From Gammaproteobacteria bacterium (GTDB lineage Bacteria > Pseudomonadota > Gammaproteobacteria > Steroidobacterales > XN24), in assembly GCA_020341735.1 (NCBI GenBank), contig CP070833.1, forward strand, positions 1,761,050 to 1,804,256: DNA of 43,207 nt, in the 5' to 3' direction. Below, piece after piece: positions 1 to 43,207 of the stretch; the first letter of the stretch is position 1, and each line of letters begins with the position of its first letter. Under the pieces are notes generated by a model. It had not been told where the DNA came from. It ran no database searches and saw only the letters and a program-made list of their open reading frames with translations. A program made the position numbers and the translations under genes.

Positions 1-1032
1 GCGGTCCGGTTCACATTCGCGGCGCTCGCCACAACTGGCAGGGACATCAGGTTTGACCTAGGCCGGGTCGAGGGTTATCGAAACTTCTGTAACAAGTTGT
101 GGAATGCCTCCCGGTACGTGGTTATGAATACGACGGGCGAGGAGTGCGGACCCAATGGTGAGATGGAATTCAGCCTCGCCGATCGCTGGATCCGCTCAAG
201 GTTCGGCCGCACGATCGAGACGGTCATTGAATCATTCGCAAGCTATCGGCTGGATCTGGCCGCCCGAGCGATCTACGAATTTACCTGGAACGAGTTCTGC
301 GACTGGTACCTGGAACTGTCGAAACCGATCCTGCAATCCGAGGACAGTTCCGATGCAGAGCGTCTGGGCACACGTCGAACGCTCGTTGAGATACTCGAGG
401 CACTCCTGCGTCTGATCCATCCGGTCATGCCGTTCATATCCGAAGAAATCTGGAGAAAGCTCGCGCCGCTAGCGCATGTCGATGGGGTGTCCGTAAGCAC
501 GCAAGCATACCCGCGGACGGAAGCGTTCCCGCAGGACAAAGCCGCCGAAGACGAGCTGGCCTGGGTCCGGGACTTCATTCTCGGCGTCAGGCAGATCCGC
601 GGAGAAATGAAGATTCCACCGGGCAAGGCACTGCCGGTCCTGCTGCGTAGCGCCTCGAAACAGGACCGGGACCGACTGGAGCGACACGGTCGTTTCCTTA
701 CCCGGCTGGCCCGGTTGGGCGCCATTACCGTTCTGGAGTCAGATGTCGAACCGCCTCCCGCTGCCACGGCCTTGCTGGGCGAAGCCAGTATCATGGTGCC
801 GCTGGCAGGAGTTATAGATGTCAGCGCGGAGCTCGCTCGGCTTCGTAAAAAACGTGACAGACTCGGTGTCGACCTGAAGCGCTCAGAGTCTAAGCTGGCG
901 AACGACAAATTTGTTGCTAATGCTCCGGATGACGTGGTGAACCGCGAGAAGCAGCGGGTCGAAGAAGTCCGTGGCGCCATTGCCAAGATTGAACAGCAGC
1001 TGGCCACGATGGCCAGCCTGGAAGGGAGCTGA
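1..1032 (+). CDS. valS: Valyl-tRNA synthetase, C-terminal part (5' end outside window)
   Basis: This class I synthetase charges tRNA-Val with valine in the cytoplasm. The reading frame is open from base 1, so about 343 C-terminal codons are present and the Rossmann catalytic core with its HIGH motif lies upstream of the window. The first residues, with FALATTGRDI followed by FCNKLWNASR, are the segment that follows the KMSKS loop in ValS. Next comes the helical anticodon-binding domain, with HPVMPFISEEIW near codons 140-151. The end is a charged coiled coil, with ELARLRKKRDRL near codon 280, which is the tRNA-contacting arm typical of ValS. The stop lies 6 bases before the MoxR gene start. 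A TTG at 97 is an internal codon and not a start. Family assignment is firm. Confidence 0.96.
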   Translation, partial: AVRFTFAALATTGRDIRFDLGRVEGYRNFCNKLWNASRYVVMNTTGEECGPNGEMEFSLADRWIRSRFGRTIETVIESFASYRLDLAARAIYEFTWNEFCDWYLELSKPILQSEDSSDAERLGTRRTLVEILEALLRLIHPVMPFISEEIWRKLAPLAHVDGVSVSTQAYPRTEAFPQDKAAEDELAWVRDFILGVRQIRGEMKIPPGKALPVLLRSASKQDRDRLERHGRFLTRLARLGAITVLESDVEPPPAATALLGEASIMVPLAGVIDVSAELARLRKKRDRLGVDLKRSESKLANDKFVANAPDDVVNREKQRVEEVRGAIAKIEQQLATMASLEGS

Positions 1033-1038
1033 AACATC

Positions 1039-2004
1039 ATGCACCACGACGTTGCTCAAAGCCGACAGGACATCAAGCACGTCGCAGATGCTGCAAAACT
1101 GAACGAAGCCCTGGATTCGCTCAACCGCATTATTCTCGGGAAGGCGGTCCAGATTCGGCTTTGCGTGGCCTGCATGATGGCGGGCGGACATCTTCTGATC
1201 GAGGATATCCCGGGGGTTGGCAAGACCACGCTCGCTCACGCGCTGGCCAGGATTCTAGGCCTGAGCTACCAGCGGATTCAGTTCACCAGCGACCTGTTGC
1301 CTGCGGACATCACTGGCGTCTCGGTTTATGACCGGGAGCAGGCTGCATTCCGGTTTCACCCGGGGCCGATTTTCTCGAACCTCGTACTCGCCGACGAGGT
1401 AAACAGGGCGACACCGAAGACCCAGAGCGCGCTCCTGGAGGCCATGGAAGAAGGCCAGGTAACCGCTGACGGTGAGACGTTCGGCCTCCCCCAGCCATTT
1501 TTCGTAGTAGCCACCCAGAATCCGACCTATCAGATAGGCACGTTTCCGTTGCCGGAATCACAGCTGGATCGGTTCCTGATGAGGATACAGCTGGGTTATC
1601 CAGGGCCCGCGATGGAGCGAGAACTACTGAGGGGCGATGATCGTCGCGCTCTCTTGGCGCGGAGCCGGCCGGCTGCTTCACCGGAACTGATCCAGCAGAT
1701 GCAGAAAAAGGTCACAACCGTATTCGCGTCCGAAGCCCTGCTGGACTACCTTCAGTCCATTGTCCGTTACACCCGCCAACACACGGACTACGAGTCCGGA
1801 CTGTCGCCGCGGGCGGCGATTTCTCTGCTGCGCGCGTCTCAGGCATGGGCGCTGCTTCATCAACGGGAAGCCGTGCTGCCAGAAGATATACAAGCCGTAT
1901 TGCCTGCGGTTGTCGGACACCGGCTTCGACCCAGGCAAGAGGCGGCCGGAAGGGAACCGGATCAGATCGGCAGAGATCTTCTGGAGGCCGTGCCTATCCC
2001 CTGA
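1039..2004 (+). CDS. MoxR-family AAA+ ATPase
   Basis: This is a 321-residue cytoplasmic AAA+ ATPase of the MoxR group (AAA_3 domain), thought to act as a chaperone that matures or inserts partner proteins. Walker A is GVGKTT at residues 59-64 and Walker B is LVLADE with D119 and E120. The sensor segment reads VVATQNP and is followed by the C-terminal lid domain. An AAGGGAG ribosome-binding site at 1022-1028, inside the end of valS, fits the ATG at 1039. The stop overlaps the next start (TGATG), so translation is probably coupled to the DUF58 gene. MoxR, DUF58 and a transglutaminase membrane protein form a widespread conserved trio. The specific substrate here is unknown. Confidence 0.93.
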   Translation: MHHDVAQSRQDIKHVADAAKLNEALDSLNRIILGKAVQIRLCVACMMAGGHLLIEDIPGVGKTTLAHALARILGLSYQRIQFTSDLLPADITGVSVYDREQAAFRFHPGPIFSNLVLADEVNRATPKTQSALLEAMEEGQVTADGETFGLPQPFFVVATQNPTYQIGTFPLPESQLDRFLMRIQLGYPGPAMERELLRGDDRRALLARSRPAASPELIQQMQKKVTTVFASEALLDYLQSIVRYTRQHTDYESGLSPRAAISLLRASQAWALLHQREAVLPEDIQAVLPAVVGHRLRPRQEAAGREPDQIGRDLLEAVPIP

Positions 2005-3002
2005 TGCCTAGCCTCCGCCGCAAGCTCGATCGACCCGCACTCTGGATCCAGGGGCTTGCACGATCCTGGGCCAAGAAGCGACAGGGCATCGATCCCGATC
2101 CCGTGATACTCCACCGGCGCCGAACCTACATACTGCCCACCGGACTGGGCATCGGATTCGGCCTGGTCCTGTTTGCCATGATGCTGGCGTCAATGAACTA
2201 CAACAGCAGCATGGGCTTCGGCCTGACCTTCTTGCTTGCCGGACTCGGTCTCGTCGCCATGCACTGGTGTCACCAGAACCTGGCGGGACTGAGCGTCCGC
2301 GGTTTCCGGGTAAAGCCAGCTTTCGCCGGTCAGCCGCTGCAGCTCGAGCTTTACGCGGAGAACATTTCCTCTGGTGCACGCTATGAACTGGCCTTCTCTT
2401 GTGACAATCATGCCGCCGAGGCATTTGACCTGCGCGCTGGCGAGTCGGCGGCGGTCAGTATCGAGCTGCCTACGCACCGCCGTGGTCGTCGCCCGATCCC
2501 CGGGATCCGGTTGTCAACCCGATTCCCGTTCAGCCTTTTCACCTGCTGGACCTGGCTGCACCCCGAAATCGACGGCATCGTCTACCCGGCGCCGGCAGAC
2601 CGGGGCGAACCGCCGCCGCCGGACAGCACAGACGTTGGCGGCGCGCAGGACGACAGCCGGGGAGACGATGACTTCGCCGGATTGCGGGCTTTCAGACCGG
2701 GAGACTCTCCCAGGCACATCGCGTGGAAAACTGCTGCCCGTGGAGGGGAACTGCTCACGAAGCAGTTCGCGGGGACGGACGTGACCACCCACTGGCTGGA
2801 GTGGTCATCTCTCGATAGTCAGAATACGGAGGCGCGGCTGGCCAGGCTGTGCCGCTGGGTTATCGACGCTCACGCGGAAGGACATGCATTCGGCCTGAGG
2901 ATTCCCGGTACCGAATTCACTCCGGCCATCGGGCGCAGGCATCGGCACCAGTGTCTGACTGCGCTGGCTGACTTCCCGGAAGATGTGGAGCTTCATGGAT
3001 AA
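2004..3002 (+). CDS. DUF58 domain-containing membrane protein
   Basis: This predicted 332-residue protein has two closely spaced hydrophobic segments near residues 48-90, followed by a soluble region ending in a DUF58 domain. The DUF58 signature FRPGDSPRHIAWKTAARG is clear, around residues 230-247. DUF58 proteins resemble von Willebrand factor A folds and are encoded beside MoxR ATPases, which suggests they are clients or partners of MoxR. The frame is open upstream to 1845. I chose the ATG at 2004 because it overlaps the MoxR stop as TGATG and because earlier in-frame codons lie inside moxR. The 3' end overlaps the start of the transglutaminase gene. Function beyond the module is not known from sequence. 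Confidence 0.9.
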   Translation: MPSLRRKLDRPALWIQGLARSWAKKRQGIDPDPVILHRRRTYILPTGLGIGFGLVLFAMMLASMNYNSSMGFGLTFLLAGLGLVAMHWCHQNLAGLSVRGFRVKPAFAGQPLQLELYAENISSGARYELAFSCDNHAAEAFDLRAGESAAVSIELPTHRRGRRPIPGIRLSTRFPFSLFTCWTWLHPEIDGIVYPAPADRGEPPPPDSTDVGGAQDDSRGDDDFAGLRAFRPGDSPRHIAWKTAARGGELLTKQFAGTDVTTHWLEWSSLDSQNTEARLARLCRWVIDAHAEGHAFGLRIPGTEFTPAIGRRHRHQCLTALADFPEDVELHG

Positions 3003-4953
3003 CGGCAGCGCACAGCTGGAACGCCTCGGGTGGAGTGCGGCGGCCATCGTTGTAAGCGTCGGACCTCACCTCCCCCGGATGCCCGCATGGGTCAGTCTGT
3101 TGACGCTCGGGTGCGTCGCTTGGCGCCTCGCGGCCGCATTCCGTGGCTGGCCAACAGCCTGGCGCTGGTTGCGGATGATCCTGGCCGGGATGGTGTTCGT
3201 CGGCGTCTATATGACCTACGGAACGATCAACGGAATCGAGGCCGGGAGTGCACTGCTTATCGTGATGATGGACATGAAGATGCTGGAAACTGCCCGGCGG
3301 CGGGATTTCCAGGTGCTGATGTTCATATGCTACTTCCTGGTCATGGCTCAGATGCTGTTCGAACCGGCCATGTGGACGTTGGCCTACATGATTGTGTCCG
3401 TGTTTGTAACGACGGTGGCCTTGTTGCAGGTGGTCCGCGAAGCTCCCCCGCTGCCGCCGCGAGAAGCCGGCAGGCTGGTGTCCAGGATGCTTGTCTATGC
3501 GACACCGCTCATGCTCGCCCTTTTTCTTCTGTTCCCGAGAATACCGGGCCCGTTCTGGGCCATGCCTGCGAGATCGGGGTCTGCGAGCACTGGGCTCGAC
3601 GACCAGATGTCCCCCGGCAGTATCAATGCCCTCAGCCTGTCCGACGATGTGGCTTTCCGGGTGACTTTCGACGGCGAGGCTCCGCCAGCCCGGCTGCGTT
3701 ACTGGCGGGGTCCGGTTTTTCATCAATTCGATGGCGCATCATGGCGGGAGGCCAGCCGGATGCCGATGTGGCGTTCCCGGGTCACGCCCCAGGGCACGCC
3801 GATCAGATATCGCATCACGCTGGAACCCCATGACCGGCCCTGGTTGCTGGCTCTCGACTATCCGGAGAGCTGGTCGGGCGTGAGAGGTTATCTTACGTTT
3901 GACTACAAGCTCGTGGCTCGTCGTCCGGTAGAGCAATTGAGTTCTTATGAAGTTATCTCTTATCCGGGTGCCATCGTCGATCCCGATATCAGCGAATGGG
4001 TCAGATCATGGAGCCTGCAGCTTCCAGAGGGCCGCAACCCGCGCACCGCCGCGTTGGCGCGGCGCTTCCGCAGCCAATACGCCTCTGACAGAGAGCTGGT
4101 ATCCGCAGTCCTGAATCGTTTCAGCAAAGAAGAGTTCGTCTACACGCTGCGTCCGCCGTCATTAATTGGCGCACACCCGGTAGATGAATTCATGTTCGAT
4201 ACGCGACGTGGCTTCTGTGAACACTACGCATCGTCGTTCGCCGTCCTGATGCGCGCCGTCGGCATCCCGGCCCGCGTTGTCACCGGCTACCAGGGTGGCC
4301 AGTTCAACCCCATCAATGGTCAGCTGACCGTCCGTCAATCGGATGCCCATGCGTGGGCGGAGATCTGGCTGCCCGGCGAAGGATGGGTGCGGCTCGATCC
4401 CACCGCCGCTGTGGCCCCGGAGAGAATCGAGCGCGGCCTGCTGGACGCCGTGTCTACGGCGGACGCCGCCCCGGGTCTGGTCTTCAGGAGGATCCCGATT
4501 CTGCAGAGACTGAGCGAAAGCTGGGATGCCATCGACAGCGCATGGAACGAATGGGTGCTGGGTTATGGCCCGGACCAGCAGATCGCGTTACTGCGTAACT
4601 TCGGTGTCGGCAATCCGGACTGGCGGTGGCTTGTGGCCGCCATGGCCGGCACGCTCGCCGCCCTCCTTGCTGGCCTGGCCGCATGGCTGGCCTGGCGCTA
4701 CCGGCCACCGCGGCTGGATGAGGTACAGCGCCTCTATCAAAGCTTCCTGGATCGTCTTCAGAACAGCGGCCTGCACCGGGAGCCGTGGGAAGGTCCCGTC
4801 GACTTCTGCCATCGGGCGGTCAAACAAAAACCAGCACACGAAGGCGCCATCCGTCGCATCACGACGAGCTACGTGCTTCTGCGTTATGGGCCGAGACGCT
4901 CCCAGGCGGAACTCGATCGTATGCGTAAGTTGCTCGGATCGTTCCGGCCCTAG
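2995..4953 (+). CDS. tgpA: TgpA-type membrane transglutaminase (DUF3488/DUF4129)
   Basis: This inner-membrane protein of about 652 residues resembles Pseudomonas TgpA. It has an N-terminal multi-span DUF3488 region over roughly the first 190 residues, a periplasmic transglutaminase-like domain, one C-terminal membrane helix near residues 545-570 and a short cytoplasmic DUF4129 tail. The papain-like triad is visible as C408 in GFCEHYA, H452 in DAHAWAEIW and D468 in LDPTAAV. TgpA is linked to cell-envelope or peptidoglycan maintenance, but its substrate is unsettled. Two starts are possible, ATG at 2983 or at 2995. I prefer 2995 because GGAG at 2987-2990 precedes it. The last codon shares a CTAG with the stop of the convergent MFS gene. 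Confidence 0.92.
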   Translation: MDNGSAQLERLGWSAAAIVVSVGPHLPRMPAWVSLLTLGCVAWRLAAAFRGWPTAWRWLRMILAGMVFVGVYMTYGTINGIEAGSALLIVMMDMKMLETARRRDFQVLMFICYFLVMAQMLFEPAMWTLAYMIVSVFVTTVALLQVVREAPPLPPREAGRLVSRMLVYATPLMLALFLLFPRIPGPFWAMPARSGSASTGLDDQMSPGSINALSLSDDVAFRVTFDGEAPPARLRYWRGPVFHQFDGASWREASRMPMWRSRVTPQGTPIRYRITLEPHDRPWLLALDYPESWSGVRGYLTFDYKLVARRPVEQLSSYEVISYPGAIVDPDISEWVRSWSLQLPEGRNPRTAALARRFRSQYASDRELVSAVLNRFSKEEFVYTLRPPSLIGAHPVDEFMFDTRRGFCEHYASSFAVLMRAVGIPARVVTGYQGGQFNPINGQLTVRQSDAHAWAEIWLPGEGWVRLDPTAAVAPERIERGLLDAVSTADAAPGLVFRRIPILQRLSESWDAIDSAWNEWVLGYGPDQQIALLRNFGVGNPDWRWLVAAMAGTLAALLAGLAAWLAWRYRPPRLDEVQRLYQSFLDRLQNSGLHREPWEGPVDFCHRAVKQKPAHEGAIRRITTSYVLLRYGPRRSQAELDRMRKLLGSFRP

Positions 4954-6257
4954 GCCACATCCGGGGTGTCGTCATCCATTTCCTTGGCTGCGCGAATCCC
5001 TGCATCTACGTCAACCCGCCAGAGTAAGAACCCGCCCGCGAAAAACAGTATGCTCAGGGCCATGATGCTGTCGCGTTCATCAGCGCCGCTAATTACGATA
5101 GGCACCATGGCCATCAGCAGTGGACCGAGGATGGCGGCAAACTTGCCCACCATGTTGAAAAATCCGAAGAACTCAGCAGTCTTGGAGACCGGGATAAGCC
5201 GCGCATACAAAGACCGACTGAGGCTCTGGACTCCGCCTTGCACCAACCCGATCGCGATTGCCAGTACGTAGAAGTCACCGCTGTCCTCGAGCCAGCGCCA
5301 AGCGTATATCAGCGCGATGACATAGACGGACAGCCCGATGAGGATGGCGGGGCGTGGACCGATACGTTTGCCCAGCCAGCCGAAAAAGAGGGCTGCGGGG
5401 AATGCGACGAACTGGGTGACCAGCAACGCGACCATCAAACCCTGCGCCGGCAGATTGAGTATGCGGTCGCCGAAAAACACTGCTGTTTTGATGACTGTAT
5501 TGACAGCATCTATGTACAGCCAGTAGCCGAGCAGGAATCCTACCAGAACCTTTAGCTGACGGATCTCCCGAAAGGTCCCCGCCAACTGGGCGAGACCCTC
5601 ACGAACCGCCTGCAATCTCGTCGCCTTGTGGGCAGTTGGCGTTTCCTTCACGCCCATCAGCAGCGGTATCGTGAATGCCGCCCACCACACGGCGACAGTG
5701 AGGAACGACAGCTTGACAGCCGCTCCCGCACTTTCGATACCGAACAGCTCCGGCTTGCCAACCATCATCACGTTGACCGCAAACAGCAGGCCACCGCCGA
5801 CATAGCCCATGGCGTAGCCATAGGCGGACACAAGATCGAATTCTTCTTCAGCTGACACGTCTACGAGCATCGAATCGTAGAACACGTTAGCTCCCGAGAA
5901 ACCAACGGTTCCCAGGGCATAGAAGATCAGGCCAAGCTCCCACTGGCCTGCGTTGACCCATGCCATAGCCGCCGTCATGACTACCCCAAGCATCGCGAAG
6001 GTAGCCAAGAACTTCTTGCGACTCCCGCCGCGGTCCGCAATGGCGCCGAGAACAGGAGCGGATATGGCGACCAGGATGCTGGATCCGGCCAGCGTCATGT
6101 TGAACCAGAACTGCGAGTCACTGGCGCTCAGGTCTTCACTGAGGAAGCTATAGAAGGCAGGGAAAAATCCTGCCATCACCGTGGTGGCAAACGCTGAGTT
6201 GGCCCAGTCGTAAAGCGCCCATGCCAGAACCGGCCGGCGCAACAGGATATTCTTCAT
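4950..6257 (-). CDS. MFS transporter, UMF1/Atg22-like family
   Basis: This 435-residue protein has about twelve hydrophobic segments. It begins with WALYDWANSAFATTVMAGFFPAFY, the usual opening of UMF1 (vacuole effluxer Atg22-like) major facilitator proteins. A loop with DRGGSRKK near residue 75 matches MFS motif A between helices 2 and 3. Members of this family are annotated as permeases and the substrate is usually unknown; bacterial copies are often guessed to export amino acids. It lies downstream of prfC on the same strand with an 81-base gap. It converges on tgpA, with the two stop codons sharing one CTAG. I cannot assign a substrate. Confidence 0.88.
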   Translation of the reverse strand: MKNILLRRPVLAWALYDWANSAFATTVMAGFFPAFYSFLSEDLSASDSQFWFNMTLAGSSILVAISAPVLGAIADRGGSRKKFLATFAMLGVVMTAAMAWVNAGQWELGLIFYALGTVGFSGANVFYDSMLVDVSAEEEFDLVSAYGYAMGYVGGGLLFAVNVMMVGKPELFGIESAGAAVKLSFLTVAVWWAAFTIPLLMGVKETPTAHKATRLQAVREGLAQLAGTFREIRQLKVLVGFLLGYWLYIDAVNTVIKTAVFFGDRILNLPAQGLMVALLVTQFVAFPAALFFGWLGKRIGPRPAILIGLSVYVIALIYAWRWLEDSGDFYVLAIAIGLVQGGVQSLSRSLYARLIPVSKTAEFFGFFNMVGKFAAILGPLLMAMVPIVISGADERDSIMALSILFFAGGFLLWRVDVDAGIRAAKEMDDDTPDVA

Positions 6258-6338
6258 ACAGTATCTCGACGGAAATAGGTCTGAGTCACCTCGGTGGCCC
6301 GCAATACTATACCGGCGTCTCAGGATACCTGCGAAACC

Positions 6339-7928
6339 TTATACGATGATCTGCTCCCTTGTTGGACGAAAGCGAATCTCGGGCCAACGCTCCCGCGTCA
6401 GGTCCAGATTGACTCGAGTCGGTGCGATGTAGACCAGGCATTCGCCATGGTCTATTGCCAGGTTGTCCTCTGCTTTGCGTTCGAAATCCCTGAGCCGGCC
6501 GGCATCGTCAGACTGGATCCAGCGTGCGGTCGCCACTTGCACAGGCTCAAACTTGCACTCGACGCCGTATTCGCTGCGCAGCCGGAATGCGACGACGTCG
6601 AATTGAAGAGGGCCGACGGCCCCAAGAATCAGATCGTTATTCCTTAATGGGCGAAACAATTGAGTCGCCCCCTCCTCGCAAAGCTGATCAAGCCCCTTTT
6701 GAAGGGCCTTCATTTTTAGAGGATCACGTAGTATCGCGCGACGGAAAAGTTCCGGCGCAAAATTAGGAATCCCTGTGAAATGGAGCTTTTCGCCCTCGGT
6801 GAAGGTGTCTCCAATATTGATAGTTCCGTGATTGTGCAGTCCCAGTATGTCGCCGGCGCAGGCATCGTCTGCATGCTGACGATCGGAAGCAAGAAAAGTG
6901 AGCGCGTCCGCCACTCGCATTTCTTTACCGCTGCGAACATGTTTTAGCCTCATGCCCGGGGTGTAGCGGCCCGAGCAGACCCGCAGGAACGCGATCCGGT
7001 CGCGATGCGCGGGATCCATGTTTGCCTGAATTTTGAATACGAAACCGGTAAACGTCGACTCTGCCGGGTCCACCTGACGCTCGTGCGCGGTGCGTGGCAA
7101 AGGCGGCGGAGCCCATTCCGCGAATCCGGTCAACAATTCCCTGACACCGAAGGCGTTGATCGCCGACCCGAAGAATACGGGCGTGAGCTTTCCCTGCATG
7201 TATGCCGAATGATCCCACTCGTGACTCGCACCAAGGACGAGTTCGACCTCTTCACGGTATTCTTCGGCTCTGTCGCCCAGAAGCCGGGTGGCTTCCGGAC
7301 TTGCAAGTCCATCGATGGTCTCGGTCTTGCCGAGCGCACCATGCTCCCCCGAGCGGTATATGTAGATCCGGTCTTCCAGCAGATGATAGATACCCCTGAG
7401 GTCGCGCCCCATCCCGATTGGCCAGGTGACCGGGGAGCAGCGGATTTTCAAAACCGCCTCGATTTCATCGAGCAATTCCAGCGGCTCCCGACCATCGCGA
7501 TCGAGTTTGTTGATGAATGTCACTATCGGCGTATCGCGCATGCGGCACACATCCATCAATTTGATAGTGCGTTCTTCTACGCCTTTTGCGCAGTCTATGA
7601 CCATCAGGGCCGAGTCGACGGCCGTGAGAGTGCGATAGGTATCCTCTGAGAAATCTCCGTGCCCCGGGGTATCGAGAAGATTGATGACCCGATCCTCGAA
7701 CGGAAACTGCATCACGGAAGAGGTCACGGATATGCCTCGCTCCTGCTCCATTGCCATCCAGTCCGAAGTCGCGTGCCGCCTCGCCTTGCGCCCCTTGACT
7801 GCGCCGGCAAGCTTGATGGCGCCACCGAATAGCAACAACTTCTCGGTGAGCGTCGTCTTACCGGCGTCCGGATGAGAAATGATGGCGAAAGTACGCCGAC
7901 TGAGGATTCCGTCGTTCAGGGGATTCAT
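6339..7928 (-). CDS. prfC: Peptide chain release factor 3 (RF3)
   Basis: RF3 is a translational GTPase that removes RF1 and RF2 from the ribosome after peptide release. The 529-residue length is typical. The GTPase motifs are SHPDAGKTT at residues 18-26 (G1), ERGISVTSS (switch I), [12 protein letters not shown] (G3) and FINKLDR (G4). The N-terminal [19 protein letters not shown] and the insert [16 protein letters not shown] distinguish RF3 from EF-G. The start ATG at 7928 gives the family's usual N-terminus, although no strong Shine-Dalgarno sequence is evident. It sits between rimI and the MFS gene on the same strand. Confidence 0.97.
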
Positions 7929-7996
7929 TGCTTGGCTTGAGGCTGAAAAAGCGGCGTATTGTATCGCAATGCGTGACCGGGACAGAGGCTGCTGCT

Positions 7997-8464
7997 TCAG
8001 AGCGGCCTACCGAGGACCACCGCGTCCTCCCGCCCGCCGGAGGACCGGTAATATCGGGGACGCCTGCCGATCTCTTTGAACCCGGTCGATTGGTAGAGCG
8101 CTATCCCCACTTCATTCGATGGCCGCACCTCGAGGAATATCTGACGGGCGCCCGCCGTCCGAGCCACGTCAATCATGGCCGCCAGCATCTCGCGTCCAAG
8201 CCCGCACCCCTGCCTATCCGGATGCACACAAAGGTTCAACAGATGCGCCTCACCCGCACCGATGGAGACAATGGCGTATCCGTCGAGCACGCCTCCGTCA
8301 CCCTCCAGCACGACACAGCGATAACCAACCCGCAGGCAATCCCTGAAGATGCCTTCCGACCAGGGAAACTCGTAGGAATCGCGCTCTATCCGGGCGACCT
8401 CCGGCACATCGGCCGCTCGCATGGGCCGCAGCCTCGGTTGCCGGAATTGCGGCTGCGCACTCAC
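7997..8464 (-). CDS. rimI: Ribosomal-protein-alanine N-acetyltransferase (GNAT)
   Basis: This is a GNAT-fold acetyltransferase of the RimI type, which acetylates the N-terminal alanine of ribosomal protein S18 and may act on other proteins. The acetyl-CoA pyrophosphate loop reads RQGCGLG, preceded by the beta strand LLNLCVHPD. The C-terminal part has [19 protein letters not shown] and a tyrosine pair in [11 protein letters not shown]. The frame stays open to 8512, but I chose the GTG at 8464 because it overlaps the TGA of the upstream glycosylase gene as GTGA. That start gives about 155 residues, close to the usual size, while earlier starts add a poorly conserved tail inside that gene. A less likely alternative is the ATG at 8422. 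Confidence 0.88.
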
Positions 8465-9138
8465 CCGCAGCTGCTGGCAACGACCTGAGCGGCCAACAAC
8501 AGGTCCCGCCACGACTTTGCCTTCTCCCCGGGCCGGCGCAACAGATAGGCCGGATGATAGGTCACGATGACTGGCACCTCGTCAGCGCCGTAATGATGAA
8601 TCTGACCCCTCATTCGCCCTAGCGGGGCATTCGTCCCGAGCAGCCTCTGGGCCGCCACCCTTCCCACTGCGAGGATGACGCGAGGCGCGACTAGGGCGAT
8701 CTGCCTCTCGAGGTAGGGTGCACACTGTTCAATTTCTTCCGGGTGCGGGTCCCGATTGTTCGGCGGGCGGCACTTCAGAACATTGGCGATAAAGACACTA
8801 CGGCGCGACAGACCCAAGCCGTCCAGCATCGCGTCCAGCAGCTGTCCGGCACGGCCTACGAACGGCTCGCCGACGCGGTCCTCTTCCGCCCCGGGCGCTT
8901 CGCCGACAATCATCCAGTCAGCTGCTGAATTGCCGACCCCGAACACTGCCTGCGTTCGCCCTTGGTGGAGTTCGCACAGATCGCATTCCAATACCCTGCA
9001 GCGCAAGGATTCCCAGTCGAGATCCGGGAGGCTGCCCCCATCCGCGGAGATTTGCGCATGCGACTCTGCCGCCGCCTGCCGGGGCACCCACCGCGTGATG
9101 CCCATCGCTTCGAGGTAATGATCGCGTCTGTGATCCAT
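8461..9138 (-). CDS. Uracil-DNA glycosylase, family 4 (Fe-S)
   Basis: This 225-residue base-excision repair enzyme removes uracil from DNA. It belongs to the iron-sulfur family 4, not to the Ung family. Motif A is GEAPGAEED at residues 79-87 and motif B is HPAYLLRRP near residue 195. Four cysteines are placed to hold a [4Fe-4S] cluster: C52 and C55 as CDLC, C123 in NVLKC and C139 in EEIEQC. The N-terminal 40 residues are variable, as is common for proteobacterial members that resemble a DNA polymerase-related phage domain. It starts 15 bases after pssA ends, and rimI begins inside its stop codon, so it lies in a tight minus-strand run. Confidence 0.93.
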   Translation of the reverse strand: MDHRRDHYLEAMGITRWVPRQAAAESHAQISADGGSLPDLDWESLRCRVLECDLCELHQGRTQAVFGVGNSAADWMIVGEAPGAEEDRVGEPFVGRAGQLLDAMLDGLGLSRRSVFIANVLKCRPPNNRDPHPEEIEQCAPYLERQIALVAPRVILAVGRVAAQRLLGTNAPLGRMRGQIHHYGADEVPVIVTYHPAYLLRRPGEKAKSWRDLLLAAQVVASSCG

Positions 9139-9153
9139 CGACGATGATGCGGT

Positions 9154-9912
9154 TCAGGCCGCCTTGCTTGGCCGACTGTCATTACCCTGGTCGCGCCGTC
9201 GAAGCAACCGGATCAGGCTCAGGATAGGCCCCGAAAGTGCGTATAGCGCGAACAATGAAAACAAGACCAGCGGGGGATCCAACGAGATCACCATGAACAC
9301 GGCCGGAATGACGAGCAGATAGGCAAATGGTATCCGACCGCCGAGATTGAAATCTTTGCCGCTGTAGTAGGGAAAATTACTGACCATCAACGCACCGGCC
9401 ACGGCCGTCACGAGGAAAGCGATCATGAATGCACCGCCGCCCCCGAATTCGTACTTGCTGGCCAGTCCAACAAGGCCCGCCACCAGTGCGGCGCCCGAAG
9501 GACTCGGTAATCCCTCGAAAAATCTATTGTCCGCAAGCCCGATGCGCGCGTTATAGCGGGCGAGTCGCAGAGCCGCACAGACTGAATAGAAAAATGCGGC
9601 AAGCCACCCTAGCCTCCCCCACAACCAATGGAACTCAGGCAGGTTGACCACTCCCCACTCATAAATGACAAGAGCCGGTGCCAGGCCAAAGGAAACCATA
9701 TCCGCAAGGCTGTCGTATTCCTTGCCGAAGTCGCTTTCGGTGCTCGTCAGCCTGGCAACCCGACCATCTAGACCATCCATGACCATCGCAACGAAGATGG
9801 CAACTGCCGCTTTCTGGAAGTTCCCATCCATGGCCGCGACCACGGCGAAAAAGCCCGCAAACAGCGCGGCCGGGGTCAATAGATTGGGCAGCAGGTAGAT
9901 TCCTTTTCTGAT
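9154..9912 (-). CDS. pssA: CDP-diacylglycerol--serine O-phosphatidyltransferase
   Basis: This integral membrane enzyme makes phosphatidylserine from CDP-diacylglycerol and serine, the precursor of phosphatidylethanolamine. The CDP-alcohol phosphotransferase signature is complete: DGLDGRVAR, then G and two aspartates in DFGKEYDSLAD. Several hydrophobic helices follow. The family normally begins with a conserved GIYLLPNLxT segment, and this frame encodes RKGIYLLPNLLTP, but no ATG, GTG or TTG lies before it. I placed the start at an ATC (9912-9910) that stands 8 bases after a perfect GGAGG (complement of 9921-9925). With standard start codons only, the gene would begin at TTG 9879 and lose that conserved segment. 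It follows the ilvC homologue by 84 bases, an order common in proteobacteria. Confidence 0.85.
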   Translation of the reverse strand: MRKGIYLLPNLLTPAALFAGFFAVVAAMDGNFQKAAVAIFVAMVMDGLDGRVARLTSTESDFGKEYDSLADMVSFGLAPALVIYEWGVVNLPEFHWLWGRLGWLAAFFYSVCAALRLARYNARIGLADNRFFEGLPSPSGAALVAGLVGLASKYEFGGGGAFMIAFLVTAVAGALMVSNFPYYSGKDFNLGGRIPFAYLLVIPAVFMVISLDPPLVLFSLFALYALSGPILSLIRLLRRRDQGNDSRPSKAA

Positions 9913-9996
9913 GTCACTTGCCTCCGGATTCCCACCGGGATGTACCCGTCCTAAACCTACACTTTAGACTGTTCGGCGGGGGTCATTCCAGCGCGC

Positions 9997-10989
9997 TCAT
10001 TTTTCGGACAGCCACGGCATCATCGCCCTGAGGCGCTCACCGACCGCCTCAATCGGGTGCGCCTGCGCGGCACTCCGGCCTTCCCTGAGCGCCGGGAATC
10101 CGGTCTCTGCCTCGGCGGAGAGCTCCCGATCGAAACGACCGTCGCGAACTTCCTCAAGTATCTCCCGCATTGCATGGCGACTCTCCTCGTTGATGATCCG
10201 AGGCCCCCGGGAATAGTCGCCAAACTCTGCCGTACTCGATATCGACTTCCGCATCCCGGCGATACCACGCTGATGGACGAGATCCGCGATCAATTTGACC
10301 TCGTGGAGACAACCAAAATAGGCAAGTTCTTCCGGGTAACCGGCATCCACCAGTGTATCGAACGCAGCGGAGATCAGGTGGGTCAGACCGCCACAAAGAA
10401 CCGCCTGCTCGGCGAACAGGTCAGTTTCGGTTTCGTCTCGGAAGGTGGTCTCGAATATGCCCGCACGGCCGTGCCCGTTTGCCCATGCGTATCCCAGCCC
10501 CAGATCCCTCGCCTCTCCTGACGCGTTCTGATGAAGAGCCAGCAACGCGGGAACCCCCCTACCCGCCTCATAAAGCGCTCGTACCTGGTCACCGATGCCC
10601 AGCGGCGCGACCATCAGGACATCGAGATCCGCGCGTGGATCGATGTGCTTGAAGTGGATGCTGTAGCCGTGAGCGAACACCAAGGCCGAACCTTCCTTCA
10701 TCGATTCCGCCAATGTTTCCCTGTAGAGATCCGGCTGTGCTTGGTCGGGAACGAGCATCACGACCACATCGCTGGATGACGCCGCTCTGGCAGGGGTCTG
10801 CACCGGCAGACCCAACTCCTGGCAGGCGCCTCGGGACGAGGATTCCCTGCGCAGCCCGACCACCACCTCGACACCGGAGTCCCGCAGGTTGAGCGCGTGC
10901 GCCCTGCCCTGCGCTCCAAAGCCCATCACCGCAACGCGGCGACCGAGAATCGAGGCCGGTTCGATGCTCATGTCAAAGTAGGTACGCAT
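9997..10989 (-). CDS. ilvC: Ketol-acid reductoisomerase homologue with altered active site
   Basis: This 330-residue protein belongs to the class I ketol-acid reductoisomerase (KARI) family, which makes dihydroxy acids in valine and isoleucine synthesis using NADPH and Mg2+. The Rossmann motif GFGAQGRAHALNL and the phosphate-binding loop GLRRESSS are present. Numbering matches the Pseudomonas enzyme without gaps: H107, D190, E194, E230 and S251 are retained. However, catalytic K130 is leucine (codon CTG at 10602-10600), and metal-ligand E226 is glycine (codon GGT at 10314-10312). The usual APKGPGH loop reads APLGIGD. I infer that normal KARI activity is lost or changed. GGAG 6 bases before the ATG supports the start. 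No ilvB or ilvN gene adjoins it; pssA follows. The symbol reflects family only. Confidence 0.82.
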   Translation of the reverse strand: MRTYFDMSIEPASILGRRVAVMGFGAQGRAHALNLRDSGVEVVVGLRRESSSRGACQELGLPVQTPARAASSSDVVVMLVPDQAQPDLYRETLAESMKEGSALVFAHGYSIHFKHIDPRADLDVLMVAPLGIGDQVRALYEAGRGVPALLALHQNASGEARDLGLGYAWANGHGRAGIFETTFRDETETDLFAEQAVLCGGLTHLISAAFDTLVDAGYPEELAYFGCLHEVKLIADLVHQRGIAGMRKSISSTAEFGDYSRGPRIINEESRHAMREILEEVRDGRFDRELSAEAETGFPALREGRSAAQAHPIEAVGERLRAMMPWLSEK

Positions 10990-11115
10990 GTCTTACTCCA
11001 GCGGGAACCCGGGACGTGGCGCCCGGCCTGCTACGGTACAAAAACGCTATCGAACCCTTACAATACGGCCCACGCCGAACTTCCGGTAGATTAGCCCAGT
11101 CATCAGGAACAACAC

Positions 11116-12840
11116 ATGCGTCTTTCGCAGTATCCACTTGCCACGCTCAAGGAGGTGCCTTCCGGCGCGGAGGTGGTCAGTCATCAGCTCATGGTGCGAT
11201 CCGGAATGATTCGCCGGCTTGCGTCGGGGCTGTATACATGGATGCCGCTTGGTTTGAGGGCGCTGAGGAAGGTAGAGCGCATCGTCCGGGAGGAGATGGA
11301 CGCCGCCGGAGCACTGGAGCTACTGATGCCGGTTGTTCAGCCATCCGAGTTATGGCGGGAATCCGGCCGATGGGATGTCTTCGGCCCGGAACTGCTCCGC
11401 TTCACGGATCGCCATGAACGCGGTTTTTGCCTCGGGCCGACTCATGAGGAGGTCATAACGGACATTGCGCGTAGCGACCTCAGGAGTTATCGGCAGCTGC
11501 CCGTAAATTACTACCAGATTCAAACGAAATTTCGTGATGAGATCCGGCCCCGTTTCGGCGTCATGAGAGCCCGGGAGTTCATCATGAAAGACGCGTACTC
11601 TTTCCACCTGGATGAAGCCTGCCTCGAGAGAACCTACCGACGCATGTACGACGCATACGCCGCGATCTGCACGCGCATGAATCTCAGGTTCCGGGCGGTT
11701 GAGGCAGACACCGGAGCGATCGGGGGCAGCGTCTCCCACGAATTTCATGTGCTGGCGGATTCAGGTGAAGACGCGATCGCTTTCTCTGACGAGAGCGACT
11801 ACGCCGCCAATGTGGAGATGGCGCCTTCGATGCCGGATACGGATGCCCGCCCTGAGGCCACTATTGAGGCCCGGCAAGTTTCCACCCCCGATATTCGGAG
11901 CATCGGGCAACTCACGGAATTTCTCGGCGTAGAACCGCGGCATTGCGCCAAGACGCTGCTCGTCGAGGGCACCGATGGCCTCGCGGTGGCACTGATCATT
12001 CGCGGCGATCATGAACTGAACCCGATAAAAGCGGCCAAACTTCCGGGTGTTGCATCCCCGTTACAGATGGCTTCAGCCGATACCATCCAGACGACGGCTG
12101 GCTGCGGCGCCGGCTTTATCGGTCCGGTTGGACTGACGTGCCCGATTTTTGCCGACCACGCAACACGCAACATGTCGGACTTTGTGACTGGGGCCAATGC
12201 TGAAGATGCCCACCTACAGGGTGTCAACTGGATCCGGGACCTTCCCGAGCCCGAGTTCGTGGACATTCGCAATGTCGTGGAAGGCGATGCCAGCCCCGAC
12301 GGCCACGGGACTCTTTCGATTGCCCGGGGCATCGAGGTCGGTCACGTTTTCCAGCTCGGAAAAAAATACAGCGAAGCCCTTGGAGCAACTGTGCTGGACG
12401 AAGACGGAAGGGAGCGGCAGATGTTGATGGGCTGCTACGGTATCGGTGTCACTCGATTCGTCGCAGCGGCAATCGAGCAGAATTACGACGAGAACGGCAT
12501 CATCTGGCCGGAACCCATCGCTCCGTTCCAGGTCGCGTTGATCCCGATTAACCTCCAGAAGTCACCGCGGGTTAGAGAAGCTTCGGAGACAATCTACGCA
12601 GAACTGACGGCTCAGGGAGTCGAAGTCATTTTCGATGACAGGCAGTCGCGCCCGGGCGTGAAGTTTGCCGACTGTGACCTTCTTGGAATCCCGCATCGCA
12701 TCGTCGTCGGAGAACGGGCGCTGGATGAAGGGCAAGTGGAATACAAACACAGACGCGATAGTGAGTCCGGCCGCCTCCCGCTCGAGAGCGTCGTCGCCGA
12801 AATTACAGGGCGCATTCAGGACGCCCTGGCCAACGGGTAG
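11116..12840 (+). CDS. proS: Prolyl-tRNA synthetase (bacterial type)
   Basis: This 574-residue class II synthetase charges tRNA-Pro. The N-terminus [19 protein letters not shown] and the motifs [38 protein letters not shown] and [25 protein letters not shown] are diagnostic of ProS. The central region around residues 235-395 is the YbaK-like insertion domain that edits mischarged alanyl-tRNA; it includes AKTLLV and the GADGL-like EGTDGL. Motif 3, GCYGIGVTR, lies near residue 437, and the anticodon-binding domain ends the protein. AGGA at 11105-11108 sits 7 bases before the ATG. It is divergent from the ilvC homologue across a 126-base gap that contains a possible TACAAT -10 element at 11059-11064 but no convincing -35. 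Confidence 0.97.
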
Positions 12841-12846
12841 CGTCGC

Positions 12847-13404
12847 ATGCGGCGTCTGATGCTGCTGTCCATATTGCTGTGCGGACTCGCGCTGGCAAAA
12901 CCGACTGCCGTTGACCCTGCATTGAAAGAACGCCTGATCGTCGCCGCATCCCAGGCATCGAGTTTCGTCGACCGTTTCGATGCCGAGGTCTGGCTGATGG
13001 ATATGTCACTGCGGCTAAAGCGGCAGGTCGCGGATCACGACGAGCGTCTGAGAATACTGAGGCTGGCGCATGCGGAGGCGACCCGTGTGGAACTGCCTCC
13101 AGAACTCGTCCTCGCAGTGATCGACGTAGAAAGCAACTTCGATCGTTTCGCCCTGTCCGAAGCCGGCGCCAGGGGACTGATGCAAGTCATGCCGTTCTGG
13201 GTCGATGAAATCGGTCGACCTGAGGACAATCTATTCGAAATCCCCACCAATCTACGCTACGGATGCACCATACTGCGATACTACTACGACAGAGAATCCG
13301 GGAATCTGTCGCGCGCGCTGTCCCGATACAACGGCAGCGTGGGGAAACGCTGGTATCCAGACCGGGTGTTCAGCCGGCTCAGTACGAAGTGGTATCAGCA
13401 ATAG
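12847..13404 (+). CDS. Periplasmic lytic transglycosylase (SLT domain)
   Basis: This small 185-residue protein starts with a signal peptide (MRRLMLLSILLCGLALA) and carries a C-terminal soluble lytic transglycosylase domain that cleaves peptidoglycan between MurNAc and GlcNAc. The catalytic glutamate is E95 in VIDVESNFDRFALSEAGARG, followed by GLMQVMPFW and the NLRYGCTILRYYY and SRYNGS motifs of the lysozyme-like fold. The segment at residues 25-80 is helical and charged. It begins 6 bases after proS, so the two may be co-transcribed. It is much shorter than Slt70 or MltF, and no lipobox is visible. It converges with the acylphosphatase gene only 4 bases away. Confidence 0.92.
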   Translation: MRRLMLLSILLCGLALAKPTAVDPALKERLIVAASQASSFVDRFDAEVWLMDMSLRLKRQVADHDERLRILRLAHAEATRVELPPELVLAVIDVESNFDRFALSEAGARGLMQVMPFWVDEIGRPEDNLFEIPTNLRYGCTILRYYYDRESGNLSRALSRYNGSVGKRWYPDRVFSRLSTKWYQQ

Positions 13405-13408
13405 TCGG

Positions 13409-13690
13409 CTAGCCGGTCGAAAATGCCGACGGAATCGCATCCTCGCCAGACACGTCGACGATCTTGACGTTGTCCACCCGCGCCATTGGTGGTCCGTGAC
13501 GCAGCCACAAACATAACTCGTTCACGGCGCGAGAATCGCCACAGGCGAGTACTTCGACCCCGCCATCCGGTAGGTTAATGGCATGGCCGGTCAAACCGAG
13601 ATTCTGCGCCTGGCTGGCCGTACTTGCGCGGAAGAACACGCCCTGCACCCGCCCTGTTACGATGCAGCGCCGACAACAATGGTCCTTCAT
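13409..13690 (-). CDS. acyP: Acylphosphatase
   Basis: This 93-residue cytoplasmic enzyme hydrolyses acyl phosphates such as acetyl phosphate or 1,3-bisphosphoglycerate. The signature VTGRVQGVFFRAS contains the phosphate-binding loop and catalytic R21, and N39 in GHAINLPDGGVEV is the second catalytic residue. Length and fold order agree with the family. The N-terminus holds two CC/RRC-like cysteines (MKDHCCRRC), which are unusual but outside the active site. It begins 29 bases after the DUF4398 gene on the same strand and ends 4 bases from the convergent transglycosylase. A 10-base palindrome at 13406-13415 spans its stop codon. Confidence 0.93.
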   Translation of the reverse strand: MKDHCCRRCIVTGRVQGVFFRASTASQAQNLGLTGHAINLPDGGVEVLACGDSRAVNELCLWLRHGPPMARVDNVKIVDVSGEDAIPSAFSTG

Positions 13691-13719
13691 TACCCGACTC
13701 TCTACCGGGAGGACCGGCT

Positions 13720-14025
13720 CTATCGATCGCCGCCGATGGTCTCGGCGATTGTCCGGGCGTGAGTGGCTTTCTGGCGGGCGTTGCGGGCGTCGTTCCGGGC
13801 CCCGTTGTAGGCGCGCTTTTCCAGCTTCTTCTCGGCGCTGCCAAGATAGTCACGGGCCTGCCGCAACGGGACCGGGGCCCACTTCTCGGCACCGGCTGCC
13901 TCCGCGGCCTGAATCGCCTGGCGCGCGTCGCTCATCTCCTGCACTGGCGGTCCCGCACAGGCTGACAAGAGCAGCAACACGGTTAGCCCGGCAAGTTTCC
14001 CCATCATGGATTTCGGTCTCGGCAT
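13720..14025 (-). CDS. DUF4398 lipoprotein
   Basis: This predicted 101-residue lipoprotein has a signal peptide ending in a lipobox, LSAC, with the lipidated cysteine at position 23. The mature part is alanine- and arginine-rich and helical, with repeats such as AYNGARNDARNARQKATHA, and matches the DUF4398 family often found in gammaproteobacterial envelopes. The residues after the cysteine are A, G and P, without aspartate at +2, so outer-membrane sorting is likely. An internal ATG at codon 7 or 8 (MMGK) could also be the start and would leave a more typical signal peptide. Function is unknown; the helical build suggests a periplasmic coiled-coil partner. Confidence 0.85.
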   Translation of the reverse strand: MPRPKSMMGKLAGLTVLLLLSACAGPPVQEMSDARQAIQAAEAAGAEKWAPVPLRQARDYLGSAEKKLEKRAYNGARNDARNARQKATHARTIAETIGGDR

Positions 14026-14144
14026 GTTTTGTCGTACCGTTCCCGTCTGAGATGATCAGGTTACCCGTGAGAAATATACTCTATCGCAGACCATGCGACC
14101 AGCACTCAGGGGCCGCCAACCGTGATGGAAAAATGAGGCAAATC
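14026..14144. other. Divergent intergenic region, DUF4398 / arsC-like
   Basis: This 119-base gap separates the DUF4398 lipoprotein gene (-) from the arsC-like gene (+) and should hold promoters for both. TATACT at 14075-14080 is a possible plus-strand -10 element, but no matching -35 hexamer is seen 16-18 bases upstream. Nothing else stands out. Confidence 0.3.
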
Positions 14145-14498
14145 ATGAAGGTAACGATCTACCACAACCCTCGCTGCTCGAAATCACGTCAGACCCTGGC
14201 CCTGCTCCGCGAGCGGGGCGTGGATCCTGAGGTCATCGAGTACCTCAAAACGCCACCGGACAAGGCGACGCTTGAGAGCCTGCTCGAAGCACTTTCAATA
14301 CCGGCATCCGGCCTCGTCCGCACGGGTGAACCCGAGTATCGGGAGCTCGGCCTGGCAACCGCAGGCACGACCGAGTCCCACCTGGTTGACGCGATGGTCG
14401 AACATCCCAGGCTCATCCAGCGGCCCATCGTGATCTGCGGTGGGCAAGCCCGACTGGGGCGTCCGCCTGAACAGGTTCTGGAGATCATCCCTGAATGA
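14145..14498 (+). CDS. arsC: Arsenate reductase, glutaredoxin-dependent ArsC family
   Basis: This 117-residue thioredoxin-fold protein is related to E. coli ArsC, which reduces arsenate to arsenite with glutathione and glutaredoxin. The catalytic cysteine is C11 in YHNPRCSKSRQTL. Arginines that bind the oxyanion in the family are visible in LVRTGEP, LIQRPIV and ARLGRPPE. The frame is open upstream to 13578. I chose ATG 14145 because GAGG at 14135-14138 precedes it and because the fold begins at KVTIYHNP; ATG 14133 is a possible alternative. The stop overlaps the wrbA-like start as ATGA. No arsB or arsR adjoins, so this may be the housekeeping type rather than a resistance gene. Confidence 0.9.
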   Translation: MKVTIYHNPRCSKSRQTLALLRERGVDPEVIEYLKTPPDKATLESLLEALSIPASGLVRTGEPEYRELGLATAGTTESHLVDAMVEHPRLIQRPIVICGGQARLGRPPEQVLEIIPE

Positions 14499-15091
14499 AG
14501 AATGTCCTGGTTCTGTACTACTCGCGAAACGGGTCAACGGCTGCCTTGGCGGGGCACGTGGCCCGCGGCGTCGAACGGGTAGAACCCGTCGAAGTGTTGC
14601 TTAGAACCGTACCGACTGTTTCACCGATCACCGAGGCCACGGCTCCAGCAATTCCTGATGATGGCCCTCCGCACGTCACGCTGGAGGAAGTCGCGGCTGC
14701 CGACGGTTTGATCATCGGCAGCCCCACGCGTTTCGGGAAAATGGCTGCACCGCTGAAATACCTCCTGGACAGCCCCGGGGAACTATGGCTTTCCGGGGCG
14801 CTGTCCGGGAAGCCCGCCGCAGTTTTCACCTCAACGGGCACCATGCACGGGGGCCAGGAGTCCACTCTGCTCACGATGATGCTGCCACTGTTGCATCACG
14901 GCATGGTCCTCGTCGGGTTGCCGTTTACGGATCCCACCCTTGGGACGACCCGTACAGGGGGGACCCCATATGGGGCCAGTCATGTTGCGGGCCAGCCGCC
15001 ATCGCCTCGCATCACCGAGGAGGAGAGGCTCCTGGCGCAGGCCCTCGGAGAGCGCGTGGCTCGCATCGCGCTGATCCTGGCCGGGAAGTGA
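14495..15091 (+). CDS. wrbA: WrbA-type NAD(P)H:quinone oxidoreductase
   Basis: This 198-residue flavodoxin-like protein is of the WrbA family, which binds FMN and reduces quinones by two electrons. The FMN phosphate loop is YYSRNGSTAALA near residues 8-19. GSPTRFGKMAAPLKYLLD around residues 79-96 and STGTMHGGQESTLLTMM around residues 112-128 are typical of WrbA, as is GTPYGASHVAG near the end. Its start overlaps the arsC-like stop as ATGA and its stop overlaps the DUF2069 start as GTGA, so all three genes are likely translated from one message. Sequence alone does not exclude a related flavoprotein role, but the family match is strong. Confidence 0.92.
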   Translation: MKNVLVLYYSRNGSTAALAGHVARGVERVEPVEVLLRTVPTVSPITEATAPAIPDDGPPHVTLEEVAAADGLIIGSPTRFGKMAAPLKYLLDSPGELWLSGALSGKPAAVFTSTGTMHGGQESTLLTMMLPLLHHGMVLVGLPFTDPTLGTTRTGGTPYGASHVAGQPPSPRITEEERLLAQALGERVARIALILAGK

Positions 15092-15444
15092 GCCTGCACG
15101 GCCCGCGTAGCGCCTATCCCGCCGCGGCATCTGCAGCCATCTTCCTGATCTGGCTGGGTGTCTGGCAAGGCTTTGCCGCACCGCCGGACGCCATCAGCCC
15201 GATCATCCTGATCATTGTCTTGTGGATACCGATCCTCCCTGCAATACCCCTGATTTTTCAAGGAAACCGCCGCGCAGCGACATGGTGTAGCCTGATTGGC
15301 GTGTTCTACTTTGGATTTACGGTCATGGAACTCGTGGCCAATCCCCTTGCCCGCCCGTGGGCAGCGATCGGGATGTTCCTCTGTGCGCTGATGGTCGGTC
15401 TGCAGCTCCGCCTTATTCGGTCCAGACCGGATCAGCGGCACTGA
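15088..15444 (+). CDS. DUF2069 membrane protein
   Basis: This 118-residue protein has four hydrophobic segments separated by short polar loops, the build of the DUF2069 family of predicted inner-membrane proteins. Recognisable parts are WLGVWQGFA, WIPILPAIPLIFQGNRRA and GVFYFGFTVMELVANP. The frame is open upstream to 14785, but those codons lie inside wrbA. I chose the GTG at 15088 because it overlaps the wrbA stop as GTGA. The gene is usually found next to wrbA and arsC in gammaproteobacteria. Its 3' end overlaps the convergent hda gene by 13 bases. Function is unknown. Confidence 0.88.
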   Translation: MSLHGPRSAYPAAASAAIFLIWLGVWQGFAAPPDAISPIILIIVLWIPILPAIPLIFQGNRRAATWCSLIGVFYFGFTVMELVANPLARPWAAIGMFLCALMVGLQLRLIRSRPDQRH

Positions 15445-16139
15445 GAAGAACCGCCGGCGATGATGCTGCGGACAAAGGGCACAGTGAGCTTGCGCTGCTC
15501 CGCCAGCGACTCGACATCAAGTCGTTCCAGCAGACCGTACATTGACTCCATATCGCGTGGGACTCTGCGTAGCAGGTACTGAATGGTTTCGTCCGGCAGT
15601 TCCAGTCCACGATGCTGAGCTCTTAGCCGAAGGGCCGCCGCAATGCCCGCTTCGTCCAATTCAACCAGCTGGAACACGGCGCCGGCGCTGAGTCTGGAAC
15701 GCAGATCCGGCAGGTCAAATTCGATGCCGGATGGCCCTCTTTCCGTTGCCACGATCAATGCCCCACCCCGATCAATCAAACCGTTGTACAGGTTGAATAG
15801 CGCCGTTTCCCATTCGGAGTCTCCGGCGACCCGATCGAGATCGTCGATCGCCAGCAACCTTTGCTCATCCCACCCTTCAAGCACCTCCGGACCGAATGGC
15901 CTCATCTGCTCCATCGGTATGTAGGCGGCCAATTTACCTGCGTCTCCGGTCGCTGCACAGACTGCTTGAAGCAAATGGCTTTTGCCGCTGGACGCCGGCC
16001 CCCATAGCCAACCCCCTGGGCCATCGGCGCCCGCGGCCACCGCCTGCAGGTGTGCGACAGCAACCGCGTTTGGCCCCGCAAGAAATGTCTTGAATATGGC
16101 AGAGTCTTTCAATTCGATCGGGAGTGGGAGCTGCCTCAT
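15432..16139 (-). CDS. hda: DnaA regulatory inactivator Hda
   Basis: Hda is a DnaA-like AAA+ protein. Bound to the DNA sliding clamp, it stimulates ATP hydrolysis by DnaA and so prevents re-initiation of replication. The N-terminal QLPLPI at residues 3-8 matches the clamp-binding QL(S/P)LPL motif of Hda. The P-loop is GPASSGKSHLLQ near residues 48-59, and the Walker B region is LLAIDDLDRV. The DLRSRLSAG segment with its arginines and the PDETIQYLLRRVPRDM lid complete the domain. The 235-residue length is normal. It converges with DUF2069 and lies downstream of the CDP-alcohol phosphotransferase gene with a 10-base gap, as in pseudomonads. Confidence 0.94.
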   Translation of the reverse strand: MRQLPLPIELKDSAIFKTFLAGPNAVAVAHLQAVAAGADGPGGWLWGPASSGKSHLLQAVCAATGDAGKLAAYIPMEQMRPFGPEVLEGWDEQRLLAIDDLDRVAGDSEWETALFNLYNGLIDRGGALIVATERGPSGIEFDLPDLRSRLSAGAVFQLVELDEAGIAAALRLRAQHRGLELPDETIQYLLRRVPRDMESMYGLLERLDVESLAEQRKLTVPFVRSIIAGGSSQCR

Positions 16140-16149
16140 CGTGCCTCCG

Positions 16150-16704
16150 TCAACCCGCCCGTCGCGCCATCAAGGCACGCTGCCCCCAAGTCACCATGTA
16201 GTCGATACCGCTGAATACAGTCGTCGCCAATACGGCGTATCCAATGACCTCTACGACGGGCCGACCGGGCACTGCGTAGGCGGCATCCGCGACCGCCGAT
16301 AGGACATAGAGCAGCTGGAGAGCCGAGTTGGCCTTGCTCACCCGCGTCGGGCTGGCATCGAACTCTCCAATGAACACCCGATAGGCAGTTGCACCGGCAA
16401 TGATGATCAAATCTCGGGCGACGACGGCGACCAGGAGCCACACCGGGGCAAGACCAATGTATCCCAGGGTGACAAAAGAAGTGACCAGCAGAAGCTTGTC
16501 CGCCAATGGGTCGAGTACACCCCCCAGTCGTGATCTCCACTCGTATCGCTTAGCGAGAAATCCGTCCAGCCCGTCCGTCAGACCAGCCGTGAAGAACAGC
16601 AACAGGACCCATTGGTATTGCCCTTGCAGAAGCAGGATGACCAGCGGGGCTACCAAAATCATCCTGAGGATGCACAAGGCGTTGGGGATATGTCTGGGCT
16701 TCAA
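16150..16704 (-). CDS. CDP-alcohol phosphatidyltransferase family protein
   Basis: This 184-residue membrane protein has five or six hydrophobic helices and the CDP-alcohol phosphotransferase signature. That is, DGLDGFLAKR is followed by G and two aspartates in GGVLDPLADK. The overall length and the opening PNALCILRMILVAPLVILLL resemble PgsA, which makes phosphatidylglycerol phosphate, and related cardiolipin-type enzymes. Its position between DUF2066 and hda is conserved in many gammaproteobacteria, where it is annotated only as a CDP-alcohol phosphotransferase. I therefore leave the symbol empty. Its start overlaps the DUF2066 stop by 4 bases. It is distinct from pssA at 9154-9912. Confidence 0.9.
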   Translation of the reverse strand: MKPRHIPNALCILRMILVAPLVILLLQGQYQWVLLLFFTAGLTDGLDGFLAKRYEWRSRLGGVLDPLADKLLLVTSFVTLGYIGLAPVWLLVAVVARDLIIIAGATAYRVFIGEFDASPTRVSKANSALQLLYVLSAVADAAYAVPGRPVVEVIGYAVLATTVFSGIDYMVTWGQRALMARRAG

Positions 16705-17777
16705 CGGATCAGCCGATAGCTCAACATCACAGGCCGCGCGCCACCACTGGCGTCGGGATCCAACATGACTGGCCCCTCCGACTGGAGCATTCCACCCAGT
16801 CGGATTGCCCGATCGACGTTCTCGACGCTTCCGATTAGGCTCATGCCGAATTCGGCAGTCTCGTCCTCGAGCTGTCGGAGAAACACCTCACGTACGGCGG
16901 TTAGAGCCTCCAGATACTTGAACACGCGAGCGTATTCTTCCAGAGAATCTACCCCGTTCACCCGCAATCCGATCTCGCCCTGAACCGCAGCGCCCGTCGT
17001 AACCGAGTACCGCTGCGCGAAACGATCGCTGGCCTGATGGATGCCGGCATCGAGATTCCCGGTCCATCGGTAGGACTGATCCTGGTCATACAGGGTCCAA
17101 CGGATCCGGTCAGCCGCTCCGGCCTGAAGGCGGCCTAACAGCACAGAGTCCGTCCTGTAACGGTCACCAGCATCCAGCAACGCCTGATCAAACCCTCCCC
17201 AGACCTCGGTAAATGAGATGACGCTGCGGTCCTGGGCATCCATGAGCGGCATTACGATCGGCACGCCCCTCAAATCGGACAGCTCCTCGATGCGGTCCCG
17301 CAAGCCGGCTGTATCCGGATCCGGATCCGGCACTTCATCCTCCGGCGTCAGCACGAATCGCTTCCCTCCGCCCTGGTCGATGGCCAGGACGAGCAGAACG
17401 GTGGGCCGCTCGGCGCCCCAGATCGGCAAACCCAGTTCTGCCAGTGCCTCGCCGAGCGTGGCGCCGTCAAACGCCACCCATAGCTTGCCCTCGCGAGTCG
17501 TGCGGAACTGCTGCACGTAACGCTCTGCTGAGCGCCTGAGGTCACGGGTCTCGGGGCTGCTGGCAGCATCAAGACGCCCCGTCAGGCGCACCAGAACGAT
17601 ACCCATGGCCTCAGAGAAAGCGGCGGCACGGCGAGCCTGGGTATCCTGCTCCATGACAACCTCTGCCTCGTACAGGCCCGGGTAGGAAACCGACGCATCC
17701 GCAATGCCTGGACCGAGCCAAAGCAGCGCCACGGCCGACATGGCTAGAAAGGGTTGTCTCAACTGTATGCCCAACAT
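16701..17777 (-). CDS. DUF2066 domain-containing secreted protein
   Basis: This 358-residue protein has an N-terminal signal-like hydrophobic segment (FLAMSAVALLWLGPGIADAS). It then matches the DUF2066 family: YEAEVVMEQDTQARRAAAFSEAMGIVLVRLTG near residues 37-68, LGLPIWGAERPTVLLVLAIDQG near 114-135, and a C-terminal half with the conserved WTLYD segment. DUF2066 proteins are exported and of unknown function, and are consistently encoded upstream of the CDP-alcohol phosphotransferase and hda genes. It is divergent from purM across 109 bases. No catalytic motif is evident, so I do not propose an activity. Confidence 0.88.
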   Translation of the reverse strand: MLGIQLRQPFLAMSAVALLWLGPGIADASVSYPGLYEAEVVMEQDTQARRAAAFSEAMGIVLVRLTGRLDAASSPETRDLRRSAERYVQQFRTTREGKLWVAFDGATLGEALAELGLPIWGAERPTVLLVLAIDQGGGKRFVLTPEDEVPDPDPDTAGLRDRIEELSDLRGVPIVMPLMDAQDRSVISFTEVWGGFDQALLDAGDRYRTDSVLLGRLQAGAADRIRWTLYDQDQSYRWTGNLDAGIHQASDRFAQRYSVTTGAAVQGEIGLRVNGVDSLEEYARVFKYLEALTAVREVFLRQLEDETAEFGMSLIGSVENVDRAIRLGGMLQSEGPVMLDPDASGGARPVMLSYRLIR

Positions 17778-17795
17778 GGATTCCCAGTCTGTGGG

Positions 17796-17812
17796 GTGAT
17801 GTAAAATATCAC
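17796..17812. promoter_or_regulatory. Inverted repeat GTGAT-N7-ATCAC in the DUF2066/purM divergent region
   Basis: A perfect 5-base inverted repeat, GTGAT and ATCAC separated by the AT-rich GTAAAAT, lies in the 109-base divergent gap between DUF2066 (-) and purM (+). The right arm extends to ATCACAG, and a partial CTGTG lies to the left. Its symmetry and position fit an operator. It does not match the PurR consensus, and the half-site spacing is one base more than a CRP site. I name no regulator. Confidence 0.3.
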
Positions 17813-17886
17813 AGTTGCCTCCTTTTTAAGCGCCCGCAAACTGACTATCTTGTGGGTCGCATCTCACCACTCTGCCGCTGAGTGAT

Positions 17887-18915
17887 ATGAACGATAAATC
17901 ATCTCTCACCTACCGCGATGCGGGCGTCGACATCGACGCCGGCAATGAACTAGTGGAACGGATCAAGCCCCTGGTAGCAGCTACGAGTCGCGCCGGTGTA
18001 CTGGCCGGGATCGGCGGCTTCGGTGGTCTGTTCGAATTGCCGGCAGGCTACCGCGAACCGGTGCTGGTCTCCGGTACGGACGGCGTAGGAACCAAACTGA
18101 AGCTCGCGCTCGAACTCGGCAAGCACGACACCATTGGTGTCGATCTGGTCGGTATGTGCGTCAACGACGTCGTGGTCCTCGGCGCAGAACCACTGTTCTT
18201 CCTCGACTACTATGCGAGCGGCCGGCTGGATGTTGATACGGCCGCAGCGGTCGTCTCCGGCATCGCGGACGGCTGCCGCCAGGCGGGCGCAGCGCTCATC
18301 GGAGGGGAAACCGCCGAGTTGCCGGGCATGTATCAGGGCGATGACTATGATCTGGCGGGTTTCTGCGTCGGGATCGTAGAGAAATCAGAGGTCATCGACG
18401 GGTCCCGGGTAGCACCGGGAGATGCAATCATAGGCCTCGCCTCTTCGGGTCCTCATTCAAACGGCTATTCACTGATCCGTCGCATCGTCGAGATCAGCGG
18501 CGCCGGATTGGGAGACCCATTTGGTGAGACCACCCTCGGGGAATCACTGCTGGCGCCGACCCGCATCTACGTGCGCCCGGTACTCGAAGTCGCCCGTACG
18601 CTAGACTTGCGGGCCGTCGCCCACATCACGGGTGGTGGTCTTCCCGAAAATCTGCCGCGTGTTCTGCCGCAGACCTGCGGCGCCCGCTTGCGAAGAGACT
18701 CCTGGTCCATGCCGCCCATATTCCGGTGGCTCCAGGAACAGGGCAATGTCACGGACCAGGAACTCCTCAGAACATTCAATTGTGGAGTTGGCATGATCCT
18801 CATCGGTCCCCCCGAATCCGCGGACCGGGCGATCGAAATTCTCAATCTTCAAGGTGAACGCGCCTGGCTCGCTGGCGAAATCATTGCCGACCGACAAGGC
18901 GTGGAATTGATCTGA
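17887..18915 (+). CDS. purM: Phosphoribosylformylglycinamidine cyclo-ligase (AIR synthetase)
   Basis: PurM closes the imidazole ring of 5-aminoimidazole ribonucleotide using ATP, the fifth step of purine synthesis in the cytoplasm. The 342-residue length is typical. Family motifs are clear: [22 protein letters not shown] at the start, [14 protein letters not shown] near residues 60-73, [40 protein letters not shown], and the glycine-rich [18 protein letters not shown]. The later [17 protein letters not shown] and FNCGVGMI are also present. The stop overlaps the purN start as TGATG, so the two genes are coupled. No good Shine-Dalgarno sequence is visible at ATG 17887. Confidence 0.97.
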
Positions 18916-19580
18916 TGAGCACGTTGCTGCCGATCTCCGTCCTGATCTCCGGCAGCGGGACGAACCTCCAGGCTATTCTGGACGCCGCTGGGGACGGTCG
19001 TCTGCCAGTCCGAATCGTCTCCGTGATAAGCGATCAGGCCGACGCGTATGGGCTCACTCGCGCCGCGAAATCAGGCGTCCCTGGAATGGTTCTCGAGGCG
19101 GCTGGCGGGATGAATCGGGAGGGATACGATCAGGCCCTGGGCACTCTGCTGGAGAAATCGAATCCTGGGCTCGTGGTACTGGCCGGTTTCATGCGCATCC
19201 TCAGCGCCGGCCTGGTCCGTGACTGGGAGGGTCGAATGCTGAACGTGCATCCGTCGCTCCTGCCCGGATATCGGGGTCTGCATACGCACCGCAGGGTCCT
19301 GGAAGCGGGAGAGTCACATCACGGCACCAGCGTCCACTTTGTCACCGAGGAACTCGACGGGGGGCCGGTCATTGCGCAGGCGAAACTGCGTATCGGCCCC
19401 GGCGATACGGAGCAAACACTCAATGCCAGAGTCCAGGCACTGGAGCACCGCATGTATCCGGCGGTGATCCGCTGGTTCGCGCAGGATCGACTGAGGATGG
19501 CCGATGGCCATGTGGAACTGGACGGCACGCGGCTCCGCGAACCGGTTATTCGGGATGAGGAAACCTGGCTCAGGTCTTAG
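18915..19580 (+). CDS. purN: Phosphoribosylglycinamide formyltransferase
   Basis: PurN transfers a formyl group from 10-formyltetrahydrofolate to GAR in purine synthesis. The N-terminal [16 protein letters not shown] binds the phosphoribosyl group. The catalytic asparagine and histidine lie in [18 protein letters not shown], and the catalytic aspartate lies in [12 protein letters not shown]. The conserved [10 protein letters not shown] is intact. The 221-residue length includes a short C-terminal extension after the usual end. Its start overlaps the purM stop. Its last 11 bases overlap the end of the convergent dcd gene. Confidence 0.96.
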
Positions 19581-20136
19581 GCAGAGTGACTCCGGTTTGA
19601 CCCTGGTACTTGCCGCCGCGATCCCTGTACGACGTCTCACAGACCTCGTCCGACTCGAAGAAAAGCATCTGGGCAACGCCCTCGTTAGCGTAGATCTTGG
19701 CCGGGAGGGGCGTTGTGTTGGAGAACTCCAGCGTCACATGCCCTTCCCACTCCGGCTCCAGCGGCGTGACATTGACGATGATCCCGCATCGGGCGTAGGT
19801 CGATTTGCCAAGACAGACAGTAAGGACACTGCGGGGGATGCGGAAATATTCAACCGTCCTCGCCAGGGCGAATGAATTCGGAGGGATGATGCAGACCTCC
19901 TGGGTGACGTTAACGAAGCTGCTCTCGTCGAAGTGCTTCGGATCCACGACGGCGGAATTGATATTCGTGAAGACCTTGAATTCGGGGGCGCAACGGACAT
20001 CGTAGCCATAGCTGGAGGTACCGTAACTGACCAGGCGGTTACCTGCTGCCGTACGGACCTGCCCGGATTCGAAGGGCTCGATCATGCCATGCTCCTCGGC
20101 CATGCGCCGGATCCAGCGATCTGACTTTATGGTCAC
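19570..20136 (-). CDS. dcd: dCTP deaminase
   Basis: This 188-residue enzyme deaminates dCTP to dUTP, the main source of dUMP for thymidylate synthesis in many gammaproteobacteria. Conserved parts are [21 protein letters not shown] at the N-terminus, [12 protein letters not shown] near residues 38-49, the active-site stretch [31 protein letters not shown], and the C-terminal [12 protein letters not shown] that folds over the nucleotide. The start codon is GTG at 20136, immediately after the TGA of mrp with no gap, so it is almost certainly co-translated with mrp. The 3' end overlaps purN by 11 bases. Confidence 0.96.
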
Positions 20137-21231
20137 TCAATCGTCCTCGACAATGATCTCGGGAAATGGCTGGCTGCCCGCACCGGAGAGTTCAGCCAAC
20201 TTGGCTGTCGTCCGCCGGGCCACTTCGAGATAGGCGGCCGAAATGGAACTATCCGGATCGGACGCGACCGATGGGCGCCCGCTGTCTGCCTCCTCCCGGA
20301 TCCGGCCGTCCAGAGGCAAACCGCCGAGGATCGGGAGCCCGTAGGTCTCGGCCATGCGGGCGGCGCCTCCCTCTCCGAATATCGGATCCTGGTGGCCACA
20401 GTTCGAGCACACATGCATGCTCATGTTCTCGACGATCCCGAGCACGGGGATATCGACTTTCTGGAACATCCGCAGCCCTTTGATTGCGTCCTGCAAGGCG
20501 ATGTCCTGAGGCGTCGTCACGATCACGGCGCCGCTGACCGGCACCTGCTGGGATAAAGTCAGCTGGATATCACCCGTGCCGGGCGGCATATCGACGATCA
20601 GATAATCAAGCTCATCCCAGAGAGTCTGGCCCAGCAGCTGAGCGAGTGCGCTGGTAGCCATTGGCCCCCTCCACACTACAGCCTCGTCTTCGTCTACCAG
20701 GAATCCGATCGACATACACTGGATACCGTAGCCGATAAGCGGATCCAGCCTGCTACCGTCCGGGCTGGTCGGTCGGCGGCCTGCGAGTCCCAGCATCCTT
20801 GGCTGACTGGGTCCATAGATGTCTGCATCCAGCACGCCCACGCGGGCTCCCTCTTCTGCCAGGGCCAGTGCCAGATTGACAGTCGTCGTAGACTTGCCCA
20901 CACCGCCTTTTCCGGAAGCGACCGCGATGACGTTCTTTACCCCATTTAGAGGCGACACCTGGCCCTGCACGGGCGCCGCGGCCACTTCCGACACAAAATC
21001 GATAGTTACCTTGTCGACACCAGGTAGCTCATGCAGCGGCTCGGCAAGTGATGCCTGCAGCTTCCGGGCGTAGCGCTTTGCAGGAAAACCAAGCCGCAGT
21101 GAAACACTCAGGCTACCCTCGACAAGCTTGACGTCCAGAATCTCGCCGACCGCCTCGAGCCCACTCTCGAGAATCGAATCTCTGTATCCGATCACGATCG
21201 ATCGGACGTCGCTAGTTATTGAATCGCTCAA
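20137..21231 (-). CDS. apbC: Mrp/ApbC iron-sulfur cluster carrier ATPase
   Basis: This 364-residue P-loop protein of the Mrp/NBP35 family transfers Fe-S clusters to apoproteins. It has an N-terminal MIP18-like (DUF59) domain over the first 90 residues. The deviant Walker A is GKGGVGKSTTTVNLA near residues 109-123, and the ATPase motifs DADIYGPSQPRMLG and VDMPPGTGDIQLTL follow. The cluster-binding CxxC is HVCSNCGH near residues 273-280. In gammaproteobacteria mrp is often directly divergent from metG. Here the HEAT-kinase and two pilT-like genes lie between them. The downstream dcd gene starts directly after its stop. Confidence 0.96.
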   Translation of the reverse strand: MSDSITSDVRSIVIGYRDSILESGLEAVGEILDVKLVEGSLSVSLRLGFPAKRYARKLQASLAEPLHELPGVDKVTIDFVSEVAAAPVQGQVSPLNGVKNVIAVASGKGGVGKSTTTVNLALALAEEGARVGVLDADIYGPSQPRMLGLAGRRPTSPDGSRLDPLIGYGIQCMSIGFLVDEDEAVVWRGPMATSALAQLLGQTLWDELDYLIVDMPPGTGDIQLTLSQQVPVSGAVIVTTPQDIALQDAIKGLRMFQKVDIPVLGIVENMSMHVCSNCGHQDPIFGEGGAARMAETYGLPILGGLPLDGRIREEADSGRPSVASDPDSSISAAYLEVARRTTAKLAELSGAGSQPFPEIIVEDD

Positions 21232-21505
21232 CGAAACTCTCCATGGCCAGGTCGGCGCCCAGAATCAGGGCGGCCATTGTAGCCGAAACAGCCCTGTACC
21301 AGTGGCACCGGCGCTTGGAGAATGTCCGGGCCCCGTGTAAGGTAGACGGGATGACTAGAGGCGTTAGGGCCAAGGACTTGTCGCCCCCCCGTGCAGCCGT
21401 CCCTCGGGGATCGCTGGCGTGCCTGTCGCCGTCGTCATTCGCCGCTGTGGGCAGACACTCCGTGACTTCGATAGCTACACGGTCAAGATCAGGGGCCGGC
21501 ACTCG
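21232..21505. other. Divergent intergenic region, mrp / HEAT-kinase
   Basis: At 274 bases this is the longest gap in the window, and it should hold the promoters of both mrp (-) and the kinase-pilT operon (+). The kinase frame is open from GTG 21419, so the gap may really be only 187 bases. I see no clear -35/-10 pair, inverted repeat or small gene here. The stretch is GC-rich with a C-run at about 21386. Confidence 0.4.
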
Positions 21506-23902
21506 ATGAGCATCCTGGGCGGCACCCGTGCGCGCAGATTGATATCCCGTCTCGAAGATCTCGACGATCTCAATAGTGGCGACTCCAGGCAAGCGATTCA
21601 GAAGCTTCGGGCGCTCGGCCCGTCTGCCCTGAAGCAGATCATCGAGGCTCTGGATTCCGCCGACAAGCGCCGTTCGGTGTTTCTGGCCGACCTGCTCAGC
21701 CGGATCATTACAGATAAAAACCTCGATACGGCGATAAAGGGGCTGTCCCTGGAGAGCCAGCGGGGCGCGACGGCTGTTGCCTGGGCGATCGGTCACGGCA
21801 GTGGCTTCAATCCCAACCGGCTGCTGGACTATTTGAAGAAGGCCGACATTCCACGGGCGCCGTTGTGCGATGCCCTGATCCATCAGCGAGACCGGCTGGA
21901 CGTTCGCCGGGTACTGACCCAGGCGTATATGATGGAGTCGACCGAGAAGGCCGTGCTGTTCCGGATCGTGGCTAATGCGGCCAGAGAAGACCACATACCC
22001 GAGCTTATAACCCGGCTGACCGGCAAGGATGTCGTCGCGCGGGCCCATATCATCGACATGCTGTCGAATTTCGATCGAGTTGATGTATACCGGGCTCTCG
22101 AGGAACAACTGGGAGATCAGAACAAGCTGATTCGTCAGGCGGCGATTTCGGCGATCGGGCGGATGTCTGCATCCCCGGACATCGAGAAACTGTGCGAGTT
22201 GCTATGCGACCCGGATATCGATGTCCAGAACAAGGCTGTGGACATCATCGTCAAGCAGAACCATCCGGAAACGGTCAAACACATCATCGTCGCGTTGAAG
22301 GACGATTCCGAGTACGCGCGACGCGCCGCGGTCGAAGTGCTCAACGAAATTGCGGATCCAGAGTCCGTCAAGGATCTCCTCGAAACCCTCGGTGACGATG
22401 ATTGGTGGGTGCGGGCAAGAGCTACGGATGCTCTTGCAAAGATTGGTGGCCCACGCGTGGTCAATGCCGTCGTCCAACTCATCAATGACGAGAACGAGGA
22501 CATCCGCCGGGCGGCGATCGAATTGCTGAATAGCACTCGGGACGAGCGAGCCGTAAAGAAGCTGATCGAGGCGACGGAAGATGAGGACTGGTGGGTCAGG
22601 GAACGGGCCGCCGATGCCCTGGCCGAGATCGGCGATCTGCGCGCACTGCCTGCACTGGAATCCATGCTTGACGGTGATGCGCGCTCCATCCCGACCGCGA
22701 TCCGGGGCGTTGTCAAATTAGGAGACGATCGGCACATACCCCGCCTCATGGAGCTTGCAGAGCACGAGAATAGAGAGGTCAGGGTAGAAGCGATGCACGG
22801 CCTGACCCGCCTGGCCGATGCCGATAGTGCCCAGGACATCAGAGAGGTCGCCAGCCGCCACGTCGACGACCCGGACAAAGCCGTTCGCAAGGCAGCCATC
22901 CACGTCATCAAATCTATCGACGATCGCTATTCACCCTCCCAGATCGAGCAGGCGGCAAAGGCGAAACGGTTCGCCGAGCCGACGCGCACGATGCTGCTTG
23001 ATGAAAAAGAACTGGGAGCCGCAATTCAGGGAGGCGCCACGGTCCAACAGCAGTTGGATATCACAACGTTGAATGCGGGCGATGTAATCGAGGGGCGGTA
23101 CCGTTACGTCAAGAAAATTGGTAAGGGCGCATTCGGCACGGTCCTCCTCATGAGCGACCTCGTGGTCGAGGAAAACCTGATCCTCAAGTTCCTCAACCCG
23201 AACGTGGCCTCAGATGCCGAGGTAATGAAGAGATTCGTGCACGAGCTCAGATATTCGCGCAAGATCACTCACCGCAATGTCATCCGGATCTATGACTTCC
23301 TGAAAATCGGAGGTCACTACGCTATCTCGATGGAATACTTTCCGTCGCATACGCTCGGCGACGAAATGAAAAACGAGGAGCCGCTCCAGGTTGAGACGGC
23401 GATCAAGTATGCCTGCGACATTGCCACGGGCATGGATGTGGCCCATCAGGCGGGGATCGTCCACCGCGACCTCAAGCCTGCGAACATCCTCATCGATGAT
23501 GAGGGCCTCCTGAAAATCGTCGATTTCGGCGTGGCAGCCGCTCGCAGCAGCGGCGACACGCAACTGACCAAGACCGGCTACGTCATCGGGTCCCCCAAAT
23601 ACATGGCACCAGAACAGATCCTCGGCAAGCAGGTCGACGAGAAGGCGGATATTTACAGTCTCGGCGTGATCATGTACGAAATGCTCACGGGCATTCCCCC
23701 GTACAGCCGCGGCGACCATATGTCAGTGATGTATCAACACGTTCAGGGCAAGGCGAAGATGCCCCATGAGGTCAACGCGGCCCTGCCAGAAGAGATCAGC
23801 AAGTGCGTTGCGAGCTGCATGTCTGTCGACAGGAGCAAACGCTACACCAGCATGGAACAGGTCAGGGAAATCCTGCAGGATTTTCTGCCGGCGGAAACCT
23901 GA
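21506..23902 (+). CDS. HEAT-repeat protein fused to a Hanks-type serine/threonine kinase
   Basis: This predicted 798-residue cytoplasmic protein has two parts. Residues about 1-500 form an array of HEAT (PBS-lyase-like) repeats of about 31 residues. Near-identical units DDWWVRARATDALAKIG and EDWWVRERAADALAEIG, with tryptophan pairs at 300-301 and 362-363, are spaced 62 residues apart, which is two repeats. Residues about 530-795 form a complete protein kinase: the glycine loop GKGAFG at 539-544, K561, HRDLKPANIL with H653, D655 and K657, DFG with D673, and APE in YMAPEQ. No membrane segment or extracellular sensor is seen. ATG 21506 has AGGGG 10 bases upstream; GTG 21419 is an alternative start. 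Two PilT-like genes follow at once, suggesting the kinase acts on pilus motors or their partners. That role is inference. Confidence 0.9.
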   Translation: MSILGGTRARRLISRLEDLDDLNSGDSRQAIQKLRALGPSALKQIIEALDSADKRRSVFLADLLSRIITDKNLDTAIKGLSLESQRGATAVAWAIGHGSGFNPNRLLDYLKKADIPRAPLCDALIHQRDRLDVRRVLTQAYMMESTEKAVLFRIVANAAREDHIPELITRLTGKDVVARAHIIDMLSNFDRVDVYRALEEQLGDQNKLIRQAAISAIGRMSASPDIEKLCELLCDPDIDVQNKAVDIIVKQNHPETVKHIIVALKDDSEYARRAAVEVLNEIADPESVKDLLETLGDDDWWVRARATDALAKIGGPRVVNAVVQLINDENEDIRRAAIELLNSTRDERAVKKLIEATEDEDWWVRERAADALAEIGDLRALPALESMLDGDARSIPTAIRGVVKLGDDRHIPRLMELAEHENREVRVEAMHGLTRLADADSAQDIREVASRHVDDPDKAVRKAAIHVIKSIDDRYSPSQIEQAAKAKRFAEPTRTMLLDEKELGAAIQGGATVQQQLDITTLNAGDVIEGRYRYVKKIGKGAFGTVLLMSDLVVEENLILKFLNPNVASDAEVMKRFVHELRYSRKITHRNVIRIYDFLKIGGHYAISMEYFPSHTLGDEMKNEEPLQVETAIKYACDIATGMDVAHQAGIVHRDLKPANILIDDEGLLKIVDFGVAAARSSGDTQLTKTGYVIGSPKYMAPEQILGKQVDEKADIYSLGVIMYEMLTGIPPYSRGDHMSVMYQHVQGKAKMPHEVNAALPEEISKCVASCMSVDRSKRYTSMEQVREILQDFLPAET
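22394..22632 (+). repeat. Tandem 62-codon HEAT-pair repeat inside the kinase gene
   Basis: Two copies of a D-D/E-D-W-W-V-R-x-R-A-x-D-A-L-A-x-I-G block occur at codons 297-314 and 359-376 of the kinase gene, separated by a unit with EDIRRAAIELL. The 62-codon period equals two 31-residue HEAT units. The protein copies are much closer to each other than the DNA is, so this is a protein repeat under selection and not a recent DNA duplication. Confidence 0.7.
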
Positions 23903-23905
23903 TAG

Positions 23906-24997
23906 ATGGCAAGGATTGACGCATTTCTCAAGCTGGGACTCGCCCAGGGATGTTCGGATATACATCTCGCTGTCGGCCTTCCGCCGATGTTGCGGCTCCG
24001 CGGCGATCTCATGCCAATCAAGTTTCGCGACCTGTCCGGCACCGAGCTCGAAGGATACGTGCTGGAAATCCTGACCGAGACCCAGGAGGACCGATTCTCA
24101 AACGGCCATGACCTGGATTTCGCCTATGTCGCGGAGGACGGCGGCAGATTCCGGGTCAACCTGTTTCGCAAGGATACCGGCGTCGGCGCCGTGTTCCGAT
24201 ATATACCCGAGGAAGTGCCGACGCTGGAGAGCCTGGGATTGCCGGATATCGTTCGGGAGATGTGTGACTACAACCAGGGCATGGTCCTGGTCACGGGGGC
24301 AACGGGCACAGGCAAGTCAACGACCCTAGCCGCGATGCTGGATCACATCAACCGCCAGCGGCAGCAGAACATCATCAGTCTCGAGGACCCTATCGAGTTC
24401 GTCCACGAGAGCAAAAAATCCCAGATAGTTCAAAGGGAATACAACACCCATTTTGGCAGTTTCGCGGACGCGGTCCGTGCAGCCATGCGCCAGGATCCGG
24501 ATGTCGTGCTGGTGGGTGAGATGCGGGATACGGAGACTATCCGGATGGCCATGACGGCCGCAGAAACCGGTCACCTGGTCCTCGGCACTCTACATACGAC
24601 CAGTGCCGTCAAAACACTGGACAGGATCATTGATGCCCTGCCGGCGCTGGAGCGCGGCCAGGCGAAGAGTTTCCTTGCCCAGAGCCTGAACGGTGTTATT
24701 ACTCAAGTGCTGGTCCGGACAGCGGACGGCAGAGCGCGTCGCGCGGTCTTCGAGATCATGACTCGCACCAAGGCCATCTCCAAGCTCATCATGTCAGATC
24801 AAGTACATCTGATCCCCTCCCAGCTTCAGACCGGCAAGGAGGCGGGCATGCAGAATATGGATCAGGCGCTGCTCGATGCCATCAACGCCAAGGAGATCGA
24901 TCCGGATGACGCCTACCGGTTTGCGATCGAGAAGAAAAAGTTTGTTGGGCATGTCACAGACACCAATCTTCTCCCCAAGCTGGAAATAGATGAATGA
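23906..24997 (+). CDS. pilT: PilT-family pilus retraction ATPase, first copy
   Basis: This 363-residue secretion-type ATPase is of the PilT family, hexameric motors at the cytoplasmic base of type IV pili. The N-terminal part has CSDIHLAVGLPPMLRLRGDL. Walker A is GATGTGKST at 131-139, the Asp box lies in ISLEDPIEFVHESK, Walker B is VVLVGEMRD near 200-208, and the His box is GHLVLGTLHT near 222-231. The motif equivalent to AIRNLIR of retraction ATPases reads AISKLIM at 290-296, so it is degenerate. It follows the kinase stop by 3 bases and its end meets the second copy. Both copies look more like PilT than PilU. Pilus genes themselves are not in the window. Confidence 0.9.
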   Translation: MARIDAFLKLGLAQGCSDIHLAVGLPPMLRLRGDLMPIKFRDLSGTELEGYVLEILTETQEDRFSNGHDLDFAYVAEDGGRFRVNLFRKDTGVGAVFRYIPEEVPTLESLGLPDIVREMCDYNQGMVLVTGATGTGKSTTLAAMLDHINRQRQQNIISLEDPIEFVHESKKSQIVQREYNTHFGSFADAVRAAMRQDPDVVLVGEMRDTETIRMAMTAAETGHLVLGTLHTTSAVKTLDRIIDALPALERGQAKSFLAQSLNGVITQVLVRTADGRARRAVFEIMTRTKAISKLIMSDQVHLIPSQLQTGKEAGMQNMDQALLDAINAKEIDPDDAYRFAIEKKKFVGHVTDTNLLPKLEIDE

Positions 24998-25013
24998 GAC
25001 GGGAGACACTTAC

Positions 25014-26081
25014 ATGAGTCTCATCCGTGAACTTCTTCAGGAAGTGGTCGAACGAAACGGCTCGGATCTGCATCTGATCGCCGGTGATCCGCCGCGCATG
25101 CGGCTGCACGGCGATCTGATCACAATGCGCGAGGCAATCCTTGAACCGCAGGAATTTCGCGACGAGCTCAGCGGCATTATTCCGCCCAAGGCTACGGAAG
25201 TCCTTGCGAAGGAGGACCAGGCAGATTTCGCCTACGCGATGGACGACATGGCGCGCTTCCGAGTGAATGCATTCAGACACCTTGGCGGTATGGGAGCGAT
25301 CATGAGGAGCATCCCGGACCACCCTCAAAGTCTGGACGAACTTCAGCTCCCGAAAGTCATCGGTAAGCTCTGCAAAGAGTCCTCCGGACTGATCCTCGTC
25401 ACCGGCAAGACCGGATCCGGGAAGTCGACCACTTTGGCCGCGATGATCGACGACATCAACCGCCGTACAAAGGGCCACATTCTTACTATCGAGGATCCCA
25501 TCGAGTTTGTGCATGAGCGCAAGAACTGTCTCATCAGTCAGCGGGAGATCGGCGTGCACAGCCCGAGCTTTTCCGAGGCGCTGCAATCAGCATTGCGGGA
25601 GGATCCCGATGTCATCCTCGTCGGTGAGCTGCGTGATCTGGAGACCATGAGCACCGCCATAACCGCCGCGGAGATGGGCATTCTCGTGATGGCCACTCTG
25701 CACACGAATGGAGCGATCCAGACAGTGGACCGCATAGTCAATGCGTTCCCGACGGAAAAACAGTCTCACGTCCGGACGATGCTGTCGACGTCGCTGCGCG
25801 GCGTGATTTCCCAACAGCTCTGCCGCAAGAAGGGTGGTGGCGGGCGAGTCCCTGCGTTCGAGGTCATGGTCAACACATCGGCCGTCAGTAACCTTCTGAG
25901 ACAGGGCAAACTGGACCAGATAGAGAGCGCGATGCAGGCAGGTGCAAAGTCAGGGATGCTGACTATGGATAACGCGCTCCAGGACTTGCTCGACCGACGC
26001 TTCGTGTCCGGACGAGAGGCCTACGAGATGGCCATCTCGAAAGAACGCTTCAGGATCTACGCCGACCAGCCCAATCGCTGA
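25014..26081 (+). CDS. pilT: PilT-family pilus retraction ATPase, second copy
   Basis: This 355-residue paralogue of the preceding ATPase keeps the whole PilT layout: GSDLHLIAGDPPRMRLHGDL, Walker A GKTGSGKST at 131-139, TIEDPIEFVHERK, VILVGELRD near 200-208 and MATLHTN near 226-232. The motif equivalent to AIRNLIR reads AVSNLLR at 290-296. With ATG 25014 as start, the key motifs fall at exactly the same residue numbers as in the first copy. GGGAG about 9 bases upstream also supports that start. ATG 24990, overlapping the previous gene, is the alternative. The pair could form a mixed motor or act as PilT and a PilU-like helper, which is inference. Confidence 0.9.
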   Translation: MSLIRELLQEVVERNGSDLHLIAGDPPRMRLHGDLITMREAILEPQEFRDELSGIIPPKATEVLAKEDQADFAYAMDDMARFRVNAFRHLGGMGAIMRSIPDHPQSLDELQLPKVIGKLCKESSGLILVTGKTGSGKSTTLAAMIDDINRRTKGHILTIEDPIEFVHERKNCLISQREIGVHSPSFSEALQSALREDPDVILVGELRDLETMSTAITAAEMGILVMATLHTNGAIQTVDRIVNAFPTEKQSHVRTMLSTSLRGVISQQLCRKKGGGGRVPAFEVMVNTSAVSNLLRQGKLDQIESAMQAGAKSGMLTMDNALQDLLDRRFVSGREAYEMAISKERFRIYADQPNR

Positions 26082-26109
26082 GAGCGCCGGCCCTCCAAGC
26101 CCCCCGTTA

Positions 26110-26118
26110 TGCGATAAT
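26110..26118 (+). promoter_or_regulatory. Possible extended -10 promoter element upstream of metG
   Basis: TGCGATAAT at 26110-26118 matches the extended -10 form TGnTATAAT apart from its first hexamer base, and lies 33-41 bases before the metG ATG. No recognisable -35 hexamer stands upstream, which is tolerable for extended -10 promoters. It lies in the only spacer between the pilT pair and metG. Confidence 0.3.
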
Positions 26119-26150
26119 TCGCGGTCCGCCCGGTTCTAACTCGACATGTT

Positions 26151-28181
26151 ATGGAACAAGCTCGCAAGATTCTTGTAACGGCCGCCCTGCCCTATGCAAA
26201 TGGCCTGGCTCACATGGGGCACCTGGTCGAATACATCCAGACCGATATCTGGGTTCGTTTCCAGCGGCTGATCGGTAATGACTGCCTATTCGTCTGCGCC
26301 AGTGACGCCCACGGTACTCCGATCATGATCCGCGCGAGGAACGACGGCATCGATCCGGAAAAGCTGATCCGCCACTACCACGATCGGTACAAAGAGCATT
26401 TCGCCGCGTTTCATATCCGCTTCGATAACTTCCATACGACACACTCGCAGGAAAACCGAGATCTGGTCGAAAAAATCTACGCGACCCTGAAGACCGGGGG
26501 GCACCTGGACAGGCGGACGATTCGCCAGGCTTTTGATGAGACAGAAGCCATGTTCCTGCCCGACCGCTTCGTCCGCGGGACCTGCCCGCGTTGTGGAGCT
26601 GAGGATCAATACGGCGACAGCTGCGAATCCTGCGGGGCGACCTATTCACCGGCAGAGCTGATCGAGCCGACCTCCGTTCTCTCCGGTACCCGTCCAGTCG
26701 AACGCGAATCGGATCATCTGTTCTTCCGCCTCGGACATTTCGAACAAGCTCTGCGGCAATGGGTTACCAGTGGAGCTCTGCAGGAGAGTGTCCGCAAGAA
26801 ACTGGACGAGTGGTTCGACGCCGGCCTGCAAGACTGGGATATCAGCCGGGATGCTCCTTATTTCGGATTCGAGATCCCGGATATGCCGGGTAAATACTTC
26901 TATGTCTGGCTGGATGCCCCGGTGGGCTACATGGCCAGCCTGATGGAACTGTGTCTGCGACGGAAAGACCTGGATTTCGACGATTACTGGAGTCCGGATA
27001 GTAACGCCGAGGTCTATCACTTCATCGGCAAAGACATCGTCTATTTTCACTCGCTGTTCTGGCCGGCTGTACTCCAGGCCGCGGGATTCAGGGTTCCGAC
27101 GGGTGTCTTTGCTCACGGTTTTCTCACCGTGAACGGCGAAAAGATGTCCAAGTCGAGGGGCACGTTTATTACCGCCGCGACCTATCTGGACCATCTGAAC
27201 CCTGAGTGCCTGCGCTATTACTACGCGGCGAAGCTCGGGTCGGGTGTTGAGGATATGGATCTCAACCTTGAAGACTTCGTTCAGAAGGTCAACTCAGACC
27301 TGGTCGGGAAGCTCGTCAACATCGCCAGCCGCTGCGCCGGATTCATCATACGATTGTCGGACGGCCGTCTGGCGGACCAATTGCCTGACCCGGACCTGCA
27401 TGCCAGCCTCTGCAATGCTGCAGAAGCAGTGGCGGCAGCCTACGAGTCCCGGAGATACAGCAAGGCGATGCGGGAAATCATGCGGATGGCCGACCTGGCT
27501 AACCAGTTCATCGACCGCCACAAGCCCTGGGTCATGGCGAAACAGGACGGTCAGCAGGAAGCTGTCCAGGCGGTGTGTACTCAGGGGATTAACGCCTTCA
27601 GAAGTCTGATTATCATGCTCAAGCCGGTACTGCCAGGCATGGCTGCGTCCGCCGAGCGATTTCTCGGCGAAGGAGACCTTCAATGGAACGATATCGGTCG
27701 CCCTCTGCTGGGGAAGTGCATTCGCAAGTTCGAACCACTCATGAAACGCATAGATCCAAAGGCGGTCGCCGCCATGGTTGAGGCATCAAGAGAGAATCTC
27801 GGCCCGTCACCTGCCGACGATTCTCAGGCAGGCCAGCCCGCCGAGACCGCCGCAGACGAGATCACAATCGATGACTTCAGCCGCATCGATCTTCGGGTGG
27901 CACGGATCATTTCCGCCGAGCCGGTTGAGGGCGCCGACAAGCTCCTCAGGCTGGAACTGGACCTGGGCGACAGCCGGCGACAGGTCCTGGCCGGAATCCG
28001 ATCCGCATATGATCCCGAATCCCTGACCGACAGGCTCGTTATCGTCGTTGCCAATCTCAAGGCCAGGAAGATGCGTTTCGGAACCTCAGAGGGCATGGTG
28101 CTTGCTGCTGGGCCCGGAGGGGACGAAATCTTCTTGCTCTCGCCCGACGATGGAGCCACTCCCGGTATGAAGGTGACGTGA
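26151..28181 (+). CDS. metG: Methionyl-tRNA synthetase
   Basis: This 676-residue class I synthetase charges initiator and elongator tRNA-Met. The HIGH-type motif is in [13 protein letters not shown] at residues 14-26. A zinc knuckle with four cysteines is at CPRCG and CESCG near residues 145-162, and KMSKS occurs as [11 protein letters not shown] near residue 330. After the helical anticodon-binding domain, a linker of about 40 residues leads to a C-terminal EMAP-II-like tRNA-binding domain ([14 protein letters not shown] to the end) that dimerises the enzyme. This is the E. coli-type architecture. The first codons [18 protein letters not shown] match the family start. mrp, its usual divergent neighbour, is 4.9 kb away here. 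Confidence 0.97.
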
Positions 28182-28229
28182 GCGCGCCGTGATGTTCTCA
28201 GGTACTCGTCAGCATCTTGATAACCGCCT

Positions 28230-28811
28230 ATGAGCGAACTCGCGTCTATCCTTGTAGCAACCGTACTGGTCAACAATTTTGTGCTGGTCAAGTTCCTCGG
28301 CTTGTGCCCGTTCATGGGGGTATCCAGGAAGCTCGAGACAGCGACCGGTATGGCGTTGGCGACAACGTTTGTGCTGACTCTCGCTGCGGTATGCAGCTAC
28401 CTGGTCAATGTCTATCTGCTGCGACCGCTGGAGCTGGAGTACTTGCGGACAATCGCGTTCATCCTGGTGATCGCGGCCGTTGTCCAGTTCACGGAAATGC
28501 TGGTCGAAAAGACCAGCCCTCTCCTGCATCAGGTCCTGGGCATCTACTTGCCTCTAATCACCACTAACTGTGCCGTGCTCGGAGTCGCGCTGCTGAACAT
28601 CCAGGAGTCACACAATTTCCTGGAGTCCCTGATTTACGGACTAGGGGCCGCTTTGGGTTTCTCCCTGGTGATGATCCTGTTCGCCGGTATCCGCGAGAGG
28701 CTGGCTGTGGCCGACGTGCCGGCACCATTTCGCGGAGCGTCGATAGCGCTCATAACCGCAGGACTGATGGCTCTTGGCTTCATGGGCTTCGCCGGACTGG
28801 TCAAGGTCTGA
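28230..28811 (+). CDS. rsxA: Rnf/Rsx electron transport complex subunit A
   Basis: RnfA is an inner-membrane subunit of the Rnf complex, which couples ferredoxin and NADH redox chemistry to an ion gradient. In E. coli, as Rsx, it also keeps SoxR reduced. The 193-residue protein has six hydrophobic helices and the family motifs [18 protein letters not shown] near residues 15-32 and [17 protein letters not shown] near 107-123. The conserved cysteines in those helices are known in the family to hold a membrane Fe-S cluster. It opens a six-gene rnfABCDGE operon that starts 48 bases after metG. Confidence 0.97.
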
Positions 28812-28816
28812 AAGTC

Positions 28817-29389
28817 GTGTTCTTAGCGATTGTCGCCATCGCCACTCTCTCTGCCGGGTTCGGCCTGCTGCTGGGTTTCGCCGCTGTCCGTTTCCGGACG
28901 GAAGGAGATCCGGTGGTAGATCGCATTGACTCCCTACTGCCCCAGACCCAGTGCGCACAGTGCGGCTTCCCCGGCTGTCGCCCCTATGCGGCGGCGATCG
29001 TCAGTGAGGGTGCCGACATCAACCGATGTCCGCCCGGCGGGGATGCGACGATCAGGGCGCTTGCCGATCTGCTCGATCGTGAGCCGAAACCGCTGGATCC
29101 GGAACGCGGCGTTGTGAAACCCCGTGCCGTCGCAGTCATCGACGAAGAGGTCTGCATCGGATGCACGCTCTGCATCCAGGCCTGTCCGGTCGATGCAATC
29201 CTGGGTGCCGGCAAATTGATGCATACGGTGATCGCAGACGAGTGCACTGGTTGCGAACTCTGCGTGGAGCCGTGTCCAGTCGACTGTATCGACATGATCG
29301 AGGAGCCGGTGACGTTGTCGACGTGGCGCTGGCCCCAACCAGTAGATAGCACGGGTGGATCTGGAAGCCCGGCGCGGCAGGCAGGATAG
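28817..29389 (+). CDS. rsxB: Rnf/Rsx electron transport complex subunit B (Fe-S)
   Basis: RnfB is the ferredoxin-like entry subunit of the Rnf complex. The 190-residue protein starts at GTG 28817 with one membrane helix. C46, C49, C54 and C71 (CAQCGFPGC and NRCPPGG) then form the first [4Fe-4S] site. Two classic ferredoxin clusters follow: [16 protein letters not shown] and [16 protein letters not shown]. The C-terminal tail after the second cluster is short. Spacing from rsxA is 5 bases and to rsxC 3 bases, consistent with one operon. Confidence 0.97.
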
Positions 29390-29392
29390 ACG

Positions 29393-30946
29393 ATGGCCGG
29401 CCAGTCTCGGCTGTGGCATTTCCACGGCGGTCTGGAACTGCCTGCTCATAAGTCCGGGTCTACAACAGAGCCCCTGACCGCGGCCCCGGTGCCTGGTGTA
29501 TTGATACACCCCTTATCGCAACACATCGGGTCTCCGTCCGAGGCGATCGTTGCTCCGGGCGACTATGTCAAGAAGGGGCAGCCAGTCGCCAGCGCGACAG
29601 GATATATCGGCAGCCCGGTCCATGCAGCCAGCTCGGGAACGGTTATCGATGTGGGTCCACAACCGGTTCCGCATCCCAGCGGGCTGTCAGCAGACTGCGT
29701 GGTCATCGAGACCGATGGCCGTGACGACCCTTATGTTGGTTACGATCCACTCATCAATTACCGCACCCTGAATGCGCCTGCACTACGGGCCCGTGTCAGA
29801 GAATGCGGAATCGTCGGCCTTGGCGGCGCGGCGTTCCCGACGTCTGTAAAGCTGAACGTGGGTACCGGGCTGAAAAGCCTGATCCTTAACGGGGCCGAGT
29901 GTGAGCCATTTATCAGCTGTGACGACATGCTCATGCGCTACAGGGCGGAGCAGATTGTCAGCGGCGCACAGATCATGCTGCATGTCCTTGAAATCAGGCA
30001 CTGCTGCATTGCTATCGAGGAGGACAAGCCAGAGTCACATCAGTCACTGCTCAAGGCCTTGTCCGCTGCCGGGGACGAGCGGATCGAGGTTGTCCGCGTA
30101 CCGGCCTTGTATCCGGAAGGCGGGGAGCGACAGCTCATCCAGGTACTGACCGGAAAAGAGGTGCCCGTCGGCGGCATCCCTGCGGATATCGGTTATCTGT
30201 GTCAAAACGTCGGCACGGCAGTCGCGGTAGCCCGAGCGGTATTGCGTGGTGAGCCCTTGATCTCGAGGATCGTCACCGTGACAGGCTCCGGAGTGGCGCA
30301 ACCACGCAATCTGGAGGTCAGACTCGGCACGCCTATCTCGCATGTAATCGATGCCTGTGGTGGATATACGGAAGCGGCCCGCTATCTGGTCATGGGCGGT
30401 GGGATGATGGGCTTTCCACTGCAAGGCGACCAGCTGCCAGTCATCAAGGCGACCAATTGCCTGTTGGTCGCCTCTGAGGAGGACATCCGTCCACGCTCGC
30501 CCGCCATGCCCTGCATCCGCTGCGGGGACTGCGCAACGGCCTGCCCTGCCCAGTTGCTGCCGCAGCAACTCTATTGGCACACTCAAAGTGAAGAATTCGA
30601 TCGCGTGGAGGACCTCAATATCTATGCCTGCATCGAGTGCGGCTGTTGTGATCTGGTGTGTCCGAGCCACATCCCGCTGACGCAGAACTTCCGATATGCG
30701 AAAGCACAGATTTGGTCGCAGAAAAGAGAGCGCGAGCGGTCAGATGTCGCCCGCAATCGCTTCGAGGCGCGAAATGCTCGCATCGCAGCTGAGAAATCCG
30801 AGAGAGCTCGTCGCCTGGCGGAGAAGACCCGGATGCTGCAGACGGGAGCCGCTGACCCGGCGGCCAAGAAGGCGCTCATCGATGAAGTCATGAAGCGAGT
30901 CGGAGACAAGAAAGACTCCTCAGCCGAAGAATCCGGCAAAGAGTGA
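29393..30946 (+). CDS. rsxC: Rnf/Rsx electron transport complex subunit C
   Basis: RnfC is the peripheral subunit that binds NADH and FMN and exchanges electrons with RnfB. The 517-residue protein has the family start WHFHGGLELPAHK, a Rossmann-like nucleotide-binding region with GLGGAAFPTSVKLN and LILNGAECEPFISCDDMLM near residues 140-185, and a SLBB-like segment. Two [4Fe-4S] motifs are CIRCGDCATACPAQLLP and CIECGCCDLVCPSHIPL. The C-terminus is a short charged helix of about 90 residues, without the long alanine-rich repeat tail of the E. coli protein. Its stop overlaps the rsxD start as TGATG. Confidence 0.97.
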   Translation: MAGQSRLWHFHGGLELPAHKSGSTTEPLTAAPVPGVLIHPLSQHIGSPSEAIVAPGDYVKKGQPVASATGYIGSPVHAASSGTVIDVGPQPVPHPSGLSADCVVIETDGRDDPYVGYDPLINYRTLNAPALRARVRECGIVGLGGAAFPTSVKLNVGTGLKSLILNGAECEPFISCDDMLMRYRAEQIVSGAQIMLHVLEIRHCCIAIEEDKPESHQSLLKALSAAGDERIEVVRVPALYPEGGERQLIQVLTGKEVPVGGIPADIGYLCQNVGTAVAVARAVLRGEPLISRIVTVTGSGVAQPRNLEVRLGTPISHVIDACGGYTEAARYLVMGGGMMGFPLQGDQLPVIKATNCLLVASEEDIRPRSPAMPCIRCGDCATACPAQLLPQQLYWHTQSEEFDRVEDLNIYACIECGCCDLVCPSHIPLTQNFRYAKAQIWSQKRERERSDVARNRFEARNARIAAEKSERARRLAEKTRMLQTGAADPAAKKALIDEVMKRVGDKKDSSAEESGKE

Positions 30947-31983
30947 TGCAGTTCCTGCTAACCAGACCCCCGCACCTGCGGCCTGCGGTCAACGTCACCC
31001 GGGTCATGGCCGAGTTACTTGTTGCTTTGGCGCCGGCGACTATCGCCTATATATGGTTCTTTGGCCCGGGGATCATATTCAACATGGCGATCTGCGTGGC
31101 GGTGGCCTGTCTTGCGGAGGTCGCGATGCTGGCCGCCCGCGGGCGACCTTCCGTAGCTCAACTGTCAGACCTGACTGCGGTAGTGACCGCCGTATTGCTC
31201 GCGTTCGCTCTACCACCGCTAACACCCTGGTGGGTAGCCGCCACCGGGGCGGCATTTGCCATCGTATTTGCGAAACAACTATACGGCGGGCTGGGCTACA
31301 ACCCGTTCAATCCCGCCATGGCAGGCTATGTCGTTCTGTTGATCTCCTTCCCTGTGGAAATGACGCAGTGGCTGCCACCCGCTGGAACGGATCTGACCGC
31401 CGAGCGACCAGGACTGGAGGCAACCCTCTGGTATGTCTTGACCGGACAGCTACCTGCGCCGCTGTCATGGGACACCATCGGCGGGGCTACACCGCTCGAC
31501 GACGTCAAAACCCAACTGGGCCTTATGCGAACTGTCGACGAGGTCCGCTCAGGCCCGCTCTACGGGGACTTTGGCGCCCGGGGCTGGGAGTGGATCAACA
31601 ACTTCATAGCCATCGGCGGTATCTGGATGCTGTACCGGAGAGTTATCAGGTGGCATATCCCCGTCGCTGTCCTGCTCGGTATCATCATTCCGGCGACCGC
31701 TTTTTATATCGCCGACCCCGGCAATCACGCGTCTCCAGCCTTCCACGTATTCAGCGGTGCAACGGTTCTGGGAGCGTTCTTCATCGCCACTGATCCAGTG
31801 AGCGCAGCCACGAGTGACCGTGGCCGACTCATCTACGGATTTGGCATAGGAATGCTGACCTACATCATTCGCGCCTGGGGCGGCTACCCGGACGGAATCG
31901 CATTCGCCGTGCTCCTGATGAATATGGCGGTGCCTGCGATCGATCATTTCACGGTACCGAGGCCCTACGGCCATGAACGGTAG
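30946..31983 (+). CDS. rsxD: Rnf/Rsx electron transport complex subunit D
   Basis: RnfD is a multi-span inner-membrane subunit that carries covalent FMN and takes part in ion translocation. The protein of about 345 residues has around ten hydrophobic segments. GYNPFNPAMAGYVVLL is the conserved family block. SGAT in FHVFSGATVLGAFFIATDPVSAATS is the flavin-attachment motif, where the threonine is linked by phosphoester to FMN. I chose ATG 30946 because it overlaps the rsxC stop as TGATG; GTG 30943 immediately before it is also possible and adds one residue. The 3' end overlaps rsxG by 11 bases. Confidence 0.97.
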   Translation: MQFLLTRPPHLRPAVNVTRVMAELLVALAPATIAYIWFFGPGIIFNMAICVAVACLAEVAMLAARGRPSVAQLSDLTAVVTAVLLAFALPPLTPWWVAATGAAFAIVFAKQLYGGLGYNPFNPAMAGYVVLLISFPVEMTQWLPPAGTDLTAERPGLEATLWYVLTGQLPAPLSWDTIGGATPLDDVKTQLGLMRTVDEVRSGPLYGDFGARGWEWINNFIAIGGIWMLYRRVIRWHIPVAVLLGIIIPATAFYIADPGNHASPAFHVFSGATVLGAFFIATDPVSAATSDRGRLIYGFGIGMLTYIIRAWGGYPDGIAFAVLLMNMAVPAIDHFTVPRPYGHER

Positions 31984-32632
31984 CCTGGAAAAGACAGGCC
32001 GCCGCATGGCCATCGCGGCCGGTCTGCTGGCCGCATTCGCAGCCACAGGCGTGGGACTCGTCGCCTTCACGGAACTCTCGACCCGGGAGCGAATCGCCGC
32101 CAACGAACGTGCCTATCTTATGCGCACCCTGAACGAGATCGTGCCGGCCGAAGCTCACGATAACGACATGTTCAGCGACACGATCGAAGTCAGCGATGTG
32201 GAGCTGTTGGGACCCCCCGAGGCCATTACCGTTTTCCGCGCGTTCTCGGGCGGCCGGCCGGTGGCCGTGATCTTGACGCCGATCGCGCCGGATGGTTACA
32301 GCGGAGCCATAAAGCTTCTTGTCGGCATCGCCATGGACGGGCGGCTCACCGGAGTACGGGTCACATCCCACCGCGAGACGCCGGGCCTGGGAGACGGCAT
32401 CGAGGCGGCCCGGTCCGACTGGATTCTCGGATTCGACGGCCGGTCGCTGGACGATCCTCCGATTGGAAGATGGGCAGTGCGACGGGATGGAGGCGACTTC
32501 GATCAGTTCACAGGCGCAACGATCACTCCTCGAGCGGTCGTGAAGGCAGTGAGCAACGCCTTGTTATACTTCGAGAAAAATGGTCAAGCCCTGTTTGCGC
32601 CGCAGACGAATATTGGCAAAACAATCCAATGA
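31973..32632 (+). CDS. rsxG: Rnf/Rsx electron transport complex subunit G
   Basis: RnfG is a single-span inner-membrane protein whose periplasmic domain binds FMN covalently. The 219-residue protein has one N-terminal membrane helix at about residues 12-33. The flavin motif TGAT lies in [14 protein letters not shown], with the expected flavin-linked threonine at T183. The conserved [13 protein letters not shown] block is near residues 132-144. Its start lies inside rsxD and its stop overlaps the rsxE start as ATGA. Confidence 0.96.
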
Positions 32633-33306
32633 GCATACTCAGGAGAATCGCAGTCGAGGGGCTGTGGAGAAATAATCCGGGCCTCGTGCAACTCTTGGGG
32701 CTGTGCCCCTTGCTGGCCGTCACGACCAGCACGATAAACGGACTTGGACTCGGCATCGCGACGATGGTGGTTCTCGCCGGATCCAACCTCCTGGTTTCGC
32801 TCGTGCGCAATCTGGTGCGTCCAGAGATACGAATCCCGGCATTCGTCATGATTATTGCTTCCCTGGTAACGGCCGTGGAGCTGGCGATGAACGCCTGGTT
32901 TCATGAACTCTACAGAGTGTTGGGAATTTTCATCCCGCTGATCGTGACCAACTGCGCCATCATCGGCCGCGCTGAGGCATTCGCGTCCCGCAACAGACCC
33001 CTGCACGCGCTTCTCGACGGGATCCTGATGGGCGCCGGGTTTGCGGCGGTTCTCATAGTCCTCGGTAGTTTTCGTGAGTTGATTGGCCAGGGTACTCTGT
33101 TCTCAGGCGCTCATATGATGTTTGGTGGCAACGCAGATCTGACTATCCGGATCACTGACGCAGGATTCTTGCTGGCCTTGCTACCACCCGGAGCATTCAT
33201 AGGGCTTGGCCTCCTCGTCGCGCTAAAGAATTTTATCGACGCCCGGGCGACCCGGAAGGCACCGACCCTCGCCTCCTCCGGAGCAACGGCCGACCAGGCG
33301 ATCTGA
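32629..33306 (+). CDS. rsxE: Rnf/Rsx electron transport complex subunit E
   Basis: RnfE is the six-helix membrane partner of RnfA in the Rnf complex. The 225-residue protein has [28 protein letters not shown] near residues 14-41 and [20 protein letters not shown] near residues 102-121, mirroring the paired cysteine helices of RnfA. The frame is open upstream to 32470, but ATG 32629 overlaps the rsxG stop as ATGA and gives the family N-terminus. It ends the rnf operon and is followed 11 bases later by nth, as in E. coli. Confidence 0.97.
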
Positions 33307-33317
33307 GTCGAATCCGC

Positions 33318-33989
33318 ATGAATCGAGAAAAGCGCACTGAGATTTTTCGACGTCTGCGCGCCGCTAATCCGCACCCGACCACCGAGCTTGATTACTCGAC
33401 ACCCTTCGAATTGCTGATCGCGGTCATCCTTTCGGCGCAGGCGACAGACAAGGGTGTCAACCGAGCCACGGCCCGTCTGTTTCCCGTGGCCAATACTCCG
33501 GAGGCCATCCTGGCACTCCGGGTAGACGGCCTGATCGACTACATCAAGACAATCGGGTTATTCAACAGCAAGGCAAAAAACATAATTCAGACCTGCCGGG
33601 TCATCATCGACAAACATGGAGGTGAAGTCCCCTCGAACAGGTCCGCCCTGGAAGCCCTCCCGGGTGTCGGCCGGAAGACTGCCAACGTCATTCTGAACAC
33701 GGCATTCGGCCAGCCGACGCTTGCGGTAGATACGCACATCTACCGGGTCGCCAACCGAACGCGCCTAGCGCGCGGTAAGACGCCGCTGGCGGTAGAGAAG
33801 GGATTGACACGGCTTATCCCGGCAGAATTTCTGCATGACGCCCATCATTGGCTGATACTGCATGGACGTTATACCTGCAAGGCGCGACGCCCTGAGTGCG
33901 AGCGGTGCATCATCGCAGATCTGTGCGAGTACCCCGGCAAGACCACGGCCGCGCCCGCCGCTCTTCCTCTCACAGACCCGGACGACTGA
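33318..33989 (+). CDS. nth: Endonuclease III
   Basis: Nth is a bifunctional DNA glycosylase and AP lyase that removes oxidised pyrimidines. The helix-hairpin-helix ends in LPGVGRKTANVIL with catalytic K120, and D138 lies in AVDTHIYRVANR. The [4Fe-4S] cysteines are C187, C194, C197 and C203 (C-x6-C-x2-C-x5-C), exactly as in the E. coli enzyme. The 223-residue length includes a slightly longer C-terminal tail. It is the seventh gene of the rnf operon, a conserved arrangement. Confidence 0.97.
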   Translation: MNREKRTEIFRRLRAANPHPTTELDYSTPFELLIAVILSAQATDKGVNRATARLFPVANTPEAILALRVDGLIDYIKTIGLFNSKAKNIIQTCRVIIDKHGGEVPSNRSALEALPGVGRKTANVILNTAFGQPTLAVDTHIYRVANRTRLARGKTPLAVEKGLTRLIPAEFLHDAHHWLILHGRYTCKARRPECERCIIADLCEYPGKTTAAPAALPLTDPDD

Positions 33990-33991
33990 CG

Positions 33992-34417
33992 ATGCTGATC
34001 CCCCAGGACAGAGAGTCGTTGCGCCGGATGTACGTCGAGGCCTGGCGCAAACATTGCGATAAAGCCCCGCTGCAGCCTCTCGAGGCGCAGATCGCCGATG
34101 TCGTGGACCTGCACCCCGAGTATCACCTGCTGCTCGAGTCCGCCGCGGAGCCAATCCACCGCGAATGGTCTCCCGAGGACGGCGAGACCAATCCTTTTCT
34201 GCATATGGGCATGCACCTGGCAGTACGTGAACAAGTTACGACCGACCGGCCGACCGGTATCAAGTCCGTCCATCAGATGCTCGTGAGCCGAACCGGCGAC
34301 GTCCATCTGGCGGAGCATCTCATGATCGAGGTTCTCGGCGAGACCCTGTGGCGCGCTCAGCGCGACGGTCGCCCACCGGATGAAGCAAGCTATCTCGAAG
34401 CGTTACGTCGGCTATGA
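33992..34417 (+). CDS. DUF1841 family protein
   Basis: This 141-residue soluble protein matches DUF1841: RRMYVEAWRKHCDKAPLQPLE, HPEYH, FLHMGMHLAVREQVTTDRPTGI and HLAEHLMIEVLGETLWRAQRDGRPPDEASYLEALR are its conserved blocks. The several histidines and glutamates hint at a metal site, but no function is established. The frame is open back to 33896. ATG 33992, 2 bases after the nth stop, gives the normal N-terminus. It is the last gene of the metG-rnf-nth run; a possible terminator follows. Confidence 0.88.
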   Translation: MLIPQDRESLRRMYVEAWRKHCDKAPLQPLEAQIADVVDLHPEYHLLLESAAEPIHREWSPEDGETNPFLHMGMHLAVREQVTTDRPTGIKSVHQMLVSRTGDVHLAEHLMIEVLGETLWRAQRDGRPPDEASYLEALRRL

Positions 34418-34468
34418 ATCATCAATCAGGCAGCTCGCGAATCCCTTGCGGCACTGATCAAGACTAGG

Positions 34469-34498
34469 CCGGTCTAAACGGTTAGAATTCCGGTTTTT
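34469..34498 (+). terminator. Possible rho-independent terminator after DUF1841
   Basis: The sequence CCGG TCTAA ACGG TTAGA ATT CCGG can form a 9-pair stem with a 4-base loop and a 3-base bulge, followed by five T residues at 34494-34498. It lies between the DUF1841 stop and the DUF4397 start, where the long rnf-nth transcript should end. The bulge makes it weak. The same AT-rich part could also serve as a promoter for the next gene. Confidence 0.4.
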
Positions 34499-34517
34499 CC
34501 CCATCGCGAGTTATCTC

Positions 34518-35933
34518 ATGAGGTTGATTTCGATTCTCTCGGCCGCTCTAGTCGTGGGGCTTGGCCTTGGCGCATGCGGCGGAGACGACAATGACGACAT
34601 CGTGGATACGTCATTTATCTACGCGCGCGCGCTCAACGCCGCAGTAGATGCTCCCGGCGAAAGTTTCAGAATCGGCGCAACTTTCCTGGCCAGGGGTCTG
34701 CCATACAGCGATCTGACGCTGATCTCCGGATTCCCCACATTCAACGAATCGATAGAAATCACCGGGTTCCTGCCCGACGGCAGCACATTCGAGATCGACG
34801 TCATCGAGCCCTTTTCCTTCCGGACCGGTTTCGAGTACACAATCGTAAGCACCGGCTTTGTTGACGCGCCTGACTCTTTCGTCATCGAGAACGTCAGACG
34901 GAAAAGGCCGATCAACCAAATCTTCACTCAGTTCACCCATGTCGCTCCCACACTGGGCGACTTCAAGGTGTATCTGACCGCGCCGGATGCAGACCTGTCC
35001 GCGTCCGCCCCGGTAGCCACGCTGCCCTACATGGGCTATACGCAGTCGGAAGAGATCGTTCCGGGCGAATATCAGGTACGAGTCCTCAATGCCAGCGATG
35101 ACGAACTGATCTTCGACTCCGGGCCTTTGCAATTTTTCCGTGACGAGGGAGCGCCCCCGGAACGTGGAGGTCACGAGTGGTTCTTTGCGTTCACCGAGAA
35201 AGGCGGCGCAACTGTCTGGCCCATTCAGCTTGTCTTGACCGACGGCAATTTCACCTTCGAGGTGAGCGGGGCCGGTCCGACCTCGGCCTTGCGGGTCCTG
35301 CACGCCGACCGCACGCTCGGGAATATCGATGCCCTGGTCGACGGGGACACTGCGGATCCACTGGCCTCCAATCTTGCCTACCTCGAAGACTCGGACCGAC
35401 GTGCCGTCGCGCCCGCAGACTATTCAGTCACGCTGACAGCGGCCGGGCAGCCCGACGACATCATCCTCGAGAATCTGATCATCGCCAACCCAGGGCTTGA
35501 GCAGACGCTCTATGTCCTCGACGATGGCGAGTCCACCGTCATGCCGCTCGGAATCGACGACCGCAGGCCGGTCGCGACTGCAGGACGCCTCGGGTTCGTA
35601 CTCGGTGCCCCACTCGGCGAGATTATCTCACTGTACGTGGGTGACCAGGAGAGCGTGAATCCAGACGAAGAGGAATACGGGGCACTGGTAGTCCGGAAGG
35701 TGGCACCTCCGTTCCTGGTCAGCAGAAGATCGCTGTTTCCCGGTACCAGCCTCGTCTCGGTCACCGTATGGTCAAACCTCGAGGACAATGACCCGGGCAA
35801 CGACACGGAAGAGCTTGCATTCGGTCCACTTCCGGTCGAACTCTTGGGGGCCGACGTCAAGACGCTGTTGCTGCTGCCCCCGGAGGCCGGAAGCACTGAT
35901 GTCATCGATCCGGTCCTGATTGACGATCTCTAG
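34518..35933 (+). CDS. DUF4397 repeat lipoprotein
   Basis: This 471-residue predicted lipoprotein has a signal peptide ending in GLGAC, with the only cysteine of the protein at position 20. A glycine at +2 makes outer-membrane sorting likely. The mature part consists of three or four beta-rich units of about 100 residues resembling DUF4397, with recurring phrases such as RALNAAVDAPGESFRIG, FTHVAPTLGDFKVYL and LRVLHADRTLGNIDALVDG. A run of D and N follows the cysteine. Function is unknown; such proteins are surface or periplasmic beta-sandwich proteins. The acidic composition suggests a secreted protein of a marine or haloalkaline organism, which is speculation. The MNIO operon starts 146 bases downstream. 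Confidence 0.8.
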   Translation: MRLISILSAALVVGLGLGACGGDDNDDIVDTSFIYARALNAAVDAPGESFRIGATFLARGLPYSDLTLISGFPTFNESIEITGFLPDGSTFEIDVIEPFSFRTGFEYTIVSTGFVDAPDSFVIENVRRKRPINQIFTQFTHVAPTLGDFKVYLTAPDADLSASAPVATLPYMGYTQSEEIVPGEYQVRVLNASDDELIFDSGPLQFFRDEGAPPERGGHEWFFAFTEKGGATVWPIQLVLTDGNFTFEVSGAGPTSALRVLHADRTLGNIDALVDGDTADPLASNLAYLEDSDRRAVAPADYSVTLTAAGQPDDIILENLIIANPGLEQTLYVLDDGESTVMPLGIDDRRPVATAGRLGFVLGAPLGEIISLYVGDQESVNPDEEEYGALVVRKVAPPFLVSRRSLFPGTSLVSVTVWSNLEDNDPGNDTEELAFGPLPVELLGADVKTLLLLPPEAGSTDVIDPVLIDDL

Positions 35934-36079
35934 CCCAATCATTCTCTTGTCGTTGAAATAAAACACCACCAGGGCCGGTCTATATCCCAAACGGGCCGAC
36001 CGCGTCGCAGCGGCCGGTACCGATTCGCACTTCGATTGAGTATGCTGGAAGGGATTACCGGAGCCTTTGGGAGCGTCCG

Positions 36080-36931
36080 ATGGAACAAGAATTTCCCGTG
36101 ACCGGTGCAGGCCTTGGGCTGCGCAGAAGCATGTTGAAAGAGTGCATGCAGTCCCCTCCAGAAGTGGATTTCATGGAAGTCGCGCCGGAGAACTGGATGG
36201 GTGTCGGCGGACCGCTGGGCAAGAAATTCCGCTGGTTCACAGAACGTTATCCCTTCGTTTGTCATGGCCTTTCGCTGTCTCTGGGCTCGCCGTCCCCGCT
36301 TGACGAACACTTCCTGCACAGGCTCAGGCGATTCCTGGATACACATGACGTCAGGTTCTACTCGGAGCACTTGAGTTATTGCAGCGACGACGGCCACCTG
36401 TACGACCTTATGCCGATCCCTTTCACAAGCGAGGCCGTGGAGTACACGGCGGCCCGGATTCGGAAGACCCAGGAGATTCTCGAGCGCCGCATTGCGGTAG
36501 AAAACGTCTCATACTACGCGGCCCCCGGGCAGGAGATCGAGGAGATAGAGTTTGTCCGCGCTGTCCTGGACGAGGCGGAATGCGACCTGTTGCTGGATGT
36601 CAATAACATCTACGTCAACAGCATCAATCACGGCTATGACGCCGAGACATTTCTGAAGGCGCTGCCCGCCGAAAAAGTCGTCTATTTTCATGTAGCTGGT
36701 CACTACGTCGAGGCAGAGGATCTTCGCGTCGACACGCACGGCGCAGATATCTGCGACCCGGTCTGGCAACTACTGGAAGTTGCCTATCGGCACTTCGGAG
36801 TTGTCCCGACTCTCCTAGAGCGCGATTTCAACATTCCGCCGCTGAAGACCTTGATGGGCGAAATCGCCAGGATCCGGGAGCTGCAGTCGCAAGCCGGCGA
36901 CACCGATGAATCGAGATCTGCTCATGGTTGA
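36080..36931 (+). CDS. DUF692 multinuclear iron enzyme (MNIO, BufB/HvfB/MbnB-related)
   Basis: This 283-residue TIM-barrel protein is of the DUF692 (UPF0276) family. Characterised members use two or three iron ions to modify cysteines in ribosomally made peptides. Candidate metal ligands are all present: H62 in [11 protein letters not shown]96-H97 in YSEHLSY, E141-N142 in VENVSYY, D173 with N175-N176 in [13 protein letters not shown]204 and H208 in YFHVAGH, D218-H220 in VDTHG, and E247-D249 in LLERDFN. The position equivalent to the histidine often found in GLRxPH is methionine (GLRRSM). GGGAG 6 bases before ATG 36080 supports the start. DUF2063 and DoxX genes follow, but no precursor-peptide gene is visible. 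The substrate is therefore unknown. Confidence 0.93.
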
Positions 36932-37709
36932 GCGTCCGGATTTCCAGTTAGAGCAATATGCCTTCGCGGCTCACATCCGGGATCCAGAGAACAACCCGGC
37001 CCCGGAGGGAATAGAAGACCGTCGCATGGCGATCTACCGCAGCCTGTTCTTCAACAACGTCTCCCAGTTGTTGTCGCGGACATTCCCGGTGCTGTTCAAG
37101 ATTCTCGGCGCCGAGCGTTGGCAAGAACTCATCAGGGACTATTTTTCAACGCACGAGTCGCATACGCCGCTGTTCCTAGAGATGCCCAGGGAATTCCTGC
37201 AATACCTGGAGGACGAGAGAGGTGCCGTAGAGGAAGACCCTGCGTTCCTCTACGAACTGGCACACTACGAATGGGTAGAACTGGTTCTGTCTATCGACGA
37301 ACGTGAGCCCCCTCTCGAGGACATCGATCCAGACGGTGACCTGTTGCAGGAGAGGCCGGAAGTGTCGCCGCTGGTCTGGTCACTTCAGTATCGATTCCCG
37401 GTGCACACCCTCTCTCCAGAAAACCAGCCGACTGAGGCCCCCGAGGCGCCGACGTTCCTGGTCGTCTACCGGGATCGGGAAGATAACATCGGATTCCTTG
37501 AGATAAACGCGGTGACGGCGCGCCTGATAGAACTGTTGGTCGATGATGAGAACCCATCGGGCCAAGCCGCACTGGAGAAGATCGCCACAGAGATAGACCA
37601 TCCCAGGCCAGCCACGGTTGTCGAGGGCGGTCTACAGATCATGGAAGAGTTGCGCAATCGCCAGATCATCCTCGGCACTGACACCAATACTTCAGGTACA
37701 AATTCATGA
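36906..37709 (+). CDS. DUF2063 protein, predicted MNIO partner (BufC/HvfC-like)
   Basis: This 267-residue cytoplasmic protein has the N-terminal DUF2063 putative DNA-binding-like domain: [40 protein letters not shown] and PRESHTP-like [23 protein letters not shown]-terminal winged-helix-like region of about 80 residues, with [28 protein letters not shown], follows. In bufferin and Hvf systems the equivalent protein presents the precursor peptide to the DUF692 enzyme. The start at 36906 lies 26 bases inside the DUF692 gene; ATG 36924 is an alternative. The end overlaps the DoxX gene as ATGA. The close overlap supports a working complex with the upstream enzyme. Confidence 0.9.
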
Positions 37710-38236
37710 ACGTCATCTCTTCTATGTGGTTGCGGGTAACTGACGTACTTGATTCGATCGGGGACTGGATCGCCCCTCTGGTATTGCGCGTGCTTGTGGG
37801 ATGGGAATTCTTCGAAGCCGGTCTGAAGAAATACTCCGGCGATAACTGGTTTGGAAGTATCCAGAGCAACTTCCCATTCCCCTTCAACGTTGTCCCACCC
37901 GACGTAAGCTGGTGGATGGCTACCTGGTTCGAACTCGTCGGAGGAGCCTTGCTGATACTCGGCCTGTTCACGCGCTTCTGGGCCGCGAGTCTGATCATTC
38001 TTACAGTTGTGGCGACGCTGGCTGTCCACTGGGGAGTCGGCGATGTGTGGTCGGGCGACATCCGAGGCTACGAGAGTTTCGGTGAAGTTCTCAAGGGCTA
38101 TGTCATCACCAACAAAGGCTTCGGAAACTACAAGTTGCCGCTGATACTGCTGATCATGCTCGTGCCCCTGATGTTGACGGGCCCAGGCAAAGCCAGCCTC
38201 GATCACTTCATCCGTCGTCGCGTGATCGGCGCTTGA
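37706..38236 (+). CDS. DoxX family membrane protein (BufD/HvfD-like)
   Basis: This 176-residue inner-membrane protein of the DoxX family has four hydrophobic helices. The family opening is VLRVLVGWEFFEAGLKKY, followed by WWMATWFELVGGALLILGLFTRFWA and LIILTVVATLAVHWG. It starts inside the DUF2063 stop codon as ATGA and ends the three-gene operon. DoxX genes frequently accompany DUF692 and DUF2063 in metallophore-like and bufferin clusters, where the role is unclear and may involve quinone redox or export. The 60-residue insert between helices 3 and 4 contains the polar GDVWSGDIRGYESFGEV segment. Confidence 0.9.
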   Translation: MNVISSMWLRVTDVLDSIGDWIAPLVLRVLVGWEFFEAGLKKYSGDNWFGSIQSNFPFPFNVVPPDVSWWMATWFELVGGALLILGLFTRFWAASLIILTVVATLAVHWGVGDVWSGDIRGYESFGEVLKGYVITNKGFGNYKLPLILLIMLVPLMLTGPGKASLDHFIRRRVIGA

Positions 38237-38302
38237 GACAGGGCAGCATTCGAGGTCTGCAGCCGCGACAACGGGCAGGCATCACGATCTGATACGTGCC
38301 CA

Positions 38303-38321
38303 CGTGACACCGGCTGTCACG
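38303..38321. promoter_or_regulatory. 7-base perfect inverted repeat between the DoxX and FMN protein genes
   Basis: CGTGACA and TGTCACG are perfect inverted copies separated by CCGGC, ending 25 bases before the ATG of the next gene. There is no T-tract, so it is not a typical terminator. It could be an operator for the downstream gene, or a weak hairpin at the end of the DUF692 operon. Confidence 0.35.
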
Positions 38322-38346
38322 ATGAATTCATTTGGGGACATGATTT

Positions 38347-39843
38347 ATGGACGCTCTTGTACAACTGCAGGAAATGCTGGCCAACCTCTTTCTGATCGCC
38401 GTTGGTATTGGCATTCTCGTGGTTATCGGCATGTACATTGCGGACGTGACTCAAACCCAGCACGCCATCCGCCGGAATTACCCCGTCGTCGGACGCTTCC
38501 GATATTTTTTCGAACATCTGGGCGAATTTTTCCGGCAGTATTTCTTCGCCATGGACCGGGAGGAAATGCCGTTCAATCGAGCTCAGCGAGCTTGGGTTTA
38601 CCGTGCGGCAAAAGGGGTGGACACGACTGTAGCCTTCGGCTCGACGAGGGACCTCAGACCACCGGGAACCCCGATTTTCGTAAATTGTCCCTGGCCGACA
38701 CTGGAGAGCGACGCGGTAGAGACCGAGTCGCGTATCATCGGCCCCTACTGCCGACACCCCTATGAGACTTCGAGTCTATTCAATGTCTCGGGAATGAGCT
38801 ACGGCGCCATCTCCCGGCCAGCGGTGCGAGCCTTGTCACGCGGTGCAGCGAAAGCGGGCATCTGGATGAATACCGGCGAGGGCGGGCTGTCCCCCTATCA
38901 CCTGGAAGGCGGTTGCGATGTCGTATTTCAGATCGGTACCGCCAAATATGGCGTTCGCGACAAAGACGGCAGTCTGAGCGATGACAAACTCCGCGAGATC
39001 GCTTCTCACGAGCAGGTCCGGATGTTCGAGATCAAGCTGAGCCAGGGAGCCAAGCCAGGCAAGGGCGGCATACTTCCGGGTGGTAAGGTTACCGAAGAGA
39101 TCGCGGCGATCCGCGGCATCGAGGTGGGCCACGATTCGATTAGCCCGAACCGGCACACCGATGTTGCCGATATCGGCGAATTGCTCGACATGATTGAACG
39201 CATTCGCAGGGTGACGGGCAAGCCCACAGGTTTCAAGACAGTCGTGGGCGCCTATGGATGGCTGCAGGAGACGTTTGCGGAGATCAGGCGAAGAGGCTTG
39301 GAAAGCGCTCCGGACTTTATCACCATCGATAGCGCTGACGGTGGCACCGGAGCCGCTCCCCAGAGCCTGATCGACTTCGTGGGGCTACCCGTGCGTGAGA
39401 GTCTGCCGATGGTCGTGGACATGCTCGACGAGGCGGGACTGAGGCCACGCGTCCGCATCATTGCCAGTGGAAAACTGGTTAATCCTTCGGAAGTCGCACT
39501 GGCGCTGTGCGCCGGCGCTGATTTTGTCACGTCCGCGCGGGGTTTCATGTTCGCCCTCGGCTGCATCCAGGCTCTACAGTGCAACAAGAACACCTGTCCT
39601 ACCGGTATCACGACTCACAACAAGCGTCTGCAGAAGGGCCTCGATCTCACCGACAAAGCCGAGCGTGTCTATCGTTATGCCAAGGCTATGCACAAGGAAA
39701 TCGGCATCATCGCCCACTCCTGTGGCGTGAAGGAACCTCGCGGCCTGAGGCGTTATCACTGCAGGGTCGTCAGCAACAACGGCAGGTCAGTTCCTCTGGA
39801 CGAACTATATCCGCCGCGGGAAGCTGCGGCAGAAGTAGCATGA
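38347..39843 (+). CDS. Membrane-anchored FMN-binding glutamate synthase-domain protein
   Basis: This 498-residue protein has one N-terminal membrane helix (FLIAVGIGILVVIGMYIADV, residues 15-34) and then a stand-alone glutamate synthase FMN domain. Visible features are the block FNVSGMSYGAISRPAVRALSRGA, the stretch KLSQGAKPGKGGILPGGKVT, IDSADGGTGAAP in the barrel, and C-x5-C-x4-C (CIQALQCNKNTC) matching the [3Fe-4S] site of GltB. It lacks the glutamine amidotransferase and GltB C-terminal domains, so it cannot use glutamine by itself. Family members are annotated as FMN-binding glutamate synthase family proteins, and their real reaction is not established. It starts 110 bases after the DoxX gene. 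Confidence 0.9.
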   Translation: MDALVQLQEMLANLFLIAVGIGILVVIGMYIADVTQTQHAIRRNYPVVGRFRYFFEHLGEFFRQYFFAMDREEMPFNRAQRAWVYRAAKGVDTTVAFGSTRDLRPPGTPIFVNCPWPTLESDAVETESRIIGPYCRHPYETSSLFNVSGMSYGAISRPAVRALSRGAAKAGIWMNTGEGGLSPYHLEGGCDVVFQIGTAKYGVRDKDGSLSDDKLREIASHEQVRMFEIKLSQGAKPGKGGILPGGKVTEEIAAIRGIEVGHDSISPNRHTDVADIGELLDMIERIRRVTGKPTGFKTVVGAYGWLQETFAEIRRRGLESAPDFITIDSADGGTGAAPQSLIDFVGLPVRESLPMVVDMLDEAGLRPRVRIIASGKLVNPSEVALALCAGADFVTSARGFMFALGCIQALQCNKNTCPTGITTHNKRLQKGLDLTDKAERVYRYAKAMHKEIGIIAHSCGVKEPRGLRRYHCRVVSNNGRSVPLDELYPPREAAAEVA

Positions 39844-39915
39844 CAGCCGCTGCCTGAGTCTACTGGCGGCACGATTCACCGCAGGACGGCTCATCCGTAG
39901 CATGCGCCTGCAGCT

Positions 39916-41046
39916 ATGATGACGTCACCACCGCAGGCGCGTGCAGCGATCAACACCATGAAAGCGCTCTGGATCACTTCTCACAGTGACACACTGAACA
40001 GCATCCGGCCGGAGGCCGAGACCCTGATAGGCCTCGCAAATGCCGGCGTTACTTGCGAGATCATGACCCAGGGTGACTCCTCATACCGGCAATACATGGA
40101 AGCGGCAGGGATTCGGGTCATCGATTACGTCCCGCGCCGTAAGTTCAGCTCGGCAGCGGTACGGGCGATCCGTCGCGCATTGACAGAGGGCGGTCACGAC
40201 ATACTCCACCTGTTTAACAACAAGGCGATAGCAAACGGCGTGCGTGCCGCCCGGGGCCTGCCCGTCAAAGTCGTCACCTATCGGGGACAGACCGGCAACG
40301 TCCACCGCTATGACCCGATCTGTTGGCTGACCCACTTGAGCCCCCGGATTGACCGTGTTGTTTGCGTGGCAGACTCGGTGCGGCGGGATCTCGCAAAACG
40401 GCGTCTGGACCCGGACAGCTGCGTTACGATCTACAAGGGCCACGATCTTGCCTGGTATACGGAACAGCCGGCTGACCTGCGATCGGAATTTGGCATACCG
40501 GAGCAGGATTTCGTTCTTTGTTCTGTGGCCAACTACCGAGCTCGCAAGGGACTCGAGACACTAGTCGAGGCCATGCGACATCTGCCCCGGGATGCATCGG
40601 TTCAGCTGCTTCTGGTCGGCTCGGGCCTGACGGCGGCGAAATTGCAGAGAGCCATCTCGGCAAGCCCATTCCGCGACAGGATCCACTTGGCTGGGTTTCG
40701 GCGAGATGCTTGCCGACTGGTGGCGGCGAGCGACTGCTCCATCCTCCCGTCGCTCAGACGAGAGGGCCTGCCCAAGACCGTCATCGAGGCGATGGTCTAC
40801 GGGGTGCCACCCGTGGTCACCGACACAGGCGGCTCACCGGAACTCGTCATTGATGGGGATTGTGGGCTCGTGGTGCCCCCGGCAGACCCGGTTGCACTGG
40901 CGCGCGCTATTCGTCGGCTGTACGAGAATCGAGCAGAGGCGCGCAGGATGGGCGAACGGGCGCGCCAGCGAATCGACGAGCACTTTAACGTCCGTCAGAC
41001 TATAGACAAGACATTAGAAATGTATCGCAACCTATTGAACAGCTAA
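39916..41046 (+). CDS. GT4-family glycosyltransferase
   Basis: This GT-B-fold glycosyltransferase has up to 376 residues. The N-terminal acceptor domain begins MKALWITSHSDTLNSIRPEAETLIGLANAG. The C-terminal domain has FVLCSVANYRARKGLETLVEAMRHL, LLVGSGL and the retaining GT4 E-x7-E motif in SLRREGLPKTVIEAMVYGVPPVVTDTGGSPELV. HLFNNKAIANGVRAARGLPVKVVTYRG resembles enzymes acting in lipopolysaccharide or exopolysaccharide assembly, but donor and acceptor cannot be read from sequence. The start could be ATG 39916, 39919 or 39958, none with a strong ribosome-binding site. Its last 4 bases overlap the end of the convergent lpdA gene. Confidence 0.88.
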   Translation: MMTSPPQARAAINTMKALWITSHSDTLNSIRPEAETLIGLANAGVTCEIMTQGDSSYRQYMEAAGIRVIDYVPRRKFSSAAVRAIRRALTEGGHDILHLFNNKAIANGVRAARGLPVKVVTYRGQTGNVHRYDPICWLTHLSPRIDRVVCVADSVRRDLAKRRLDPDSCVTIYKGHDLAWYTEQPADLRSEFGIPEQDFVLCSVANYRARKGLETLVEAMRHLPRDASVQLLLVGSGLTAAKLQRAISASPFRDRIHLAGFRRDACRLVAASDCSILPSLRREGLPKTVIEAMVYGVPPVVTDTGGSPELVIDGDCGLVVPPADPVALARAIRRLYENRAEARRMGERARQRIDEHFNVRQTIDKTLEMYRNLLNS

Positions 41047-42785
41047 TCTTTTTTCTTCTTTTTTGGTAGATACAACTCGGTCAAGGTTCCCTCGAATGCC
41101 TCAGCCGCCATCGCCACGGTTTCGATCAGCGTCGGGTGCGGATGAATCGTCAAGCCGATGTCTCCTGCATCTGCACCCATCTCGATTGCGAGTCCCGCCT
41201 CGCCAATGAGATCGCCGGCACTTGTGCCGACGATCCCGGCACCCAGCAACCGGTGGCTGTGCGGATCGAACAGAAGTTTGGTGATGCCCTCGTCCCGGCC
41301 CAACGCAAGAGAACGTCCGCTGGCAGCCCACGGGAACTTGCCAACCTCGTAGTCCACACCCTCCGACTTGGCTTCGCTCTCGGTCAATCCGACCCAGGCG
41401 ACCTCAGGATCTGTGTAGGCGACTGAAGGGATAACTCTCGCGTCGAATGCGCTCTTCTTGCCCGCCGCGACCTCCGCCGCGACCTTGCCCTCGTTGCTGG
41501 CCTTGTGGGCCAGCATCGGCTGACCGACGATGTCGCCGATGGCAAAGATATGGTCCACATTGGTCCGCATTTGCCTGTCGACCGGAATGAAACCGTGCTC
41601 GTCCACGCTAATCCCGGCTCTCTCTGCGCCGATCCGTGCGCCGTTCGGCACCCTGCCCACGGCGACGAGCACCTTGCCGAAGATCTGTGGCTCAGGCGCC
41701 TTGTCGCCTTCGAAAGTGACCCGAATCCCGTCCTCCGCGACATCCATACCAGAGACTCTGGTCCCCAGCCAGATGTTCTCGTAACGTTTGGCGATGCGCT
41801 TCTGCAGAGGACGTATCAGATCCCGGTCACAACCGGGCATCAGTTCGGAAGTCAGCTCGACGACAGAAATCTTCACGCCCAGCGCATCGTAAACACATGC
41901 CATCTCGAGCCCGATGATACCGCCACCTATGACCAGCATACGGTGTGGCAGCGCGCCCAGCTCGAGCGCCCCGGTGGAATCGACAATGCGTGGGTCATCC
42001 GGCAGTTCCGGCAGCATGAAGGCTTCGGAACCGGCGGCAATAATACACTGCTCGAATGCCACCACCTTGGGGCTCTCGTTTTCGACGACCTCGAGATGAT
42101 TCGGAGACGTGAACCGCGCAGACCCATGGATGACGCGAACCTTCCTGCCCTTCGCCAGACCCTCGAGCCCCTTCGTCAATCGCCCGACGACGCTCTCCTT
42201 CCACCCTCTAAGCTTGTCGATATCGATGGCGGGTGACCCGAAGACGATGCCCTGGTCCGCCATGCTTTCAGCGTCTTCGATGACCTTGGCGGCATGCAAC
42301 AGGGCCTTGGACGGGATGCACCCCACGTTCAGGCATACGCCGCCGAGAGTCGGGTAGCGCTCGACGAGAACGACGTCCAGGCCCAGGTCTGCGGCCCGGA
42401 ACGCGGCGGTGTATCCACCCGGACCTGCGCCTAGCACGACGAGCCTCGCGTTTACATCAGCGCCCTTGTGTTGAGTGTCCGCTCGGCTGGGCGCAGCGGC
42501 AGACGGCGTGTCGCCCGCTGGGGCGGGGCCCTGATCTCTGGTCGTATCCTGACTCAGTCTCGCAATAAGCGCGCCCTGCGAGACCTTGTCTCCAACCGAG
42601 ACGGAGATCTCGGCCACGACTCCGCTTTCGGGCGACGGGACGTCCATGGATGCCTTGTCGCTCTCCAGCGTTATCAGGGGGTCCTCTGCCTCTACACGGT
42701 CTCCGGCAGCAACATGGACCTCGATGATCTCCACTGCTTCAAAGTCGCCAATGTCCGGGACCTCGATGTCTCTGATAGGACTCAT
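41043..42785 (-). CDS. lpdA: Dihydrolipoyl dehydrogenase with N-terminal lipoyl domain (E3)
   Basis: This is the E3 component of the pyruvate dehydrogenase complex, which reoxidises dihydrolipoamide with FAD and NAD+. The 580-residue protein carries an extra N-terminal lipoyl domain over the first 80 residues, with the lipoylated lysine in LESDKASMDVPSP (about residue 44). An alanine- and proline-rich linker follows. The FAD motif is LVVLGAGPGGYTAAFRAADLG and the redox disulfide is CLNVGC in GGVCLNVGCIPSKALLH. The NAD-binding GGGIIGLEMA and the C-terminal HPHPTLIET active-site histidine and glutamate are present. The protein ends in a five-lysine run, KKKKKD. It lies 16 bases after aceF on the same strand. 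Confidence 0.97.
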   Translation of the reverse strand: MSPIRDIEVPDIGDFEAVEIIEVHVAAGDRVEAEDPLITLESDKASMDVPSPESGVVAEISVSVGDKVSQGALIARLSQDTTRDQGPAPAGDTPSAAAPSRADTQHKGADVNARLVVLGAGPGGYTAAFRAADLGLDVVLVERYPTLGGVCLNVGCIPSKALLHAAKVIEDAESMADQGIVFGSPAIDIDKLRGWKESVVGRLTKGLEGLAKGRKVRVIHGSARFTSPNHLEVVENESPKVVAFEQCIIAAGSEAFMLPELPDDPRIVDSTGALELGALPHRMLVIGGGIIGLEMACVYDALGVKISVVELTSELMPGCDRDLIRPLQKRIAKRYENIWLGTRVSGMDVAEDGIRVTFEGDKAPEPQIFGKVLVAVGRVPNGARIGAERAGISVDEHGFIPVDRQMRTNVDHIFAIGDIVGQPMLAHKASNEGKVAAEVAAGKKSAFDARVIPSVAYTDPEVAWVGLTESEAKSEGVDYEVGKFPWAASGRSLALGRDEGITKLLFDPHSHRLLGAGIVGTSAGDLIGEAGLAIEMGADAGDIGLTIHPHPTLIETVAMAAEAFEGTLTELYLPKKKKKD

Positions 42786-42801
42786 GGCATTGCTGACTCC
42801 G

Positions 42802-43207
42802 TCATGCCAGCATCAATCCATCCGGATCCTCGAGTTGCTCGGCGAGGAATCGCGTAAACCGGACCGCTTCGGCGCCATCGATGACCCGATGATCGTAAGA
42901 CAGCGATACCGGCAGCATCAGTCGCGGCTCGAAAGCCTCCCCGCTCCAGACCGGTCTCATGCTCGAGCGAGAGACACCGAGAATCGCCACCTCCGGGGCA
43001 TTGATGATCGGAGTGAATGCCGTCCCGCCGATACTCCCCAGGCTGGAGATCGTGAAGCATCCACCCTGCATGTCAGTGGGCCCCAGCTTGCCGTCTCTCG
43101 CCTTGCCGGACAGGGTAGCGAGGTCTCTCGCGATTTCGAGCAGCGTTTTCTTGTCCGCGTCCCTGATGACCGGCACCACGAGCCCGTTGGGTGTGTCCGC
43201 GGCAAAT
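42802..43207 (-). CDS. aceF: Dihydrolipoamide acetyltransferase E2, C-terminal part (5' end outside window)
   Basis: This is the 3' part of the pyruvate dehydrogenase E2 gene, open to the window edge, so about 134 C-terminal codons are visible. The sequence [20 protein letters not shown] opens the catalytic domain fragment. [33 protein letters not shown] and the active-site block [16 protein letters not shown], with histidine and aspartate, follow. The protein ends in EDPDGLMLA. The N-terminal lipoyl and E1/E3-binding domains lie beyond the window. The gene order aceF then lpdA on one strand supports a pyruvate dehydrogenase operon, with aceE expected upstream. Confidence 0.96.

Follow-up and report, generated by a model that had tools for sequence, protein, structure and literature searches.

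The kinase and motor genes at the locus

The analysed stretch of DNA (the window, 43,207 nucleotides) carries three consecutive genes on the forward strand, KIN, PTA and PTB, which encode a HEAT-repeat kinase and two PilT-family ATPases. The features are listed below with the evidence for each.

21232..21505, no strand: divergent intergenic region between mrp (-) and KIN (+), the expected site of the operon promoter (gene layout)
21506..23902, + strand: KIN, a 798-aa cytosolic HEAT-repeat Hanks-type Ser/Thr kinase (Pfam, model, alignment)
within KIN, + strand: catalytic residues K561, E580, HRD 653-655 and DFG 673-675 (alignment of 55 homologues)
22400..22600, + strand: two WWVR HEAT units of KIN (residues 299-303 and 361-365), a candidate docking surface (conservation)
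23906..24997, + strand: PTA, a 363-aa PilT-family ATPase (TIGR01420, motifs)
25014..26081 (start probable), + strand: PTB, a PilT-family ATPase of ~355 aa whose reading frame could open at 24990 (TIGR01420, motifs)

The KIN reading frame itself opens earlier, at GTG 21419; the starts of homologues agree with ATG 21506. Using Pfam, we found HEAT_2 (E 3.8e-67) and Pkinase (residues 532-786, E 3.1e-55) in the protein, which is composed of about 31 HEAT helices (residues 2-486), a disordered linker (485-514) and the kinase domain. The AlphaFold model (pLDDT 85) has a pTM of 0.51, so that the arrangement of the domains relative to one another is uncertain, and its activation loop is disordered. No membrane segment is apparent, the top 19-residue hydropathy being 1.41. 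The alignment showed that K561, E580 and H653-R654-D655 are invariant in the homologues (55/55), while the DFG Asp (D673) and the Pro-Glu of APE are each kept in 54 of the 55, with one gap. KIN has all the elements of a Hanks-type Ser/Thr kinase (invariant Lys, C-helix Glu, HRD, DFG and APE). The PknB-type PASTA kinase model gave 274.5 bits against a cutoff of 450 and matched the kinase domain only, so KIN is not PknB-type. The two WWVR units rank with the best-conserved stretches of the scaffold, and residues 261-380, which contain them, are about equal to the kinase core in conservation, which suggests that this region is a candidate binding surface.

Both PilT-family reading frames have 363 codons as opened, and both products match TIGR01420 (PilT/PilU) over their full length, above its curated cutoff (415 and 446 bits versus 319.1). 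PTA begins 3 bases after KIN. The first ATG of PTB, at 24990, overlaps PTA by 8 bases; since homologues begin at the position of ATG 25014, PTB probably starts there, 16 bases past PTA. The Walker A Lys, the Asp-box Glu, the Walker B Glu and the His-box His are invariant in 50/50 PTA and 50/50 PTB sequences, and the RFR arginines are nearly invariant across the same proteins. The C-terminal AIRNLIRE is a PilT motif absent from PilU, which works only with PilT (PMC6762196). PTB has a PilT-like AVSNLLRQ at this place, and most PTB sequences follow A(V/I)xNL(I/L)R(Q/E); in PTA the motif is degenerate (AISKLIMS), like PilU in that respect. From these motifs, the pair resembles a second PilT/PilU set, with PTB as the PilT-like and PTA as the PilU-like member.

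The three genes are flanked by mrp/dcd/purNM on one side and metG/rsxABC on the other; no pilus structural gene adjoins them in the window, and they do not belong to a type IV pilus operon. The initial annotation, made from the sequence alone, had described an intact HEAT-repeat Hanks kinase with D655 (HRD) and D673 (DFG), followed after gaps of 3 and about 16 bases by two PilT-family ATPases away from pilus structural genes; the reading frames, domain matches, alignment and flanks bear this out, including the residue numbers. Consensus scans returned no sigma-70 match in the divergent intergenic region and no terminator-like site in 21200-26300. PTB and metG (26081-26151) are spaced by only 69 bases, and because this interval also has no terminator-like site, a transcript may run on from PTB into metG. 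A gene some 10 kb upstream of it (L195:8017-9264) encodes a receiver domain joined to a Hanks-type kinase domain; this lies outside the window.

Relation to canonical PilT, PilU and other pilus genes

To place the motors, we used a maximum-likelihood tree of 91 sequences, including 24 PTA, 24 PTB and the PilT of P. aeruginosa. The results showed that PTA and PTB each form one clade and are sisters of one another (99/94), and that together they are sister to canonical PilT, P. aeruginosa PilT included (98/91), with PilU apart. One distant sequence labelled PTA by best match (L193) fell outside the PTA clade. PTA and PTB thus lie outside both the PilT and the PilU clades; they do not stand in a yggS-pilT-pilU context, and the PilT motif is approximate in PTB and degenerate in PTA. 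We rejected their identification as canonical PilT and PilU, because the tree separates them and the canonical genes are found elsewhere in the genome.

The source genome is one contig of 2.89 Mb. Its canonical locus (C1:1153858-1157264) encodes PilT (C1:1156224-1157264), PilU and a second PilU-like ATPase, divergently from a yggS homologue, so PTA and PTB are extra motors beside canonical PilT and PilU. The same three ATPases, the second PilU-like one being of 351 aa, are seen at a canonical locus in the taxonomic order to which the window belongs (L038:5859-9265). A single pilin-pilB-pilC cluster, with a probable prepilin peptidase gene behind it, lies away from the KIN operon. The genome also has one type II secretion system with GspE and GspD, and PilB and GspE were the only assembly-type ATPases found in it.

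Co-occurrence of the kinase with paired PilT genes and with type IV pilus genes had been proposed as a check. The first part held in all 15 KIN-positive genomes examined with TIGR01420, each of which has 4-7 PilT-family genes, among them PilT, PilU and the pair linked to the kinase. The second part did so less clearly: pilB presence (86% versus 68%) was weakly associated with KIN, and since most of the class has pilB, this is modest evidence.

We considered whether PTA and PTB drive another pilin-type machine under the control of the kinase, be it the pseudopilus of the type II secretion system or some other filament. The secretion system of the source genome would allow this, as would genome G098 (single contig, 2.4 Mb; loci L157 and L194), which has the kinase operon, a GspE-type ATPase and a third PilU-like gene and lacks PilB. 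However, G098 also keeps canonical PilT, PilU and PilQ, the motors are sister to PilT with a PilT-type motif in PTB, and the operon in the window has no type II secretion gene nearby, which makes this explanation distinctly unlikely. In G231, a congener of G098, PilB is present together with only one PilT-family gene, and the kinase is missing.

Conservation of the three-gene order

The window's taxonomic order includes Woeseiaceae, Steroidobacteraceae and Thioalkalivibrio sp. XN8. Counting matches that extend beyond the kinase domain, the full kinase was present in 45 of 59 genomes of this order, and the arrangement mrp-KIN-PTA-PTB-metG was found in 20/20 loci examined from it. Nearly all of these 20 loci sit in a longer block, purM-purN-dcd-mrp-KIN-PTA-PTB-metG-rsx. 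As the flanking genes are equally conserved here, conservation within the order alone shows no functional link, and the kinase and motors could be co-transcribed neighbours with purMN, dcd, mrp, metG and rsx as no less constant companions.

Outside the order the flanks change, and the results were different: among loci with unrelated flanks, from about 20 gammaproteobacterial families, KIN-PTA-PTB occurred in this order in 29/31. One of the two exceptions runs off the contig after PTA; the other (L171, in a fragmented MAG) is an orphan kinase without motors. Among 80 named contigs, the triple was unbroken in all 64 with room downstream, and more than 30 families of Gammaproteobacteria share this gene order. 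Loci outside the order also add FHA, PP2C and cyclase partners (see below). Because the triple persists where its flanks differ, we rejected coincidence of neighbourhood, which appears highly improbable. A dedicated kinase-motor operon, as proposed in the initial annotation, is therefore strongly supported, and the lack of a conserved three-gene order in relatives, named there as an outcome that would speak against the claim, was not what we observed.

In a sample of the class, the HEAT model matched in 49 of 370 genomes; five of these belong to the window's order, and three, of family f159, have a divergent kinase without motors. At these three loci (L166, L167 and L168) the HEAT kinase shows 26-28% identity and has other neighbours and no PilT genes. 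A phylum-wide sample yielded no further carrier, its single match (1/299) being the source genome itself. The pairwise divergences of KIN, PTA and PTB correlate (Spearman 0.76-0.81), as expected of a unit inherited together, although species history alone would also give such a correlation.

Phospho-signalling neighbours and a possible mechanism

We surveyed the neighbours of the operon outside the window's order at 32 loci with a usable gene map. A protein of ~156 aa resembling DUF6812 is encoded upstream at 18 of the 32, an FHA protein downstream at 12 and a divergent PP2C phosphatase at seven; six loci (L141, L142, L148, L149, L157 and L158) carry a class III cyclase-FHA fusion, both domains of which were confirmed by Pfam. 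In a panel of 39 genomes, the cyclase-FHA gene was present in 15/22 genomes with KIN versus 1/17 without it (Fisher p = 8e-5), a value that is only indicative because the panel was hand-chosen and its genomes are related. In the same panel, the DUF6812-like gene was found in 8/9 KIN-positive genomes outside the order and in none of the KIN-negative ones.

Within the window's order, the operon contains no FHA, cyclase or DUF6812-like gene, and the DUF6812-like gene was absent from the genomes tested. The source genome does have a cyclase-FHA gene, unlinked to the KIN operon; we rejected a cyclase-FHA link in this order, since this gene, though present, lies away from the pilus genes.

The model of the DUF6812-like protein (for example L163:4950-5420, with 17 further loci) is mostly beta with the look of tandem small barrels (pLDDT 84.7). 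A fold search of this model against the PDB gave no significant match, only a weak resemblance to Sm/Hfq-like small beta-barrels. At one locus (L146, 2151-4271, with the kinase oriented +), an FHA-GAF-HD-GYP protein is encoded divergently upstream, and related genes occur at three more loci. By eye, this protein is a probable c-di-GMP phosphodiesterase, and such neighbours possibly link the operon to c-di-GMP.

By the established roles of their domains, a kinase, a phosphatase and phospho-Thr readers at one locus make up a full Ser/Thr signalling set. The conserved active site, together with the recurrent FHA, PP2C and cyclase-FHA neighbours, supports phospho-signalling. The interpretation in the initial annotation stands in part: the results support its core, a dedicated phospho-signalling module for an auxiliary motor pair, while phosphorylation of the motors by the kinase, binding of the HEAT array to the hexamers and on/off switching of retraction are hypotheses.

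We propose that KIN-PTA-PTB is a kinase-controlled auxiliary pair of type IVa pilus retraction motors, to which we give a probability of about 0.58. In this model PTA and PTB, which are paralogues, arose by duplication of a PilT-like ancestor and copy the division of labour between PilT and PilU, with PTB as the PilT-like motor and PTA as its PilU-like helper. They would most likely act on the platform (PilC) of the genome's type IVa pilus, beside canonical PilT and PilU. Soluble KIN might use the WWVR repeats of its HEAT solenoid to dock on the motor hexamers or on the platform, and its kinase domain might phosphorylate a motor or a nearby Thr. FHA proteins could read the phospho-Thr and PP2C could reverse it, and phosphorylation might set the auxiliary motor to work, slow it or park it. 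Motor phosphorylation by KIN and the direction of the signal are inferred; four conserved Ser/Thr positions specific to PTA and PTB are candidates, and none stands out as an obvious phosphosite. Besides this last point, we counted against the proposal the FHA, cyclase and DUF6812-like genes outside the operon in the window's order, G098 with no PilB, the orphan kinase of L171 and the weak association with pilB.

The main alternative is that the signal runs in reverse. PTA and PTB would then sense load or contact from their place at the pilus base and switch on a docked kinase, and phospho-Thr would recruit FHA and cyclase-FHA proteins to produce a second messenger. Canonical PilT and PilU are present for bulk retraction, the cyclase-FHA gene lies near the operon at six loci of other orders and co-occurs with KIN elsewhere, and Pil-Chp-cAMP surface sensing in Pseudomonas offers an analogue. 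However, the cyclase-FHA gene is missing from 7/22 KIN-positive genomes and unlinked in the window's order, and the ATPase motifs are complete in both motors, although a pure sensor could do without them; we consider this direction rather unlikely. More broadly, a docked HEAT kinase, with FHA proteins as readers, PP2C as eraser and cyclase-FHA as output, might form a pathway built around the second motor pair, either for retraction control or from load to second messenger, without a Chp histidine kinase or c-di-GMP, a tentative view that we place somewhat short of even odds.

If kinase control of the motors is true, the fixed pairing in one operon of a Ser/Thr kinase with its own motors, seen in more than 30 gammaproteobacterial families, would be a new logic of pilus control. 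A widespread HEAT kinase would thereby gain a function, and the five PilT-family ATPases of many genomes would be easier to explain; phosphorylation of the motors becomes directly testable. Open-access papers yielded nothing relevant on a HEAT or Hanks kinase with PilT, or on PilT with FHA and a Ser/Thr kinase, and no HEAT protein of the cyanobacterial EbsA/PilB complex was found in PMC8092324. As far as the open-access literature goes, the fixed operon of a kinase with a dedicated motor pair appears to be new.

Among known systems, PTA and PTB are like PilT and PilU (TIGR01420) in family, in having all ATPase motifs and in forming a tandem pair with one AIRNLIRE-type member and one without, but they are a separate pair of sister clades, additional to the canonical genes, in a kinase operon and not beside yggS. 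PilT2 of Neisseria and the several PilT copies in Geobacter and Myxococcus are likewise extra paralogues, some of which modulate retraction, but they are not known to have a Hanks-type kinase partner. KIN shares a complete RD-type kinase domain with PknB/StkP-type kinases, whose kinase domains it matches in the PDB; it differs in having no PASTA domains or membrane segment, an N-terminal HEAT solenoid, and motor genes as fixed partners. The Ser/Thr kinase SpkA is involved in the motility of Synechocystis, a cyanobacterium that moves with pili (PMC4390875). Phospho-control of pilus-dependent movement therefore has a precedent. To our knowledge, SpkA is not in a fixed operon with motors, and its architecture is unlike that of KIN. 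The known control of type IV pilus motors runs through histidine-kinase Chp systems and c-di-GMP, and in Pseudomonas and Xanthomonas, Chp/Pil-CyaB and c-di-GMP through FimX provide dedicated signalling on pilus motors with a cyclase output. Those systems are based on a histidine kinase or c-di-GMP, whereas the KIN system is one of a Ser/Thr kinase with FHA readers.
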